This document shows positions 1 to 64,000 of a stretch of 64,000 nucleotides of DNA, piece by piece; the first letter of the stretch is position 1, and each line of letters starts with the position of its first letter. The position numbers and the translations under genes were made by a program. Source of the DNA: Thalassospira xiamenensis M-5 = DSM 17429 (GTDB taxonomy: Bacteria > Pseudomonadota > Alphaproteobacteria > Rhodospirillales > Thalassospiraceae); the NCBI RefSeq assembly GCF_000300235.2, contig NZ_CP004388.1:1841501-1905500 (forward strand), read 5' to 3'. The notes under the pieces are model-generated. The model saw only the letters and a list, made by a program, of their open reading frames with translations, was not told the DNA's origin and searched no databases.

Positions 1-531
1 GCCCTGCTTGAAGCCGCCGGTCCGGCGCAGGCAGCATTGCCGAAGCTTAAAAAGCTTGAACTGCCGTTAGGCGGATCTGAGGAATTGCATCGTCTGATCG
101 AAGTTGCCGAACGTATTCTGGCATCCGATCTTGATGCGGCCTTGACCATTGATCCGGTTGAAATGGCTGGTTTCCGGTATCAGACCGGTGTCAGCTTTAC
201 CCTGTTTGCCAAACATGTTCGCGGTGAATTGGGTCGTGGCGGTCGTTATCGTGCGGGTGGTTCGGGCGGCGAGGCCGCAACCGGCATGTCGCTTTTCATG
301 GATACGATTTTGCGCGGCCTTGCCGATGTAAAGCCGGTTGAACGGGTTTATTTGCCGTTAGGCACGCCGCAGCGCGAAGCGCGCCAATTGCGCAAAGACG
401 GCCATTATACTGTGGCGGCACTTGAAGGTGCCGCCGAAGCCAAAACAGAAGATGCGGCGCGCAAGGAAGCACGCCGCATGGGATGCAGTTTCATTTATCT
501 TGGCGGCCAGATCGTGCCGCTGGGTGCGTAA
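1..531 (+). CDS. hisZ: ATP phosphoribosyltransferase regulatory subunit, 3' part
   Basis: HisZ is the histidyl-tRNA-synthetase-like regulatory subunit that activates short-form HisG in the first step of histidine biosynthesis. The frame is open from base 1, so the N-terminal part lies outside the window and the TTG at 37 is internal. What is visible is the end of the class II synthetase-like fold: a segment with IDPVEMAGFRYQTGVSF, a glycine-rich GRGGRYRAGGSGG stretch and a C-terminal tail ending IYLGGQIVPLGA. purA follows 36 bp downstream on the same strand, an arrangement I know from Rhodospirillales, so co-transcription is likely. Assignment rests on these motifs and the purA neighbour. Confidence 0.85.
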   Translation, partial: ALLEAAGPAQAALPKLKKLELPLGGSEELHRLIEVAERILASDLDAALTIDPVEMAGFRYQTGVSFTLFAKHVRGELGRGGRYRAGGSGGEAATGMSLFMDTILRGLADVKPVERVYLPLGTPQREARQLRKDGHYTVAALEGAAEAKTEDAARKEARRMGCSFIYLGGQIVPLGA

Positions 532-567
532 CCCAGAACCATTTCTTATCGCGCAAGGAGTTTTGCG

Positions 568-1863
568 ATGACCAATGTTGCCGTGATCGGTTCCCAATGG
601 GGGGACGAGGGGAAAGGCAAGATCGTCGACTGGCTGTCCGAACGGGCAGACGTCGTTGTGCGTTTCCAGGGCGGTCATAACGCCGGTCATACTTTGGTGA
701 TCGACGGAACGACCTATAAGCTTAGCCTTCTGCCGTCGGGCATTGTTCGCAAGAACAAGTTGTCGGTTATTGGTAATGGCGTTGTCGTTGATCCGTGGGC
801 GCTTCTGACCGAGATTGACCGCCTTAAGGGGCAGGGCGTTGAAATCACGCCGGAAAACCTGCGCGTTGCAGAAAATGCCTGTCTTATTCTGCCGCTGCAC
901 GGCAATCTGGACAAGGCACGCGAAGCCGCGGCAACCGGCAACAACAAGATCGGTACCACCGGTCGCGGGATCGGCCCGGCATATGAAGACCGCGTTGGTC
1001 GCCGTGCGATCCGCGTTGGTGATCTGGCCGATGTCGAGCTTCTTGAAGCCAAGGTCGAAAACCTTCTGACCCATCATAATGCGCTTTTGCGCGGTCTGGG
1101 CCAGCCGGAAGTCGACGGTGCGGAACTGCTTGCGCAGCTTAAGGAAATCGCACCGAAAATCCTGCCGTTCTCGGACACAGTCTGGAAATCGCTTAACCAG
1201 TTCAAGGAAGCCGGTCAGCGTATTCTGTTCGAAGGTGCGCAAGGCACGATGCTGGACATCGACCACGGTACGTATCCGTTTGTGACCTCGTCCAATACGG
1301 TTTCGGGACAGGCTGCAGCCGGTTCTGGTATGGGCCCGTCGGGGGTCGGTTATGTTCTGGGGATTACCAAGGCATACACCACACGTGTCGGCGAAGGCCC
1401 GTTCCCGTCCGAACTGTTTGACGCGGACGGCGAACGTCTTGGTGAACGCGGTCATGAATTTGGTGTTGTTACCGGGCGTAAACGTCGTTGTGGCTGGTTT
1501 GATGCGGCTCTTGTCCGTCAGTCGGTCAAGGTTAACGGCATTACCGGTATTGCATTGACCAAGCTTGATGTTCTTGACGGTTTCAAGGAAATCAAGATCT
1601 GCACCGGCTATGACATTGATGGCAAAATCTATGACCATCTTCCCGCCAACCAGCGTCTTCAGGCCAAAGCCAAACCGGTTTATGAAATCATTGAAGGCTG
1701 GTCTGAAACCACGATGGGCGCGCGCAGCTGGGCTGATCTTCCGGCGGCGGCGATCAAATATGTCCGCCGGATCGAAGAACTGATCGAGGCACCGGTTGCG
1801 TTGCTGTCTACCAGTCCGGAACGTGATGACACCATTCTGGTTCATGACCCGTTCAGTGCATGA
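568..1863 (+). CDS. purA: adenylosuccinate synthetase
   Basis: PurA catalyses GTP-dependent ligation of IMP and aspartate to adenylosuccinate, the first committed step to AMP, in the cytoplasm. The 431-residue product has the usual family length and starts [18 protein letters not shown], with the GDEGKGK loop at residues 12-18, followed by [34 protein letters not shown] and [10 protein letters not shown]. The start at 568 follows a good AAGGAG ribosome binding site. It lies 36 bp after hisZ and is closed by an intrinsic terminator. A long open frame on the opposite strand across this gene is a coding shadow. Confidence 0.98.
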
Positions 1864-1886
1864 TCCCGTGCATGAATGAAAATGCA

Positions 1887-1916
1887 AAAAGCCACCGGTT
1901 TTTCCGGTGGCTTTTT
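1887..1916 (+). terminator. intrinsic terminator after purA
   Basis: A perfect hairpin (AAAGCCACCGG, T5 loop, CCGGTGGCTTT) ends in a T run, 23 bp after the purA stop. It should end the hisZ-purA transcript and isolate the kinase-like gene downstream. Confidence 0.9.
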
Positions 1917-2089
1917 CCGTTTAAGACTAATGATTTGGCAGATCATACCCTTATGCCCCTCTTGGATAACGGCTTGCTCCGTTTTGCTATCGGCAGTATC
2001 GTTTCGGCAGATCAGAGGACGGGCTGAAACTGCTTTCCAGGTAGGGAAGGGCAGGGCACGGATCCTCCAACAAAGAAAAACCGGGGCTC

Positions 2090-4216
2090 ATGGCACAAGA
2101 AGCGGAAATGCAGAAACAGGATGTTTCCGACGGCGCTGACGAACAGGCTGCCGCAGCGGATAATAAAGATACCATGCCTTCCCCTGCAGGTTTGGGCGGC
2201 GAGGACCCAACTGCGTTGGGTAGTGGTGGACGGAGTATCGAGGTTGGTAATTTCCGGGTGTTTTCAGATCTGCGGCTTCCGGAATACGATATGGGAAATT
2301 GCAAGGCCTACGCTGCGGATAACCTGCGCCGTGAAGAAGGTGGCGCCTTTGCTCTTGTAACTGATCCAGCAATACCGACGCGCTACGATCTAATGCGCTT
2401 TTTGACCGGTGTCCATATCGGCGGGCAGATTGATCTTCTTGATCACGAAATTGCGCCTTGGCCACCGTTTGACCAAAAAACCATGATGCTTTTCTATGAA
2501 AAGCCTGCAGGCGGACGTGTGCTTGTACCGGGTGAAAAACAAAAAAAGATAGATGAGCATGATTTCTCAAAGATTGTAATTGAGCCCCTGCTGAATGTGC
2601 TGCAGGCGGTAGCAGAAAAGGGGCTAACCCATCGTAATATTCGCGCGGACAATCTGTTCTTTGAAGGCCCAATGGCAGAGAAAGTCGTTGTTGGGGATTG
2701 TTGCTCTGCTCCTGGAGGGTTCAACCAGCCTTTAGTCTACGAAACTATATCGCGTATGACAGCTGATCCAGCTGGACGCGGTTTGGGGTCGGTATTGGAT
2801 GACTTGTATGCGCTGGGCATGACAATTGCGGCTCTTGGTATCGGGCACACACCGCTCGAAAAGCTGCGTGAGCAGGACATTATTGATGTCAAACTGTCCA
2901 AAGGTTCTTTCCAAGCTATTGTAATGAATGAAAAACTGCCTCTGGTGTTGATTGAACCCGTGCGCGGTCTTTTGTGTGATGATCCCGAAGAGCGTTGGGG
3001 GTTTTCCGAATTGCATGCTTGGCTTGACGGCAGGCGGGCCAAGCCAGTGCAATCCAACACCGAACGTCGGGCTGCACGCTCCCAAAATATTTCGGGAAAA
3101 GATTATTATACCGCGCGGTCGTTGGCGCAGGGGATTGCAAAAAACTGGATTAATGCACTCGCCCCACTAAAAGATGGAGCCGTTGAAACTTGGTTGCGAC
3201 GTGGGCTGTCAGATAACGACAGGGCCAAGCATATGGCTGAGGCAGCCCGGCAATTGCAATGGGCGGGAGCAGACAAGAGGGCTGCCGAAGATATCCTAGT
3301 CGCTAAATCCATCATTATTCTTGATCCGACCGGAGCTATTCGTTTCAAGGGGTTCTCTGCGATGGTTGACGGGTTGGGGACTATGTTGTCTTACGACGTA
3401 CAGCACGGGCGCGGGCCTCAACGGTTTGCTGATGTGGTAACGCGGGATATCCCTGCTTTCTGGTTCGGGCGACAAGTCGGATATAACCCGGAAGTCCAAA
3501 AATTGCAGCAGGCATATAAGAACCTTAGATACTATGTGCAGCAGCAAAGTGCGGGGTATGGCTATGAGCGCTGCCTTTATGCGATGGTTCGTAACCAGCA
3601 TTGCCTTAGCCCGATGATAGAAAAGAGTTATGTCGTTAACATAGAGCAGCTTTTACCCGCACTGGAAAAAGCTTCGGAATCGTTACCTGATGATGCATGG
3701 CCAATTGATCGGCATATTGCAGCTTTTATTGCAACCCGCCTTGATGACGATGTTGAACCCCAACTTCTGGCGTTGCAAAATCCGTCAGATGAAGTCGAAT
3801 ACAGTCGCGCAATCATTAGCATGCTGGCACTTGTGCAATGGCGGCATGGGCCTGATAATCTGCAAAATCTGTCGCACTGGGTGGCCCGGTTGATGGAACC
3901 CGCGGTCAAGGTGTTTCACAGCAAGGCACGTCGGGAACGTGTTGAACACGAAATTCCGAAACTGGCCAAGCGCGGCAATCTTGTCGAACTTTACAATCTG
4001 ATCAATGACGAACAGGAACGCCGGAAGGATCAGACCGAATTCATCACCGCGGTCGAGGAATATTCCGAAGCAGAAAGCGAGGTTTTTGACCTTGAATCAT
4101 CAGGCCCCGCACGACTTGAACTGGCAGAAAAAGTTGGCCAGCAGGCAGCAGCCTTTGCGTCGACCATGATTGCGCTACTGACGGTTTCGGCGCTATTTCT
4201 GATGCATATGTGGTAG
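2090..4216 (+). CDS. membrane-anchored protein-kinase-fold protein, probable pseudokinase
   Basis: The 708-residue protein has a divergent serine/threonine-kinase-like domain at about residues 50-320. The catalytic-loop counterpart reads HRNIRADNLFF (181-191), so the HRD aspartate is Asn. The DFG position reads VGD (201-203), and I see no clear beta-3 lysine in the AFALV strand. The helix-F signature DLYALGMT (239-246) is intact, which supports the fold. Residues 330-680 are an unrecognised helical region with a charged segment near 640-680. A hydrophobic C-terminus (about 685-708) should be one membrane anchor, leaving the kinase-like part cytoplasmic. Codon use between about 2.3 and 3.7 kb is visibly more AT-rich than in neighbours, which may mean relaxed constraint or transfer. 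The next gene starts 9 bp after the stop, so the two are probably one unit. ATP binding or phosphotransfer is not supported by the residues seen. Confidence 0.7.
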   Translation: MAQEAEMQKQDVSDGADEQAAAADNKDTMPSPAGLGGEDPTALGSGGRSIEVGNFRVFSDLRLPEYDMGNCKAYAADNLRREEGGAFALVTDPAIPTRYDLMRFLTGVHIGGQIDLLDHEIAPWPPFDQKTMMLFYEKPAGGRVLVPGEKQKKIDEHDFSKIVIEPLLNVLQAVAEKGLTHRNIRADNLFFEGPMAEKVVVGDCCSAPGGFNQPLVYETISRMTADPAGRGLGSVLDDLYALGMTIAALGIGHTPLEKLREQDIIDVKLSKGSFQAIVMNEKLPLVLIEPVRGLLCDDPEERWGFSELHAWLDGRRAKPVQSNTERRAARSQNISGKDYYTARSLAQGIAKNWINALAPLKDGAVETWLRRGLSDNDRAKHMAEAARQLQWAGADKRAAEDILVAKSIIILDPTGAIRFKGFSAMVDGLGTMLSYDVQHGRGPQRFADVVTRDIPAFWFGRQVGYNPEVQKLQQAYKNLRYYVQQQSAGYGYERCLYAMVRNQHCLSPMIEKSYVVNIEQLLPALEKASESLPDDAWPIDRHIAAFIATRLDDDVEPQLLALQNPSDEVEYSRAIISMLALVQWRHGPDNLQNLSHWVARLMEPAVKVFHSKARRERVEHEIPKLAKRGNLVELYNLINDEQERRKDQTEFITAVEEYSEAESEVFDLESSGPARLELAEKVGQQAAAFASTMIALLTVSALFLMHMW

Positions 4217-4225
4217 GGGACAGGA

Positions 4226-4702
4226 ATGGCGAGACAATCAGGCGGCCGTAAAAAGAAAAGCGCATTTTCCGGTTTGTCGGTGGTGGCTTCTGCCGTGCTT
4301 TTGTTCATGGTTGCGCTACCGACATTCATTACCCTGGCGGTTGGGCTGTTACCATCAATGGTGGCGTTCATGTTTGACCGCAGTCAGGGGCGCACCATGT
4401 CGCGCTGCATTTTTGGTCTGAATTTTTCAGGGGTTGCGCCCTATATCATGGAAATCTGGCAGCAGGGCGGGCAGACGGCCAGTGTGGCAACTCAGGAAAT
4501 TTTCCAACCCGTTGCCCTGTCGATCATGTATGGCTCGGCCGGTCTTGGATGGCTTTTGTATCTGGCGATGCCACCGATTGTCGCCAATGTGCTTAATCTT
4601 TCGGCCCAGCGCCGTGTTTCTGAATTGCGTAAAAGGCAGCGTGGTTTGATCAAAACCTGGGGCGACAGCCTGATCAAGGAAATCGACCGTTCAGGCAGTT
4701 AA
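4226..4702 (+). CDS. small polytopic membrane protein, partner of the kinase-like protein
   Basis: A 158-residue protein I do not recognise. A basic N-terminus (RQSGGRKKK) precedes a long hydrophobic stretch (about residues 17-50, probably two helices) and a third hydrophobic segment at about 105-130, followed by a basic C-terminal tail rich in Arg, Lys and Gln. Its start is 9 bp after the kinase-like gene, whose own C-terminus is a membrane helix, so the two products may form one membrane complex. That is inference from position only. Confidence 0.65.
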   Translation: MARQSGGRKKKSAFSGLSVVASAVLLFMVALPTFITLAVGLLPSMVAFMFDRSQGRTMSRCIFGLNFSGVAPYIMEIWQQGGQTASVATQEIFQPVALSIMYGSAGLGWLLYLAMPPIVANVLNLSAQRRVSELRKRQRGLIKTWGDSLIKEIDRSGS

Positions 4703-4733
4703 TCCGCAACCTAATCTCAAACCATCGACCAAT

Positions 4734-4763
4734 AAAAAAAGCGGCGGACAATTTGTCCGCCGC
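4734..4763 (-). terminator. intrinsic terminator of rpoH
   Basis: An 11-bp perfect inverted repeat (GCGGCGGACAA / TTGTCCGCCGC) with a one-base centre is flanked by seven A on the plus strand. Read on the minus strand this is a GC-rich hairpin followed by a U run, 38 bp past the rpoH stop. The stem may also slow plus-strand transcripts. Confidence 0.88.
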
Positions 4764-4800
4764 AGTCATGTTGGTTGGTTAACGAGGGTAAGCAAGGCAC

Positions 4801-5667
4801 TCACATCGGCAGATCGGTGTGGATCGATTTGCGTACTTTTTCAAAGGCCCGAACTTCAATCTGACGAATGCGTTCGCGCGATATTCCGTATGCAACGCTG
4901 AGATTTTCAAGCGTTACAGGTGAATCGAGCAGGCGGCGCTGGGTCAGGATGTCACGTTCACGTGCATTCAGGTGTGACATCGCACTTTTCAGCAGATTCA
5001 TGCGCTGGACAAATTCCTCGCGCTTGCCATACAGGGTTTCCTGATCTTCATCTTCGCTTTCGATCCAGTCGACCCATTCACCGTCACCATCAATACGCAC
5101 TGGCGCATTCAATGAGTGATCCGGCCCAGCGAGACGACGGTTCATCATGATCACGTCATCTTCGGTGACGTTAAGTTTTGTGGCGATGAATTCGACCTGT
5201 TCCGGTCGCAGATCGCCTTCGTCAATCGCCTGCATCTGGCTTTTGAGTTTCCGAAGATTGAAGAAAAGTTTTTTCTGGGCGGCAGTGGTACCCATTTTCA
5301 CCAGCGACCAGGAATGCAGGATATATTCCTGAATTGCGGCGCGGATCCACCACATCGCATAAGTCGCAAGGCGGAAACCTTTGTCCGGGTCAAAGCGCTT
5401 GACCGATTGAAGCAGGCCTACATTACCTTCGGAGATCAGTTCGTTTATCGGAAGTCCATAACCGCGATAGCTCATGGCTATCTTGGCAACCAGCCGCAAA
5501 TGACTTGTAATCAGCTTTTCTGCGGCAGTTGCATCATCATTGTCACGGAATTCACATGCAAACGTCGTTTCCTGTTCAGGTGTAAGCATGGGGTAACGGC
5601 GGATGCGCTGCAAATAGACTGTCAGACCATCTTGGGAGATGATTGGAAGTGCATTTCCCTGTTTCAT
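4801..5667 (-). CDS. rpoH: RNA polymerase heat-shock sigma factor sigma-32
   Basis: RpoH directs RNA polymerase to heat-shock promoters. The 288-residue product has region 1.2/2 (GLTVYLQRIRRYPMLTPEQE), the region 2 core (ISEGNVGLLQSVKRFDPDKG then LATYAMWWIRAAIQEYI), the RpoH-specific box QKKLFFNLRKLK, and region 4 (GISRERIRQIEVRAFEKVR). The length fits the family. It lies 111 bp downstream of rluD on the minus strand with its own sigma-70-like promoter in that gap, so it can be expressed apart from rluD. Many alphaproteobacteria carry two rpoH paralogues and I cannot tell which this is. Confidence 0.96.
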   Translation of the reverse strand: MKQGNALPIISQDGLTVYLQRIRRYPMLTPEQETTFACEFRDNDDATAAEKLITSHLRLVAKIAMSYRGYGLPINELISEGNVGLLQSVKRFDPDKGFRLATYAMWWIRAAIQEYILHSWSLVKMGTTAAQKKLFFNLRKLKSQMQAIDEGDLRPEQVEFIATKLNVTEDDVIMMNRRLAGPDHSLNAPVRIDGDGEWVDWIESEDEDQETLYGKREEFVQRMNLLKSAMSHLNARERDILTQRRLLDSPVTLENLSVAYGISRERIRQIEVRAFEKVRKSIHTDLPM

Positions 5668-5725
5668 TGAAGCCTCCCGTTGCGCTTCGTATAAAGTGCG
5701 GTTTATCCCCTAGCACTTATTGAAA

Positions 5726-5754
5726 GGTATACGGGAGTATTAGGTGTCGTCAAT
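5726..5754 (-). promoter_or_regulatory. sigma-70-type promoter for rpoH
   Basis: On the minus strand TTGACG (5754-5749) and TATACC (5731-5726) are separated by exactly 17 bp, about 60 bp upstream of the rpoH start codon. This is a near-consensus housekeeping promoter. I did not find a clear sigma-32 promoter in the same gap. Confidence 0.65.
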
Positions 5755-5778
5755 AAAAATTAGACCAAAAAGGTTAGG

Positions 5779-6780
5779 TCAAACTATCCCAATGGGTAGG
5801 TCTAGGCAGGTGATGAGTTCCTGTAGGTCTTCCGGGAGGGGGGCTTTGGTGAGGACGTAATTCCCTGTTTTTGGGTGTAAAAATCCCAGTGTTCTGGCAT
5901 GTAGCGCCTGTTTTTCAAAGCCCGTCAGGACCTCGTGCACATGCTTGCTGAACTTCTGGGTAAGTTTGCTTCTACCGTAAACTGGATCACATATAAGTGA
6001 GTGACCAAGATGGGTCATGTGAACGCGAATTTGATGTGTTCTGCCAGTCAAAAGCCTGCATTCAACAAGAGATGCCAACGAGTCGTCGCGTTTTGCCAAA
6101 ACCTTGTAACGCGTAAGGGCCGGTTTTCCCCCATTTCGAAGTACCGCCATCTTCTTTCTATTGCGCGGGCTTCGGCCGATATTTCCCTCTATGACGCCTT
6201 CGATTTGGCGCGGGACACCCCAAACAACGGCGATATAAGCGCGTTCGATATTTTCCTTATCCTCGGAAAACAGGGTCGAAAGTGCCCGATGGGTTGCATC
6301 GTTCTTCGCGACCACCATTGCCCCACTGGTGTCTTTGTCGAGCCGGTGCACGATACCCGGGCGCTTCACGCCGCCGATCCCCGACAGGCTGTCACCACAA
6401 TGGGCCAGCAAAGCATTGACCAATGTACCGCTTTCATTGCCCGCAGCAGGATGAACAACCATCCCGGCGGGTTTATTGATCACCAGCAGATCGTCGTCTT
6501 CATAAAGGATATCGAGCGCGATTTTTTCGGCGATTGGGTCGGCCGCCACTGCGGGTGGGATTTCAAGCGCAAAGCGGTCGCCACTTTTTACCTTGTATGA
6601 CATCTTGGCGATCGGCGTGTCATTCAGCAGCAGATGTCCGTTCTCAATCAGGCTTTTGATGCGCGAACGGGATTGCTCGGGCCATGCGGTTGCCAGAACC
6701 TTGTCGAGCCGCGCTCCCTCGTCAGCGGGAGAGGCAATATATTCAAGATGTTCGGTGTTCAAGCCGCTTTCCATATTCAT
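5779..6780 (-). CDS. rluD: 23S rRNA pseudouridine synthase, RluD type
   Basis: The enzyme isomerises uridines in helix 69 of 23S rRNA (positions 1911, 1915 and 1917 in E. coli). The 333-residue protein has an N-terminal S4 RNA-binding domain (residues 22-65, RLDKVLATAWPEQSRSRIK) and the RluA-family catalytic domain with HRLDKDTSG at 145-153; Asp148 is the expected catalytic residue. RTHQIRVHM and a GHSLICDPVYG block follow in the expected order. rpoH is 111 bp downstream on the same strand. The symbol rluD rather than rluC rests on the helix-69-type architecture and length and is not certain. Confidence 0.9.
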   Translation of the reverse strand: MNMESGLNTEHLEYIASPADEGARLDKVLATAWPEQSRSRIKSLIENGHLLLNDTPIAKMSYKVKSGDRFALEIPPAVAADPIAEKIALDILYEDDDLLVINKPAGMVVHPAAGNESGTLVNALLAHCGDSLSGIGGVKRPGIVHRLDKDTSGAMVVAKNDATHRALSTLFSEDKENIERAYIAVVWGVPRQIEGVIEGNIGRSPRNRKKMAVLRNGGKPALTRYKVLAKRDDSLASLVECRLLTGRTHQIRVHMTHLGHSLICDPVYGRSKLTQKFSKHVHEVLTGFEKQALHARTLGFLHPKTGNYVLTKAPLPEDLQELITCLDLPIGIV

Positions 6781-6987
6781 ATCTGCTGCTATTCTGGCCT
6801 GCTATGACCGTCACTGTCCGTTAAAGGGCGGTTTTAATCGCTTACTGATGAAATGCAATCCCGCTTTGCAAACTTGCAATTGGCTTCTCTTGTCGCTATG
6901 GCCTTCAATATCGTCCTGTCAGGCCTGTTGTGATCTTAGCGTGACGCAAGACAGGGGCATTCTATCAACTTATCAATCGGAAATGTG

Positions 6988-7353
6988 ATGCGCGTTATCA
7001 AGATTCTGGTCGCTTTTATGGGAGTGCTGATCGTTGCGGGCGTCGCACTTGTGGTTTATGGCCTGTCGCGTCAGGAAGATGGCAGCGTTGCATCCGATGG
7101 GCCTGAGCTATCCGCGCCGATTGCGGGGCAGTTTGAGACGCCAACAGATACAGGCCCACGATCCGCAACACAGATCGCACCGTTCGGAACGATCAATGTT
7201 GATTTGGCACCGGGGGAGACCTTGGTTGATTTTTCCCGTCAGGGAACAGAGGCAACTCTTCGTCTTGAGGGACGCCAAGGAAGCCGTCTGGTGATTGTTT
7301 CTTTGCGTGACGGCGCTATTCTTGGGCAGATTTTACTGGTGGAGCCGCAATAA
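6988..7353 (+). CDS. single-pass membrane protein, small conserved alphaproteobacterial family
   Basis: A protein of about 121 residues with one N-terminal membrane helix (residues 3-27) and a periplasmic or soluble domain of about 90 residues rich in beta-forming sequence (ETLVDFSRQGTEATLRLEG...SRLVIVSLRDGAILGQI). A GTG at 6985 directly precedes the ATG at 6988; both are in frame and the ATG is preferred. It resembles the short DUF6476-type proteins encoded beside rluD in other alphaproteobacteria, an assignment made from memory of that family and not certain. The JAMM peptidase starts 26 bp downstream. Confidence 0.65.
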   Translation: MRVIKILVAFMGVLIVAGVALVVYGLSRQEDGSVASDGPELSAPIAGQFETPTDTGPRSATQIAPFGTINVDLAPGETLVDFSRQGTEATLRLEGRQGSRLVIVSLRDGAILGQILLVEPQ

Positions 7354-7379
7354 GCACCGCTTGAACTGATGGTGGTTTG

Positions 7380-7832
7380 ATGATCGACGCGGGTAAAATC
7401 ATAAAACTGCGGACAGGTTTGCTGGCAGAGATTTCAGATATCGCAGCTGCGGCATGGCCGGAGGAATGCTGTGGTCTATTGATTGCCGACGCGGAAAGTC
7501 CCGAAGTTATTCTGCGTTTTGTTGCAGCACGCAATGCCGCCATCGATCGCCAAAAAACATTCGAAATTGATCCGCACGTTCTGATTGCGACGCATCGATC
7601 GGTTCGGCAACGCGGAGAGGCGATTATCGGATGCTATCATTCACATCCGAATGGCGATTGCCAGCCATCGAAAACCGATTTGTCCCGCGCCGAAGAAGCC
7701 GGTTTTCTGTGGCTGATTTTCGCCACCGGCAAAAACGGCGTTGATGAATGGAAGCTATATCGCCGGATGCCGGAACGTGCCGATGACACAGCACCGCGTT
7801 ATTTCAAAACTTGTGAGATCGTCGAGCCCTGA
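7380..7832 (+). CDS. JAMM/MPN+ family (M67) metalloprotease or deconjugase
   Basis: Stand-alone prokaryotic JAMM proteins are zinc peptidases, some acting on ubiquitin-like sulphur carriers or cysteine-biosynthesis carrier proteins. Here the full motif is present: Glu28/29 in WPEECCGLL, HSHP with His87 and His89, Ser97 and Asp100 in CQPSKTD, so the enzyme should be active. At 150 residues it is only the MPN core. I chose the ATG at 7380 over the TTG three bases upstream. It ends one base before the convergent glycosyltransferase gene. No ThiS/MoaD-like or E1-like gene is nearby to suggest the substrate. Confidence 0.85.
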   Translation: MIDAGKIIKLRTGLLAEISDIAAAAWPEECCGLLIADAESPEVILRFVAARNAAIDRQKTFEIDPHVLIATHRSVRQRGEAIIGCYHSHPNGDCQPSKTDLSRAEEAGFLWLIFATGKNGVDEWKLYRRMPERADDTAPRYFKTCEIVEP

Positions 7833-9026
7833 TCATTGCTTTGCCATGCGTTCGATCAGGCCAGTCTGCTTTGCAAGTGATTGTTGAAGCGCGAAGTTTT
7901 GCGTGATTGTCCGGCGCGCCAGCTGGCGTATTTCGCGAAGCCGGTCAGGATTGGCCAATGCTTCGGCCATTGTGCTGGCAAGCTGGTCTTCATTCCAGAA
8001 GCCACACATTAATCCATTCCTGCCATGACGAATGATATCGCGGCAGGGGCCCGTGTCCGATGCGATCACCGGCGTTCCGCATGCCATGGCTTCAAGTACC
8101 GACCATGACAAAACAAACGGATATGTCAGATAGACATGGGCCGAACTGATCTGAAACAGACGGATCAGCTGATCGTGGGGGATTTGCCCTAGAAAGACGA
8201 TGCGAGAGGGATCCATACCGGTTTCAGCCATCATCGCATCACGCCATTTCTGGCCGTCGGCGCGCGGCGTTCCATAACTGACGCCATCCCCCCCGGCGAT
8301 GACAAAGGTTACATCGGGGTTGTGCCGGGCCAGCTTGGCAGCGGCACGCATGAATTGTGGAAAGCCGCGATAGGGTTCGAGATCGCGTGCAACATAGGTC
8401 ACTATCGGATCGCCATGTCGCAGCACACGACCGTCGGGCAGGCGAAGCAGTGCCTTGTCGTCCGGACGGCAACGATGGATATCGATGCCATCGTGGCAAA
8501 TACCGATCTTGTTATGGAAGCTTTGCGGAAAGGCGGCTTTCTGCCATGCCGTGGGGCTGATCCCGGTGTCTATTGCTTCCAGACTTGAAAGCTGTGCAAT
8601 GTTGCGCAGCCGAAGTTGTGTGCGTTTGGCCAAGGTCACCGTTTCTGTCGGGTCAAAGCCGACATCGCGACCTTCGGCGTGGTAAAAATGTTCGCAATAG
8701 CCAACCAGTGGTGTTTTGCGCAGGACATCGCGCGCAAACATCATGCTGCCCCAGCCGATATGCCCGTAAACGATGTCGGGTGGGCCTTCCTGTGCGACGA
8801 GTGAATCAAGTGTTGTCGCCGCATGCATGCCGATCTGCTGGTGATATTGTGGAAATGGGGTCGCAGGCGGTGGCGGAGTTGCCCGCTGACGCAGGACGCG
8901 AATGCCGGGAAGCTGTACGTTCATTGCTTCGCAAAGGAAGGAAACCTGCCATCCGGCATTTGCCAGATGACAGGCCAGGTGAACAAATTGTCCCGGTCCA
9001 TGGCGGTGGACAAAGACAATTTTCAT
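7833..9026 (-). CDS. glycosyltransferase family 4
   Basis: A 397-residue GT-B enzyme that should transfer a sugar from a nucleotide-sugar donor, probably in surface polysaccharide assembly. The N-terminal half begins MKIVFVHRHGPGQFVHLACHL with a Rossmann start; the donor-binding half has VTYVARDLEPYRGFPQFMRAA and the E-x7-E region SVLEAMACGTPVIASD. Its ATG overlaps the stop of the upstream MarR-type regulator (ATGA), so the two are translationally coupled. Substrate and linkage are unknown. It points away from the secretion and glycan operon that starts at 9.85 kb but probably belongs to the same region. Confidence 0.88.
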   Translation of the reverse strand: MKIVFVHRHGPGQFVHLACHLANAGWQVSFLCEAMNVQLPGIRVLRQRATPPPPATPFPQYHQQIGMHAATTLDSLVAQEGPPDIVYGHIGWGSMMFARDVLRKTPLVGYCEHFYHAEGRDVGFDPTETVTLAKRTQLRLRNIAQLSSLEAIDTGISPTAWQKAAFPQSFHNKIGICHDGIDIHRCRPDDKALLRLPDGRVLRHGDPIVTYVARDLEPYRGFPQFMRAAAKLARHNPDVTFVIAGGDGVSYGTPRADGQKWRDAMMAETGMDPSRIVFLGQIPHDQLIRLFQISSAHVYLTYPFVLSWSVLEAMACGTPVIASDTGPCRDIIRHGRNGLMCGFWNEDQLASTMAEALANPDRLREIRQLARRTITQNFALQQSLAKQTGLIERMAKQ

Positions 9027-9523
9027 CGGCGACTGCGAAGCTCGTGTGTCATAACGCCACTTGTGACGGGGACACCGCCATACCGAAGGGTCTGTGTCCA
9101 GAATTCCTCCAGGCGACGCAAAGTTCGAAGTGCCGTTTCCATTTCCTGCTGGTCCTGCAGGTCATTGGTCAGTGCGTTGTGATATTCTTCGTGAAATTCA
9201 TGCAGGGATTCACAAAGTTCGTGCCCCTTGCGCGTCAGTTTTATTCTGGCAGACCGTCGGTCACGGGCCATGACATGTCGTTCGACATAGCCCGATTCAG
9301 CCAGCTGTTTCAGATTATAGGATGCATTCGATCCCATATAGTGGCCGCGATCCAATAGATCACGTACCGACAGTTCATCGTCGCCGATGGTAAACAGCAA
9401 CGCGACTTGTGCGGGGCTGATGTCATCTTTGCCGAGTCGAATAAGATCTACACGAAGCAGATCAGCAAAACGCCGATAAATACGCTCGACGGTATTTGCA
9501 AGTTCAAGATGAGTGACGGTCAT
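9023..9523 (-). CDS. MarR-family winged-helix regulator
   Basis: A 166-residue regulator with the MarR fold: a helix bundle (MTVTHLELANTVERIYRRF...), a wHTH region (SPAQVALLFTIGDDELSVRDLLDRG then YNLKQLAESGYVERH) and a wing DRRSARIKLTRKG. A longer frame begins at 9646, but its first 41 residues are low-quality sequence outside the fold, so the ATG at 9523 is chosen. It is divergent from the type I secretion genes with 326 bp between, which contain repeated AT-rich half-sites, and is coupled to the GT4 gene downstream. Control of the secretion/glycan region is likely but inferred. Confidence 0.82.
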   Translation of the reverse strand: MTVTHLELANTVERIYRRFADLLRVDLIRLGKDDISPAQVALLFTIGDDELSVRDLLDRGHYMGSNASYNLKQLAESGYVERHVMARDRRSARIKLTRKGHELCESLHEFHEEYHNALTNDLQDQQEMETALRTLRRLEEFWTQTLRYGGVPVTSGVMTHELRSRR

Positions 9524-9665
9524 GTTGTTTGATCCGTTATCTGGTCCCAAGCGAGAGTTGATGCCATGGCCTTTCGACCAAGGCAGGCCTTTCGTGTGGG
9601 GAAGATAACAGGACGTTGCTCTTGAACGATTTTTCCGCACGCCCAATTCTTCCCTCAGTTTGCTC

Positions 9666-9712
9666 GTAATTTCGAAGTAATTTCAAAGTATTTTTATTTT
9701 AAAATTACTTCG
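9666..9712. promoter_or_regulatory. candidate operator between marR-type gene and secretion operon
   Basis: Two tandem 11-bp units, GTAATTTCGAA (9666-9676) and GTAATTTCAAA (9677-9687), overlap an 11-bp perfect inverted repeat, CGAAGTAATTT (9673-9683) and AAATTACTTCG (9702-9712). The block sits 143 bp upstream of the MarR-type start and about 140 bp upstream of the ABC gene. Within the 326-bp gap this is the only strong repeat structure; the rest is AT-rich with a weak TCATGAACATGA palindrome near 9738. Confidence 0.5.
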
Positions 9713-9849
9713 TATTCTTCTGTTTTTACATTGTCAGATCATGAACATGAGATCGACATATTTGATTTTATTGTAGATCATCATGACATCGCAACTATGT
9801 GATTAGATTGCGGAAAAACTATGACTTTTGGCTGATTGGATGAAAATCA

Positions 9850-11640
9850 ATGCATTTTGGTCGTAAAAACACGCCAAAAACCGCAGAAAGCAAAGCTGTC
9901 AGACCATCTCTGGATGCAAAATCGGTTATCCGCGAGGCGAGATTCACTTTTGTACGCGGTCTTGGATGGGCCGGGGTCTTGAGTGGCTTTATCAATGTTC
10001 TGCAACTGACCGTGCCGCTTTTCATGCTTCAGGTGCATGATCGCGTGATTAACAGTCAAAGTACCGATACGCTTAAATTGCTGCTCGCAATTGCGATTGG
10101 TGCCATCATTCTATACGGCATTCTTGATTTCATTCGGGCCCTTATCTTTCAGGAAATGGCCAAATCATTGTTGCGTCGCCTGAACTTGCCGGCCATTTCG
10201 GCGGCAATGAGCGTGGCGCTTGAAAAAGGATCGATACAGGGCACGCAGGTTCTGCGCGATTTGTCGGATTTGCGCAATTTTATCAATGGCAATACCATCA
10301 GTGCGCCACTCGAAGCGATCTGGTCGCCGATTTTCCTTGGTGTGATGTTTGCCCTTCATCCGTTTTACGGTATTGCGGGGCTTGTGGCGGTGCTGGTCCT
10401 GATCGGGCTTAGTCTGTTGGGTGATTTGCTTGTGCGACAGATCACCAAGGAAGGCACCGATGCCAATCTGCGTAATATCGGCGATATCGGGTCAACCGTA
10501 TCAAATGCCGAGGCGATTGAGGCAATGGGCATGTTACCTGCACTTGCCATGCGCTGGCGCCAATCGCAGGTCCATGCCAGTGAGTTGCTTGATATCGGGA
10601 ATGTCCGAAGTAAAGGCATGTATTCTGTCACGCGCTCGGCCCGTTTCGGCATGCAGATTTGCGTGCTGGCGATGGGGGCGTATCTGGTTATTCTGGGGGA
10701 AACAACACCTGGGGCGATGATTGGCGGTACGATTATCATGGGCCGTCTTCTGTTGCCGTTTGATAATGTTACGCGCGACTGGCGGGCGTGGGTTTCTGCT
10801 CTTTCGTCATGGAAACGCATCCGGAATATCCTTGAGGAGCGTCAGTCGGAGCGCGAAATCGAACCGACACCGCGTTCCGAAGGGCCGCTTGTTGTCGATA
10901 ATCTTGTATATGCGGTCCCCGGCTCGAACGTGCCGGTTCTTCGCGGGGTGAGCTTCGATCTTAACCCGGGCGAAATTCTGGGCGTGGTCGGGCCGTCGGC
11001 TGCTGGTAAATCGACCCTGTCGCGTCTGCTGGTCGGATCGGCGAAACCGACTGCTGGCGGCGTATTTCTTGACGGGCATAGCACCTATCTTTGGGAGCGC
11101 GGTTCGTTTGGCAACATGGTCGGTTATCTGCCGCAATCCGTTTCGCTTCTGAACGGCACCATCCGTGAAAACATTGGTCGCATGCGTGAAGCCAATCCGC
11201 GCAAGGTGATTGATGCGGCCCGCGCAGCCGGGGTGCATGAAATGATCGGCCGACTGCCACTTGGTTACGATACGCCGATCGGGGCGGGGCGACATACCCT
11301 GTCTGGTGGACAGCAGCAACGCATTGCACTTGCCCGTGCTCTTTATGGCTGGCCACGTCTTCTGGTGCTTGATGAACCCAACGCCAACCTTGATGCTGAA
11401 GGTGAAGCATCACTGATCCGGGCGGTCCGTCAGGCAGCAGAAGGTGGGGCAATGGTTGTTCTGATCGCACACCGGCAAAGCATCATGCAATACGCCCACA
11501 AGCTGCTTGTCATGCAGGAAGGGCGGGTCAAACAGTTTGGTGAACGCACCAATGTGATCCGGGCGATGACGCAGGATGATAACGACATCAAAAACCTGCC
11601 CCCGGTTAAGCGCAATCAGCAAAGCGGGGGGGCAGCATGA
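9850..11640 (+). CDS. type I secretion system ABC transporter/permease, PrtD type
   Basis: Inner-membrane ATPase that energises one-step export of RTX proteins together with a HlyD-family adaptor and a TolC-like outer membrane channel. The 596-residue product has about six membrane helices in residues 40-310 and a C-terminal ATPase with Walker A GPSAAGKST (381-389), signature LSGGQQQRIALAR (484-496) and Walker B LLVLDEP (504-510). It lacks an N-terminal C39-like domain, as in PrtD/RsaD/PrsD. Start ATG 9850. The adaptor gene overlaps the stop by 4 bp, and an RTX substrate gene follows. No TolC gene is in the window, so the outer-membrane partner must be encoded elsewhere. Confidence 0.93.
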   Translation: MHFGRKNTPKTAESKAVRPSLDAKSVIREARFTFVRGLGWAGVLSGFINVLQLTVPLFMLQVHDRVINSQSTDTLKLLLAIAIGAIILYGILDFIRALIFQEMAKSLLRRLNLPAISAAMSVALEKGSIQGTQVLRDLSDLRNFINGNTISAPLEAIWSPIFLGVMFALHPFYGIAGLVAVLVLIGLSLLGDLLVRQITKEGTDANLRNIGDIGSTVSNAEAIEAMGMLPALAMRWRQSQVHASELLDIGNVRSKGMYSVTRSARFGMQICVLAMGAYLVILGETTPGAMIGGTIIMGRLLLPFDNVTRDWRAWVSALSSWKRIRNILEERQSEREIEPTPRSEGPLVVDNLVYAVPGSNVPVLRGVSFDLNPGEILGVVGPSAAGKSTLSRLLVGSAKPTAGGVFLDGHSTYLWERGSFGNMVGYLPQSVSLLNGTIRENIGRMREANPRKVIDAARAAGVHEMIGRLPLGYDTPIGAGRHTLSGGQQQRIALARALYGWPRLLVLDEPNANLDAEGEASLIRAVRQAAEGGAMVVLIAHRQSIMQYAHKLLVMQEGRVKQFGERTNVIRAMTQDDNDIKNLPPVKRNQQSGGAA

Positions 11641-13019
11641 ACCGAGTGATCAATGTCGACAACCGTGGCGAGGTCATGATTCCCGAAGACCCGCAACCAG
11701 CATGGTATCAGGTCCTTGACGAAGAGCGCACCGCGTCGCGTCAAAGCCTGCGAAAGCCGATCATGGCGGGAATCATCGTTATTGCCGTCGGGTTTGGCGG
11801 CTTCTTTTCCTGGGCTTTTACGGCCGAACTCGACAGTGCTGCAGTGGCATCGGGCTCTATCATTGTTGATTCCCGCAAAAAGGTTGTGAACCATTTCGAA
11901 GGCGGCATTTTGAAGAAGCTGCTGGTTGAAGAAGGTGATCGCGTCAAGGCGGGGCAAACATTGATGTTGCTGGATGGAACACGCAGTGAGTCCGAGTTGG
12001 GCCAGCTGCGCGGTGAACGATATGGGCTTATCGCCAAGCTTGCCCGACTTCGCGCGGAGCAAAGTGGCCGTGGTGAAATCGATTTTCCCGAGCAAATACT
12101 GAATGCGGAGCAGGATTATGTGGCCGATATCTTGCTGGATGAAAAGCGATTGTTCGGCAAGCGCAATGAGGTTTACGATGCCAAGCGAAATGCCCAAGCC
12201 AAGCAAATAGAACAATTTGATGCCGAGGCGCGCGCACTGGAATCCCAGATAAATGCCCGCACCCGTCAGGAAAAGCTTGTTGCCGAGCAGCTCAAGGGCA
12301 TCAGGCAGCTTGCGGAAAAGGGCTTCGCGACGCGTACCCAGTTGGTCGAGATAGAAAACAACTGGTCTGACCTTGTCGGGGATATGGGCGAGTTCAAGGC
12401 CCAAAAAGCCGCCGCCGAACAGCAAAAGGCTGAGGCCGAAATCAATCTTGCCTCGATTGAAATGGAATGGCAAAGCGATATCGCGACAGAAATCCAGGAA
12501 GCGCAACTGGCACTGAATGATGTGACCCAGCGTATCCGCGCCAGCGAGGATGTTCTGAACCGGCGCGAAGTCAAGGCACCGCAGGACGGTATTGTTGCCA
12601 ATATTCAGATTCGCACGCCGGGTGGCGTGATCAGTCCGGCGGAACCCATCATGGATATCATCCCGGAAAACGAGCCGCTTCTGATCGAAGCCATGATCAA
12701 CCGTCAGGACATTGATTCGGTTCATGTCGGATCAAAAGCCCAAATCAAGCTTACGGCATATAGTCAGCGCCGGTTGGCACCGCTTGACGGCGAAGTCCGC
12801 TATGTTGCCGCCGACCAGACGGTCGATGAAAAACGCGATTCTTCCTATTACATCGTTCGGGCCGCAATTAACCCCGATGCATTGGCAAAACGCGATGATA
12901 TCGAAATTCGACCGGGTATGCCGGCCGACATTCTGATCCTGAAATCCCCCAGAAGGGCGATCGACTATCTGATTGATCCGATCACTGAAAGCATGAGCAG
13001 GGCCTTCCGCGAGGACTGA
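11637..13019 (+). CDS. type I secretion membrane fusion protein, HlyD/PrtE family
   Basis: Periplasmic adaptor linking the ABC exporter to the outer-membrane channel. The 460-residue product has a short cytoplasmic N-terminus, one membrane helix at about 43-63, a first lipoyl half (GSIIVDSRKKVVNHFEGG then VEEGDRVKAGQ), a long coiled-coil hairpin (about 120-300, rich in Glu, Ala and Gln), the second lipoyl half (VKAPQDGIVANIQIRTPGGV) and a C-terminal beta-barrel. The ATG overlaps the ABC gene's stop (ATGA), showing coupling. A weak terminator follows at about 13.04 kb, before the separately promoted RTX gene. Confidence 0.93.
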   Translation: MNRVINVDNRGEVMIPEDPQPAWYQVLDEERTASRQSLRKPIMAGIIVIAVGFGGFFSWAFTAELDSAAVASGSIIVDSRKKVVNHFEGGILKKLLVEEGDRVKAGQTLMLLDGTRSESELGQLRGERYGLIAKLARLRAEQSGRGEIDFPEQILNAEQDYVADILLDEKRLFGKRNEVYDAKRNAQAKQIEQFDAEARALESQINARTRQEKLVAEQLKGIRQLAEKGFATRTQLVEIENNWSDLVGDMGEFKAQKAAAEQQKAEAEINLASIEMEWQSDIATEIQEAQLALNDVTQRIRASEDVLNRREVKAPQDGIVANIQIRTPGGVISPAEPIMDIIPENEPLLIEAMINRQDIDSVHVGSKAQIKLTAYSQRRLAPLDGEVRYVAADQTVDEKRDSSYYIVRAAINPDALAKRDDIEIRPGMPADILILKSPRRAIDYLIDPITESMSRAFRED

Positions 13020-13042
13020 TTTTTGCTGATGCTGCGGGTGCG

Positions 13043-13077
13043 AAGGCCACGGGCTGAAAGGTCTGCGGCCTTTTTCT
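13043..13077 (+). terminator. possible terminator after the HlyD-type gene
   Basis: AAGGCC (13043-13048) and GGCCTT (13067-13072) can pair and are followed by a T-rich tail (TTTTTCTTTG). The stem is short with an 18-base loop, so it may be leaky. Confidence 0.45.
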
Positions 13078-13182
13078 TTGAATTATTGTTCAAAAGTAAA
13101 ACTAAATAAAAATCAAAAAAACAACAAATACTTATTAAATAAATCTAGAAGTATAATGTGATTATTGCCTTAATCCATAATA

Positions 13183-13211
13183 TTGACACAATAAAAACAC
13201 GAGAATATCTT
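13183..13211 (+). promoter_or_regulatory. sigma-70 promoter of the RTX gene
   Basis: TTGACA (13183-13188) and TATCTT (13206-13211) with an exact 17-bp spacer lie inside a very AT-rich block (about 13080-13240). Transcription should start near 13218, giving a leader of about 135 nt before the RTX start codon. The AT-rich DNA upstream could act as an UP element or bind a nucleoid protein. Confidence 0.7.
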
Positions 13212-13246
13212 CCTAAGATAAAAGAAAAGAATATAGGGTTGCTGTG

Positions 13247-13313
13247 TGGCCGATCTCAGGGTGGCCTCTAGCTGCCTTGAGGGAACGGCCAGCCTCTCGT
13301 GAGGGGATAACCC
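13247..13313 (+). promoter_or_regulatory. structured 5' leader of the RTX mRNA
   Basis: TGGCCG/CGGCCA (13247-13252 with 13286-13291) encloses CTCAGGG/CCTTGAG (13255-13261 with 13275-13281), forming one long hairpin. It is followed by CCTC-TCGT-GAGG (13293-13304) and a GGGATAACCC-type stem. An ideal AAGGAGG ribosome binding site (13341-13347) lies just downstream, five bases before the ATG. This is a candidate mRNA-stabilising or regulatory leader; it matches no riboswitch family I know. Confidence 0.45.
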
Positions 13314-13352
13314 CCGCGATGTCAATAATGTTGGGACACGAAGGAGGATACC

Positions 13353-14147
13353 ATGGCAACTCTCGAAGGCGGCGCCTTTGATGATGCGCTTCTAGGGTCT
13401 CGTTTCAGCGACGTGATTTTCGGACGTGGCGGTGACGATACAATCTTCGGACAAGGTGATGACGATGTTCTGTTCGGTGAAGAGGGCGATGACGTTCTGT
13501 TCGGCGGCGCAGGAAACGATGTCGCGATTGGTGGCGAAGGTGACGATATCCTGTTCGGTGGATCGGGTGACGATGTGCTGATGGGGGATTCCGGCAGCGA
13601 CCTGTTGATAGGTGGCTCTGGCGAAGACGTACTGTCAGGTGGTGCCGGTGACGACACCCTGCTTGGCGGTTCGGACAATGATGTCCTTGATGGTGGCGCA
13701 GGCGATGATCTTATGGTCGGCGGTGGCGGCGATGACATCATGCTGGGCGGTGCAGGCGACGATCAGTTGCTGGGCGGTTCTGGGGACGATGTTCTCCAGG
13801 GTGGCGATGGCAATGACGTCCTGCTTGGCGGCTCCGGGGACGATGTCCTTGACGGTGGTGCCGGGGACGACCTGCTGGTCGGTGGCTCGGGTAGCGATAC
13901 CTTTGTCTTCACCGGTGGCGGCGGCAACGACGTCGTGCTCGACTTCACGGTTGGTGAAGACATGCTTTCCATTAGCAGCAACATCAATGATACCGGCATT
14001 GAAAGTGCCGATGATATTGCCGCGCGTGCATCGCAGGTTGGCGCCAATACTGTTATCGACCTTGGCAATGGGGATTCCATCACCCTCAACAATGTCGATG
14101 CAGAAGACGTCCAGGACAATCCGGATAGCTTCTTCAGCGTCCAGTAA
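13353..14147 (+). CDS. small RTX calcium-binding protein, likely the type I secretion substrate
   Basis: A 264-residue acidic protein with about 18 consecutive RTX nonapeptides (consensus GGxGxDxLx) from about residue 24 to 185, which should fold as a calcium-filled beta-roll outside the cell. No enzymatic or binding domain is attached. Residues 186-264 ([12 protein letters not shown]...[17 protein letters not shown]...) match the C-terminal type I secretion region. It follows the ABC/HlyD pair and has its own strong promoter, a structured leader and a perfect AAGGAGG site, so high expression is expected. By analogy with RapA-type or S-layer-type RTX proteins it could be a matrix or surface-coating protein bound to the polysaccharide made by the downstream genes; that role is inferred. 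Confidence 0.9.
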
Positions 14148-14157
14148 TCCGAATGTT

Positions 14158-14185
14158 GGCGTCCGCAACTTATGTTGCGGGCGTC
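14158..14185 (+). terminator. stem-loop after the RTX gene
   Basis: A 12-bp stem (14158-14169 with 14174-14185, two G-T pairs) with a four-base loop lies 10 bp after the RTX stop. Only a weak T-rich stretch follows, so partial termination or 3'-end protection is more likely than full termination. This would let some transcription pass into the glycosyltransferase genes. Confidence 0.5.
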
Positions 14186-14216
14186 ACCCCGTTCTTCTTG
14201 TGAAGTGAAAATCGCC

Positions 14217-16469
14217 ATGCTTGAATTTGCCTCGTCCGATGCTGTGCGGACGACCGGTGACGCGCCGGACGTTTGCCTGCTTAACCCGGAAACATTGCTT
14301 CTGATCTGGGATATGCCGACCCGCTTGTGGGCGGTGCCCAAACTTGAAACTACCGAAGGCAAGGCAATCTCGCCGCAAGCCACACTGCGTTTGCCGCTTA
14401 ATGGTGGCGGCACGCGACTTCTGCGCCTGATCCGTCGGCCCAAGGACGAACCGGTTTCGTTCCTGGCAGAAGCAGGGACTCTTGGCCGCAAAGATGAAAT
14501 CACCATTGATCCGGAAGGTGATTTTGAATTTGCCAATGCGAGCATGCTGCTTGAAGACGTGACGCCATCGGGACGCTTGTCTCTTATGTCTGCGCTGCTT
14601 GGTGCGTGGGCAAGCATGTTTCGTACCCGCCGAAGCAAAAGTTACACCGCATTTCTCAATAAACTGGTTTCCGAAATTGTCGATACGCCACAGCGCGCCA
14701 AAGCGGTCGCAAAACTCTCAGATCAGCAGATACTGATCTCGGCCGGGCTGCCGGTGGCGTTTGGTGACATCGAAGCTGTTTATATCGTGTCCTCGTTCGG
14801 ATTCCGCCGTCTGGCTGTTCCGCCACATGAAAGCAGCGAGGGGCCCCAAGGCAAAAAACAGACCTACATGATCGCTGATCGCGACGGCACTGAGAACGGT
14901 GCCTATCTCGTCGTGACCGGCGGACGCGCGCTGGCCATTCGCCATCTGGCGGCGACGCCAGTTTTGCCCTCGTTGTCGCGATGGTGGCTGGCGCGCGGCA
15001 AATCCGATGCCGATCTGCGTGAATATATCATTGGCGCAATGGCGCGTGGCGATACCAAGGCCAGAAAGGCCGCGCTTGAATTCCAGCTACGCTGTCCGCT
15101 TTCAAGCCAGCGGGTTACGGGTGGCGGTGGCTTGCCCAGTGGTGAGGTCGACCTTGCCGTAACTACTGCGCGTGGCACCCTGATTGGCGGCTGGTATCGT
15201 GATCCGGCTGAAATGATCGCCAGCATCGATATTCTTGACAGCAAAGGCACAGCCCATCCATTCGGCGATGGTTTTTATCGTTATGCCGGGAATGTCATGG
15301 ATGACGACCGAACGGTTTCGGCCACCGGGTTTGTCGGGTTTTATCGTGACATTCAAAGCCAGGTACCGATCCTTCAACCACGCAGTTTGATGCGACTGAC
15401 CTCGGGCAGTCGTCATCTGATGGTGCCAACCGCCCAGCCGATTGACCCGGCAGAGGCGCGGGCACGCATCCTGCGTGCGGTCCCACCGCAGCACCTGACT
15501 GACGAGATCATTGAAAACTGTCTGGCTCCGGTCATTGGTGATTTGCAGCAGAAATTGCTTGCTGCTGCCAAAACGGATCGAACTATCGAGTTTGGTGAGC
15601 AGCTTAAAGAGCCCGCTGTTTCGATTGTTGTGCCGCTGTATCGGGTGCTCGATTTCCTGCGTGCTCAGGTTGGTGCCTTTGCCTGTGACCCTTGGATTTC
15701 ACGGTATTGCGAAGTGATTTACGTTCTGGATTCTCCGGAACAGGCAGAAGAGTGCGAACATCTGCTGCGTGGGTTGCATCTGCTTTATGACATGCCGATG
15801 CGTCTGGTGGTCATGACCCGAAATGGGGGATATGCACGGGCCTGCAATTCAGGTGCCGAACAGGCTCGGTCAGACCTGATCGCGATGCTGAATTCGGATG
15901 TCATTCCCTATCAGGTTGGCTGGCTGGAATTGATGGCCTCAAAAATGGGCGGTCCGCAGGATGTCGCCGCGGTCGGGCCAAAGCTTTTGTTCGAAGATGG
16001 TTCGTTACAGCATGCCGGAATGTATTTTGCCCGCAATGAACGCGGACAATGGCTGAACCATCATTTCTATAAAGGGCTGCCCGATCAGTTCCGTGACGCC
16101 AATGTTGAACGATCCGTTCCCGGGATCACCGGGGCCTGCATGCTGTTGCATCGTGGCACGTTCAATGATGTCGGTGGCTTTACCGAAGATTACGTGATCG
16201 GCGATTACGAGGACAGTGACCTTTGCCTCAAAATCCGCAAGGCCGATTTCGATATCAAATATGTACCTGACGCCAGCCTTTATCATTTCGAGCGAAAGTC
16301 GATCTCGACCCACACCGATTACATGCTTGGTGTGGCGACGCAATACAACGCCTGGCTTCATGCCTCGCGCTGGTCAGACATGCTCGAAGATTTCCACAAA
16401 AACGATGTTCCACAGAACCGGCCGCAAAACCGTGTTTCAGATAAAGATGATCAAGGAGAAGCGGCATGA
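14217..16469 (+). CDS. family 2 glycosyltransferase with long N-terminal accessory region
   Basis: A 750-residue protein. Its C-terminal third (about residue 460 onward) is a GT2 domain: VSIVVPLYRVLDFLRAQ, a metal-binding NSD at 559-561 in MLNSDVIPYQVGWLE, KLLFEDGSLQHAGMYF, GITGACMLLHRGTF and GDYEDSDLCLKIR. The N-terminal 440 residues are unrecognised except for a GW-type beta module (GTLIGGWYRDPAEMIASIDI, about 320-390) also found in two genes downstream. An ATG at 14172 is in frame but sits in the RTX stem-loop, so 14217 is chosen. The next gene overlaps its stop by 4 bp. Probably adds a sugar in surface glycan assembly. Confidence 0.85.
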   Translation: MLEFASSDAVRTTGDAPDVCLLNPETLLLIWDMPTRLWAVPKLETTEGKAISPQATLRLPLNGGGTRLLRLIRRPKDEPVSFLAEAGTLGRKDEITIDPEGDFEFANASMLLEDVTPSGRLSLMSALLGAWASMFRTRRSKSYTAFLNKLVSEIVDTPQRAKAVAKLSDQQILISAGLPVAFGDIEAVYIVSSFGFRRLAVPPHESSEGPQGKKQTYMIADRDGTENGAYLVVTGGRALAIRHLAATPVLPSLSRWWLARGKSDADLREYIIGAMARGDTKARKAALEFQLRCPLSSQRVTGGGGLPSGEVDLAVTTARGTLIGGWYRDPAEMIASIDILDSKGTAHPFGDGFYRYAGNVMDDDRTVSATGFVGFYRDIQSQVPILQPRSLMRLTSGSRHLMVPTAQPIDPAEARARILRAVPPQHLTDEIIENCLAPVIGDLQQKLLAAAKTDRTIEFGEQLKEPAVSIVVPLYRVLDFLRAQVGAFACDPWISRYCEVIYVLDSPEQAEECEHLLRGLHLLYDMPMRLVVMTRNGGYARACNSGAEQARSDLIAMLNSDVIPYQVGWLELMASKMGGPQDVAAVGPKLLFEDGSLQHAGMYFARNERGQWLNHHFYKGLPDQFRDANVERSVPGITGACMLLHRGTFNDVGGFTEDYVIGDYEDSDLCLKIRKADFDIKYVPDASLYHFERKSISTHTDYMLGVATQYNAWLHASRWSDMLEDFHKNDVPQNRPQNRVSDKDDQGEAA

Positions 16470-17311
16470 GCCAGGTTCTGGCATTTTCCAACCATGATGA
16501 ACCGGTGCTCGACGCCAAAAGCGAACAGCATCTGGACTGGCTTTGCGAGCAGATCATCGCCAATCGTTTTCTGCCGGTACCGCCCGAAGAAGCCGTTTTT
16601 GTCGGCGATGGCGACTATCGTGCCATCGGTGCCGAATTTCTGGGGCATTTTGTCCGTCGGGCGGGCCTTATGCCTGACCATGATGTGCTTGATATCGGGT
16701 GCGGCATAGGGCGGATGGCGGTGCCACTGACCCAGTATCTTGATGCGTCCAATGCGATCTACGAAGGCATTGACCCGGTTGCAAACGGGATTGAATGGTG
16801 CAAGCGCACGATTTCACCCGCTTATCCAAATTTTGGTTTCCAGACGCAGGACGTCAAAAACGCGCTGTATAATCCCGAAGGATCCATCGGCGGGCGTGGC
16901 ATGCGGTTGCCTTTTCAGGATGGTGCATTCGATTTCACCGCAATGATCTCGGTGGCAACCCACTTGCCGCCTGAAGAAATCGAAACCTATTGCGCCGAGG
17001 TGTTCCGCGTGCTGCGCCCGGGCGGGAAGCTGTTTCTGACGGCCTTTATCATTCGTGATCCTCAGGAACTTTCATATCCCGGCTGCGACCCGCGTTTAAC
17101 CAGTCTTGAGAGACTTGAAAACCAGCCGTGCTGGCATCTTAAGGGTGAAAACCCGATGGCGGCTGTTGGCTTTGATGATGGTTTCATCGACGGCGCGATG
17201 AGTGCCGCCGGATTTACCCTGAAATCCAAAAGTTTCGGAACCTGGCACGGTGATCAGGCCGATCATTACCAGGACTTCCTGATTGCAGAAAAACCGCGGA
17301 GGAACGCATGA
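16466..17311 (+). CDS. class I SAM-dependent methyltransferase
   Basis: A 281-residue cytoplasmic methyltransferase. The SAM-binding motif I is DVLDIGCGIGRM (73-84), followed by an acidic GIDPV loop and the post-motif region FRVLRPGGKLFLTAFI. Start ATG 16466 overlaps the glycosyltransferase stop, and the stop overlaps the next GT4 start, so it is embedded in the glycan operon and most likely methylates a sugar or glycan end. The acceptor cannot be read from sequence. Confidence 0.85.
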   Translation: MSQVLAFSNHDEPVLDAKSEQHLDWLCEQIIANRFLPVPPEEAVFVGDGDYRAIGAEFLGHFVRRAGLMPDHDVLDIGCGIGRMAVPLTQYLDASNAIYEGIDPVANGIEWCKRTISPAYPNFGFQTQDVKNALYNPEGSIGGRGMRLPFQDGAFDFTAMISVATHLPPEEIETYCAEVFRVLRPGGKLFLTAFIIRDPQELSYPGCDPRLTSLERLENQPCWHLKGENPMAAVGFDDGFIDGAMSAAGFTLKSKSFGTWHGDQADHYQDFLIAEKPRRNA

Positions 17312-18570
17312 ACCCACGCATCATGGTTCTGGCTCATAATCATCCCGATTTGCATCCTGGCGGCACCGAGATTTTCGCCCACGATCTGTTTAATGCCTAT
17401 AAGCGGGCAGGGTGCGAAGCCATTTTCATTGGCGCGACCAACGATATCCATCGTGAACGTCGCCCGGGCACCAGCTTTCAGGCGATCAATGATGCCGGTG
17501 ATGAAATGCTGTTCTGGGCCGGGCATTTTGACCGGTTCAACATGTCGCAGACAGATCTGTATGCCGTCGCGCCGAATTTTACCGAGCTACTGAAAACCTG
17601 GGATCCGGATGTGGTGCATATCCATCATCTGGTTCTTTGGGGGATCGAGTTGCCGATGCTGATCCGCCGTGTTCTGCCGCATTGCCAGATAGTGATGACC
17701 TTGCATGACTACTATGCGATTTGCCCGAATGACGGGTTGATGATCCATCGAGGCACCCGTCAGCGTTATCTGGAAGCGGACCGGATTGGCAAACGTTGCG
17801 GTCTTGATGGCATTGCGCCGGAACGGTTTTCAATGCGGACGGTCAATCTGCGCAATCATCTTCGCGTTGTTGATCGCTTTCTGTCTCCAAGCGCGTTCCT
17901 GCGTGATCGCTATGTCGATTGGGGAATTGACCCGGCAAAGATAGAGGTCATGCACAACGGTCGCCCGTCCGTACCGGCCGCACCCAAACGCGATATGGGG
18001 GCCGGGATGCCAAATGTGTTTGGTTATTTCGGCAATCTGAACCCATGGAAGGGGGCGGATGTTCTGCTTGAAGCCAGTCAGAAACTGGCAGCCGATGATG
18101 TCGATTTTGAATTGCGTATTCACGGCGGGGCACCGTTCCAGACGGTTGCCTTTAATGAAAAGATTGATGGTCTTTTTGATGCAACCGGTTCGAAAGTTCA
18201 CCGTATGGGGGCCTATGAACGGGCCGATATTCCCGAACTTATGGCACGTGTCGACTGGATCGTTGTGCCATCAATCTGGTGGGAAAATGCTCCGCTGGTC
18301 ATTCAGGAAGCGTTCCAGCATGGCCGCCCCGTCATCACAAGCGGCATCGGCGGCATGGCTGAAATGGTCCGCGATGGTCATGACGGCATTCACGTGCGCG
18401 CCGATGATCCGGCCGATCTTGCCCGTGTGATGAAGGACTGTGCCACCAATCCGAAACTCTGGAAGAAGCTGTCGGGGCATGTGCGTCCGCCAGCCGGTAT
18501 CGATGATGTCGCGCAAAAGCACCTTGTGCTGTTTCGCAAGATGATCCGTCCCGATTTCGTCGCGGCCTGA
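17308..18570 (+). CDS. glycosyltransferase family 4
   Basis: A 420-residue GT-B enzyme. The N-terminal acceptor half has MVLAHNHPDLHPGGTEIFAHDL and DPDVVHIHHL. The donor half has GYFGNLNPWKGADVLLEA and the conserved PSIWWENAPLVIQEAFQHGRPVI region with the E-x7-E-like motif. It is related to the GT4 encoded at 21.7 kb, which has the same PSIWWEN..IVIQEAF signature, so the two probably arose by duplication. It overlaps the methyltransferase gene by 4 bp. The donor sugar is unknown. Confidence 0.9.
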   Translation: MNPRIMVLAHNHPDLHPGGTEIFAHDLFNAYKRAGCEAIFIGATNDIHRERRPGTSFQAINDAGDEMLFWAGHFDRFNMSQTDLYAVAPNFTELLKTWDPDVVHIHHLVLWGIELPMLIRRVLPHCQIVMTLHDYYAICPNDGLMIHRGTRQRYLEADRIGKRCGLDGIAPERFSMRTVNLRNHLRVVDRFLSPSAFLRDRYVDWGIDPAKIEVMHNGRPSVPAAPKRDMGAGMPNVFGYFGNLNPWKGADVLLEASQKLAADDVDFELRIHGGAPFQTVAFNEKIDGLFDATGSKVHRMGAYERADIPELMARVDWIVVPSIWWENAPLVIQEAFQHGRPVITSGIGGMAEMVRDGHDGIHVRADDPADLARVMKDCATNPKLWKKLSGHVRPPAGIDDVAQKHLVLFRKMIRPDFVAA

Positions 18571-18591
18571 CACAGATAAAAGGAGGCATTC

Positions 18592-19374
18592 ATGGCGATT
18601 GCCCAGAAAGACCTATCAGAGACATCTGCAAAGCCCGTTGCCAATGATGCGGCAAAAAACGATGCCGAGCAGGCGATCCCGACAATCGAGGGACGCGTTG
18701 ATGCGATTGACCGTCAACGGTTGTTTGGCTGGGTCTGGTGCCCGGAACGCCCGGATGCGCGCATCGAAGTTATCGTTCGTCTGAACGGGCATACCTTGTT
18801 GCGTATGAAGGCCGAAAACGAGCGTGTCGACCTGCGCCGTAATGGCATAGGCGACGGTGCCCACGCATTCGAGGTGGAGCTCCCCGAAGCCGCCTTGGCA
18901 AGTGTTGAAAATGTTAGCGTTTTCGCGATTGCGCCTGAAACCGGCGATCAGATCGAGTTGCGCATTCCGTCGCAAAGCGAACAGCAGGCGCAATCGGCCG
19001 TCAACGCGCCGCTTTCGAAAATTCTGGACCGGCTTGATCGTTTGCTGGCGGCTCAGCACATTTTGCAAAATGGTCAGCGTGAAGCCGCCAAGCGCCTTGT
19101 TGATGCATCCAAGCGCATGGATGAACTGGCGTCTGCCGATGACGGGATCGAGGCCGGTGTGAAGCTTGTTCGTACCGGGCAGGACGAACTGACCCGTCGT
19201 GTTGAGGAACTGGAAGTTTTCCTGGTTCGCTTCGACAAGTCACTTGGCGGATTTGACGAACGTCTTTCCGTATTGACCGAGCGGCATCGCAACGATCTGA
19301 AAACGCCGCTTTTGGTGCTGTCCTGCCTGATTGGTGTGACGGTCGGACTTTCCATCGGCGCAATGGTTTGGTGA
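18592..19374 (+). CDS. GW-module protein with coiled coil and C-terminal membrane anchor
   Basis: A 260-residue protein of unknown function. Residues 32-100 form a beta module (GRVDAIDRQRLFGWVWCPE...RVDLRRNGIGDGAHAFEVELP) of a type I recall next to glycosyltransferase and sulfotransferase domains. Residues 140-230 are strongly heptad-like, and 238-258 form one membrane helix at the extreme C-terminus. The gene has an AAAGGAGG ribosome binding site and lies 21 bp after the GT4 gene. It may hold glycan enzymes at the inner membrane, as the anchored coiled coil suggests; this is inference. Confidence 0.65.
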   Translation: MAIAQKDLSETSAKPVANDAAKNDAEQAIPTIEGRVDAIDRQRLFGWVWCPERPDARIEVIVRLNGHTLLRMKAENERVDLRRNGIGDGAHAFEVELPEAALASVENVSVFAIAPETGDQIELRIPSQSEQQAQSAVNAPLSKILDRLDRLLAAQHILQNGQREAAKRLVDASKRMDELASADDGIEAGVKLVRTGQDELTRRVEELEVFLVRFDKSLGGFDERLSVLTERHRNDLKTPLLVLSCLIGVTVGLSIGAMVW

Positions 19375-19385
19375 GGCAGGGCGTC

Positions 19386-19541
19386 ATGACAAAGGCCACC
19401 AATCATAGCGAATTGCTCGAAAGTAGCGGCAGCGCGGATTTTTCGGCGCCGTCATTTGTAATGACGGTGCCGTTCGGTCTGGCTGAACTGTTTTTCAATT
19501 CACAATCACAAGAAATGACAAGGAGGGCAGGGCATGACTGA
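19386..19541 (+). CDS. possible 51-residue small protein
   Basis: A short open frame fills the 159-bp gap between two glycan genes and ends 8 bp into the next gene. It starts at an ATG 12 bp after the upstream stop. No family is recognised. A strong hairpin lies inside the frame, which argues that the DNA may instead be a regulatory spacer. Low confidence. Confidence 0.2.
   Translation: MTKATNHSELLESSGSADFSAPSFVMTVPFGLAELFFNSQSQEMTRRAGHD
19444..19472 (+). promoter_or_regulatory. strong hairpin within the glycan operon
   Basis: A 13-bp stem (CGGCGCCGTCATT with AATGACGGTGCCG, one G-T pair) with a three-base loop lies 61 bp before the next start codon. No immediate T run follows, so it is more likely an mRNA processing or protection signal than a terminator. 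Confidence 0.5.
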
Positions 19542-21726
19542 ACCGTCTGGAATGCCGCTGGACGGCAGGACCGTTGTGGCCGCTTTGGTCGATGACGGGC
19601 TTGCGCTTATGGCGGGTGTCGGTGCTGCGATGCCCGCGACAATCGATGTATTCCTGAACGGTCAAGCTGATGCCAAGGTTCAGGCATCAATCATCAGCTG
19701 GCGTCGTGCCGATGGCCCACCCGAGGCTGCTTTTGGTTTTGTCGCACTTCTGCCGATGCAGAATGTATCGCAACGCCGATTGAAAACGGCCCTGTTCAAG
19801 GCACCGGGACAGCCCGGAGAATATCGGATTGAAAGCCGCTCGCAGGGACTTGAATCCATTCTATCTGCCGTGGCCGAGCAATCCGGGTCGGCATTCGCGA
19901 CCGTGATTGACGGCGTTATCGAAGCGCTTCTGGCTGGCAACCCGAACAAGAAGCGTCTGCGCACTGTGGCTGCCCTTGTCCGGATTGCTGCACGAAGCAA
20001 CGGCTTTATCGAAGTTCTGGGTGGTCTGGAAGAAGGCGATATTTACATTCAGGGCTGGTCGAGCAATTTCCCGACCGGCCGCACCCGCGTGATCGCGATA
20101 GACGAAGGCCCGGTTCTTGCCGAACTGACCAGTGCTGAATTTCAACGCGATGATCTTGGTGAACATGCATCGGGCGTTACCGGGCTTATGGCTGGCGACA
20201 CCAGGATCAATCCGAGCAAGTTGCAGCGCGTTTATTTCCGTGGTCGTGATGGCTGGTTCTCGATCGAGGTTTATCAGCAGCGCGTGCTGGTTGCCTTGCA
20301 AGACGTGCCTGCACATATCCGTTCTGTTCTGGATCGGGTAAAGGCGCCCGATAACATCCTTGCGCAAATCCGGATGGCAGCCCATCGCTTCGATGGTCGC
20401 GATACTGTTTCCGAACTGGATCGTCCGGTGCGGATCGGGATCGACTTTTCGCTGGTGATAGAAGGCAGTGGCATTCTGGTATCGGGCTGGATGCTTGACC
20501 CGGATCGCGCGGTTGAAACCGTCATGTTGCGCGTTGGCGGTGAAGCGGTTCGGATTGATGATCGCTGGACCCGGCAGTCACGGCCCGACGTTACCAATGC
20601 ATTTCTGAACGATCCGATGTTTTCGGGGCTTAACCCGGCACGCAACAGCCATGGTTTTCTGGTGTTCTGTCCGCTGGAAGATACACCGTCATCCGATCAG
20701 CCGGTTTATCTGGAACTGGCCATATCCGACGCGTTCCCGGCCTATTGCCCGCTAAATCCTACCCGTGCGTCGGCGCGACAGGCCTTGTCGCGGGTTCTGC
20801 CGTCCCTTGATCCGCGTTCGGTTACGGCATCAAACAGCATCGAACGACAGTTTGGGCCGATGTTGCAGAACATGACGGCGCAAAACCCGTTTGCCATCGA
20901 TACCCATGATATCGGCAATTTCGATGAAGACGCGCCAGTTGCCCTGATCGTTGGTGTTGACGACACGATTAGCGATATCGGTGTGACTATTGCCTTGCTT
21001 GGCCTTGATGAGGTCACGCGCCATCTGCCGATTGTGATTGCAGGCCCCGCCGAAAGTTTTGATCAGGTCGGCAGCGACATGATGAGGCTGGCGGCCTTTT
21101 ACAAACTTAATGTCCGCATCGTTTTTGCCGAGGGCGTCGAGGATTTCTGCGATGCGCTTGAGGTTGGCGTTGCTGCAACGAATTCCGAAACAATCGCGTT
21201 GGTGTCAGCACACATCCTGCCGCATGACACAGGCTGGTTCGAGCCATTGCTGGCGGCTTATCGCAAACGCGGCAGCAAATGCGTCGTCTGTCCGACGATC
21301 CTGTTTGAAGATGATTCCGTCCGTTGGGCAGGCACCTGGATCGAGGGCGATGTTGACGGGCAGTATTTGTCGGATCGTTATGTCGGTTATCCGCGTGCCG
21401 TTCTGGCCGACGCCGAACCGACAGAAGTCAGTGCCGGAACCCCGGAATGCTGCGTCATGCCGCGCAAGGCATTCGAAGACATAAACGGTTTTACCCGTGG
21501 CTATATTGGCCCGTCGGAAAAGGGGCTCGACCTTGCGCTGAAACTGCGCATGGGCGGAACGGCGTCATGGTGGATTCCGGAAATCGAAGTCCTGGGGAGC
21601 GAACAATCGATAACAAGCGCCCCCGCCTGGGAGGAACTTTCGCATCGTCTTGACCGCTGGGCGTTTGATCGCCGCTGGTCATTGGTCGTCTCAAATTTGC
21701 GGAGCCACAATCATGCCGTCGACTGA
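19534..21726 (+). CDS. GT2-like protein with GW modules, probably catalytically degenerate
   Basis: A 730-residue protein with the same plan as the GT2 protein at 14.2 kb. It has a long N-terminal region, two GW-type modules (GDIYIQGWSSNFPTG near 170 and GSGILVSGWMLDPD near 310-330) and a C-terminal GT2-like fold. Block by block the two align (for example TILFEDDSVRWAGTW here against KLLFEDGSLQHAGMY). At the metal-binding position, however, this protein has SAH (558-560) instead of NSD, and the GDYEDSD acid motif is replaced by GPSEKGLD. Catalysis as a normal GT2 is therefore unlikely; a binding, scaffold or partner role is possible. It ends 11 bp inside the next gene. Confidence 0.7.
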   Translation: MTEPSGMPLDGRTVVAALVDDGLALMAGVGAAMPATIDVFLNGQADAKVQASIISWRRADGPPEAAFGFVALLPMQNVSQRRLKTALFKAPGQPGEYRIESRSQGLESILSAVAEQSGSAFATVIDGVIEALLAGNPNKKRLRTVAALVRIAARSNGFIEVLGGLEEGDIYIQGWSSNFPTGRTRVIAIDEGPVLAELTSAEFQRDDLGEHASGVTGLMAGDTRINPSKLQRVYFRGRDGWFSIEVYQQRVLVALQDVPAHIRSVLDRVKAPDNILAQIRMAAHRFDGRDTVSELDRPVRIGIDFSLVIEGSGILVSGWMLDPDRAVETVMLRVGGEAVRIDDRWTRQSRPDVTNAFLNDPMFSGLNPARNSHGFLVFCPLEDTPSSDQPVYLELAISDAFPAYCPLNPTRASARQALSRVLPSLDPRSVTASNSIERQFGPMLQNMTAQNPFAIDTHDIGNFDEDAPVALIVGVDDTISDIGVTIALLGLDEVTRHLPIVIAGPAESFDQVGSDMMRLAAFYKLNVRIVFAEGVEDFCDALEVGVAATNSETIALVSAHILPHDTGWFEPLLAAYRKRGSKCVVCPTILFEDDSVRWAGTWIEGDVDGQYLSDRYVGYPRAVLADAEPTEVSAGTPECCVMPRKAFEDINGFTRGYIGPSEKGLDLALKLRMGGTASWWIPEIEVLGSEQSITSAPAWEELSHRLDRWAFDRRWSLVVSNLRSHNHAVD

Positions 21727-23035
21727 CCTGCGTGTCCTCATCATTTCTCACGGACATCCCAGCATGTCGCTGGGCGGGGCCGAAGTGGCCTCCTACAACC
21801 TGCATAAAGGCTTGAACGAACTGGACGGGGTGGAAAGCTTCTATCTGGCCCGTGTCGGTCATCCGGTGCCGCGTCACGGTGCGTCTGCACTGATGAGCTT
21901 GCGCCAGAAAGATAACGAAATCCTGTATCATGCAGAAAACTATGATCATTTTCTGCTGTCGAACGGGAATACTGACGAAATTGATCGCGATCTGTTGCGC
22001 TTTGTGCGCGATTATGAGCCGGATGTTGTGCATTTTCACCACTATCTCGGCCTCGGTTTGGAAACGATCTATGCGATCCGCGAAGCCCTGCCGGATGCGG
22101 CGATCTTCTTTACCTTCCACGAATTCCTGACGATCTGTCACAACCATGGACAGATGGTAAAAAGCGGCGGGACGAAGCTTTGCAACCGGGCAAGCCCCAT
22201 CGAATGTAACGGCTGTTTCCAGAACATCTCGCCGGCATCCTTCCTGCGTCGTGAACGGTTCATCAAGGCGATGCTTAATCTGGCCGATCATTATGTGTCG
22301 CCCAGCGATTTTTTGGCGGACCGGTTTGTCGACTGGGGATTGGATCGTGACAAGATGTCGGTGATCGAAAACGGTCTGGACGTCAAGGAGGCGGCAAATA
22401 CCCGGGCACTTTCCAAGGCGCAACCACGCCGGTCGCGTTTCGCGTTCTTTGGTCAACTGACCATGTTCAAGGGTGCTGATATCCTGCTTGATGCGGTGGG
22501 CCGTGTGCCTGATGACATCTGGGGGGATGATGCCCGGATGATGATCTTTGGTGGCAACCTTGAACGACAACCCATTGAATATCAGGAAAAAGTTCACGAC
22601 CTGATCGAAAAGGCCGGTGAACGTGTCCGGTTCTATGGCGCTTATCAGAACAGCGAAATGCCCAAACTGATGGAGCTTGCCGACTGGACGATCATTCCGT
22701 CGATCTGGTGGGAAAATTCACCGATCGTCATTCAGGAAGCCTTCTTCCATGGGCGTCCGATGATCTGTTCCAACATCGGTGGCATGGCCGAAAAAATTAC
22801 TGATGGCGTCAATGGTCTGCATTTCCGTGTCGGCAGTGCCGAAGACCTTGCCGACCGTCTTGTTGATGCCCTTACCGACAATAAAATCTGGGATCGGATG
22901 CGTGAGGGGATTCCTCGCCCGCCGACCTATATCGATTGCGCCGAGCAACATCTCGCGCAGTACCGGGAGGTTCTCGAGACCCGCCCGATGTCTGTGACTC
23001 CTGTGTCGCAGCACTCCGTCGCCAGCACGGCATAA
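21713..23035 (+). CDS. glycosyltransferase family 4
   Basis: A 440-residue GT-B enzyme: LIISHGHPSMSLGGAEVASYNL at the N-terminus, DVVHFHHYLGLGLE in the acceptor half, FGQLTMFKGADILLDAV at the inter-domain start and PSIWWENSPIVIQEAFFHG in the donor half. The frame extends upstream to 21650, but the ATG at 21713, preceded by GCGGAG and overlapping the previous stop, fits the family start. It is clearly similar to the GT4 at 17.3 kb. Likely a sugar-adding step of the same glycan. Confidence 0.9.
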   Translation: MPSTDLRVLIISHGHPSMSLGGAEVASYNLHKGLNELDGVESFYLARVGHPVPRHGASALMSLRQKDNEILYHAENYDHFLLSNGNTDEIDRDLLRFVRDYEPDVVHFHHYLGLGLETIYAIREALPDAAIFFTFHEFLTICHNHGQMVKSGGTKLCNRASPIECNGCFQNISPASFLRRERFIKAMLNLADHYVSPSDFLADRFVDWGLDRDKMSVIENGLDVKEAANTRALSKAQPRRSRFAFFGQLTMFKGADILLDAVGRVPDDIWGDDARMMIFGGNLERQPIEYQEKVHDLIEKAGERVRFYGAYQNSEMPKLMELADWTIIPSIWWENSPIVIQEAFFHGRPMICSNIGGMAEKITDGVNGLHFRVGSAEDLADRLVDALTDNKIWDRMREGIPRPPTYIDCAEQHLAQYREVLETRPMSVTPVSQHSVASTA

Positions 23036-23071
23036 CGATAATCAGAAGTCACCTAGCCAAGGAGAAATACT

Positions 23072-24262
23072 ATGGCGCGCGTTCTCGTAATGATTCCATC
23101 GGGCGAAGTCTACGACCATGATTGTGTCCGCTGGTACAATTATCAGGATATTCAACGTAGTATCGACCACTATCACAATATTGGCGATGCGTTCGTATAC
23201 GATTCATCACTGAAATTGATGAATTATGACAAACTTGGCGTTCTGCCGATTGCAGAGCCCAAAATGGAAGATATTGATCGTCTGCGTGAAGAATACGATT
23301 ACGTCTTCCTGCGTGGGTCGAACTATATCCATTCTGACATGGATTGGCGCAATACCATCGAAGTCCTCGAACGGCTGCGCTTGCCTGTTCTGGGTTTTGG
23401 TATCGGTGCGCAGGCTCCGGTCAAGGGCAAGCTGGAATTGTCCGACCAGACCAAACGCGTCTTGCGGATGATGGCCGATTCCACGACTTCAATCGGTGTG
23501 CGCGGGGCTTACACTGCCCAGGTTCTTTGGGATCTGGGTATTACCAATGTTCGCATTGTCGGGTGTCCGACGGCCTTCCGGTCCAATAATCCGGACATGC
23601 GCATCAAGCTCCCGTCGCTTGACGCTGTACGCAATGTCGGTATCACCCTGCGGCGCGAAGTTTCCCCAGCCTACGCACAGAACATTGAACGGTATCTGAC
23701 TTTCCATCGCGATCTGGTCAAGGAACTGGCACATCGGTTCGATGACATCACCCTGATGGCCCAGGGCGAACCCGAAGAAAAGAAACTGGTTTTCGGGACC
23801 AATGCCCAGAAAGAAGAGGCAATGCAGGCCCTTAAAAACAACGATTGGGTCAAGAACTGGTATCTCGATCCGACGATGGAAAAGCTGTATCGCGAAAAGC
23901 TGTTCTATTCCGATGTCGTGGCCGATTACGAACATCTGGTCCGTACCAAGGATTGTGTTCTGGGCTATCGCTTGCACGGCAATCTGATGGCGTTGTCGAA
24001 CGGTGTTCCATCGATCTATTTCACCTATGACAGCCGCACTGTGGAATTTGCCGAAACCTATCAGATTCCTTCCTATGACGTGTTCTCGAAAAAGGAATTC
24101 GTGCTTGAGGATTACTGGAATCAGGATCTGTTCGACAAATTCAATCGCGCCTGGTTCCAAACCTATCGCGAGATGGCAACGTTCCTGACGGAAAACAATA
24201 TCGATCACAAGATGGTCGATGTGATGGCCCGAGACGCTCAGCCCGAGCGCAAGGTCGCCTGA
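23072..24262 (+). CDS. polysaccharide pyruvyl transferase family protein
   Basis: A 396-residue protein of the family that adds pyruvate ketals from phosphoenolpyruvate to sugars of exopolysaccharide or cell-wall polymers. Visible blocks are HNIGDAFVYDSSLKLM, YDYVFLRGSNYIHSDMDW, LGFGIGAQAPVKGK, GVRGAYTAQVL, RIVGCPTAFR and GYRLHGNLMALSNGVPSIYF, the RLHG block being diagnostic of the C-terminal domain. A good AAGGAG site precedes the ATG. A paralogue lies at 25.4 kb, separated only by galE. Pyruvate ketals would add negative charge able to bind calcium, which is interesting beside an RTX protein. Confidence 0.85.
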   Translation: MARVLVMIPSGEVYDHDCVRWYNYQDIQRSIDHYHNIGDAFVYDSSLKLMNYDKLGVLPIAEPKMEDIDRLREEYDYVFLRGSNYIHSDMDWRNTIEVLERLRLPVLGFGIGAQAPVKGKLELSDQTKRVLRMMADSTTSIGVRGAYTAQVLWDLGITNVRIVGCPTAFRSNNPDMRIKLPSLDAVRNVGITLRREVSPAYAQNIERYLTFHRDLVKELAHRFDDITLMAQGEPEEKKLVFGTNAQKEEAMQALKNNDWVKNWYLDPTMEKLYREKLFYSDVVADYEHLVRTKDCVLGYRLHGNLMALSNGVPSIYFTYDSRTVEFAETYQIPSYDVFSKKEFVLEDYWNQDLFDKFNRAWFQTYREMATFLTENNIDHKMVDVMARDAQPERKVA

Positions 24263-24270
24263 TTAAACCC

Positions 24271-24315
24271 GGTGCAGCCATTTCGCACCGTACTATCGGG
24301 CGGAATGGCTGTGCC
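24271..24315 (+). promoter_or_regulatory. competing hairpins in the galE leader
   Basis: GGTGC/GCACC (24271-24275 with 24285-24289) can form a small hairpin. The same left arm extended (24271-24282) can instead pair with 24304-24315 over 12 bp, with two G-T pairs. The two folds exclude each other, as in attenuators. No clear U run or leader peptide was found, so regulation is only a possibility. Confidence 0.35.
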
Positions 24316-24363
24316 ACCACAAGCATGTCCGCAAACGGGCAGCGATAGCAAGGAGACACGGCA

Positions 24364-25362
24364 ATGACTGTACTTGTAACGGGTGGCGCAGGTTATATCG
24401 GTAGCCACGCAGCGCTTGCACTTCTGGATGCCGGGCGACATGTCGTCGTCCTCGATAACCTTAGTCAGGGGCACCGCTGGGCTGTTCCGGCCGGGGCTGC
24501 CTTTGTCGAAGGTGACTGCGGCGATTATGAGCTGGTTCGCAAACTCATCACCGATCACGATGTGACGGCAATCATGCATTTTGCGGGCTCGATCATCGTG
24601 CCGGAATCGGTCGTTTATCCGCTTGATTATTACTACAACAACACGGTGAATTCGCGTGCTTTGGCACAGGCCGCTGTTGATGCCGGTATCCGGCATTTCA
24701 TCTTTTCCTCGACCGCAGGTGTTTATGGTGAACCGGCCAAAACCCCGATACTTGAAGATTTCCCGTCAAAACCGATTTCGCCTTATGGCACGTCGAAAAT
24801 GATGACGGAAAAGATGCTGGCCGATGCCTCGGTTGCCCATGACATGAATTATGTCGCATTGCGCTATTTCAATGTTGCCGGTGCGGATCCCAAAGGTCGG
24901 GCAGGGCAGACGTCACGCAAGGCGACCCATCTGATCAAGATTGCAAGCCAGGCGGCGACCGGTGTCCGCTCGCATCTGGAAATCTATGGCGAAGATTACG
25001 AAACCCCCGATGGCACCTGTATTCGCGATTACATCCATGTTTCCGACCTTGCCAATGCGCATGTTCTTGCATTGGAATATCTGGAAAATGGTGGCGAAAG
25101 CGACGTGATGAATTGTGGTTACGGTCGCGGTTTCTCCGTCAAGGAAGTGATTTCGGCGGTCAAGGAAGTATCAGGCGTTGATTTCCCGGTCAAACTGGCC
25201 GAACGCCGGCCGGGTGATCCCGCGGCGCTGATTGCCGGAGCAGACCGTGTTCGTGAAAAACTCGGTTGGGTGCCGAAACATGATGATCTTGAAATGATCG
25301 TGCGTCATGCCCTTGACTGGGAGGAAAGCCTGAAAAACCGTCAGGTGGTCGACGCCGCATAA
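24364..25362 (+). CDS. galE: UDP-glucose 4-epimerase
   Basis: GalE interconverts UDP-glucose and UDP-galactose using bound NAD. The 332-residue short-chain dehydrogenase-fold protein has TGGAGYIG (6-13), the SST block (115-117), and catalytic Tyr141 and Lys145 in YGTSK, then ALRYFNVAGADP and the substrate-binding end RRPGDPAALIA. An AAGGAG site is 9 bp before the ATG. Its place between two pyruvyl transferase genes suggests that galactose, a common pyruvylated sugar, is part of the glycan made here. Confidence 0.93.
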   Translation: MTVLVTGGAGYIGSHAALALLDAGRHVVVLDNLSQGHRWAVPAGAAFVEGDCGDYELVRKLITDHDVTAIMHFAGSIIVPESVVYPLDYYYNNTVNSRALAQAAVDAGIRHFIFSSTAGVYGEPAKTPILEDFPSKPISPYGTSKMMTEKMLADASVAHDMNYVALRYFNVAGADPKGRAGQTSRKATHLIKIASQAATGVRSHLEIYGEDYETPDGTCIRDYIHVSDLANAHVLALEYLENGGESDVMNCGYGRGFSVKEVISAVKEVSGVDFPVKLAERRPGDPAALIAGADRVREKLGWVPKHDDLEMIVRHALDWEESLKNRQVVDAA

Positions 25363-25423
25363 CACCCGAGCGCCAGAAAGGGAGGAAACGTCCATTACGA
25401 GCAAGCGGTTCAGAAGGATCAAA

Positions 25424-26662
25424 ATGGCCCGAACCGCCATAGCAGGAGTACCAGAAATGAGCCAGATAACCCCCTCAACTGGCCAGAGGCCCCGTATCGG
25501 CGTTCTCATGCCGGCAGGCAGAGTTGTCGAAAATGTCGGAGTGGTAACGCATACTTTTGGATCCCCGGAAAAAGCCACTCGGCTATTTACCAATATCGGT
25601 GACTGCTTCGTCTATGACTCATCCCTGAGAATTCTTGATTACGCTGAACTCTATCCTATTTATGCTTCGGCCAATGGCGATATTTCAGAAGCCCAGATCG
25701 AAAAAATCAACCAGCTTGATTATCTGTTTCTGCGCGGATCGAATTACATCCATACCAACGGTCAATGGGACCCGATCATTCGAGTGCTGGAGCGAACCAA
25801 AGTTCCGGTAATTGCATTTGGTATTGGTGTGCAAACACCTGACAATTCCGAAGACTACGTCAATGAGTCGACCAAGCGTTTCCTTCAAATCGTATCTCAT
25901 CGGTCGGCAACGCTGGGGGTGCGCGGGAATCTTTCGAAAAAGGCGCTGAACTCGATCGGGATCAAGAATGTCCGCGTTTTTGGGTGTCCGACGGCGTTCC
26001 GCCACTGCAAACCGAAACTCAGTCTCCCCCGCATCAAGGCCAACGAAATTAAAAGGCTTGGTTTTACCCTAAGGCGCAAAACACATGGTTTTGGGACGCT
26101 GCAACGCTATTTGATGCGCACACTTGCGGAACGATATCAGACCGAATTCCTGTGTGCGGGTGAACTGGAAGAAAAGGCCATTTTCTATGCCCGCTGCAAC
26201 CAGATTGCCAACGCGGACGAAGTGATGGCAAAGGCCGTCAATCAGCTTATCAAGGAACGCTGGCTTTACGGTGAAAACGACCCGATCCTGCAACTGTATA
26301 AATCGTCACTGGCGGTTTTCGAAACGGTGGCAGATTTCGAGGAAGCAGAACGGCATCTTGATGCCGTAACCGGCTTCCGTCTGCATGGTAATCTTCTGGC
26401 GCTCGCCAACGAAGTGCCTGCGCTTTACATCACCTACGACACGCGAACTCGCGAATTTGTCAAAACGCTGGGCATTCCGCATGTCGACGGTCGCTATATC
26501 GACAAGTTTTCCTTCGAAGAAGCCTGGGATCAGGCAGATTTCGGCCATTTCGAGGAAACCTACCAGATGCGGTTTGGCGAACTTAAAACCTTCCTTGAAG
26601 AGAACGGCATGGCGCACCGCCTTGGTGCAACTCCGACCCCTTACGTGGTTGAGGCGGCGTAA
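25424..26662 (+). CDS. polysaccharide pyruvyl transferase family protein, second copy
   Basis: A 412-residue paralogue of the 23.1-kb protein, with matching blocks TNIGDCFVYDSSLRIL, YLFLRGSNYIHTNGQWDP, AFGIGVQTPDNSED, GVRGNLSKKAL, RVFGCPTAFRH and GFRLHGNLLALANEVPALYI. The ATG at 24 of the following line (25424) has an AAGGA 4-5 bp upstream; an in-frame ATG at 25457 also has a good AGGAG and may be the real start. It is the last gene before the strong terminator at 26.67 kb. The two copies may modify different residues of the glycan. Confidence 0.83.
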   Translation: MARTAIAGVPEMSQITPSTGQRPRIGVLMPAGRVVENVGVVTHTFGSPEKATRLFTNIGDCFVYDSSLRILDYAELYPIYASANGDISEAQIEKINQLDYLFLRGSNYIHTNGQWDPIIRVLERTKVPVIAFGIGVQTPDNSEDYVNESTKRFLQIVSHRSATLGVRGNLSKKALNSIGIKNVRVFGCPTAFRHCKPKLSLPRIKANEIKRLGFTLRRKTHGFGTLQRYLMRTLAERYQTEFLCAGELEEKAIFYARCNQIANADEVMAKAVNQLIKERWLYGENDPILQLYKSSLAVFETVADFEEAERHLDAVTGFRLHGNLLALANEVPALYITYDTRTREFVKTLGIPHVDGRYIDKFSFEEAWDQADFGHFEETYQMRFGELKTFLEENGMAHRLGATPTPYVVEAA

Positions 26663-26672
26663 CCATGCTGCT

Positions 26673-26718
26673 CGGGCATGACCGGTTTCCTCGTTTCGGT
26701 CATGCCCGGTTTTCTTTT
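26673..26718 (+). terminator. intrinsic terminator of the glycan operon
   Basis: A 12-bp perfect stem (CGGGCATGACCG with CGGTCATGCCCG, 12-base loop) is followed by GTTTTCTTTTC, 11 bp after the second pyruvyl transferase stop. This is the clear end of the run that starts at the RTX gene. Confidence 0.92.
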
Positions 26719-26744
26719 CATTGTGAACGGCTATGGATGGATAA

Positions 26745-27935
26745 GTGTTAAACAGATCGCATATCCGCTACGCGACGATATTGATTGCAACCGTGCTGTC
26801 GGGCGGCGGCATACTTGCTTTTTCATCGCCGAATTCTGCGGCGCTGGAACTTACCGTCACCGGGTCGGAAAAGGTCATTTTCGATAGCGACGTTGCCGGA
26901 TGCGACGGGCATCATCTGCCCGATGCGCCGGCACGCGCCTTTCGCGACGACAGGGGGCGCATGATCATGTTCGCACCCAACTTCCAAAATCGCGCCTTTG
27001 TCGGCTATGGTTTTGACAGCCTGAAACCCGATTGCGACAGCCGGTTTATGGCGGCCGGTAAAGCACAGCCCGATCTTCTGGATGACCGCACCTGGATTCA
27101 CGCGATCTATACCAGCGACGGCAAGGATGTTTACGCGCTTGGCAGTGCCAGCTTTATGCCGTATCGGCACGAAATGCCGTGCAAGGACAGGACCAAGCGC
27201 ATTGATTGCTGGATCAATGGACTTGTGACCCTGAAATCGACCGACGGCGGCAAGACGTTCAGCTATCTTGGCAAACCGCCTCATCACGCACCCTTTCCGC
27301 CACCCGAACCTTATCGCGATGACCGCAAACGTGCGCCAAGCTACGTAACCGTGACCAACATCATCAATTGGCAGAATTATCTTTATGCCATTGTCTGGCG
27401 ACGGGAAGAGGAATGGAAAAATTCGCGCAATTGTCTGGTCCGCGCCCCTGCCAATGACCCGTCAAGCTGGCAGGTTTGGGATGGCGAGGATTTCATCGAC
27501 GCTGCCCGCCTGACTGAAAACGGATGGCATGTCAAACAGACTGATTGCGCCCGCGTTGGGCCAAGAGGCATTACCTCGATCCGGGGGCTGGTGCGACACG
27601 AAGGCACCAATAACTTTATTGCGATCTATCAGCACCGGCAACGCAACAAGGACGGTACAGATCGTCACGGAATCTTTTATTCGACGTCGGCAGATATGAA
27701 AAACTGGTCGGATCCGCAGTTCCTTCTGGATGAGGATCTGGACCCCGATGCCGGACCGGGGGATCCGTTTGCGGCATATGCCACCATGATTGATGAAGAC
27801 AGTCAGGATCGGCTTTTCAGCACGGTGGATGACGAGGCCAGCCTCGTGTTCGTGCGTTTGATCCCAAAGCCTCATAACGGGAAGTGGCGGGTGCCGCGAC
27901 AGTTGGTACGTTTCCCCGTTTCCATCAGGAAGTAA
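26745..27935 (+). CDS. secreted beta-propeller-like protein, glycosidase/sialidase fold suspected
   Basis: A 396-residue protein with an N-terminal signal-like hydrophobic stretch (about residues 8-33, ending near NSAALE). The body contains an Asp-box-like STDGGKTFSYLG and a later FYSTSADMKNWSDP, patterns typical of five-bladed glycoside-hydrolase and sialidase propellers, plus several Cys pairs (for example CDGHH, CKD, CW, CARV) expected in the periplasm or outside. The start is a GTG at 26745 after GGATGG; no in-frame ATG lies upstream. I cannot assign catalytic acids. It could trim or bind the glycan made upstream. The RmlC-like gene follows 12 bp later. Confidence 0.6.
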   Translation: MLNRSHIRYATILIATVLSGGGILAFSSPNSAALELTVTGSEKVIFDSDVAGCDGHHLPDAPARAFRDDRGRMIMFAPNFQNRAFVGYGFDSLKPDCDSRFMAAGKAQPDLLDDRTWIHAIYTSDGKDVYALGSASFMPYRHEMPCKDRTKRIDCWINGLVTLKSTDGGKTFSYLGKPPHHAPFPPPEPYRDDRKRAPSYVTVTNIINWQNYLYAIVWRREEEWKNSRNCLVRAPANDPSSWQVWDGEDFIDAARLTENGWHVKQTDCARVGPRGITSIRGLVRHEGTNNFIAIYQHRQRNKDGTDRHGIFYSTSADMKNWSDPQFLLDEDLDPDAGPGDPFAAYATMIDEDSQDRLFSTVDDEASLVFVRLIPKPHNGKWRVPRQLVRFPVSIRK

Positions 27936-27947
27936 AAGGATAAGGCC

Positions 27948-28571
27948 ATGGAATTTGATCGTTTTGACATTGACGGGCCGGTGCTTTTTGTCCCCAACCG
28001 TCATCGTGACCCGCGTGGAACATTTGCCGAAACCTTCCGTGAGGATGAATTTCGTGCGGCAATTGGCGATGTAACACTCGTGCAGGAAAACCAGTCCATC
28101 AGTAAACCGATCAACACCATTCGTGGTTTGCATTACCAATCCGAACCCCATGTTCAGGGTAAGCTGGTCCGGGTGACAACGGGGGAGATCATGGATATCG
28201 CCGTTGATATTCGCCCGCATTCACCGACTTTCGGGCAGCATATCAAGATCAAACTGTCGGCGGAAAACTGGTATCAGCTATGGATACCGCCGGGGTTTGC
28301 CCATGGTTTCCGTACCATGAGGCCCGACACCACCGTGATTTACAAGGTGTCGGATTATTACAGCCCTGAAAATGACCGTGGGATCGCGTGGAATGACCCT
28401 GATCTTCAGATCGATTGGGAATTATTTGGTCAGCAGCCCGTACTATCGGAAAAAGACAGAGCGCAGCCCGCATTGATCGAACTGTTTTCAGTTGATGTTG
28501 CGCGTGCGGCGGCGGCGCATCATGCTCTTGCCGGGGATATCGGGCGTTATCACGCGTCGACGGGTGATTGA
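27948..28571 (+). CDS. dTDP-4-dehydrorhamnose 3,5-epimerase family (RmlC-like)
   Basis: A 207-residue cupin epimerase that should act on dTDP-4-keto-6-deoxy-glucose or a related nucleotide sugar. Canonical blocks: RDPRGTFAETF (20-30), QENQSISKPINTIRGLHYQ with catalytic-type His62, GEIMDIAVDIRPHSPTFG, IPPGFAHGF (His119) and SDYYSPENDRGIAWNDPDL. The other rhamnose genes (rmlA, rmlB, rmlD) are not in the window, so the final sugar is unknown. The last 22 bp overlap the convergent HD-GYP gene. Confidence 0.88.
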   Translation: MEFDRFDIDGPVLFVPNRHRDPRGTFAETFREDEFRAAIGDVTLVQENQSISKPINTIRGLHYQSEPHVQGKLVRVTTGEIMDIAVDIRPHSPTFGQHIKIKLSAENWYQLWIPPGFAHGFRTMRPDTTVIYKVSDYYSPENDRGIAWNDPDLQIDWELFGQQPVLSEKDRAQPALIELFSVDVARAAAAHHALAGDIGRYHASTGD

Positions 28572-29680
28572 TATAGCGGGGCCAGCGCAATCAGGCTTTC
28601 GTCCGGGATTTTATCGTTGATTGCGTTGATGTTCTTTTCAAGCGTCCTGCCCAGGGCGTGCACGAGGACCTTTTCCACTTTGCCGTCGTTGGCCATTTGC
28701 AAAAGGATGGATAAAGATTCTGTGACGCTGAAGGGTTCTTTGTAGGATCGCCGTTCAAGCAGCGCACCCATGATATCGCAAACGGTCAGAATACGGGTCA
28801 GATCACGAATTTGGTCACCTGACAGGCCATCAGGGTAGCCAGTGCCGTTCAGGAATTCATGATGATGCAGGATGGCATCCAGAACGTCTTCGTCAATGCC
28901 GCCTTGCCGGGAAAGGAACCGGTAACCCGCCAAGGGATGGGTACGGATGACGTCAAACTCTTCGGGGGTTAATTTTCCCGGCTTATCAAGGATTGCAGCC
29001 GGGATATCGACCTTGCCGATATCATGCAGCAATCCGGCGATGGTCAGCTTTTCGATATCGCCGCGCCGCATTCCCATTGCAGTAGCAAACGAGCAGGCAA
29101 GACCGGTTACGATCAGGATGTGCTGGAAGGTTGTCTGGTGATAGGCCCGCACCGTCGATAGCCATTCATTTACACCGACATCGCCAATGGTTTTTGCAAC
29201 TTCCTCGCCGGTTGCCGCAACTTCGTCAAGGTCGACGGGCCTGTTTGCTCCGAACTGGGTGAAGGTTTTTTCAAGTGTCTTTGCTGCTGCGTTTATCGCT
29301 TTGGTCGCTGTCGGGGTAAATATGCCCTCCGCCTCGCGAATGTCTTCGATAATCTTTGCCAGCCCGACATCGTTTAACGGTTTGTGCGTTGTCTTGCGCG
29401 CGCCAAGAGTGGTCGCCTGCAATTCTTCCTGCAGGTTGCCTTTGGTGATCGCGAAAATCTGTTTGCAGCGGGCAGGAGCCGTTTTGCGAAACGCTGTCAG
29501 CTTGGTGATATTATCGGCCTTCGCAAGATCGATATCCAGAACGATGGTTTGCGCATCCAGCGGAATTTTATCAGCAATGGACGAGACCCGAATGTCAAAA
29601 CCAAGCAGGGATACCGGCATCAAAGCCGTGCGGTCGCTTTCGCACACGACATGCAATATGTTTTGGGTTCCGGTGGTCAA
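28550..29680 (-). CDS. HD-GYP domain protein, probable c-di-GMP phosphodiesterase
   Basis: HD-GYP enzymes hydrolyse cyclic di-GMP, lowering biofilm and polysaccharide output. The C-terminal half carries GLLHDIGKVDIP, a THPLAGYRFL block, HHHEFLNGTGYPDGL (the HHE and GYP motifs) and RILTVCDIMGALLERRSY, so the site looks complete. The N-terminal 120 residues resemble a receiver domain (TIVLDIDL, ending THKPL) but the acidic pocket is weak. The start is uncertain: the frame opens at a TTG (29680) with no clear ribosome binding site, and the first in-frame ATG is at 29620. Its location at the end of the glycan region hints at local control. Confidence 0.85.
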   Translation of the reverse strand: MTTGTQNILHVVCESDRTALMPVSLLGFDIRVSSIADKIPLDAQTIVLDIDLAKADNITKLTAFRKTAPARCKQIFAITKGNLQEELQATTLGARKTTHKPLNDVGLAKIIEDIREAEGIFTPTATKAINAAAKTLEKTFTQFGANRPVDLDEVAATGEEVAKTIGDVGVNEWLSTVRAYHQTTFQHILIVTGLACSFATAMGMRRGDIEKLTIAGLLHDIGKVDIPAAILDKPGKLTPEEFDVIRTHPLAGYRFLSRQGGIDEDVLDAILHHHEFLNGTGYPDGLSGDQIRDLTRILTVCDIMGALLERRSYKEPFSVTESLSILLQMANDGKVEKVLVHALGRTLEKNINAINDKIPDESLIALAPLYQSPVDA

Positions 29681-29778
29681 CGAAGTGCCATGAGACTGAA
29701 TTCCTGCCCGATATTATCGCTTGTATTCGTATGAATATAAGGATTTTATCAAGCAATTAGAAGCCTCTAATCAAAAAA

Positions 29779-30798
29779 TTATGCGGCCAGTGCTGCAATC
29801 ACCTGTTGTTTGCTTAAGATGCCGACCGTTTCTTGCCTGTCGTTAATCACGGCCATTGATCCCTCGGTCGCCAGTGCGACGGGCAGGATATCTTCAAGGC
29901 GCATGTCCCCGGCAATCCTGGGCCAACCCGCATTGACGTCGCTGCCATTTGCAACGGGCTGCATCAAGGTACGGGCACGCAGTACCCGTGATCTGTTCAC
30001 ATCGCGGGTGAAGGCACGTACATACGCATCAGCGGGCTGCATGATGATTTCTTCGGGTCGACCGACCTGAATGAGTTTGCCATCCTTCAGGATCGCAATC
30101 CGATCGCCCAGCTTAAGTGCCTCGTCCAGATCATGGGTAATGAACACGATGGTTTTATGAAGCTCGCCCTGAAGTTTCATCAACTCATCCTGCATGTCAT
30201 TGCGGATGAGTGGATCAAGGGCTGAAAATGCCTCGTCCATCAGAAGGACTTCGGGATCGGTTGTTAAAGCACGGGCAAGGCCCACGCGCTGCTGCATGCC
30301 GCCTGAAAGCTGATCGGGGAATTTATCTTCGTATCCGGCAAGGCCGACCCGTTCGATCCAGTTGCGAGCCGCATCTTCGCGTGGTTTGCGATCATTCCCC
30401 TGAATTTCCAAACCATAGCCGACATTGTCGATCACACTGCGGTGGGGCAAAAGCCCGAAGCGCTGAAACACCATGCCAAGCCTTTTGCGCCGAAATGCAT
30501 TCAATTCACTGATGCTCATGGCAAGGATATCGGTGCCGTCAAAAAGGACTTCGCCTGACGTCGGATCAATCAGGCGGTTCAGATGCCGGATCAGGGTTGA
30601 TTTTCCTGACCCCGAAAGCCCCATAACCACAAATGTTTCACCCCGTTCGACAGAGAGTGATACATCATGCAGGCCGACCGTATGGCCGGTCTTGGCAAGG
30701 ATTTCATCCTTATCGGCACCGTCTTGCGCCAGTTTAAGTGCTGTTTGCGGATCCGGGCCGAAGATTTTGAAAATATTGCGGATTTCAATATAACTCAT
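29779..30798 (-). CDS. glycine betaine/proline ABC transporter ATPase, second copy
   Basis: A 339-residue ATPase of the ProV/OpuAA family powering osmolyte uptake. Walker A is GLSGSGKST (60-68), the signature [13 protein letters not shown] and Walker [16 protein letters not shown]-terminal CBS-like tail (DMRLEDILPVALATEGSMAVI...VGILSKQQVIAAL) is shorter than in the 401-residue ProV at 34.0 kb. Its start overlaps the permease gene stop by 4 bp. Together they lack a binding protein in the same unit; the orphan OpuAC-type protein at 36.1 kb is the best candidate partner. Confidence 0.9.
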   Translation of the reverse strand: MSYIEIRNIFKIFGPDPQTALKLAQDGADKDEILAKTGHTVGLHDVSLSVERGETFVVMGLSGSGKSTLIRHLNRLIDPTSGEVLFDGTDILAMSISELNAFRRKRLGMVFQRFGLLPHRSVIDNVGYGLEIQGNDRKPREDAARNWIERVGLAGYEDKFPDQLSGGMQQRVGLARALTTDPEVLLMDEAFSALDPLIRNDMQDELMKLQGELHKTIVFITHDLDEALKLGDRIAILKDGKLIQVGRPEEIIMQPADAYVRAFTRDVNRSRVLRARTLMQPVANGSDVNAGWPRIAGDMRLEDILPVALATEGSMAVINDRQETVGILSKQQVIAALAA

Positions 30799-31661
30799 GG
30801 CTTTTCCTCCGCCTTGTGACTGCGTTGGGAACGTCTGCCATAAGCCTGACCGATCCGGTCAAACACAACCGCCAGAAGCACAATCGCAATACCGGCCTCC
30901 ATACCCGCACCAACATCAAGGCGCTGGATGCCCATCAATACCTGTTCACCAAGGCCGCGCGCACCGATCATGGATGCAATCACCACCATCGAGATCGACA
31001 TCATTGTCGTCTGATTGATCCCGGCCATGATGTTGGGCAGGGCGAGGGGGAGTTGCACTTTCCAGAGGATTTGCTTGCGGCTGGCTCCGAATGACCGGGA
31101 TGCTTCAAGAACTTCGGCATCGACCAGCCTGATGCCCAGATCGGTCAGACGGATTACCGGCGGGGCCGCGTAAATCACAGTTGCAAGGATAGCTGGTACC
31201 TTGCCCAGCCCAAACAGCATCAGGGCAGGGATCAGATACACAAAGCTTGGCATGGTCTGCATGGTGTCAAGGATCGGCAGCATTACGGCGCGTAGCCGGT
31301 TTGACATCGCCATCGCAATACCGACCGGAACGCCGATGATCACCGAAAGTGACGTTGCCACGATCATCAGGGCAAGGGTCTGCATAGCCTTGTCCCAAAG
31401 CCCCAGCGATCCGATGGCAATCATTGCGATTGCCAGTCCGGCGGCAATTTTCCAGTTGCGGCTGGCATGAAATCCGATGACCGCAACCGCGATCACCACG
31501 ATCCACCAAGGCGTTCCGCGCAGGATTTGTTCAAGCCAGACCAGAATTGTCAGCAGGCTGTCGGCAAACGCTTCAAAAGCATCGCCATAATTCACCACCA
31601 GCCAGTCGACAAAGCGATTGACCCATTTGCCCAAGGGCACATTCAATTGTTCTGGAAACAT
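30795..31661 (-). CDS. glycine betaine/proline ABC transporter permease, second copy
   Basis: A 288-residue membrane protein of the ProW/OpuAB family with about seven helices and the EAA-like loop EASRSFGASRKQILWKVQLPLALPNIMAG. Compared with ProW at 32.9 kb it lacks the long acidic N-terminal extension. It is separated from proX upstream by 205 bp containing the proX terminator and a repeated palindromic element, so it probably has its own promoter and forms a two-gene unit with the ATPase gene downstream. Confidence 0.9.
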   Translation of the reverse strand: MFPEQLNVPLGKWVNRFVDWLVVNYGDAFEAFADSLLTILVWLEQILRGTPWWIVVIAVAVIGFHASRNWKIAAGLAIAMIAIGSLGLWDKAMQTLALMIVATSLSVIIGVPVGIAMAMSNRLRAVMLPILDTMQTMPSFVYLIPALMLFGLGKVPAILATVIYAAPPVIRLTDLGIRLVDAEVLEASRSFGASRKQILWKVQLPLALPNIMAGINQTTMMSISMVVIASMIGARGLGEQVLMGIQRLDVGAGMEAGIAIVLLAVVFDRIGQAYGRRSQRSHKAEEKP

Positions 31662-31752
31662 CGTGCGCGTCCGGCCGGTTGTGTTCAGAAAATCAATGAA
31701 CGTAGGAGCCTAGCAATATGATCCCGCCTACGCACGATTAATTGCTTGAGGG

Positions 31753-31785
31753 ACTGACATCTCCTGACAGTTTTTTGCGTCAGGA
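31753..31785 (-). promoter_or_regulatory. repeated palindromic element upstream of the second proWV
   Basis: Read on the minus strand, TCCTGAC and GTCAGGA pair across a 10-base loop, followed by GATGTCAGT. The 17-mer TGTCAGGAGATGTCAGT (31769-31753, minus) occurs again, identical, at 37395-37411 (plus), there also preceded by a TCCTGAC arm. It contains two TGTCAG half-sites 10 bp apart. It ends 91 bp before the permease start, suiting an operator. Confidence 0.6.
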
Positions 31786-31795
31786 ACTGATAATA

Positions 31796-31823
31796 AAACA
31801 GCCCGCCCCATTCAGGCGGGCTG
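31796..31823 (-). terminator. intrinsic terminator of proX
   Basis: CAGCCCGCC (31799-31807) and GGCGGGCTG (31815-31823) form a 9-bp stem with a seven-base loop; on the minus strand a TTTTATT run follows. It lies 44 bp after the proX stop and separates the ProU operon from the second proWV pair. Confidence 0.82.
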
Positions 31824-31866
31824 CTTTACACGTCAAAGACGTCAAAGCTTAAAAGCCTTAACGCGA

Positions 31867-32883
31867 TTACATCGCAGCTTTACGTGCTTCTTCAAGCCAG
31901 CCATCGAATTTCGCCTGGTTGGCTTTGATCCAGGCATCGGCATGACGGTCGATATCCTCGGCCGATTTTTCGCCATCGCGCATGCGAAGGTTCTGGGCCG
32001 AGATGTCATTGGCTGACAGTTCCATGATCGCAAACAGTCTCGCTGCAGCCGGGTTTTCTTCGGCCCATGCCTTGTTGGCGATGATCTGCTGATTGTTCAC
32101 CTGGAAGCCATAGTTCGAACCGTCCGGAAGGGCGGTATCGGCTTCCTTGTTTTCACCCGGGAGCGACGAGAACGGAACCTGCAACCATGTAACGTCCTTG
32201 CCCGGTACGAGAACGCCCGAAACCCAATAAGGGGTCCAGGTGTAATACAGGATCGGCTCGCCAGCCTTATAACGGGTGATGGTGTCGGCGATGATCGCCG
32301 AATAGGAACCCTGATTGTGGGCCACCGTGTCGCGCAGGTCATAGGCATCAAGGTGATGTTCGATCACACCTTCGCAGCCCCAACCCGGGTTGCAGCCCGC
32401 AAGATCAGCTTTTCCGTCGCCGTTATTGTCAAAAATCTTGGCGATTTCCGGATCGGACAACTGGCTGATATTGGTGATGTTGTGTTCATCAGCGGTTTTC
32501 TTGTCGATCAGATAACCCTGCAACGCGCCCGGTGAATATACACCTTCGCGATAGATTTTCTCATCGCCACCGGCTGCCTTGTAGAAATCGGCATGTAGCG
32601 GGTTCCAGTGATCGGCCATGAAAGTTGCATCGCCATTACCAATGGCAACGTGACCTGCGGCATATTCGATTTCCTGGATATCCTGGACGTCATAGCCAAG
32701 TTCTTCAAGCGCCTTGTTCACCAGAACGGTCTGGAATGTTTCTTCGGCGATCGAGCTTTTAAGCGGCTGAACTTCAACGCCTTCGCCCGGTTTCATGTTG
32801 TCGGCAAAAGCAGTGCCGCTGATCAGAAACGAGCTGGTCACAGCAATGGCTGCACCGGTGGAAAGTTTCTTCAGGATCGTCAT
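31867..32883 (-). CDS. proX: glycine betaine/L-proline-binding periplasmic protein
   Basis: ProX delivers glycine betaine and proline betaine to the ProU importer. The 338-residue precursor has a signal peptide (cleavage likely after SGTAFA, about residue 27). The mature part has [26 protein letters not shown] and [11 protein letters not shown], containing the Trp and Cys-flanked positions typical of E. coli-type ProX. An AAGGAG site precedes the ATG. It is the last gene of the proV-proW-proX operon and is closed by a terminator. Confidence 0.92.
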
Positions 32884-32946
32884 TAGCTTCTCCTTGTTGA
32901 TTGATTGGAGCAGTTTTCTGCCCTTGTTTTCAAACCGGCGTGCCGG

Positions 32947-34053
32947 TTATTTTTTGCCCATAAGGGAACGGATAGCTGCGGCCGGGCCGCTTTCGTACCA
33001 GTGGCGGGTGCCCTTGCTGCGGCTATCCTGACCAAGCGCCTGCGTCATGCGGTCAAGCACGATGGCCAGAAGGACAATCCCGACACCGCCAACTGTGGCA
33101 AGGCCCATGTCAAGGCGACCAATGCCGCGCAAAACCATCTGACCAAGGCCGCCAACAGCGATCATCGAGGCGATCACCACCATCGAAAGGGCAAGCATCA
33201 GGGTCTGGTTCACACCTGCCATGATTGTCGGCATGGCAAGTGGAAGCTGAACACGGAACAGAAGCTGTTTCGGGCTGGCGCCAAAGGAACGAGCCGCTTC
33301 GACCAGATCGCCGGGCACCTGACGGATACCCAGAATGGTCAGGCGGATCAGTGGCGGCAGGGCAAAGATGATGGTCACCACCACGCCCGGAACGTTGCCA
33401 ATACCAAACAGCATCACGATAGGCACAAGGTAAACAAACGCAGGTGTTGTCTGCATTGCGTCAAGGACGGGGCGTGCCGTATTTGCTGCCCGTTCATTGC
33501 GCGCCAGCCAGATACCGGTCGGCAGGCCCAGGACCACGCAGAACAGAACCGATGTTATAACCAATGATAATGTCACCATGGCTTCTGACCAGGCACCGAT
33601 CAGACCAACGGCAATCATCGAAATCAAAGTACCAATCGCAAGGCGACGACCGGCCAACTGCCACGCAATCAATGACAGGATCAGAATGACAATGATGGCT
33701 GGTGTTGCCTGCAACCCGGTTTCGACACCGGATAGGACCGCATCAATCGGCCAGCGGATCGCCTGAAAGACGCTGCGAAAGTTATCGACGACCCATTCCA
33801 GCCCATGATTGACCCAGATATCAAGTGGAATGACCGCATCCTGAAACGGATGGAGGATATCAAAATGATGTTCCGGGGCAGGGGCGGCATTCGCAAGCCA
33901 GTCTCCTGCCGTGTCAGAAGCGTCACCGCCGCCCCATGGATTGGATGCGCCGTTCCGGGCCGCATCGGCGGCACCTGATGTGGTTGCGTCTTTTGCTGCA
34001 TCTGCCGCGCCGGTATCGGTGGCAGCACCCCACGGATTGCTGTTATCAGCCAT
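32947..34053 (-). CDS. proW: glycine betaine/L-proline ABC transporter permease
   Basis: A 368-residue ProU permease. It shows the long N-terminal extension of E. coli ProW, rich in Ala, Asp and Asn with NPWG repeated, followed by [20 protein letters not shown], then about seven helices and the loop [29 protein letters not shown]. An ATG nine bases upstream (34062) touches the ribosome binding site directly, so 34053, with AAGGAG nine bases away, is preferred. It overlaps the end of proV slightly. The likeness to the enterobacterial protein is notably high for an alphaproteobacterium. Confidence 0.93.
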
Positions 34054-35251
34054 TTGCGCCATCTCCTTCGCGGTCGAGAGTCGCCAAAAGATTGGCTCTG
34101 TTGATTACGCCAAGATATTTGCCGTTTTCATTGACGACCGGCACGCCGCACGGCGTATGTGCCACGGTTCCGATCAGGTCGGAAAGCTGGGTGTCATGGG
34201 AAACGGCTTCGATATCAGGCAGGAAAGCTGCTGAAAGTTTGTCGGCACCTGATTTGATCGCCTGATCGACGCTGTCGACGGAAATGATCCCGTGGAAATC
34301 AAGCTTGTCACCAACGATATAGCCATATTCGCGGTCTTCGTTACGCAGGCGGTTAAGGGCTGTTTTAAGGCCAACACCTTCGCGTTCGATCACAGTAACC
34401 TGGCGTTTTACGACGATATCCTTGGCCGTAAGAATTGTTGAGACATCAACACCACGGAAGAACGATTTGACATAGTCATTGGCCGGATTGTTGAGGATTT
34501 CCTCAGGCGTTCCGACCTGAACGACAATGCCGCCCTCCATGATCGCGATACGGTCACCGATGCGCATCGCTTCATCCAGATCGTGCGAGATGAAGATGAT
34601 GGTGCGCTTGTGTTCACGTTGCAGGGTTAGAAGTTCGTCCTGCATTTCTGTACGGATCAGCGGATCAAGGGCGGAAAATGCTTCGTCCATCAACATAACG
34701 GATGGGTCGTTGGCAAGGGCACGGGCAAGGCCGACGCGCTGCTGCATGCCACCCGAAAGTTCATCGGGGTATGAATTGGCCTGTGCTTTCAGTCCGACCT
34801 GATCAAGCGCATTCAGGGCGCGCTCATGGCGTTCATTTTCGGCAACACCCGCCAATTCTAGGCCAAATGCTGCATTTTCGACGACGCTCATATGGGGCAT
34901 CAGTGCAAAGGACTGGAATACCATGGACATGTCCCTGCGGCGTAATTCGCGCAATTCCTCGTCATTCATGGCGGCAATGTCGGTGCCGTCATAAAGAACC
35001 TGGCCCGACGTCGGCTCGATCAAACGGTTCAGCAGGCGAACAAGTGTCGATTTTCCAGATCCCGAAAGCCCCATCACAACGAAAATCTCACCCTGGCGGA
35101 CGGTGAAGCTGGCGCCGCAAACCCCGACGGTTTGTCCGGTTTTGTCAAAAATTTCGGCTTTGTCGATCCCGTCATTGATCATCTGCATTGCCTGATCAGG
35201 ACGGTCGCCAAAGACTTTATAAAGGTCCTTTACAACGATTTTATCGGTCAT
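34046..35251 (-). CDS. proV: glycine betaine/L-proline ABC transporter ATPase
   Basis: A 401-residue ATPase, first gene of the ProU operon. Walker [10 protein letters not shown], signature [15 protein letters not shown], Walker [14 protein letters not shown] and the family segment [20 protein letters not shown] are present, followed by a two-part CBS region ([18 protein letters not shown]... and [24 protein letters not shown]) that in OpuA/ProU senses ionic strength. It is divergent from the MarR-type gene with 239 bp between, where AT-rich palindromes suggest shared control. Confidence 0.94.
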
Positions 35252-35404
35252 TGGCCCTTGTCATTTGTTGTTGTCGGACAACAAGCGTCGTCGATCCCGG
35301 GTTCCGGAAACCACGCGATGTCATCCATTGAAAATGTCATGTCGAGACAGGTGTGATCTTTGCGCCGGATCGCGCCTGCTCCCCCAATTTCGTCACATTC
35401 TGTG

Positions 35405-35447
35405 TTTTGATAGTTACAGATCAAAACATTTGATGTCAAATTATAAT
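35405..35447. promoter_or_regulatory. candidate MarR operator and promoter between proV and the regulator
   Basis: TTTTGAT (35405-35411) and ATCAAAA (35420-35426) form an inverted repeat; ATCAAA-ACA-TTTGAT (35420-35434) and TTTGA-TG-TCAAA (35429-35440) overlap it. A perfect TATAAT (35442-35447) abuts the last one, 44 bp before the MarR-type start. A regulator bound here would block this promoter, so autoregulation is plausible. Confidence 0.5.
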
Positions 35448-35490
35448 GGCGCTAAGTTGGCCCGATAACATGACAGGGAGAACGGCGCGT

Positions 35491-35985
35491 ATGATCACGG
35501 ATCAGCAGAAAAGAAGAGAGTTTCTCGATGTTCTGGTCGCGCTGAGGCAGATCATTCGTGCAACCGATCTGCATTCAAAACATGTGATGAAGGTTTGTGG
35601 TCTTACTGTTCCGCAGCTTGTCGTGCTTCTGGCAATCGAAGAATTGGGGGCGGTGACGGTCAAGGAAATCTCGCGGCACGTCTCGCTTAGTCAGGCAACC
35701 GTTACGACGATCCTGAACCGGCTTGAAGATCGCGGTTTTATCGAGCGGGCCCGCAACGCGGATGACAAGAGGGTGGTCAATAGTCGCCTTACCGACAAGG
35801 GGCTTGCCGTACTGAGCGATACGCCACCGCTGATGGACGGTGAATTCATGCAGCGCTATGAAATGCTTGATATGAACGAACGCAGCCGTATCCTGACCTC
35901 ATTGCAGCATGTTGCCCGCCTGATGGATACCGAAGAAGTCGACCCCAGGCCGCCGACCGGACACGATCGGTTTTCCGTGGACTAG
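35491..35985 (+). CDS. MarR-family transcriptional regulator
   Basis: A 164-residue regulator with a standard MarR wHTH: LTVPQLVVLLAIEELGAVTVKEISRHVSLSQATVTTILNRLEDRGF and the wing DDKRVVNSRLTDKG. The frame reaches back to 35446, but AGGGAG ten bases before 35491 supports that ATG (MITDQQKRREF). Divergent to the ProU operon and beside the orphan osmolyte-binding protein gene, it probably controls betaine uptake. Similar regulators sit beside ectoine or betaine genes in other marine bacteria, which I recall only in general terms. Confidence 0.83.
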   Translation: MITDQQKRREFLDVLVALRQIIRATDLHSKHVMKVCGLTVPQLVVLLAIEELGAVTVKEISRHVSLSQATVTTILNRLEDRGFIERARNADDKRVVNSRLTDKGLAVLSDTPPLMDGEFMQRYEMLDMNERSRILTSLQHVARLMDTEEVDPRPPTGHDRFSVD

Positions 35986-36045
35986 AATGGGGCAATCCGG
36001 ATTGCCTCGATTGTTTCTACCCCTAACCAATTTTGAAGGCGCAGC

Positions 36046-36072
36046 AAAAAGGGGCAGATCGAAATCTGCCCC
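36046..36072 (-). terminator. intrinsic terminator of the orphan binding protein gene
   Basis: GGGGCAGAT (36051-36059) and ATCTGCCCC (36064-36072) form a 9-bp stem with a CGAA loop; on the minus strand a TTTTT run follows. It lies between convergent genes, 48 bp after the binding-protein stop. Confidence 0.82.
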
Positions 36073-36120
36073 GTGATCAATATTTGCAAGACCGCATTGC
36101 GATCAGGTTGATACCTGTTT

Positions 36121-37155
36121 TTAAAGCGCGGCCTCAACCCGCTCTGCCACTTTCTCCGGCACCCAGGCTTTCCAAACGTCCGGCTTTTCTTTCAGGAAAT
36201 AAAGTGCTGCATCTTCGGGCTTTTCTTCGTTTTCCTGCATATAGGCCAGCATTTCCGAAACCATGGCGTTGCTGGTTTCATAATGCGTCAGGAATTCGAT
36301 CAGTTTGGGCGCTGATTTCATGAATTCCGTATTAACCCCGACCGTAACCGTGCTTTCGGGATAGGCCGTGGCTTTTTTCGGGTTTGGATCTGTTTTCAGC
36401 TTGTCGAAGATCGACTGATCATAGGCCGGTTCTTCAAGGCGATAGCTGTCATAAAGACCCATCACCCATGTCGGCCCCCAATAGTAATAAAGTGCTGGCT
36501 CGCCACGCTTGTGCGCAGAGGCGATTGCCGCAGAAAGCGCTGCACCGGTGCCCGGGCGGAAGTTGGTGAAGCTGTCATCAAGGCCATAGGCCACGAGTTT
36601 CGCCGAATTGACCTTTTCGCAAACCCAGCCCGCCGGGCAATTGTAAAAGCGGCCTTTGTCCGGTTCTTCGGCGTCTTCGAACAGTTTGGCGTATTTGGGC
36701 AGATCATCGACCGACTTCAGATCGGGCGCCATCGGCTCGATCCCGCGTTCCTTATCGCCTTCGATCACATAACGCGGCACGAACCAGCCTTCGACCGCAT
36801 CATCGAAATTCACCCCGATTTGGGTAACATTTCCGGCGGCCTCTGCCTTTTTCCATGCGTCTGCCACGTTATCGCGCCAGATTTCCATGACAACGTCGAT
36901 GTCGCCTTTACCCGCACCGGTCAAAAGCGGAATCACATCACCGGGCAGGGCGTCGGTCTGGCAGCCATAACCCTTTTCAATGATAAAGCGCGCGACAGCA
37001 TTGTGGAAAAGTGCGCTGTCATAATTCAGCCCGGCGAACATCACCGGGCGATCAATCTCGCAACTGGCATCTTGTGCCTGTGCGCTTGTGTGCGTGGAAA
37101 ATGCAAGGCCAGCGGCCATAAGCATTGCGGCTCCGGTAGGCAGGATGTTCATCAT
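36121..37155 (-). CDS. OpuAC/ProX-type osmolyte-binding periplasmic protein, orphan
   Basis: A 344-residue precursor with a signal peptide (about residues 1-27, ending TSAQAQ). The mature protein has the substrate-binding fold of quaternary-amine ABC systems: FAGLNYDSALFHNAVARFIIE, a GKGDIDVVMEIWRDNV segment, NCPAGWVCEKVNSAKL and PALYYYWGPTWV, whose aromatic residues could box a quaternary ammonium group. No transporter gene is adjacent on its strand. The second proWV pair lacks a binding protein and carries a matching upstream element, so it may be its transporter. The start may be either of two adjacent ATG codons. Confidence 0.87.
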   Translation of the reverse strand: MMNILPTGAAMLMAAGLAFSTHTSAQAQDASCEIDRPVMFAGLNYDSALFHNAVARFIIEKGYGCQTDALPGDVIPLLTGAGKGDIDVVMEIWRDNVADAWKKAEAAGNVTQIGVNFDDAVEGWFVPRYVIEGDKERGIEPMAPDLKSVDDLPKYAKLFEDAEEPDKGRFYNCPAGWVCEKVNSAKLVAYGLDDSFTNFRPGTGAALSAAIASAHKRGEPALYYYWGPTWVMGLYDSYRLEEPAYDQSIFDKLKTDPNPKKATAYPESTVTVGVNTEFMKSAPKLIEFLTHYETSNAMVSEMLAYMQENEEKPEDAALYFLKEKPDVWKAWVPEKVAERVEAAL

Positions 37156-37382
37156 TTTTCCCTTTGATTATCTTCTACGGTCCGGAAGCGCATCAAATGC
37201 AATGTCCGACGGTTGGATGCCGTCATTTCACCAGTGGTTGTTCATTTGGTCCCCTGACTGGACTTTGCCCCTGATACAGGTAGGTCAAAGTTTAACCTCG
37301 GGCCCAAAGATGACGCAACCCTGCTTGCCGACATTTGCCGGACTTGTGATGTGCCATGATGGGTTGCAGTCTAAAACGCTCC

Positions 37383-37411
37383 TCCTGACAACGATGTCAG
37401 GAGATGTCAGT
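37383..37411. promoter_or_regulatory. second copy of the repeated palindromic element
   Basis: CTCCTGACA (37382-37390), ACGA, then TGTCAGGAG (37395-37403) followed by ATGTCAGT. The 17-mer at 37395-37411 is identical to the one upstream of the second proWV. It lies in a 354-bp intergenic region, 227 bp upstream of the binding-protein gene (minus) and 99 bp upstream of the exonuclease gene (plus). Nothing else is recognisable in that region. Confidence 0.6.
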
Positions 37412-37509
37412 GTATTTACGATTGCGGGGGTGGAATTTTGACCGGAAGTTCGTGAAACTTTCCTGTGGCATGTTTATGCTGCGCCAAACGCATTTTCGCC
37501 GGGGGCACC

Positions 37510-38343
37510 ATGACGCATGACAGTCTGTTTGTTTTTGATATCGAAACCGTTCCCGATATCGATGTTCTGCCACAATTGACCGGCGAAACCGCACCTGATC
37601 CGGCAACAGGTCGCGAGATGCTCGAAAAATATCATCTTGATATCACCGATGGTCGAAACGGTTTCCCGCGCCAGCCGTTTCACAAGGTTGTCGCAATCAG
37701 TTTCCTGCGCGCCACGATCCAGCGCGACGGAAATCTTGAAACTTACGAGATCGAAGAACTGCGTTCCGGCGGCGATCTGACCAGCGAGGAAACGGACCTT
37801 GTGAATGGATTCTTTGCCTATTGCGGTAAACTTTATCCTAGGCTTGTCAGTTTCAATGGTCGTGGGTTCGATCTGCCGGTTTTGAAATATCGCGCGATGA
37901 AGCATGGGGTGAGTGCGCGGTGGTTACACCAATCCGCCAACAAGTGGGAAAATTATACGTCGCGTTATGCGCCAAACTGGCATTGTGACCTTGCCGAAGT
38001 TCTTTCCGACTATGGTGCATCCGCAAGAACCAAAATGAACGAGGTCTGTGCCGCCCTTGATCTTCCGGGCAAGACCGGCGTTGATGGTAGCAAAGTTTCG
38101 GACATGTATGACAATGGCGAGATTGAAGGCATTCGTCGTTACTGCGAAACGGATGTTCTCAACACCTATCTTCTTTATCTTCGCTATGTTCTCCACACCG
38201 GATTAAGCGATCATGACGGTTATAATCACGCCATCAATCTGACCGTCGCATGGCTTGAGGAGCGGGCAGGGGATATCCCGGCTTATCAGGAATTCCTCGA
38301 CGCCTGGCGGGCTTCAAGCGCCGGATCATTCAATCTGCTTTAA
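37510..38343 (+). CDS. DEDDy-type 3'-5' exonuclease, PolB-exonuclease-like
   Basis: A 277-residue nuclease with the three exonuclease motifs: FDIETVPD (Exo I, residues 8-15), VSFNGRGFDLPVLKYRAM (Exo II) and YCETDVLNTYLLYLRY (Exo III, Y-x3-D form). It matches the stand-alone proteobacterial family related to the DNA polymerase B proofreading domain; its cellular role is not established. The frame runs back to 37465, but the ATG at 37510, after GGGGGC, gives the expected start just before Exo I. A repeated operator-like element lies 99 bp upstream. Confidence 0.85.
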   Translation: MTHDSLFVFDIETVPDIDVLPQLTGETAPDPATGREMLEKYHLDITDGRNGFPRQPFHKVVAISFLRATIQRDGNLETYEIEELRSGGDLTSEETDLVNGFFAYCGKLYPRLVSFNGRGFDLPVLKYRAMKHGVSARWLHQSANKWENYTSRYAPNWHCDLAEVLSDYGASARTKMNEVCAALDLPGKTGVDGSKVSDMYDNGEIEGIRRYCETDVLNTYLLYLRYVLHTGLSDHDGYNHAINLTVAWLEERAGDIPAYQEFLDAWRASSAGSFNLL

Positions 38344-38363
38344 GATATCCCGGTTTCGGTAAA

Positions 38364-38377
38364 GTGAAACGTTTCAC
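38364..38377. promoter_or_regulatory. LacI-type palindrome, upstream copy
   Basis: GTGAAACGTTTCAC is a perfect 14-bp palindrome, 21 bp after the exonuclease stop. Its central ten bases recur at 38492-38501, right before the iron-binding protein start. The centre-to-centre distance is 126 bp, close to twelve DNA turns, compatible with a looping repressor. Confidence 0.5.
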
Positions 38378-38411
38378 ACCTACGGGATCGTTTTGTGTGA
38401 TCTGTATTGAA

Positions 38412-38428
38412 TTGCGAATCATTTGCGA
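38412..38428. promoter_or_regulatory. Fur-like box upstream of first iron-binding protein
   Basis: TTGCGAATCATTTGCGA is a 17-bp imperfect palindrome with an AATCATT core, 75 bp before the start codon. A similar palindrome with the same core precedes the second iron-binding protein, supporting iron control. Confidence 0.5.
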
Positions 38429-38491
38429 TTAGTGCTGATGTCTGGTTGCAAGTGACTTGCAAACGCATGTCGTGGTGAAAAGATTTCAAGG

Positions 38492-38501
38492 GAAACGTTT
38501 C
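38492..38501. promoter_or_regulatory. LacI-type palindrome, start-proximal copy
   Basis: GAAACGTTTC ends one base before the ATG at 38503, so a bound repressor would block transcription, and the site overlaps the Shine-Dalgarno region (AAGGGAAA). Confidence 0.45.
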
Positions 38502-38502
38502 G

Positions 38503-39519
38503 ATGGATATCAGGAGAATCATCTGTGGCACGGTGTTGGGTGCTGCCGCCGTTACGGCTTCGGCCGCCTCTGCGCAGGAAGTGAATGTCTACTCCCTGCG
38601 CCAGCCTTTCCTTGTTGAGCCCCTGTTCGAGAGCTTCACCAAGGAAACCGGAGTTAAGGTCAATGTGATCTTCGCGGAAAAAGGTCTGGTTGAGCGGATC
38701 AAGCAGGAAGGTGCAAACAGCCCGGCGGATGTCCTGATGACCGTCGATATCAGCCGGATCAAGGAAGCCGTCGATGCCGGTGTCACCGACGCCGTCAATA
38801 GTGATGTTCTGGAAGCAAATATTCCGGCCCACTTGCGCGATGAAAACGATCAGTGGTTCGCGCTGACCCAGCGTGGTCGCGCTCTTTATGCATCGAAAGA
38901 CCGTGTGACCGAGGGCGAAATTGCCACATACGAAGATCTTGCCGATCCGAAATGGAAGGGCCGCGTTTGTACCCGTTCTGGTACGCATGATTACAATATC
39001 GCGCTGGTTTCTTCGATGATTGCGCATCACGGCACAGAAGAAGCCAAAACATGGCTCGAAGGGTTGAAAGCAAACCTTGCACGCAAGCCACAGGGCAATG
39101 ATCGTGGTCAGGTCAAGGCGATCAAGGAAGGCGAATGCGATGTCGCGATTGCCAATACCTATTACTACGGCAAGATGCTTGATGACCCGGAACAGCGCGC
39201 ATGGGCGGAATCGGTAAATATTATCTTCCCCAATCAGAATGACCGCGGCATGTCGATGAACATTTCCGGCATGACCCTGATCAAAGGTGCGCCGAACAAG
39301 GAAAACGCCGTCAAGTTGATGGAATTCCTTTCGGGTGACGAGGCACAGAAAATCTATGCCGAAGTGAATTACGAATATCCGGTCAAGCCGGGTGTTGAAT
39401 GGTCCGACTATGTGAAGTCGTGGGGCACGTTCAAGGCTGATGAGCTGCCGTTGTCTGAAATTGCGCGTCTGCGTACGGATGCCGTACGCATGATCGATGA
39501 AGTGGGATACAACGAATAA
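38503..39519 (+). CDS. ferric-iron-binding periplasmic protein, FbpA/AfuA family
   Basis: A 338-residue precursor with signal peptide (ending ASAASA, about residue 24) and the ferric-binding fold: EVNVYSLRQPFLVEPLF, ERIKQEGANSPADVLMTVDI, KWKGRVCTRSG and NTYYYGKMLDDP, whose adjacent tyrosines are the expected iron ligands. A tandem paralogue follows after a terminator. Fur-like and LacI-like sites lie upstream. The permease gene is two genes downstream; no ATPase gene is present. Confidence 0.92.
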   Translation: MDIRRIICGTVLGAAAVTASAASAQEVNVYSLRQPFLVEPLFESFTKETGVKVNVIFAEKGLVERIKQEGANSPADVLMTVDISRIKEAVDAGVTDAVNSDVLEANIPAHLRDENDQWFALTQRGRALYASKDRVTEGEIATYEDLADPKWKGRVCTRSGTHDYNIALVSSMIAHHGTEEAKTWLEGLKANLARKPQGNDRGQVKAIKEGECDVAIANTYYYGKMLDDPEQRAWAESVNIIFPNQNDRGMSMNISGMTLIKGAPNKENAVKLMEFLSGDEAQKIYAEVNYEYPVKPGVEWSDYVKSWGTFKADELPLSEIARLRTDAVRMIDEVGYNE

Positions 39520-39550
39520 ACGAATTTTCGTTTTTCGAATCATTCCGGAA

Positions 39551-39582
39551 AGGGGCGGTAACCATTACCGTCCCTTTTTTTA
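39551..39582 (+). terminator. intrinsic terminator between the two iron-binding protein genes
   Basis: AGGGGCGGTAA and TTACCGTCCCT pair over 11 bp (one G-T) around a CCA loop, followed by a T run. The first gene can thus be transcribed alone at a high level. Confidence 0.88.
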
Positions 39583-39691
39583 TGTCTGTAAACCCGGCAA
39601 TTCCGCGGCGCAAACCGACATGGACAAGGCGGTTATGTTCTATTGGCTCTTGCAAAACAGGGTAGCAGCCCTTTAATTTCCCCGGCAGCGA

Positions 39692-39708
39692 GTACAAATC
39701 ATTCTTAC
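39692..39708. promoter_or_regulatory. Fur-like box upstream of second iron-binding protein
   Basis: GTACAAATCATTCTTAC is a 17-bp imperfect palindrome with the same AATCATT core as at 38412, located 39 bp before the start codon. Confidence 0.5.
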
Positions 39709-39746
39709 TTGCCCCATCGCTTTGCGACCATTTCAGGAGATTCAAG

Positions 39747-40769
39747 ATGACTTCACTGCGCAACAAGGTCTTTGGCATTATGGGCGCGGTGGTCGGATTG
39801 ACGGCATTTCATGCGAATGCTGCCGAGGAGGTGAATGTATATTCGCTTCGCCAGCCTTTCCTGATTGAACCGATGTTCAAACAATTCACTCAGGAAACCG
39901 GCATCCGGGTCAATACGCTGTTTTCGCAAAGCGGTCTGGTCGAACGTATCAAACATGAGGGCCGCAACAGTCCGGCTGATCTTTTGCTGACGGTTGATAT
40001 CGGGCGCATCCAGGATGCTGTTGATGCCGATATCGCAACACCGCTTCAAAGCGATGTGATCGATGCCAATATCCCCGAACAATTCCGAGATCAGGACCAT
40101 CTGTGGGTTGGTCTGACCACTCGTGCACGTGTTCTTTATACGTCGCTTGATCGTGTGAAGCCCGACGCCATTTCGACATACGAAGAACTTGCCGATCCGG
40201 AATGGAAGGGGCGCATTTGTGTCCGTTCTGGAATGCATGTTTACAATATCGCACTGGTGGCCTCGATGATTGCCCATCATGGCGAGGAATACACAAAAAC
40301 CTGGCTTCAGGGACTGAAAGACAATCTTGCGCGCAAACCGCAAGGGGCTGATATCGACCAGATCGAGGCCGTATCGCAGGGTGTTTGTGATCTGGCAATC
40401 GGCAATTCCTATTATTACGGCAAGATGCTTGATGATCCGAACAAAGCCGATGCCGCCAAGGATGTCCGGATTGTTTTCCCCAATCAGGGTGACCGCGGTA
40501 CGCATGTGAATATTTCGGGTGTTGCGCTGATCAAGAATGCACCCAACAAGGAAAATGCGATCAAGCTGGTCGAATTCCTATCGGGGGACGAAGCGCAGCA
40601 TATGTATGCTGACGTCAATTTTGAATACCCGGTCAAGCCGGGGGTGGCATGGTCGGAAATGGTCCGTTCCTGGGGAACTTTCAAATCCGACACGCTGCCG
40701 CTTAACGAAGTTGCCAACAATCGTGGCGCCGCCATTCGTCTGATCGACGAAGTCGGCTTTAACGAATAG
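39747..40769 (+). CDS. ferric-iron-binding periplasmic protein, second copy
   Basis: A 340-residue paralogue of the preceding protein, aligned along its whole length: EVNVYSLRQPFLIEPMF, ERIKHEGRNSPADLLLTVDI, EWKGRICVRSG and NSYYYGKMLDDP, with the same iron-ligand tyrosines. Signal peptide ends near HANAA (about residue 26). It lies 12 bp upstream of the permease gene, so it is probably the copy co-transcribed with it. Two binding proteins for one permease may differ in affinity or ligand form. Confidence 0.92.
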   Translation: MTSLRNKVFGIMGAVVGLTAFHANAAEEVNVYSLRQPFLIEPMFKQFTQETGIRVNTLFSQSGLVERIKHEGRNSPADLLLTVDIGRIQDAVDADIATPLQSDVIDANIPEQFRDQDHLWVGLTTRARVLYTSLDRVKPDAISTYEELADPEWKGRICVRSGMHVYNIALVASMIAHHGEEYTKTWLQGLKDNLARKPQGADIDQIEAVSQGVCDLAIGNSYYYGKMLDDPNKADAAKDVRIVFPNQGDRGTHVNISGVALIKNAPNKENAIKLVEFLSGDEAQHMYADVNFEYPVKPGVAWSEMVRSWGTFKSDTLPLNEVANNRGAAIRLIDEVGFNE

Positions 40770-40781
40770 GGCATTCTTCGC

Positions 40782-42551
40782 GTGAACAATTCCTGTCAGA
40801 CCAAAGATGATCGCGATATCCGGCCGTCGGCCGTGACCGAAACGCTTGATCCGTTGCGCGAACGGTCACTTGGAACCTCGATGCGATGGTTGCCGCGCGG
40901 CCAATCAGGTCTTTGGTTGGCCGGGGCGTTCATTATAGCGCTTCTTGTGGCGACGCCGTTGATTGCGGTTGTCTATCTGGCACTGTTCCCTACCGAAAAT
41001 ATCTGGCCGCATCTGGCATCAACCATGTTGCCCCGATACCTTAAAAACACAGGCATTCTGATGCTGGGCGTCGGTGTTGGTGTAACATTGATCGGTGTGT
41101 CGGCGGCATGGGTCGTAACGATGTGCCGCCTGCCGGGCAAACGGTTCTTTGAATGGGCAATGCTGCTGCCGATGGCGGTTCCGGCCTACATCGTTGCTTA
41201 TGTTTATACCGATCTGCTGGAATATGCCGGGCCGTTTCAGCGTCTGTTGCGCGAAATTTTTGGCTGGCAATCGGCGCGCGATTACTGGTTCCCCGATATC
41301 CGGACCAAGGGCGGGGCAATTCTGGTGCTCAGCCTGACGCTGTATCCTTATGTTTACATGCTGGCCCGGGCTGCCTTTTTGGCGCAATCGGTCTGTGTCC
41401 TTGAAGCTGCGCGCGTTCTTGGGCGTTCGGCGTGGAATTCGTTTGTGACCGTTGCCTTGCCATTGGCGCGGCCTGCCATCGTGGTTGGGGTGGTCATTGC
41501 GTTGATGGAAACGCTGAATGATTTCGGCACCATCGATTTCTTTGCGGTTCATACCCTGACCGCCGGTATTTTCAATGTCTGGCTTGGTATGGGAAATGCC
41601 GGTGGGGCGGCGCAGATTGCGCTGACCATGCTTGCGGTTGTGATTGTCCTGATCGTGGCCGAACGCTATTCGCGTCGTCGCCAGCGATTCCACGACACAA
41701 CCAATCGTTTTCAGGAATTACCGGGCTACGAGCTTGGCCCGGTCGCCAAGTTCTTTGCACTTGCGGTTTGTGTTCTGCCGATTGTGCTGGGTTTCGTGAT
41801 CCCGTCGCTGGTGCTGATCTATTATTCCGTTGGCTATTTTGACCAAAGCTGGACATCGGACTTCTTTGAATATGCGGGCAACAGCCTTCTGGTTGCGGGT
41901 CTTGCAACCTTTGTTGCGGTCGGATGTGCTGTGTTTCTGGGATATGCCCTGCGGCTTTTCCCGCAGCCGCTTTTGCGGTTCTGCATCCGCATGGCGTCGG
42001 TTGGCTATGCCGTGCCGGGGGCAGTTCTTGCAATCGGGGTTCTGATTCCATTCGCAAGGTTTGATAATGCGGTTGACGCCGTGATGCGCGAAACATTCGG
42101 GATTTCAACCGGTCTGCTTCTTAGCGGTACGGTCTTTGCCATCGTGTTTGCCTATGCCGTGCGGTTTATGGCTGTTTCTTATGGTTCGATCGAGGCCGCC
42201 CTTGGCAAGGTCCGGCCAAGTATGGATGACGCCGCCCGGACATTGGGGGAAAGCCCGTGGGGCACGTTGAAACGTATTCATTTCCCGATGGTGCGTGGCG
42301 GTATTCTTGCCGCCGCGGTTCTGGTCTTTGTTGATGCGATGAAAGAACTTCCGGCGACACTGATCCTGCGACCGTTCAATTTTGAAACGCTAGCAACGCA
42401 TGTCTATCAGTTTGCCAAGGACGAAATGATCGAGCAGGCAGCCCTTGGTGCCTTGACCATCGTCATTGTCGGCGTCGTGCCGGTGGTTATGCTCAGCCGT
42501 GCAATTTCTCGGTCCCGCCCCGGGCATGGCAGTGCATCTTCGCGCCATTGA
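40782..42551 (+). CDS. ferric-iron ABC transporter permease, FbpB type
   Basis: A 589-residue fused permease with two homologous halves and about 12 membrane helices. The EAA loops are EAARVLGRSAWNSFVTVALPLARP in the first half and DDAARTLGESPWGTLKRIHFPMVRG in the second. It starts with GTG 12 bp after the second binding-protein gene. The usual next gene, an FbpC ATPase, is absent: moeA follows 63 bp later. The transporter must use an ATPase encoded elsewhere. Confidence 0.9.
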   Translation: MNNSCQTKDDRDIRPSAVTETLDPLRERSLGTSMRWLPRGQSGLWLAGAFIIALLVATPLIAVVYLALFPTENIWPHLASTMLPRYLKNTGILMLGVGVGVTLIGVSAAWVVTMCRLPGKRFFEWAMLLPMAVPAYIVAYVYTDLLEYAGPFQRLLREIFGWQSARDYWFPDIRTKGGAILVLSLTLYPYVYMLARAAFLAQSVCVLEAARVLGRSAWNSFVTVALPLARPAIVVGVVIALMETLNDFGTIDFFAVHTLTAGIFNVWLGMGNAGGAAQIALTMLAVVIVLIVAERYSRRRQRFHDTTNRFQELPGYELGPVAKFFALAVCVLPIVLGFVIPSLVLIYYSVGYFDQSWTSDFFEYAGNSLLVAGLATFVAVGCAVFLGYALRLFPQPLLRFCIRMASVGYAVPGAVLAIGVLIPFARFDNAVDAVMRETFGISTGLLLSGTVFAIVFAYAVRFMAVSYGSIEAALGKVRPSMDDAARTLGESPWGTLKRIHFPMVRGGILAAAVLVFVDAMKELPATLILRPFNFETLATHVYQFAKDEMIEQAALGALTIVIVGVVPVVMLSRAISRSRPGHGSASSRH

Positions 42552-42614
42552 CGTTCCTGTTCCGGCGGACCACTATCGCTGCTATATGATCCCGATAAAT
42601 TCGACAGGCTGCCG

Positions 42615-43919
42615 ATGACCACGTCGCAAAACAATCCTGCCAAGACCGACCTTTGCCATCAACCGGGCCTGACCCGGTTGGAAGATGCACTGCGTATTGC
42701 GTTTAACGATGTGGCTGTTCGCGCCCCGGTGATTGAGGCACCACTTTCTGATTGTTATGGCGCAATCCTGCGCAAGGATATCGTTGCCAGGGTCGATGTT
42801 CCGTCTGCAGATAATTCGGCGATGGACGGATATGCATTTTGTCATGCCGATTTGCAGGAATTTGTCGGGGCGTCGGATGCACAAATCATTGTGGGCGGCG
42901 TATCACTGGCAGGTCATCCTTTTGCCAGAGAAATCCCGCGCGGGCAGGCAATCCGCATTGCGACCGGGGCCTCCATTCCTGATGGTGCGGATTGCATCAT
43001 CATTCAGGAAAATATCACGGCCAATGCCGATGAAACGCTTTTGACCATCCCGCAGGACGTGATCGCCAAGACCCGTCTGCATCAACATATCCGTCGGCGC
43101 GGTGAAGATGTTGCAACTGGTATGGTTGTCCTGCCAGCCGGTAAACGTCTGCGCCCACAGGATATCGCAGTCGCGGCCGGGCAGGGGTATCAGTCCCTGC
43201 CGGTTTCCAGGCCATTATCAGTTGCCGTTTTCTCGACCGGGGATGAACTGGCAAGGCCGGGCGATCCACTTCCAGCCGGTGGCGTCTACGATTCCAACCG
43301 GTTTGCCATGATCGGTATGCTGCGCGCTTGCGGGTGCAGGGTAACCGATCTCGGTCTTCTGGCTGATGATTTCGACGTTCTGAAAACGGCCTTGAAGGAT
43401 GCGGCTCAAACCCATGATGTCATCATGACGTCGGGTGGGGTTTCGGTTGGCAAGGCCGATCTGCTTAAACCCGTCGTGGATAGCCTTGGCGAAATTCAGG
43501 CGTGGAAACTGGCAATCAAACCCGGAAAGCCCTTGATGCGAGGCCGTATCGGGGATTGTGTGGTTATTGGTTTGCCTGGCAATCCTGTTTCGGTGATGGT
43601 GTCAGGCCTGCTTTATGCCGTGCCATTGCTTTTGCATATGATGGGGGCTGCTGATCAGGTTTGTGCCCCCGTGCGATTGCCCGCAACTGCCGGATTTGAT
43701 TTCAGGCGAGGTACCGGGCGTCGTGAATGGTTGCGTGCCCGTCTTGTTCAGGATGATGATGGTCAATGGGTTGCCATGCCTTATCATTCGGCAAGTTCCG
43801 GTATGTTATCCTCGATGGTGTGGGCAGAAGGCATGATTGAAATCGCCGAGGATTGCGGACAGGTTAAAAAGGGTGATCGCGTGCTTTATTTGCCCTTCGG
43901 TGGTTTGCAGGCGTTTTAA
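42615..43919 (+). CDS. moeA: molybdopterin molybdenumtransferase
   Basis: MoeA inserts molybdate into adenylylated molybdopterin in the cytoplasm. The 434-residue product has DNSAMDGYAF near residue 60, a TGASIPDGADCIIIQE block, STGDELARPGDPLPAGGVYDSN, the MogA-like TSGGVSVGKADLLKPV, KPGKPLMRG and GLPGNPVSVMVSG, then the C-terminal domain IV. It starts 63 bp after the iron permease stop and may share its transcript. No other molybdenum cofactor gene is nearby. Confidence 0.95.
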   Translation: MTTSQNNPAKTDLCHQPGLTRLEDALRIAFNDVAVRAPVIEAPLSDCYGAILRKDIVARVDVPSADNSAMDGYAFCHADLQEFVGASDAQIIVGGVSLAGHPFAREIPRGQAIRIATGASIPDGADCIIIQENITANADETLLTIPQDVIAKTRLHQHIRRRGEDVATGMVVLPAGKRLRPQDIAVAAGQGYQSLPVSRPLSVAVFSTGDELARPGDPLPAGGVYDSNRFAMIGMLRACGCRVTDLGLLADDFDVLKTALKDAAQTHDVIMTSGGVSVGKADLLKPVVDSLGEIQAWKLAIKPGKPLMRGRIGDCVVIGLPGNPVSVMVSGLLYAVPLLLHMMGAADQVCAPVRLPATAGFDFRRGTGRREWLRARLVQDDDGQWVAMPYHSASSGMLSSMVWAEGMIEIAEDCGQVKKGDRVLYLPFGGLQAF

Positions 43920-43996
43920 AAACTGATCCAGACCATGGATTTGCTGCCTTTTTTCGCAGATGTATAACAAAACAAAGGATTAAGGGTGGAAAGCAT

Positions 43997-45577
43997 ATGA
44001 CTGTATCAGTTACTTTTTGCGGGGCTGCGGGTGGCGTTACCGGTTCGTGTTATCTGCTGCGTACCGACGGTGGCGATATCATTGTCGATTGCGGCATGTT
44101 TCAGGGCAGCAAGACGGTTCGCGAACTGAACTATGGAGCTTTCCCGTTCAAGGCTGCGGATATTCGTGGCGTGCTTCTGACCCATGCGCATATTGATCAT
44201 TCCGGGTTGCTTCCCAAACTGGTGAAGGCCGGTTTTAACGGGCCGATCTACGCGACCGAACCCACCTGCGATCTTCTGACCTACATGCTGCCTGATTCCG
44301 GCTATATTCAGGAAACCGAGGTCGAACGTCTTAATCGCCGCAATGTCCGGCGTGGCCGCCCGGAAGTCACCCCGATCTATACCCGCGAAGACGCGGAAAA
44401 GACCCTCAAACGTTTGCAGCCTGTCGACTATCATGAGTGGCGCGAAGTTTTACCGGGTTTGCGGGCACGCTACTGGGATGCAGGGCATCTTTTGGGATCG
44501 GCCTCGATCGAGGTCGAAGTGGATGACGAGGCACCGGACGGCGAACCGCGCACCTTGCGGTTGCTGTTTTCAGGTGATATCGGCACGGGAGAGGCTGTGT
44601 TTAACGATGCCCCCGAAGGCCCGAAAAACATCGATTATCTGTTTGTTGAATCGACCTATGGTGATCGTAACCGTCCTGAAGTCAGTGACGCTGAACGTCG
44701 TGAAATGCTTGCCATGGAAGTTCGCGCTGCCATTCAGGCTGGCGGTAACCTTGTCATACCAAGCTTTGCTGTTGCCCGAACGCAGGAATTGCTGGTTGAT
44801 CTGGCAACCCTGTTTAACCGTGGAAAGCTGCCCAAGGCGGATGTTTTCGTCGATAGCCCGCTGGCTCAGCGCGCGACCGAGGTTTTTGCCAAACATCTGT
44901 CTCATGACGATGCTCGTGGCTTGGCGCATCCCAATTTCCATATGGTGCCCGATGCCGAAGCCAGCATGCAACTGGCACGGGTTAAAAGTGGGGCGATCAT
45001 TCTATCGGCAAGCGGCATGTGCGATGCCGGGCGTATTCGGTATCATCTGAAAAACAATCTGTGGCGTCCTGAATCTACGGTGTTGATGGTTGGTTTCCAG
45101 GCTGCCGGCTCGCTTGGTCGTGTGTTGCAGGGCGGGGCCAAACATGTCCGCATTCACGGTGACGAGATTGATGTCCGTGCCCGGATCAGAACGCTTGATA
45201 TCTATTCCGGTCATGCCGATCAGGACATGCTTCTGCGCTGGACAAAAGAACGTATGCCGGTATCGCGGCGTATTTTCCTGACCCATGGTGAAGATGGCGC
45301 ACGTGCCGGTTTGCAGCAGGCGATGATTAATGCCGGTATCGAAGAAAGCAAAATCGCCCTTCCGATGCTTGATGACACCGTTATGCTCAAACGCGGGCAG
45401 GCAAAACAGGCCGAATTCAAACCGCGCCTGCCGGCTGGCGAAATGTCCCGGGACGACTGGCATAACCGCTATGCCCATAGTGTTACAGAGCTTTCGGAAA
45501 AACTTCGCGCACTCGACAGCAACGAAAAACGCGAGGCCCTGCTCGAAAAAGTCTTGCAAGATATCGCATCGGCATGA
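43997..45577 (+). CDS. metallo-beta-lactamase/beta-CASP RNase-like protein
   Basis: A 526-residue protein of the family that includes RNA exo/endonucleases related to CPSF73. The metal site motif LTHAHIDHSG (61-70) is complete, SGDIGTGEAVF and VESTYGDRNR follow, and the beta-CASP and RMMBL parts are seen in SASGMCDAGRIRYHL, VGFQAAGSLGR and YSGHADQDML. Length is slightly above the usual 430-470 because of an extra C-terminal segment of about 60 residues. No KH domain is visible. It sits alone between moeA and the second glycan region. Confidence 0.88.
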   Translation: MTVSVTFCGAAGGVTGSCYLLRTDGGDIIVDCGMFQGSKTVRELNYGAFPFKAADIRGVLLTHAHIDHSGLLPKLVKAGFNGPIYATEPTCDLLTYMLPDSGYIQETEVERLNRRNVRRGRPEVTPIYTREDAEKTLKRLQPVDYHEWREVLPGLRARYWDAGHLLGSASIEVEVDDEAPDGEPRTLRLLFSGDIGTGEAVFNDAPEGPKNIDYLFVESTYGDRNRPEVSDAERREMLAMEVRAAIQAGGNLVIPSFAVARTQELLVDLATLFNRGKLPKADVFVDSPLAQRATEVFAKHLSHDDARGLAHPNFHMVPDAEASMQLARVKSGAIILSASGMCDAGRIRYHLKNNLWRPESTVLMVGFQAAGSLGRVLQGGAKHVRIHGDEIDVRARIRTLDIYSGHADQDMLLRWTKERMPVSRRIFLTHGEDGARAGLQQAMINAGIEESKIALPMLDDTVMLKRGQAKQAEFKPRLPAGEMSRDDWHNRYAHSVTELSEKLRALDSNEKREALLEKVLQDIASA

Positions 45578-45585
45578 GAGCAATA

Positions 45586-45638
45586 GCCCGATGGCAGGTT
45601 TTAAGTACCGTAAAATACGGAAATACTTGCCAACGGGC
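45586..45638 (+). promoter_or_regulatory. structured element upstream of the second glycan region
   Basis: GCCCG/CGGGC (45586-45590 with 45634-45638) and TGGCAG/TTGCCA (45592-45597 with 45627-45632) enclose an inner hairpin CCGTA-AAA-TACGG (45608-45620). It starts 9 bp after the preceding stop and ends 65 bp before the next start. No U run follows, so it is a possible leader structure or processed 3' end. Confidence 0.4.
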
Positions 45639-45703
45639 GATATCGTGTCACCCTATATCGGGTTGAGAAGGTATCGAAGGACACTACGAGAGCGGGCGGA
45701 TAT

Positions 45704-46906
45704 ATGTCGATCGTGGGGAATACCGGCTATCGTGTTCTGATCTATAGCCACGATACATTCGGCTTGGGCCATCTGCGCCGCTGCCGAACCATTGCGCATG
45801 CGCTTGTTTCGCGTCGGGACGATGTATCTGTGCTGATCCTTTCTGGATCGCCGATCATTGGCAGTTTCGAATTTCGTTCACGAGTCGACTTTGTGCGAAT
45901 TCCGGGCGTGATCAAGCTCTCGAATGGTGAATACACGTCACTTAACCTGAATATTGATGTCGATCAGACCCTGGCGATGCGTGAATCCATCATTCAGCAT
46001 ACCGCTGACGTGTTTAACCCTGATCTGTTCATCGTCGACAAGGAGCCGCTTGGTTTGCGCGGGGAAGTTGAATCGACACTTCAAATGCTTCGCCATCGCC
46101 GCACGCGCCTTGTCATGGGCTTGCGCGATGTGATGGATGACCCGGTTAATCTGCGCGAAGAATGGGACCGCAAAAAATGCGTTCCGGCCCTTGCCGATCT
46201 TTACGATGAAATCTGGGTCTATGGCCTCAAGGATATCTGCAATCCGCTTGAAGGTATTGATTTGCCTCCGGGTGTCGAAGAAAAAATGACCTATACCGGC
46301 TATCTGCCGCGTACAGCCACCCGCAAACCAACCCCGGAACACGGCGCGCTTGGTCTTGAGGAACCCTATTACCTTGTCACCACCGGTGGCGGTGGAGATG
46401 GGGTTAATCTGGTCGATTGGGTTATCAGTGCCTATGAAGCCGATCCTGACATTCCGGTTCCGTCGCTTGTTGTGCTGGGCCCGTTCATGGCACCAAATGA
46501 TCAGCAGGCGTTCATGGAACGCGCCGAAAAGATCGATAAGCTCTCGGTCATCACCTTTGATGCCAATGTTGAAATGTTGATGGATCGGTCCGCTGGCGTG
46601 ATTGCGATGGGCGGATACAATACCTTCTGCGAAATTCTGTCTTTTGACAAACCCGCAATCATTGTGCCCCGAACCGTTCCGCGGCTTGAACAATATGTTC
46701 GTGCGTCGGCTGCCGAAAAGCTTGGTCTGGTCAAGATGCTGACCGAGGACGGTGGTCGTCCCCCGATGCAAATGGCCGAGGCCCTTCGCAGTCTGATTGA
46801 TCAGCCAAAGCCGTCGCATGTGACCGTGCCAAACCTGATGGGCGGTCTTGATAGTGTTGGCGATCAGGTTGAACGCTGGCTGCCGCCGCAGCTTGCTGCC
46901 GAGTAA
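45704..46906 (+). CDS. MurG-like (GT28 fold) glycosyltransferase
   Basis: A 400-residue GT-B enzyme. The N-terminus has the acceptor-side loop YSHDTFGLGHLRRCRTIAHAL, similar to the GxGHxxR start of GT28 enzymes. The C-terminal half has VTTGGGGDGVNLVDW, FDANVEMLMDRSAGVIAMGGYNTFCEIL and DKPAIIVPRTVPRLEQYVRA, the donor-binding pattern. It is distantly similar to the protein at 49.96 kb. It begins a same-strand run of glycan genes. The product and sugar are unknown. Confidence 0.8.
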   Translation: MSIVGNTGYRVLIYSHDTFGLGHLRRCRTIAHALVSRRDDVSVLILSGSPIIGSFEFRSRVDFVRIPGVIKLSNGEYTSLNLNIDVDQTLAMRESIIQHTADVFNPDLFIVDKEPLGLRGEVESTLQMLRHRRTRLVMGLRDVMDDPVNLREEWDRKKCVPALADLYDEIWVYGLKDICNPLEGIDLPPGVEEKMTYTGYLPRTATRKPTPEHGALGLEEPYYLVTTGGGGDGVNLVDWVISAYEADPDIPVPSLVVLGPFMAPNDQQAFMERAEKIDKLSVITFDANVEMLMDRSAGVIAMGGYNTFCEILSFDKPAIIVPRTVPRLEQYVRASAAEKLGLVKMLTEDGGRPPMQMAEALRSLIDQPKPSHVTVPNLMGGLDSVGDQVERWLPPQLAAE

Positions 46907-46927
46907 GATTTTCCGGGATAACAACAG

Positions 46928-48196
46928 ATGTCATGCGACAAGCTTGCAATCGTGGTGAAAGGTTATCCACGATTGTCGGAAACCTTTATTGCCCAGGAAA
47001 TACTTGGTATTCAGCAGGCAGGTATTCCTTATCGCATTGTATCCCTGCGTCATCCGACCGATAAAAAACGCCATCCGATCCACGAACGGATCATGGCTGA
47101 AATCGATTACCTGCCAGAATATGTTTATCAGGAACCGATGCGCGTGTTTCGCGGCTGGTTAAAGGCGCGCAAAATGCGGGGATATCGTCGGGCCAGAAAC
47201 ATCTGGTGGCAGGACTATCGCCGGGATCGCACGCCGAACCGTGCCCGTCGTTTCGCCCAGGCATTGGTAATGGCGGCGGAGCTGCCGAACGATATCACAC
47301 GCATCTATGCGCATTTCCTGCACACCCCGGCATCGGTTGCGCGATATGCCGCGATCATTCGCGGTCTTCCATGGTGTTGTTCGGCGCATGCCAAGGATAT
47401 CTACACCAGCGAAGATTGGGACATGCGTGAAAAGCTGGCTGATATGGATTGGCTGGTGACCTGCACGAAGGCAAATGTCGATCATCTGCAAAAGCTTGCC
47501 GATGATCCGGCCAAAGTGAATTTGCTTTATCATGGATTGGATTTTTCACGGTTCCCCGAAGAACTGCCCGATCGGTCCCCCCGTGACGGGCGTGATGACA
47601 ATAACCGGGTGACAATCCTGTCGGTTGGTCGGCTGGTTGGCAAAAAGGGTTATGATGACCTTTTACGCGCCCTTGCTGACTTGCCAAAAGATCTGCATTG
47701 GCGGTTTGTCCATATTGGTGGCGGGAATGGCGATAAATATAAATCGCTCGCAGAGGACCTTGGAATTGCCGATAATTGCGATTGGCAAGGGCCGCGTGAC
47801 CAGAAGGAAGTGATTGCAGCCTGTCAGTCTGCTGATCTGTTCGTGCTGGCAAGCCGGGTGGAAAAGGATGGTGATCGTGACGGATTGCCCAATGTCCTGA
47901 TGGAAGCCCAGCTTTGCGGGCTTGCCGCGGTTTCGACCGCAATTTCAGCAATACCGGAACTGATCACGGATGGCCTGAATGGCAAACTTGTTCCCGAACG
48001 TGATCCAAAGTTACTGTCCCTGGCAATGGCGGAACTGATAAGTAATCCGACTTTGCGCGACCAGATGGGGCGCAAGGGCAATGAAATCGTCCGACGCGAT
48101 TTTTCGTTCTATACCGGGATGAAAGAACTGGCGCGTCGATTTGGCGCTGATCGGGCTTTCGATAAAAGCACATTAGGCCAACCGGCGGCGGAGTAG
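46928..48196 (+). CDS. glycosyltransferase family 4
   Basis: A 422-residue GT4 enzyme of the type found in exopolysaccharide clusters. It begins LAIVVKGYPRLSETFIAQEILG, a start shared with colanic-acid-type WcaL/AmsK enzymes, continues with CSAHAKDIYTSEDWDMREKL, and in the donor half has ILSVGRLVGKKGYDDLLRAL and DGLPNVLMEAQLCGLAAVSTAISAIPELI. Gap to the previous gene 21 bp, to the next 13 bp. Confidence 0.9.
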   Translation: MSCDKLAIVVKGYPRLSETFIAQEILGIQQAGIPYRIVSLRHPTDKKRHPIHERIMAEIDYLPEYVYQEPMRVFRGWLKARKMRGYRRARNIWWQDYRRDRTPNRARRFAQALVMAAELPNDITRIYAHFLHTPASVARYAAIIRGLPWCCSAHAKDIYTSEDWDMREKLADMDWLVTCTKANVDHLQKLADDPAKVNLLYHGLDFSRFPEELPDRSPRDGRDDNNRVTILSVGRLVGKKGYDDLLRALADLPKDLHWRFVHIGGGNGDKYKSLAEDLGIADNCDWQGPRDQKEVIAACQSADLFVLASRVEKDGDRDGLPNVLMEAQLCGLAAVSTAISAIPELITDGLNGKLVPERDPKLLSLAMAELISNPTLRDQMGRKGNEIVRRDFSFYTGMKELARRFGADRAFDKSTLGQPAAE

Positions 48197-48209
48197 GGGG
48201 ACGGCAAAC

Positions 48210-49358
48210 GTGCAGATCGCCTTTTATGCACCGTTAAAGCCGATTGATCATCCGACACCATCGGGGGATCGCCTGATGGCGCGCCTTCTGTGTGACGCGC
48301 TTTCGCAAGCCGGACATAAAGTTGATATCGCATCTCGTCTGCGCAGCAGGGTTGGCGATGGCAATATCCTGCGTCAGGCGCAAATTGCCGAACTGGCGTC
48401 AAAGCTGACCGCGCGGCTGTTGCGGCAGTATCAGAACGGCAAACGCAAACGCCCCGATATCTGGTTTACCTATCATCTCTATTACAAGGCCCCGGACTGG
48501 ATTGGCCCGGTGATCGCGAATGTCCTTGGCATTCCCTATGTCGTGGCCGAGGCATCCTTTGCCCCCAAACGCGCAACCGGTCCCTGGGCGCAAAGCCATA
48601 TAGCCGTTGAACATGCCTTGCGATGTGCCGGTGCGGTGTTTTCACTTAATCATGCGGATATGGAATGTCTTGCGCCAATATGCGGTCAGGATCGGCTGCA
48701 TTATCTGCCACCCTTTACCCATACCGAAAACTGGCATGCTGCTGATCGCGGCCAAATTGATCCGGATAAACCGGTTCAGTTGGTAACAACCGCCATGATG
48801 CGACCGGGCGACAAGCTGAAATCTTACGAATTGCTGGCAAACGCACTCGGCAGGCTCAATGCGCGGAATGTGACGAACTGGCATCTGACGGTGATCGGCG
48901 ATGGTCCCGCACGCGCGGATGTCGAGACAGCCTTTGAACTCCACGCAATCAAATACGATCAACTTGATTTCGCCGGTCTTTGCGATGCCGATCATACGCG
49001 CATTCTTTTGGCGCGATCTGACATGTTTGTATGGCCGGCGATCAACGAGGCCTATGGTATGGCAATACTTGAAGCACAGGCGGCAGCATTACCTGTTCTG
49101 GCAGGCGACTGTGGCGGTGTGTCGGGCATTGTAGCGGATGGCAAAACCGGATGGCTGGTGCCGGTTGGGGATGTTGATGCCTTTGCCGACAAACTAGCCG
49201 AATGCTTGGCATCGGATCGGTACAGCATATTGCGCGATATCGGGCAGTCGGCCGCGCAAAAAGCCGAACAGATGCACACCGTCACCGCCGCCGCCCAAAA
49301 GCTTGATGCTGTCCTGAGTGGCGTGATGGGAAGTCACATGAAACGGAAACAGGGATGA
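48210..49358 (+). CDS. glycosyltransferase family 4
   Basis: A 382-residue GT-B enzyme starting with GTG (MQIAFYAPLKPIDHPTPSGDRLMARLL). The donor half has ARSDMFVWPAINEAYGMAILEAQAAALPVLAGDCGGV and NGKTGWLVPVGD-like KTGWLVPVGDVDAFADKLAE. Its stop overlaps the histidine phosphatase start by 4 bp, the first of a chain of overlaps that runs to 54.4 kb. Sugar specificity is unknown. Confidence 0.88.
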   Translation: MQIAFYAPLKPIDHPTPSGDRLMARLLCDALSQAGHKVDIASRLRSRVGDGNILRQAQIAELASKLTARLLRQYQNGKRKRPDIWFTYHLYYKAPDWIGPVIANVLGIPYVVAEASFAPKRATGPWAQSHIAVEHALRCAGAVFSLNHADMECLAPICGQDRLHYLPPFTHTENWHAADRGQIDPDKPVQLVTTAMMRPGDKLKSYELLANALGRLNARNVTNWHLTVIGDGPARADVETAFELHAIKYDQLDFAGLCDADHTRILLARSDMFVWPAINEAYGMAILEAQAAALPVLAGDCGGVSGIVADGKTGWLVPVGDVDAFADKLAECLASDRYSILRDIGQSAAQKAEQMHTVTAAAQKLDAVLSGVMGSHMKRKQG

Positions 49359-49960
49359 GAAACTTTCGTTTTGCCCTGTTGCGACATGGAATTACTGCGT
49401 GGAACACGGAAAAACGTATCCAGGGCCAAAGCGATATATCGTTGCTTCCCGAAACCATTGATGAGTATGGCCGCCTGCAATTACCGGAAAAATGGCGCAA
49501 AGTTCCTTGGCGTGTCAGTCCGCTGATCCGGACCATTCAAACAGCCGATAGCCTTTCGATTGAGGGTGTTTCACCTGACGAACATTGGATTGAAATGAAC
49601 TGGGGGGATTGGGAAGGTAAAAAACTTTCCGACTTGCGCCGCCAACTCGGCCCCAGAATGCAGGAAAATGAAGACCGTGGTTGGGACTTCCGCCCGGAAG
49701 GCGGCGAAAGTCCTCGTGAAGTTCTTTCCCGGGTCGAAGCCGCCTTGGCCGGGCATCGTGACGGTGATTTTGGCGTCGTAACCCACAAGGGTGTTATTCG
49801 TGCGGTCTATGCTGCGGCAAGTGGCTGGGACATGATGGGAAAAATCCCTGACAGGCTTGATTGGAAAAGCATTCATGTCTTTTCATGGTCTTCCGATGAC
49901 GGGCTTGGCGTCGTTGATCTTAATTGCCGTCTGCTTGAACGGGGCGGAACAACCTCATGA
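49355..49960 (+). CDS. histidine phosphatase family protein
   Basis: A 201-residue phosphoglycerate-mutase-fold phosphatase. The phosphohistidine motif LLRHGITAWN has His11; SPLIRTIQTA, the acid-loop EMNWGDWEG and the second catalytic His in VTHKGVIRA are all present, so activity is expected. It overlaps glycosyltransferase genes at both ends by 4 bp, so its substrate is probably a sugar phosphate or a glycan intermediate rather than a glycolytic acid. Confidence 0.88.
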   Translation: MRNFRFALLRHGITAWNTEKRIQGQSDISLLPETIDEYGRLQLPEKWRKVPWRVSPLIRTIQTADSLSIEGVSPDEHWIEMNWGDWEGKKLSDLRRQLGPRMQENEDRGWDFRPEGGESPREVLSRVEAALAGHRDGDFGVVTHKGVIRAVYAAASGWDMMGKIPDRLDWKSIHVFSWSSDDGLGVVDLNCRLLERGGTTS

Positions 49961-51084
49961 CTGACATCCTGATATATGTTCAGCATTTGCTTGGTATCGG
50001 ACATGTGCGCCGTATCGCCCTGATCAATGCGGAACTGAAAAATCTCGGCATCAAGACAACCGTTGTCACCGGTGGCATCCCCGATGCCGCACTCGATTTC
50101 GGAAGCGATAATGTGATCCAGCTGCCGCCTTGCCGAACCGCCGATAGCGGTTTTTCCGGATTGGTCGACGCGGCGGGAAATCCGGTCAATGAGGCATGGA
50201 GGCAGGCGCGAAAACAGGCATTGCTTGATGCGTTCAAATCCGCGGCACCCAAGCTTTTGATGATCGAAATGTTCCCGTTTGGCCGCCGGGCCTTCCGGTT
50301 CGAATTACTGCCGCTGCTGGAACGGGCTGGGCAGGCGGGGATTCCCCGTATCTGTTCCGTTCGTGACCTTCTGGTTCGCAAATCTGACCCGTCAAAAGAA
50401 GTCTGGATGCGCGATATTGCGCGCAGTCATTTTGACCACGTGCTGGTTCACGGTGATCCGATGCTTTTTGGTTTCGGGCGTAGCTTTCCGTTTGCCAGCG
50501 ATATTGCTGATATGATCGAATATACTGGTTATGTTGCGCCCAAAGCTGAGTTCGTGGGCGGCGAACGACAAGGTGTTCTTGTTTCTGCTGGCGGTGGTGC
50601 GGTCGGGGCTGCGCTGATTGAAGCTGCAATTACTGCGCGTCCGCTTTCAAGCCGGTTTGCCGATCAGCCATGGGATATTGTCACGGGGCCGCATTTCCCG
50701 ACCAACACATTCCATCGCCTTGCGCAAAACCTGCCGACCGGGGTCACGTTGCATCGCTTTTTGCCTGATTTCCGCGCACGGATGGCACATGCCTGTGTTT
50801 CCGTCTCGCAGGCAGGTTATAATACCTTGATGGATGTTCTGGCGACGGGGACCGCGTCGGTAATGGTTCCATTCGCCGATGGCGGTGAAAGCGAACAAAG
50901 TGAGCGCGCTGCTATTTTAGCAGGAAAGAAAGTACTGTCGTTGCTTGATCCCGATGATTTAAGTCCACAATCCTTGGCAAATCAAATAGATCGGGCGAAA
51001 AATCCTGTTAAATTAGATATATCTCTGGACGGGGCAGGGATAACTGCGGCTAAACTCGCAGAAAGAATAAGAGGGAAGGCATGA
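49957..51084 (+). CDS. MurG-like (GT28 fold) glycosyltransferase
   Basis: A 375-residue protein starting MTDILIYVQHLLGIGHVRRIALINAEL, parallel to the GLGHLRRC start of the 45.7-kb protein. The donor half has VLVSAGGGAVGAALIEAA, TLHRFLPDFRARMAHACVSVSQAGYNTLMDVLATGTASVMVPF. The last 60 codons (about 50.90-51.08 kb) are conspicuously AT-rich compared with the rest (many TTA, ATA and AAA codons). It overlaps its neighbours by 4 bp on both sides. Probably one sugar-adding step in the same pathway. Confidence 0.8.
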   Translation: MTDILIYVQHLLGIGHVRRIALINAELKNLGIKTTVVTGGIPDAALDFGSDNVIQLPPCRTADSGFSGLVDAAGNPVNEAWRQARKQALLDAFKSAAPKLLMIEMFPFGRRAFRFELLPLLERAGQAGIPRICSVRDLLVRKSDPSKEVWMRDIARSHFDHVLVHGDPMLFGFGRSFPFASDIADMIEYTGYVAPKAEFVGGERQGVLVSAGGGAVGAALIEAAITARPLSSRFADQPWDIVTGPHFPTNTFHRLAQNLPTGVTLHRFLPDFRARMAHACVSVSQAGYNTLMDVLATGTASVMVPFADGGESEQSERAAILAGKKVLSLLDPDDLSPQSLANQIDRAKNPVKLDISLDGAGITAAKLAERIRGKA

Positions 51085-51839
51085 GTAGCTGGGATCAACT
51101 TCGCGCAGAGCTGGATCTGTGGCAGTCCGAAGAATGGATTGCCACGATGTGGTGGCGCGACGATGACGCAGTTGCCGTTACATCGGCACTTGAAACGTTG
51201 CTTGCCTTCGAACAGGATTATCGCGTTCCCTTGGCCCTTGCGGTGATTCCGGCTGATCTTGAACATGATCTGGTGCTGCGTCTGGCAGAAACACTTGATA
51301 CCCGTGTTTTCCAGCATGGCTGGTCCCATACCAATCATATGCCTGCTGGCCGAAAAAAGCAGGAACTCGACGATGTTCGCGATATTGGTACGGTCGTTGC
51401 CGATATCCGCCGCGGCTTTGATATCCTGTCATCCCAGTTTGGCAATCGTTTCCTGCCGGTGATGGTGCCGCCATGGAACCGCATTGCCGATGACGTCATG
51501 CGGGCTTTGCCATCGCTTGGCCTGCGCGGCATCAGCACGTTTAATGCGAGACCGGATGCATATCCCGTTTCCGGCCTTCTGATGGTCAATACCCATGTTG
51601 ATGTTATTGACTGGCGCGGTACCCGTGGGTTTGCGGGCGAAGACCAATGCATTACGGCGATGATTGCGCATTTGTCGGCCCGCCGAACCGGGCTGGTTGA
51701 CGCCGCCGAGCCCACAGGGCTTCTGACGCATCATCTGGTTCATGACGACGCCACAACACGATTTCTTGAAAACCTGTTTTCGTTTGAGCACGCAGCGCTC
51801 AAATGGTTGCGAATTCCCGGAGTTTTCCCATGGCAATAA
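51081..51839 (+). CDS. polysaccharide deacetylase-like (NodB-fold) protein
   Basis: A 252-residue protein with CE4-like catalytic elements: WWRDDDA (Asp27-29, metal and catalytic acids), HGWSH (His79 and His83, the HxxxH metal ligands) and a later MVPPWNRI arginine/tryptophan block. The C-terminal THHLVHDD resembles the last CE4 motif. No signal peptide is seen, so it probably acts in the cytoplasm on a lipid-linked or soluble intermediate. It overlaps the glycosyltransferase gene by 4 bp and the next gene by 10 bp. Confidence 0.8.
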   Translation: MSSWDQLRAELDLWQSEEWIATMWWRDDDAVAVTSALETLLAFEQDYRVPLALAVIPADLEHDLVLRLAETLDTRVFQHGWSHTNHMPAGRKKQELDDVRDIGTVVADIRRGFDILSSQFGNRFLPVMVPPWNRIADDVMRALPSLGLRGISTFNARPDAYPVSGLLMVNTHVDVIDWRGTRGFAGEDQCITAMIAHLSARRTGLVDAAEPTGLLTHHLVHDDATTRFLENLFSFEHAALKWLRIPGVFPWQ

Positions 51840-52444
51840 GCCCTATCGAAGAAACCGGCGGTGTCGAAACAGTCGATCCGGTCAAGCCTGCCGGTGTGCG
51901 TGATCGTGATGTTCAGATCATGGGATATCCGCCGCGGCTTATGGCACCTGATATGGCGAAATCGGTTGCCGGATTGCTGATTTGCGGTGTCATTGCCCTG
52001 ATTCCCGAAATGCTGCCGATTATTCAGTGGACGGCAGCCGGGCTGGCGCTTTTGTTCATTCTTTATTTTGCCCGCACATTAATGCGGTTTCAGTCAAAGA
52101 TTTATGTTTCGGAATATGGTATCCGGATCAGCAACTTGCGCGGCGGAACCGCATTTGCGTGGTCGGAACTTTCCAAATTCCGTTTGCGTTATTTCTCTAC
52201 CCGTCGCGATGGCAGGAAAGGCTGGTTTGAACTGACCCTCCAGGCCGGGGATGCGAAAATCGTCACAGAATCAACATTGGACGGTTTTGATGATCTGCTT
52301 GAAATTGCGCGGGATTGGGCCAAAGATAACCAGTTACTGGTCGACGATATAACAAGAACCAATCTGATGCGTATGGACGAGGCCGAAACAATGGTCCAGG
52401 CAGCCGCATCAAGTCGGGCAGGCGGCATTGGCGAGGGAAGATGA
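51830..52444 (+). CDS. two-helix membrane protein with PH-like soluble domain
   Basis: A 204-residue protein of no recognised family. Residues about 40-80 hold two hydrophobic helices (SVAGLLICGVIALIPEM and WTAAGLALLFILYFAR). The following part (KIYVSEYGIRISNLRGGTAFAWSELSKFRLRYF...FELTLQAG) has the strand pattern of bacterial PH-like domains found in small membrane proteins. The ATG at 51830 lies inside the deacetylase gene end; an upstream in-frame ATG at 51803 is less likely. It overlaps the ABC ATPase gene by 4 bp, tying the glycan genes to the transporter. Confidence 0.65.
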   Translation: MAISPIEETGGVETVDPVKPAGVRDRDVQIMGYPPRLMAPDMAKSVAGLLICGVIALIPEMLPIIQWTAAGLALLFILYFARTLMRFQSKIYVSEYGIRISNLRGGTAFAWSELSKFRLRYFSTRRDGRKGWFELTLQAGDAKIVTESTLDGFDDLLEIARDWAKDNQLLVDDITRTNLMRMDEAETMVQAAASSRAGGIGEGR

Positions 52445-54369
52445 CCGATATTCTGCGTATCCGCGATTTGAAAGTCGAATTCGTTTTGCCGCATATGCGG
52501 GTCAAGGCGGTCGAAAATGTCAGTTTTCGCATTGGTGCGCAGGAAACCGTCGCCCTTGTCGGAGAATCCGGTTCTGGCAAAACCACCATTTCACAGGCGA
52601 TCATGGGGTTGTTGCCCAAATCGGCACAGATCACCAACGGATCAATTGTTTTTGCCGATCCGAAAAAGCCGGGAACCCGCGTTGATATCGCGATGCTGGA
52701 TCGCTCGGGTGCTGAAATGCGTTCCATTCGCGGTGGCCGTATTTCCATGATTTTTCAGGAGCCGATGAGCTCCCTATCACCTCTTCATACCATCGGTGAT
52801 CAGATTTGCGAGGCCGTGCGCCTCCATCGCAAGGTCGGCTCCAGCGAGGCCAAAGAGCTTGCCAGTGACATGCTGGGACTTGTCGGTTTTCCCAATCCAA
52901 AAAGATCCTTAAAGACATATCCGTTCGAGCTTTCAGGTGGTTTGCGCCAACGTGCGATGATTGCCATGGCAATGGTTTGCCGGCCGGCACTGCTGGTTGC
53001 GGACGAACCGACAACGGCACTTGATGTGACGATACAGGCCCAGACACTTCGTTTGATCAAGGATATGCAGGCCGAATTGCAAATGTCCGTACTGCTGATC
53101 ACCCATGATCTTGGGGTGGTGGCCAACATGGCGGACCGCATGGTCGTGGTTTATGATGGCCGTGTTGTCGAAAGCGGTCTGACCCATGATGTGTTCGTCA
53201 ATCCCGGTCACCTCTATACACAGTCGTTGCTGGCTGCGGTTCCGCATTTCGATATGGGACCTGACGAACGTTTGCGTCCCCTGCGTGAAATCAAGCCGAA
53301 GGTCGATAGTCTGCTGACTTTTTGCGGCGACAAAGACACATCTGAGCAAGGCGGGGATGTTCCACCGTCGCTGGCATTGCATCCGACAATGGCAAGCGAG
53401 CCGGTTCTGGCTGTGCGCCACCTTTACAAAAGTTTTGCGGTGCGCAAAGGCAACTGGCTAAAGACCGAGGAACAAGAAATTGCCGCTGTGGCGGATGTGT
53501 CTCTGACGGTTAATCGCGGCGAATGTGTCGGTCTGGTTGGCGAAAGTGGATGTGGCAAAACCACGCTTTCCAAACTGATCATGCGGGCGATGGCACCCGA
53601 TAGCGGATCGATCCTGTTCCGGGGGGAAAGTGGTCAGATGACCGAATTGACCGGCTTGAACGAAGATCAGCTCAACCCGTATCGCAAACGTATCCAGTTC
53701 GTTTTCCAGGACCCGTTCGGGTCCCTTAATCCACGGATGACCGTGCAGGACATAATTACCGAACCGTTGATTATTCATGGTATCGGTGATGCATCCTACC
53801 GTAAGAAAATGGTGCTGGAACTGATGGAACTGGTCGGGCTTGATCCCCGGTTCCTGAACCGGTATCCGCACAGCTTTTCGGGCGGCCAGCGCCAGCGTAT
53901 CGGCATTGCACGCGCGCTGACGCTTAAACCCGACCTTCTGATTTTTGATGAACCGACATCGGCACTTGATGTATCGGTTCAGGCGCAAATTTTAAACCTT
54001 CTCAAAGATTTGCAGCGTGAACTTAAACTGACATACCTGTTTATTTCGCACAATCTGGCGGTGGTTGACTATATTGCGGACCGGATTGCTGTGATGTGTG
54101 CGGGGCGTATTGTTGAATCCGCACCACGCGAACAATTGTTCAGAAATCCGGTCCATCCCTATACCCAGGCATTGCTTAACGCCGTACCCTTTGCCGATCT
54201 GGATCATCTTCTGGATTTCACCAAGATTGTCGACGGCAAGGCTTCCGACCCGCGCCGCTGGCCTGCACCCTTTACCATTGATGCCCAATCTGATCCGCGG
54301 ATGGTGCAGTTTGCCGAGGATCACTTTGTTCGTGCCGCACGTGCCGATTATCAGGAGATGGCCATATGA
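52441..54369 (+). CDS. oligopeptide-type ABC transporter, fused double ATPase
   Basis: A 642-residue protein with two complete ATPase domains of the Dpp/Opp/Yej type. Domain 1 has Walker A GESGSGKTT (41-49), LSGGLRQRAMIAMAM and LLVADEPTTALDV. Domain 2 has Walker A GESGCGKTT (367-375), FSGGQRQRIGIARAL and LLIFDEPTSALDV. Each is followed by the typical substrate-type C-terminal segment (PHFDMGPDERLRPL...; NPVHPYTQALLNAVP). It overlaps genes on both sides by 4 bp. It energises uptake through the two permeases downstream. Confidence 0.93.
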   Translation: MTDILRIRDLKVEFVLPHMRVKAVENVSFRIGAQETVALVGESGSGKTTISQAIMGLLPKSAQITNGSIVFADPKKPGTRVDIAMLDRSGAEMRSIRGGRISMIFQEPMSSLSPLHTIGDQICEAVRLHRKVGSSEAKELASDMLGLVGFPNPKRSLKTYPFELSGGLRQRAMIAMAMVCRPALLVADEPTTALDVTIQAQTLRLIKDMQAELQMSVLLITHDLGVVANMADRMVVVYDGRVVESGLTHDVFVNPGHLYTQSLLAAVPHFDMGPDERLRPLREIKPKVDSLLTFCGDKDTSEQGGDVPPSLALHPTMASEPVLAVRHLYKSFAVRKGNWLKTEEQEIAAVADVSLTVNRGECVGLVGESGCGKTTLSKLIMRAMAPDSGSILFRGESGQMTELTGLNEDQLNPYRKRIQFVFQDPFGSLNPRMTVQDIITEPLIIHGIGDASYRKKMVLELMELVGLDPRFLNRYPHSFSGGQRQRIGIARALTLKPDLLIFDEPTSALDVSVQAQILNLLKDLQRELKLTYLFISHNLAVVDYIADRIAVMCAGRIVESAPREQLFRNPVHPYTQALLNAVPFADLDHLLDFTKIVDGKASDPRRWPAPFTIDAQSDPRMVQFAEDHFVRAARADYQEMAI

Positions 54370-56315
54370 AGCAGACTATCGTTCCTGCGTTTTCTGCGGG
54401 TTGGTTTAACAAATCGCGCATGGCGTTCGTATGTGTGGGGTTCTCGGCGGCGATGTTTGCGGGGATGATATCGGCGGTCGACCCGGCAAAGGCTGAAATT
54501 CCGTATTTCGAGGATGCCGTATCAAAGGGGGAACTTCCCCCGATGGCGGCACGTCTGCCTGAACATCCCAAGGTCATCGACTTCACTGCCGAGAATAAGG
54601 AAATCGGCAAATATGGCGGTGATCTGGTGACCATCATGGGCCGTTCGCGCGATATTCGCATGGCGGTGGTTTATGGCTATGCCCGGCTGATCGGATATGA
54701 CGAAAACCTGAACCTGCAACCCGATATTCTCGAAAGCCTTGATGTCAACGATACCGGTAATGTATTCACCCTGCATCTTCGCAAAGGCCATAAATGGTCC
54801 GATGGTGAACCCTTTACCGCCGAGGATTTCCGCTATTTCTGGGAAGACGTCGTCAATAACGATGAACTGTTTCCGGTCGGTCCGCCGCGTTTCCTGTTTG
54901 TTGGCGATGAACCGGCAACATTCGAGATTCTCGACGAATATACCGTTCGTTACAGTTGGTCCAAACCCAACCCGTTTTTCGTAACGGAACTGGCAGCAAC
55001 CCGGCCGCCCTTCATTTATCGGCCTGCACATTATCTGAAACAGTTTCACGCAAAATATCGCGATGCGGCCGAGCTGGATGCGATTGTCAAAGAACGGGGC
55101 TTACGCAGTTGGGCGGTGCTTCATACAGATAAGGACCGTCCTTACCGGCTTGAAAATGTCGAACGTCCATCTCTGGAACCATGGCTGATCCGAACCGAAG
55201 AACCGTCTGATCGCTTCATCTTTGAACGTAACCCGTACTATCATCGCGTTGATCCGGATGGTAATCAGCTGCCTTATATTGATCGGATGATCTTCAATAT
55301 CTCGAATGCCAAACTGGTTCCGGCCAAGGTCGGCGCGGGCGAGGTTGATCTGCAAAGCCGGATTCTGTCCTTGCAGGATTACACCTTCCTTAAACAGTCC
55401 GAGCCGCAGCAAAACTTCAAGGTGAACCTTTGGGATGTCGGTTACGGTGCCTATGCGGCACTTTATCCGAACCTGACCTGTTCTGATCCGGTCTGGCGGA
55501 AATTATTGCGCGATGTGAAATTCCGCCGGGCATTGTCGCTTGCCATCAACCGAACAGAGATCAACCGGGTGATGTTCTTTGGTCTGGCGGCACCGACCAA
55601 CAATACGGTCCTGCCCAAAAGCCCGCTTTTCAAACAGGAATACCGCGACAGCTATATTGAGTTCGATGTCAAGAAGGCCAATGCGCTGCTTGATGAAATG
55701 GGCCTGACCAAGCGCAATGGCGATGGCATTCGTTTGATGCCCGATGGTCGACCGCTTGAAATCATTGTCGAAACCATGGGCGAAAACCCCGAACATGACG
55801 ACATGCTTGAACTGATCGGGGATAGCTGGAAACAGATCGGTGTAAAGCTGTTCGTCAAGGGATTGCAGCGCGAAGTTCTGCGCAATCGGGCCTATAGCGG
55901 CGAAACCATCATGTCGATCTTTAATGGTGTCGATAGCGGCCTTGCAACGCCGGGTACAGTTCCGGCGGAATTCGTTCCGATCCAGCAGGACAGCCTGCAA
56001 TGGCCGAAATGGGGACAGTATTTCCAGACCAATGGCGAGGCGGGCGAAGCACCGGATATGCCCGCCGCCAAGGAACTCATGGACCTTTATGGTAAATGGG
56101 CCAATGGCAATGACGCAGCCCGAAAGGACGCATGGCAGCGTATTCTCGATATCAACGCGGAAAACATGTTCTCGATCGGTCTGATCGGTAATGTGCCGCA
56201 GCCGGTCGTGGTTCGCAACGATCTGCGCAACGTGCCGGAAAAGGGCATACATAGCTGGGAACCAGGTGCATTCTTTGGCATTTACCGTCCCGATACATTC
56301 TGGTGGGACCGTTGA
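54366..56315 (+). CDS. ABC transporter substrate-binding protein, family 5
   Basis: A 649-residue precursor; a signal-type hydrophobic region at about 17-40 ends near DPAKAEIP. The mature protein has the family-5 layout: GKYGGDLVTIMG, the LRKGHKWSDGEPFTAEDFRYFWED block, NPYYHRVDPDGNQLPYIDR and a long C-terminal lobe. It is about 100 residues longer than classic OppA/DppA, a size I associate with family members that bind oligosaccharides or unusual peptides. It overlaps the ATPase gene, and 78 bp separate it from the first permease gene. The ligand may be a fragment of the glycan made by the upstream genes (inference). Confidence 0.88.
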   Translation: MKQTIVPAFSAGWFNKSRMAFVCVGFSAAMFAGMISAVDPAKAEIPYFEDAVSKGELPPMAARLPEHPKVIDFTAENKEIGKYGGDLVTIMGRSRDIRMAVVYGYARLIGYDENLNLQPDILESLDVNDTGNVFTLHLRKGHKWSDGEPFTAEDFRYFWEDVVNNDELFPVGPPRFLFVGDEPATFEILDEYTVRYSWSKPNPFFVTELAATRPPFIYRPAHYLKQFHAKYRDAAELDAIVKERGLRSWAVLHTDKDRPYRLENVERPSLEPWLIRTEEPSDRFIFERNPYYHRVDPDGNQLPYIDRMIFNISNAKLVPAKVGAGEVDLQSRILSLQDYTFLKQSEPQQNFKVNLWDVGYGAYAALYPNLTCSDPVWRKLLRDVKFRRALSLAINRTEINRVMFFGLAAPTNNTVLPKSPLFKQEYRDSYIEFDVKKANALLDEMGLTKRNGDGIRLMPDGRPLEIIVETMGENPEHDDMLELIGDSWKQIGVKLFVKGLQREVLRNRAYSGETIMSIFNGVDSGLATPGTVPAEFVPIQQDSLQWPKWGQYFQTNGEAGEAPDMPAAKELMDLYGKWANGNDAARKDAWQRILDINAENMFSIGLIGNVPQPVVVRNDLRNVPEKGIHSWEPGAFFGIYRPDTFWWDR

Positions 56316-56393
56316 TCGCAATGATCTGAAAACGAACGCATCATTCCGGACAGGGAAACCGGAGCCGATGCGACAGGGGGAGCTTAACCGCCG

Positions 56394-57392
56394 ATGCTGA
56401 CTTTCTTGGCAAGACGGCTTTTTGTCATGATGCCCACGCTGTTTTTCATCAGCGTGCTGGTGTTTATTATCATTCAATTGCCGCCGGGCGACTTCCTGTC
56501 CACCTATCTGAATGAATTGCAGGCGCAGGGCGAGGCGGTCGATCCTGCCAAAATTGCTTTCCTCAAACAGCAATACGGTCTTGATCAACCGCTCTGGCAG
56601 CAATATTTCGATTGGGCGTGGGGTCTGTTGCACGGCGATCTTGGTTTCTCGTTCGAATATAACCTGCCGGTTACCGAGGTGGTCGGGGATCGTCTATGGT
56701 TATCGGTCGTTCTGAATTTCAGCACGGTTCTGTTCATCTATGTCGTCAGCTTCCCAATCGGGATTTATTCTGCAACCCGCCAATATAGCTGGGGCGACTA
56801 CGGCTTTACCTTGCTCGGTTTCCTCGGCCTTGCCATGCCGAACTTCCTGTTTGCGCTGATCCTGCTTTATTACGCCAATGTTGTGTTTGGGACTTCCATC
56901 GGTGGTCTGATGGACCCGGAATTCATCAATCAGGGTTGGTCTTTTGCCAAGATCATGTCGGTTGCCGAACATCTTTGGGCGCCGGTGCTGGTGATCGGGA
57001 CATCCGGGACCGCGTCGATGATCCGGCGCCTGCGTGCCAATCTTCTTGATGAACTCGGCAAACAATATGTTGTCACGGCCCATGCCAAGGGCCTGTCGCC
57101 AACGCGCGTTTTGTTCAAATACCCGCTGCGCATGGCATTGAATCCGTTTATCGCCGATATTGGCAATATCCTGCCTCAGGTCGTATCGGGTTCTGTTCTG
57201 GTATCTGTTGTGATGTCGCTGCCAACAACCGGGCCGATGTTGCTTGCCGCCCTGCAAAGTCAGGACATGTATCTGGCCGGGTCGTTCCTGATGTTTCTGG
57301 CATTGCTGACGGTGATCGGCATGTTTGTGTCCGATCTGCTTCTTGCATGGCTTGATCCCCGAATTCGTCTGCAAGGAGGGGTATCGCAATGA
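56394..57392 (+). CDS. oligopeptide-type ABC transporter permease (DppB/OppB-like)
   Basis: A 332-residue inner-membrane protein with about six helices. It starts MLTFLARRLFVMMPTLFFISVLVFIII with the family ILQLPPGDF-like motif (IQLPPGDFLSTYL), and has the EAA-type loop YVVTAHAKGLSPTRVLFKYPLRMALNPFI. Its stop overlaps the second permease start by 4 bp. Works with the fused ATPase and the family-5 binding protein. Confidence 0.92.
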   Translation: MLTFLARRLFVMMPTLFFISVLVFIIIQLPPGDFLSTYLNELQAQGEAVDPAKIAFLKQQYGLDQPLWQQYFDWAWGLLHGDLGFSFEYNLPVTEVVGDRLWLSVVLNFSTVLFIYVVSFPIGIYSATRQYSWGDYGFTLLGFLGLAMPNFLFALILLYYANVVFGTSIGGLMDPEFINQGWSFAKIMSVAEHLWAPVLVIGTSGTASMIRRLRANLLDELGKQYVVTAHAKGLSPTRVLFKYPLRMALNPFIADIGNILPQVVSGSVLVSVVMSLPTTGPMLLAALQSQDMYLAGSFLMFLALLTVIGMFVSDLLLAWLDPRIRLQGGVSQ

Positions 57393-58558
57393 GCCGCAGC
57401 GACGACAAACGTAACGAACATTTCGTTGATACCGCGCCCTTCGATCCCTGGGATCGTGAGGAACTGACACCCGCGCAGGAAAAATACTATCTCGCATCGC
57501 AGTGGAAGCTGATCTGGTGGCGGCTTAAACGCCATCGGCTGGCGTATGTTTCGCTGATCATTCTGGCGATCATGTATGCATCCGTTTTCATTGTCGAAAT
57601 CCTGGCACCCTATGCACAGGAAACCCGGAATTCCGAATACATCCATCATCAACCGCAAGCGATCCACCTGTTCCATGACGGGAAATTCGTCGGGCCGTTT
57701 ACGTATGGCACCGATTTCTCGATTGACATGGAAACGCTGAAACCGATCTATACGCCAAGCGACAGCCGTGTTGAAAAAATCCGCTTCTTCTGTTCCGGCG
57801 ATCCCTATGAATTCTGGGGCCTGTTCGAGGCCGATTTTCATGTCATGTGCCCGGCCGAGGACGGAACCCTGTTCTTGTTGGGGACGGATCGTCTGGGCCG
57901 CGATATGTTGTCGCGCATGATTTACGGCGCGCGTGTGTCGCTGACCATCGGCTTGGTCGGTATTGCCGTAAGCTTCATTCTGGGCATCCTGATCGGCGGG
58001 GCGGCGGGATATTACGGCGGCTGGGTCGATGCAAGCGCGCAGCGCCTGATCGAAGTCATCCGCTCGATGCCGGAAATTCCGTTATGGATGGCACTTTCAG
58101 CAGCATTGCCGGTGACCTGGAGCCCGGTTTTGATCTATTTCGGGATCACGATCATTCTGGGCCTGATCGACTGGACGGGACTTGCCCGCGCGGTACGTTC
58201 GAAACTTCTGGCACTGCGTGAAGAAGACTATGCCCTTGCCGCCCGTCTGATGGGGGCCAAGCCAAAACGCATCATTGCCCGTCATCTGCTGCCAAACTTT
58301 GCCAGTCACCTGATCGCGTCGGTAACCCTCTCGATCCCGAACATGATCCTTGGCGAAACCGCACTCAGTTTCCTTGGTCTTGGCCTCAGGGCACCTGTCA
58401 CCAGTTGGGGCGTGCTGTTAAACGAGGCCCAGAACATCAACGCCGTTGCTGTCTATCCATGGCTGATGTTGCCGGTGGTGCCGGTGGTGATCGTTGTTCT
58501 GGCGTTCAACTTCCTTGGCGATGGCCTGCGCGATGCGGCCGATCCCTACAAGAATTAA
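57389..58558 (+). CDS. oligopeptide-type ABC transporter permease (DppC/OppC-like)
   Basis: A 389-residue permease with the OppC N-terminal segment (SQWKLIWWRLKRHRLAYVSLIIL) and a long periplasmic insert of about 120 residues between helices 1 and 2. Then come LLGTDRLGRDMLSRMIYGARVSL, four to five further helices and the EAA loop YALAARLMGAKPKRIIARHLLPNF. The insert is larger than in classic DppC, matching the large binding protein. The operon ends here with a terminator. Confidence 0.92.
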   Translation: MSRSDDKRNEHFVDTAPFDPWDREELTPAQEKYYLASQWKLIWWRLKRHRLAYVSLIILAIMYASVFIVEILAPYAQETRNSEYIHHQPQAIHLFHDGKFVGPFTYGTDFSIDMETLKPIYTPSDSRVEKIRFFCSGDPYEFWGLFEADFHVMCPAEDGTLFLLGTDRLGRDMLSRMIYGARVSLTIGLVGIAVSFILGILIGGAAGYYGGWVDASAQRLIEVIRSMPEIPLWMALSAALPVTWSPVLIYFGITIILGLIDWTGLARAVRSKLLALREEDYALAARLMGAKPKRIIARHLLPNFASHLIASVTLSIPNMILGETALSFLGLGLRAPVTSWGVLLNEAQNINAVAVYPWLMLPVVPVVIVVLAFNFLGDGLRDAADPYKN

Positions 58559-58563
58559 CTGTG

Positions 58564-58595
58564 CAGCCCGCCATCTACTGGCGGGCTGTTCTGTT
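58564..58595 (+). terminator. intrinsic terminator of the ABC operon
   Basis: CAGCCCGCCA and TGGCGGGCTG pair over 10 bp with a five-base loop, followed by TTCTGTTTT, 6 bp after the last permease stop. Being symmetric and lying between convergent genes, it may serve both. Confidence 0.82.
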
Positions 58596-59777
58596 TTAAT
58601 GCACAATCGGTTTTGATCGCAGTTGCGCCATCGAGGGCACCATCGCAATCACCGAAAGTGCGAGTCCGAAACCACAAACCGCAGGCCAACTGCCCAGTCC
58701 CCATGCATAGGTCGCCCCGGCCGAGCCGAATGAACCGCCAAGGAACATACCGGTCATATAAACGGTGTTGATCCGGCCGCGGGCCTCTGGCAGCAGGCCG
58801 AAGATCACATGCTGATTGGAAATCATCGCACTTTGCACGCCGAAATCCAGAATGATCACCCCGACGATCAACCCTGCAAGAGCTGTCCAAAGCCCGAATG
58901 CCAGCCACGAAATCACGCAAATGATGACACCTGCGGCAATGACGCGCGCAGGACCATATCGGTCTGCCAACCGGCCCGAAAGGGGGGCTGCCAGAACGCC
59001 AATCGCGCCCAAAACCCCGAATAGCCCGGCGATGTCGGCACCCAGCTGATAATCGGGTTCCTGAAGATGCAGGGCCAATATGGTCCAGAAGGCCGAAAAT
59101 GATCCGAACAGGGCGGCTTGCGTCAATGTCGCCCGGCGAAGGGCAGGCAGCTGTTTACACAGGAACAGCACGGATAAAAGCGCCTCTCCATAGCCGATGG
59201 AGGTCCGCGCCTTGTCCTTTGGCAACATCATGGCCATCACGATGGCGGCAAGAACGGCCACCGGGGCGGCAAGCCAGAACATCTCGCGCCAGCCAAGATG
59301 GGTCGACACAAACCCCGCCAGTGTCCGGCTCAGAAGAATACCGCACAGCAAACCCGCCATGACCGTGCCAATGGTTTTTCCGCGGTTTTCGGGAGGGGTC
59401 AGTGCTGTTGCATAGGGAATGATTTGCTGGGCCACCGTCGAACAGGCACCAAGCAATATTGAAGAAATAAACAGAATATAATCCGTTGGTGCCGATCCTT
59501 CGATTACAAGAACCAGTGCCAGCAACAGGAACAGGATAACAATCAGTTTGCGTCGGTCAAACAGATCGCCAAGCGGGACGAGTAAAAACAGACCAACTGC
59601 ATATCCCAACTGCGTTGCGGTCGGGATCAGGGCCGCAGTGCCGCTTTGATTGAACTCGGCCATAATGATGCCAAGCATCGGTTGATTATAATAAATATTG
59701 GCAACTGCAAGACCGGCAGCAACCGCCATGACAAAGGCCAGTCCCCGGCCAAGACCCGGAGCATCTGTTCGCGACAT
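58596..59777 (-). CDS. MFS transporter
   Basis: A 393-residue, 12-helix major facilitator. Visible features are ANIYYNQPMLGIIM in helix 1, the inter-helix motif GDLFDRRKLIVI (A-type loop) and ALTPPENRGKTIG. A frame extends upstream to 59972, but its first 65 residues are not membrane-like and overlap the next gene's stop, so the ATG at 59777 (MSRTDAPGLGRG) is taken. Substrate unknown; such transporters are often exporters of small molecules or drugs. Confidence 0.83.
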   Translation of the reverse strand: MSRTDAPGLGRGLAFVMAVAAGLAVANIYYNQPMLGIIMAEFNQSGTAALIPTATQLGYAVGLFLLVPLGDLFDRRKLIVILFLLLALVLVIEGSAPTDYILFISSILLGACSTVAQQIIPYATALTPPENRGKTIGTVMAGLLCGILLSRTLAGFVSTHLGWREMFWLAAPVAVLAAIVMAMMLPKDKARTSIGYGEALLSVLFLCKQLPALRRATLTQAALFGSFSAFWTILALHLQEPDYQLGADIAGLFGVLGAIGVLAAPLSGRLADRYGPARVIAAGVIICVISWLAFGLWTALAGLIVGVIILDFGVQSAMISNQHVIFGLLPEARGRINTVYMTGMFLGGSFGSAGATYAWGLGSWPAVCGFGLALSVIAMVPSMAQLRSKPIVH

Positions 59778-59895
59778 CGATTTAATCCTGATTAACCGTG
59801 GTTCGGATGGAAAGACGTTTTCCCGGCAGGCTTGCGGGGCTTTTGCCCCGTCATTTCCGTCAATACGGTTTGAATGGATCCTGATCCTGTTTGAA

Positions 59896-60753
59896 CTACT
59901 TTTTACGCAACCACAAGCTGGTTTCATGTGCCCCATCAGGCAGATGAATGCCATTGGCGATGGAGTTTGCAATAATGTTATTCAGGCGTGTACTGGCATA
60001 GGCACTCGACCACAGGATTTCAAACCCGTTACCTGCCAGCAACGCTGCAACACCCTGCTGTTCATTGTATCCGCGCCATTGCCAGATTTCCGGATAATCA
60101 TCGGGCAGGGTGATGTCATGGATATGAATGATCGCCCCACTGGGCAATGCCGGTATGACCGTTGAAAACAGCAGATCAACATCCGTGCCGGGCATCAGGA
60201 TATGGCTTGAATCTATCGAAAGAATATCCGCACCCGACAATGTCTTGAACACAGCCGGATCGGCCTTTTGCACGATGGTTCGTTCGACCGTAATCGGCAA
60301 GGCGGCAATATCGGCGCGTGGTACCGGATCAATTGCGTGAAAGATGGTGTCGAGTTCACCATCAAGAATGGCGCGATAGTAAAACCGTGTTGAATGGCCC
60401 GATCCAATTTCAATAATCCGTTCCGGGCGAAATTCACGCGTCAGGACATAGGCCATCATCCCGTCTAGTCGCGGGAACCAGCTTTGTTGCCAACGTGGAT
60501 CGGGTGGGGTGGCATTGCCGAAACTGGCAAATGCGTCCTGATATTTGTTGGCCTTGGTCAGCCACGCCTTCATGGTCGGTGCCGCGTGATCCATCATGGC
60601 CTCGATTGCCGGATAATGCGGTCGGCCAACGGTACTGGCCGTTTCGGCGGCATAGCGATACGGAATGAAATAACCGGCTGGCGACGCCGTCAAAAGCGTC
60701 CTAAGCCCCAGTTTCAAACGGCGCCATTTCCGTGAAAGCGGAAGATTGCTCAT
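59896..60753 (-). CDS. class I SAM-dependent methyltransferase-like protein
   Basis: A 285-residue protein. Residues around 115-125 carry the SAM-binding RIIEIGSGHSTRFYYRAIL; later ADILSIDSSHILMPGTDVDLLF and GAIIHIHDITLPDDYPE resemble the Methyltransf_24 type common in glycan and lipid clusters. The frame starts at a GTG at 60786, but the ATG at 60753 has a strong GGGGGA site. It lies between two MFS genes on the same strand; substrate unknown. Confidence 0.75.
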   Translation of the reverse strand: MSNLPLSRKWRRLKLGLRTLLTASPAGYFIPYRYAAETASTVGRPHYPAIEAMMDHAAPTMKAWLTKANKYQDAFASFGNATPPDPRWQQSWFPRLDGMMAYVLTREFRPERIIEIGSGHSTRFYYRAILDGELDTIFHAIDPVPRADIAALPITVERTIVQKADPAVFKTLSGADILSIDSSHILMPGTDVDLLFSTVIPALPSGAIIHIHDITLPDDYPEIWQWRGYNEQQGVAALLAGNGFEILWSSAYASTRLNNIIANSIANGIHLPDGAHETSLWLRKK

Positions 60754-60778
60754 CAGATTTCCCCCAGGCATGTCCCGG

Positions 60779-61975
60779 TCATTCACAAAACGTGTTGTCT
60801 TCGCCGCGCCAACGCTTGATTAGCCAAAGCGCAAAGAAGAACGCAACAATCGAAAGTCCGCTCATGGCGTAATAGGCATGCGACCCGAAATGATCATAAA
60901 GCGGACCGGACGCCCAGATCGCACTGCCAAGGAAAACACCCATGGATAATGTCGCCATCAGGCTTTGAGCCGATGTTGCCAGCTGGGTCGGTACCGCGCG
61001 TGCAATAAAGCTGACAGCCGCCAGATGGGTAATGCCAAATGTCATGGCGTGCAAGGGTTGCACCAGAACAATCAGCCAGAAATTATCGGTCATGCCCAGA
61101 ACAGTCCAGCGCAGCACGCCTGACGCCGCGCCGATGGCAAACAGGATGCCTGGATGCCGCCCGCGAACATATTTCCCGGCAAAGGCAAACAGGGCGATTT
61201 CGGCAATCACCCCGATGGACCAGAACGCCCCGATCACATCATGGGGATAGCCGACATTTTCCCAATGGACAGACGCAAAGCTATAATAGGTGCCGTGCGA
61301 CCCTTGCGCAAAACCGATGCAGCCGAGATAAATCAGGAAAACGGGTTTGCGCAGCAGATAAATGATCGACGAACCGGACCGCAACGGACGGTCGGTTTGT
61401 GGATCGGGCATGCGAGTGACGATGGCAAAATTTACAATCCCGGCAATAAACAGCATCCAGACAATCCAGGCCGTAGATGTGCCATCAAGAACCCATCCCG
61501 CGCCATAGGATGCCGCGATAAAGGCAAGCGATCCCCAAAGCCGAACCCGGCCGTAGTCAAGTTCCTTGGCCTTGCATTCATGAACCGTAATCGTTGTGCC
61601 CAGTGGCAATAACGGTGCAAAGCTAAAGCCGATGATCACGGATAATCCGGCCAGCCACCAGAAATTGCTCGATACCGGAAAGGCAAGAACCGTAACGACA
61701 TAAATCCCCGCTAGCCACAACATCGGTGTCTTACGATTGCCGGTGCGATCTGCGCGCTGCGCAATCAATGGGTCGGCAAAAACCCGAACCCAGTTGGGCA
61801 GGGACAGCAAAATACCGATCTCGCCCGCCGATAATCCCTGACTTTTCAACCAGACCGGCCAATAGGGCAGAAACACACCCTGAATAAGGAAAAGCCCCAC
61901 GAAAAACAGCGCAAGCACGGTTGCGGTTTTCATACGCGGGTCGTCAAATGACGGAAGGACGTGCTTGTTGATCAT
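60779..61975 (-). CDS. MFS transporter, phenylpropionate-permease (HcaT)-like
   Basis: A 398-residue, 12-helix transporter beginning with FFVGLFLIQGVFLPYWPVWL and containing the family segments ISLLLSLPNWVRVFADPLIA-like (ILLSLPNWVRVFADPLIAQ) and YGRVRLWGSLAFI, as in the PPP/HcaT group, whose members take up aromatic acids or nucleosides. Its ATG overlaps the mnmC stop (ATGA), so it is co-translated with mnmC. The substrate cannot be read from sequence. Confidence 0.82.
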   Translation of the reverse strand: MINKHVLPSFDDPRMKTATVLALFFVGLFLIQGVFLPYWPVWLKSQGLSAGEIGILLSLPNWVRVFADPLIAQRADRTGNRKTPMLWLAGIYVVTVLAFPVSSNFWWLAGLSVIIGFSFAPLLPLGTTITVHECKAKELDYGRVRLWGSLAFIAASYGAGWVLDGTSTAWIVWMLFIAGIVNFAIVTRMPDPQTDRPLRSGSSIIYLLRKPVFLIYLGCIGFAQGSHGTYYSFASVHWENVGYPHDVIGAFWSIGVIAEIALFAFAGKYVRGRHPGILFAIGAASGVLRWTVLGMTDNFWLIVLVQPLHAMTFGITHLAAVSFIARAVPTQLATSAQSLMATLSMGVFLGSAIWASGPLYDHFGSHAYYAMSGLSIVAFFFALWLIKRWRGEDNTFCE

Positions 61976-64000
61976 GCCGTGATTTTCCGCCGTTTAAGAC
62001 CACGCACGATGAACCGTGCGGGATGGATCGCATCCATCAGGGACTTTTCGAGCGGCAGGGGCATATTGCAAATCTCGCTGGCAATTATTTCGGCGGCAAG
62101 AGGGGCTGCGATCAGCCCACGCGCGCCAAATCCGGTACAGATATACACGTCTTTGTGGTAAGGCGCATCGATATATCGCGCCGCCTTTTTCCCTTTGTCT
62201 ATATCGTGATAGGCCGAAAGATAGGCATCGTAATCCGGTGCTGGACCGATCATTGGCAGGTGATCCGGGGTTGTGGTCCGCAATGCCGCCCGACCGTCAA
62301 GTTTTATCGCTTCCAGCCTATCGGCAAGCTCGGGCATGACGCGGCTCAACTGTCGGCGGTTATGGGCATGGTCAGTTTCGCGCAGGTCTGTCTGATCATC
62401 ATTGCGATCAAATGTCGCACCAAAAACATGGATACCCGCACGCGCCGGGGTCAGGTAGCCTTTATGACTGAGCACGCAGCGAATTTTGTCGTCGCCATAG
62501 CATTCGCGCAATGCGCTGTCGTCAAAGTAACTGATTTGTCCGCGTACCGGGCGCAGATAGTCTGAAAGCCATGCGGTTTGATCAAGCCCCGTTGTTTCGG
62601 TCGCACCGGCAATGATCACAGCGTCAAAGGGGCCAAATTCCTGCCCCCCAACCGAATGCAGGACCTTGTCCGTACCATCTTCGGAAATTGCAGCAATCGG
62701 TGTGTTGATGTGGCACTCGATCCCGCTGGCAAGACAGGTCACCAGCGATGGTGGATTGACCCAGCCAGCACCAGGATAAAACAAGCCGCCATGGGGCAGC
62801 GGCAACCCAAAGGCGCTACTCGCAGCTTCACGGTCCAGAACATGAACCAGATCGGGGCTGTCCGGCAGGCGCTGCATCATGCCTGCCTGACGCTCTTCGT
62901 CGCGCTGGCTGGAAATCAGATCCAATACGCCGCAAAAATCGGCTTCGATCTTCCCTGCTTTGGACAGGCTCCGCACCAGTCTTTGGCTGTATCGAAAGCC
63001 CGCTTCGTAAAATCGTCCTGTTATGGCGTTATCAGCTGTGAAATAGGGTTCAAGCATCCCGATGGGATTGCCTGATGCCGCATTTGCCAGGCGTTCGGAT
63101 TTTTCAAAAAGTGTAACCGTACATCTGCGATTTTGAAGCGCCCGTGCACAGGCGGCCCCGGCCATGCCGCCGCCAATGATCGCGACACGTTTGTTATCCG
63201 TCACCTTTGGCAATACAAACCAAGGGTTTTCGTCCATTCCTTTGCCGCGATCTGCGTTTTCATCGGTCCCTTTCGGGGCAAGGCGGGCCGTGATCATATC
63301 GCGCTTATAGGCATATCCCTTGCGCTTGGCGACTTCAAACCCGGCCTGTTCCAGCCCATCACGCACGATGCGTGCTGCACTGAATGTCGCAAGGGTGGCA
63401 CCATCACGGCTTGATGCCGCGGCAAGGGCGGTGAACAATTCCGGTCGCCACATATCGGGATTGCGCGACGGGGCAAAACCGTCAAGGAACCAGCAATCGA
63501 CCATTCCGTGATAATCGCGATAACAGTCAATCGCATCCCCGATCAGGAGTGTCAGCGTGACCGAACCATCGCCCAGATCAAACCGGTGCACACCGGGCAA
63601 CATCGTTCCGGTTGGCCATTGTGTGACCAGTTGGTCTGAAATTTCGGCCAATTCCAGCCAGTTCTGATGCGCGCGCGCCATCGCATCACGCGTCAGCGGG
63701 AATTTCTCGACCGATACGAAATGAAGCCGTTTGGACCGCGCCGGGTCCTTTTGCCAGCAATCCCACGCGGCAAGGAAATTTAATCCTGTGCCAAAGCCGG
63801 TTTCACCAATCGTGAAATTCTCGCGGTTTTGCCATGCCTCGGGCAGGTTATTGCCCGCAACAAACACATATTGCGTTTCGGCCAATCCGTTTTTTGGATT
63901 GTAATAGATATCACCAAATTGCGGGGAAAAGGGGACGTTGCCTTCCCGCCATGTAATGCCGCCGGTTTGTCTCGCGGCTTCGGGCGATTGTTCATCTGCG
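61972..64000 (-). CDS. mnmC: bifunctional tRNA 5-methylaminomethyl-2-thiouridine biosynthesis protein, 5' end outside window
   Basis: MnmC finishes the mnm5s2U34 wobble modification in tRNAs: its FAD domain removes the carboxymethyl group and its methyltransferase domain methylates the product. The minus-strand frame is open to base 64000, where it reads GNVPFSPQFGDIYYNPKNGLAETQYVF, so the start codon lies outside. The methyltransferase domain has GETGFGTGLNFL and YHGMVDCWFLDGFAPSRNPDMW. The FAD-dependent domain starts with VAIIGGGMAGAACARAL and has SGNPIGMLEP. The C-terminus GFGARGLIAAPLAAEIIA is the FAD end motif. The stop overlaps the MFS gene start. Confidence 0.94.
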   Translation of the reverse strand, partial: ADEQSPEAARQTGGITWREGNVPFSPQFGDIYYNPKNGLAETQYVFVAGNNLPEAWQNRENFTIGETGFGTGLNFLAAWDCWQKDPARSKRLHFVSVEKFPLTRDAMARAHQNWLELAEISDQLVTQWPTGTMLPGVHRFDLGDGSVTLTLLIGDAIDCYRDYHGMVDCWFLDGFAPSRNPDMWRPELFTALAAASSRDGATLATFSAARIVRDGLEQAGFEVAKRKGYAYKRDMITARLAPKGTDENADRGKGMDENPWFVLPKVTDNKRVAIIGGGMAGAACARALQNRRCTVTLFEKSERLANAASGNPIGMLEPYFTADNAITGRFYEAGFRYSQRLVRSLSKAGKIEADFCGVLDLISSQRDEERQAGMMQRLPDSPDLVHVLDREAASSAFGLPLPHGGLFYPGAGWVNPPSLVTCLASGIECHINTPIAAISEDGTDKVLHSVGGQEFGPFDAVIIAGATETTGLDQTAWLSDYLRPVRGQISYFDDSALRECYGDDKIRCVLSHKGYLTPARAGIHVFGATFDRNDDQTDLRETDHAHNRRQLSRVMPELADRLEAIKLDGRAALRTTTPDHLPMIGPAPDYDAYLSAYHDIDKGKKAARYIDAPYHKDVYICTGFGARGLIAAPLAAEIIASEICNMPLPLEKSLMDAIHPARFIVRGLKRRKITA

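Follow-up and report, generated by a model that had tools for sequence, protein, structure and literature searches.

The present study concerns a pair of genes in a 64,000-nucleotide stretch of DNA (hereafter the window) from the chromosome of a Thalassospira strain with a 4.77-Mb genome. The first gene, PK, encodes a protein whose closest named records are from Thalassospira (82–97% identity), and it is followed after 9 bp by a small gene for a second protein, here called the partner (Table 1). The original prediction of a basic membrane partner 9 bp downstream agrees with the 17 K/R against 7 D/E residues of this protein, counted by eye, and with its two hydrophobic segments; a simple hydropathy scan gave two to five such segments among 34 relatives, and no Pfam or NCBIfam match was obtained for the partner. 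The convergent sigma factor gene downstream occupies a position that is annotated rpoH in Azospirillum thermophilum. Terminator-like hairpins at 1886–1916 and 4741–4763, both from a consensus scan and not functional evidence, suggest that PK and its partner form a separate transcription unit. Elsewhere in the window (7377–7832), near rpoH and rluD, lies a gene for a JAMM/desampylase-like protein (NCBIfam desampylase, 1.3e-19, under the cut-off), and relatives of it were also seen near PK in several further loci with a home-made gene caller.

Table 1. Genes, protein regions and predicted hairpins of the PK locus, in window positions.
Feature	Positions	Strand	Basis
purA, conserved neighbor upstream	568..1863	+	Pfam; purA ≤2.5 kb upstream in 36/60 loci
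Terminator-like hairpin, purA/PK gap, 13 pairs	1886..1916	. (- strand reported; A/T runs both sides)	Consensus scan
PK (membrane-anchored pseudokinase), 708 aa, ATG start	2090..4216	+	ORF; orthologues in relatives and class genomes
Kinase-like N- and C-lobe, about residues 49-316	2234..3037	+	Profile vs solved kinases; hhalign
HRN in place of HRD, residues 181-183	2630..2638	+	Alignment of 72 relatives
G-D-C, DFG equivalent, residues 202-204 (D203 at the DFG-Asp position)	2693..2701	+	Profile-kinase alignments
Post-kinase region, about residues 317-680, mostly helical in a low-confidence model	3038..4129	+	Model, profile alignment
Signature GxGxERxxY...CxS...DRHxxAF, residues 489-546	3554..3727	+	Conservation in 72 relatives
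C-terminal hydrophobic anchor, residues 687-705	4148..4204	+	Hydropathy
Partner, basic membrane protein, 158 aa, ATG start	4226..4702	+	ORF; polar C-tail conserved around LxxEWG (KTWGD here)
Terminator-like hairpin, partner/rpoH gap	4741..4763	-	Consensus scan
Sigma factor, rpoH by place and relatives, convergent neighbor downstream	4801..5667	-	Sigma-70 domains

The kinase homology of PK is faint in the single sequence and clear in the family. PK alone scored 20.5 bits against Pfam Pkinase, where the cut-off is 31.7, and 25 of 35 PK family members had a Pkinase match at E ≤ 0.01. A profile of the 35 members matched solved kinases at E 1.6e-9 over both the N- and the C-lobe, and comparison of the PK family profile with an alignment of bacterial kinases by hhalign gave a probability of 99.6%. 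Of the kinase organization that had been proposed to extend over 700 residues, the lobes and the helix-F Asp (D238, 72 of 72 relatives) stand, but the kinase-like part is only about 270 residues long and residues 317–680 are a separate region. The domain at the C-terminal end of PK had no family match in Pfam or NCBIfam. AlphaFold2 models were of low confidence, with a pLDDT of 34.5 for PK and 51.2 for the partner, from five-sequence alignments that held the window sequence and four close relatives (L060-L063, 83–97% identical for PK). Two candidate assignments were rejected: a lanthionine synthetase (LanL), for which the NCBIfam match covered the kinase part only and scored 34 bits where the cut-off is 650, and a defense role, for which PADLOC had nothing matching the partner and only weak matches of PK to generic kinases (best E 1.8e-4). 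A search of viral contigs for further PK relatives found none.

Conservation was scored in 72 relatives, taken from 97 unique sequences (132 rows) by excluding any that shared 80% identity or more with one already chosen, as well as an intact kinase, L131, that is described below. None of the 72 has Asp at the catalytic position (residue 183), which carries 11 residue types: A in 29, N in 13, S in 11, G in 7, R in 4, T and C in 2 each, and E, K, Q and M in 1 each. The preceding His181 is kept in 68 and Arg182 in 54, and R302 and W303 are each found in 71. The missing catalytic Asp, judging from this alignment, is a trait of the whole PK family, and the HRN of the window protein is nothing special, since the position is free to vary while the fold stays. 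The original prediction had named conservation of the motif in orthologues as a check on its pseudokinase reading, and that reading is borne out, as is the substitution of HRN for HRD. It had also noted the lack of an evident ATP lysine, which holds in that Lys occurs at the VAIK-equivalent position in 1 of 72 relatives, the register there being less certain than elsewhere. The VGD that it had taken for the DFG position, on the other hand, is out of register: in the profile-kinase alignments D203 of G-D-C, and not V201, takes the place of the DFG Asp.

The best match to the PK profile from outside the family was L131, from a genome of the same phylum and another class (G239), at E 3e-29. The match spans both lobes, continues to about PK residue 470 and ends before the PK signature, such that PK has this much in common with an active kinase. 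L131 has HRDIKPGN, DFG and a VxLK lysine, whereas PK is without an intact catalytic set, and it adjoins a PP2C phosphatase and an AAA-type ATPase (the latter labeled by eye) where PK pairs with a small membrane protein. The wider L131 cluster (L155, 8988–17699, G239) comprises the intact kinase, the PP2C phosphatase, an FHA-like/zinc-ribbon protein, two formylglycine-enzyme-like membrane proteins, the AAA-type ATPase and a radical-SAM-like protein, and adjoins CRISPR type I-like genes; Pfam confirms the kinase and PP2C, and the remaining labels were given by eye. The next-best matches, L132/L159 and L135/L160, fit the DLHK pseudokinases of PMC12599244. L159 reads AVLT, HRDLRPST and GFG at the kinase motifs and contains DUF4011 and DNA2-like helicase domains. 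Its gene (6461–13561, G362) encodes a 2366-residue DLHK-type protein with a kinase-like domain, DUF4011, a DNA2-like helicase and an MTES_1575 nuclease, and it is a strong match (3e-139) to the PADLOC candidate PDC-S37.

A maximum-likelihood tree was built over 271 columns from 24 PK sequences (the window protein and a random 23), L131, L159 and 14 other kinases retrieved in searches with either the PK profile or L131 as query. Support was 100% for the branch that separates PK from every other kinase and 98% UFBoot for the one that sets PK, L131 and L159 apart from the 14 others, which places PK together with an active kinase and a DLHK protein. The tree is unrooted, and the direction of catalytic loss is one that we infer. 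According to PMC12599244, DLHK proteins keep the HRD Asp, have no membrane segment and are often fused to a DNA2-like helicase or DEAD-like domain. PK resembles them in its catalytic-loop Arg, in the changed Lys and DFG, and in a common stretch beyond the C-lobe, into which the matches to both L131 and the DLHK-type relatives run. It differs from them in the loss of the HRD Asp, in its anchor, in having another C-terminal domain and in its membrane partner, and no PK member (0/35 at E ≤ 0.01) had a helicase match. In PMC12599244 the GLW family has GLW in place of HRD, where PK mostly keeps His and Arg, and the CP1 family has a linked COG3899 domain and no membrane region, where PK has an anchor and, by Pfam, no such domain. 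Membership of PK in DLHK, GLW or CP1 was thus rejected on the features compared. EssB/YukC of type VII secretion, likened here by description alone, is like PK a membrane pseudokinase, with a scaffold role (PMC12599244, section 4), but belongs to Firmicutes and a secretion locus; EssB does not occur among the 60 listed of 496 solved chains in the profile comparison. The MviN pseudokinase domain (ActPs3) of PMC12599244 is also carried on a membrane protein; it is mainly actinobacterial, is fused to MviN and has an HRD loop that reads Lsidhpsr, and so is without the H, R and N kept in PK.

The association between PK and its partner is close. In a sample of 192 genomes of the class Alphaproteobacteria, strong matches to PK and strong matches to the partner coincided in 67, about one in three, with neither in 125 and none alone; a Fisher test on this co-occurrence ignores shared ancestry, and the count leaves aside weak matches, from 7 genomes for PK and 2 for the partner, that were attributed to generic kinases or noise. 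With the weak matches kept, 68 genomes had both, 6 had PK only, 1 had the partner only and 117 had neither. The partner adjoined PK in 63/63 loci of a first set, which includes 25 Thalassospira loci from genome search and 4 named Thalassospira records, which in part represent the same genomes, and in 56/60 loci of a wider set by profile (55/60 by tblastn) that overlaps heavily in genomes with the first. Among the four wider loci lacking it by profile, two (L073, L077) are second PK copies, with no partner beside L077, in genomes whose other copies (L072, L076) have one; in a third (L124) the partner is elsewhere in the genome, and in the fourth (L068) a divergent-looking membrane ORF, seen by eye, overlaps the end of PK. 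The pairing claimed in the original prediction is thus well upheld. In one of the 67 class genomes with both (G227) the two are on separate contigs. In 41 relatives PK was found in 38 and the partner in 39. A phylum sample of 199 genomes gave full-length PK matches in the class only (5 genomes), the rest being partial kinase matches. These data describe a genuine pseudokinase family that is conserved and constantly accompanied by its membrane partner. Because the pair is missing from 125 of 192 genomes it answers no universal need; because it is kept jointly in about a third of them, it is a working membrane component, probably non-phosphorylating, and not a decayed gene. We found no description of the PK family, or of a role for it, in the literature searched, as the original prediction had supposed, but the 42-family classification cited by PMC12599244 may hold the family under another name. 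Nothing in these results points to a ligand, signal or output for the membrane sensor role first suggested for the pair.

We favor, with moderate confidence, the reading that PK is a non-phosphorylating membrane scaffold that works with its partner. As a cytoplasmic protein, PK would be tethered to the inner membrane through its C-terminal anchor, and the membrane spans and basic cytosolic ends of the partner would join it there, in physical contact, as one membrane complex. The anchor had been proposed from the outset and corresponds to a hydrophobic segment that stands about 370 residues from the kinase lobes and recurs in 31/35 PK members, with none detected in 4. In such a complex PK would transfer no phosphate by the normal mechanism, its kinase-like lobes would serve for structure and docking, and the main functional surface, binding or presenting a presumed client at the membrane, would be the family-specific C-terminal domain with its invariant residues (Tyr/Cys/Ser/Asp/His). 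In favor of this reading are the loss of the catalytic Asp across the family, the purifying selection on PK, its pairing with the partner, and the retention of structural residues and of the C-terminal signature where the catalytic position varies; EssB/YukC offers a precedent for a scaffold of this type.

Alternatively, PK could act as a non-canonical enzyme or as a sensor of nucleotides, binding ATP or another nucleotide through R185, N188 and D/E203 for sensing or for another type of transfer, as in SelO (AMPylation) or SidJ (glutamylation). This is possible but doubtful. Arg185 is kept in 63 of 72 relatives and Asn188 in 68, and residue 203 is acidic in 62 (D in 32, E in 30); the latter two could reflect retained metal or nucleotide binding. 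The related DLHK proteins, moreover, have an Arg in the catalytic loop and are modeled to bind ATP through arginines (PMC12599244, section 13). However, the Lys of the VAIK position is absent from 71/72 relatives; ten relatives have Pro (7) or Gln (3) at residue 203, and Asn188 is lost in 4, which an enzyme would tolerate poorly. The scaffold reading places the weight on the C-terminal domain, and here too an enzymatic alternative arises, in which C505, S507, D540 and H542 form an enzyme active site or a metal or ligand site and the kinase lobes only regulate it. The strictest positions of the protein besides D238 all lie in this domain (Y497 and C505 in 72/72, D647 in 71, S507 in 70, D540 and Q583 in 69, H542 in 68), in a part of PK outside the match to the active relative L131. 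Against this, the domain matches no family and the region as a whole has a mean conservation of 0.40 compared with 0.52 for the C-lobe, and we consider an enzyme or ligand site there improbable.

The home of the pair is the slot between purA and rpoH. In tblastn searches within 2.5 kb of PK at 60 loci, purA was found upstream in 36, rpoH downstream in 31 and both in 26. Of the 125 genomes that lack PK, 26 were examined for this junction; 21 gave a purA match, and 11 of those 21 have rpoH facing purA at a distance of at most 1.6 kb. Such sites without the pair indicate that it occupies an old junction and is missing there in some lineages. The wide spread of the pair fits repeated loss, while as an alternative history the pair may have been transferred into the slot. 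RpoH is the heat-shock sigma factor, and its gene standing convergent downstream in 31/60 loci could mean that the pair works with RpoH. That is very unlikely, given the convergent orientation with a terminator-like hairpin between, the lack of rpoH in the 2.5 kb downstream of PK at 29 of 60 loci, and the 11 genomes in which purA faces rpoH with no pair.

Allosteric regulation of active kinases is a frequent role of pseudokinases, and PK might by analogy regulate an active Hanks-type kinase. Among the 35 PK-bearing genomes searched, a hand-picked subset, 19 had no Pkinase match above the Pfam cut-off, and regulation of a canonical kinase is therefore unlikely as a general role. The sole Pkinase match of the window genome, under the cut-off, is an ORF that we take from its sequence to be UbiB-like, and overall we give this explanation very little probability indeed. 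That PK is simply a decaying kinase gene, as its lost catalytic residues and one stop within the match in a good related genome (G029) might indicate, can be set aside, as PK matches occur in 34/34 good related genomes, 33 of them without a stop inside the match, PK is under purifying selection (dN/dS 0.033 at an unsaturated dS of 0.53, against the 97%-identical L060; 0.076 for the partner in the same comparison), and it is conserved across the class together with its partner.

Beyond the scaffold reading, we would suggest only tentatively, as a picture that is itself rather unlikely to hold in full, an unrecorded and probably ancestral alphaproteobacterial membrane system. In it a pseudokinase, related most closely among the sampled proteins to the PP2C-linked active kinase and the DLHK-type pseudokinase, would have become the regulatory partner of a new C-terminal domain whose Tyr/Cys/Ser/Asp/His site is invariant; it would work only with a dedicated small membrane protein and, in many genomes, would have no canonical kinase as a counterpart. 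Few studies have addressed bacterial pseudokinases, and PK is a clean case, with no catalytic Asp in any of 72 relatives and a matching partner across 192 genomes. It can also be compared with a relative whose catalytic motifs are intact, and its invariant residues form a sharply defined set. Provided that deletion and complementation of the pair succeed in a laboratory strain of Azospirillum or Thalassospira, the part played by a non-catalytic kinase fold at a bacterial membrane becomes directly testable.

Several loci depart from the usual single pair. One genome (G154) carries two PK-partner pairs in tandem. Homologues occur on five Azospirillum plasmid records, and of two inspected one lies between purA and rpoH and the other in a different setting; two Azospirillum homologues are annotated as serine/threonine protein kinase, a label that is probably wrong. 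The partner family also has additional members that adjoin no pseudokinase, in settings that are otherwise unrelated, in two genomes (L151, L152 and L153 in G052; L157 in G167), and because of these paralogues the partner may have other uses. Second, divergent PK copies (L077 in G121, L075 in G076) stand among large, related repeat-protein-like ORFs, which form a cluster (c15) of genes called with the home-made caller.
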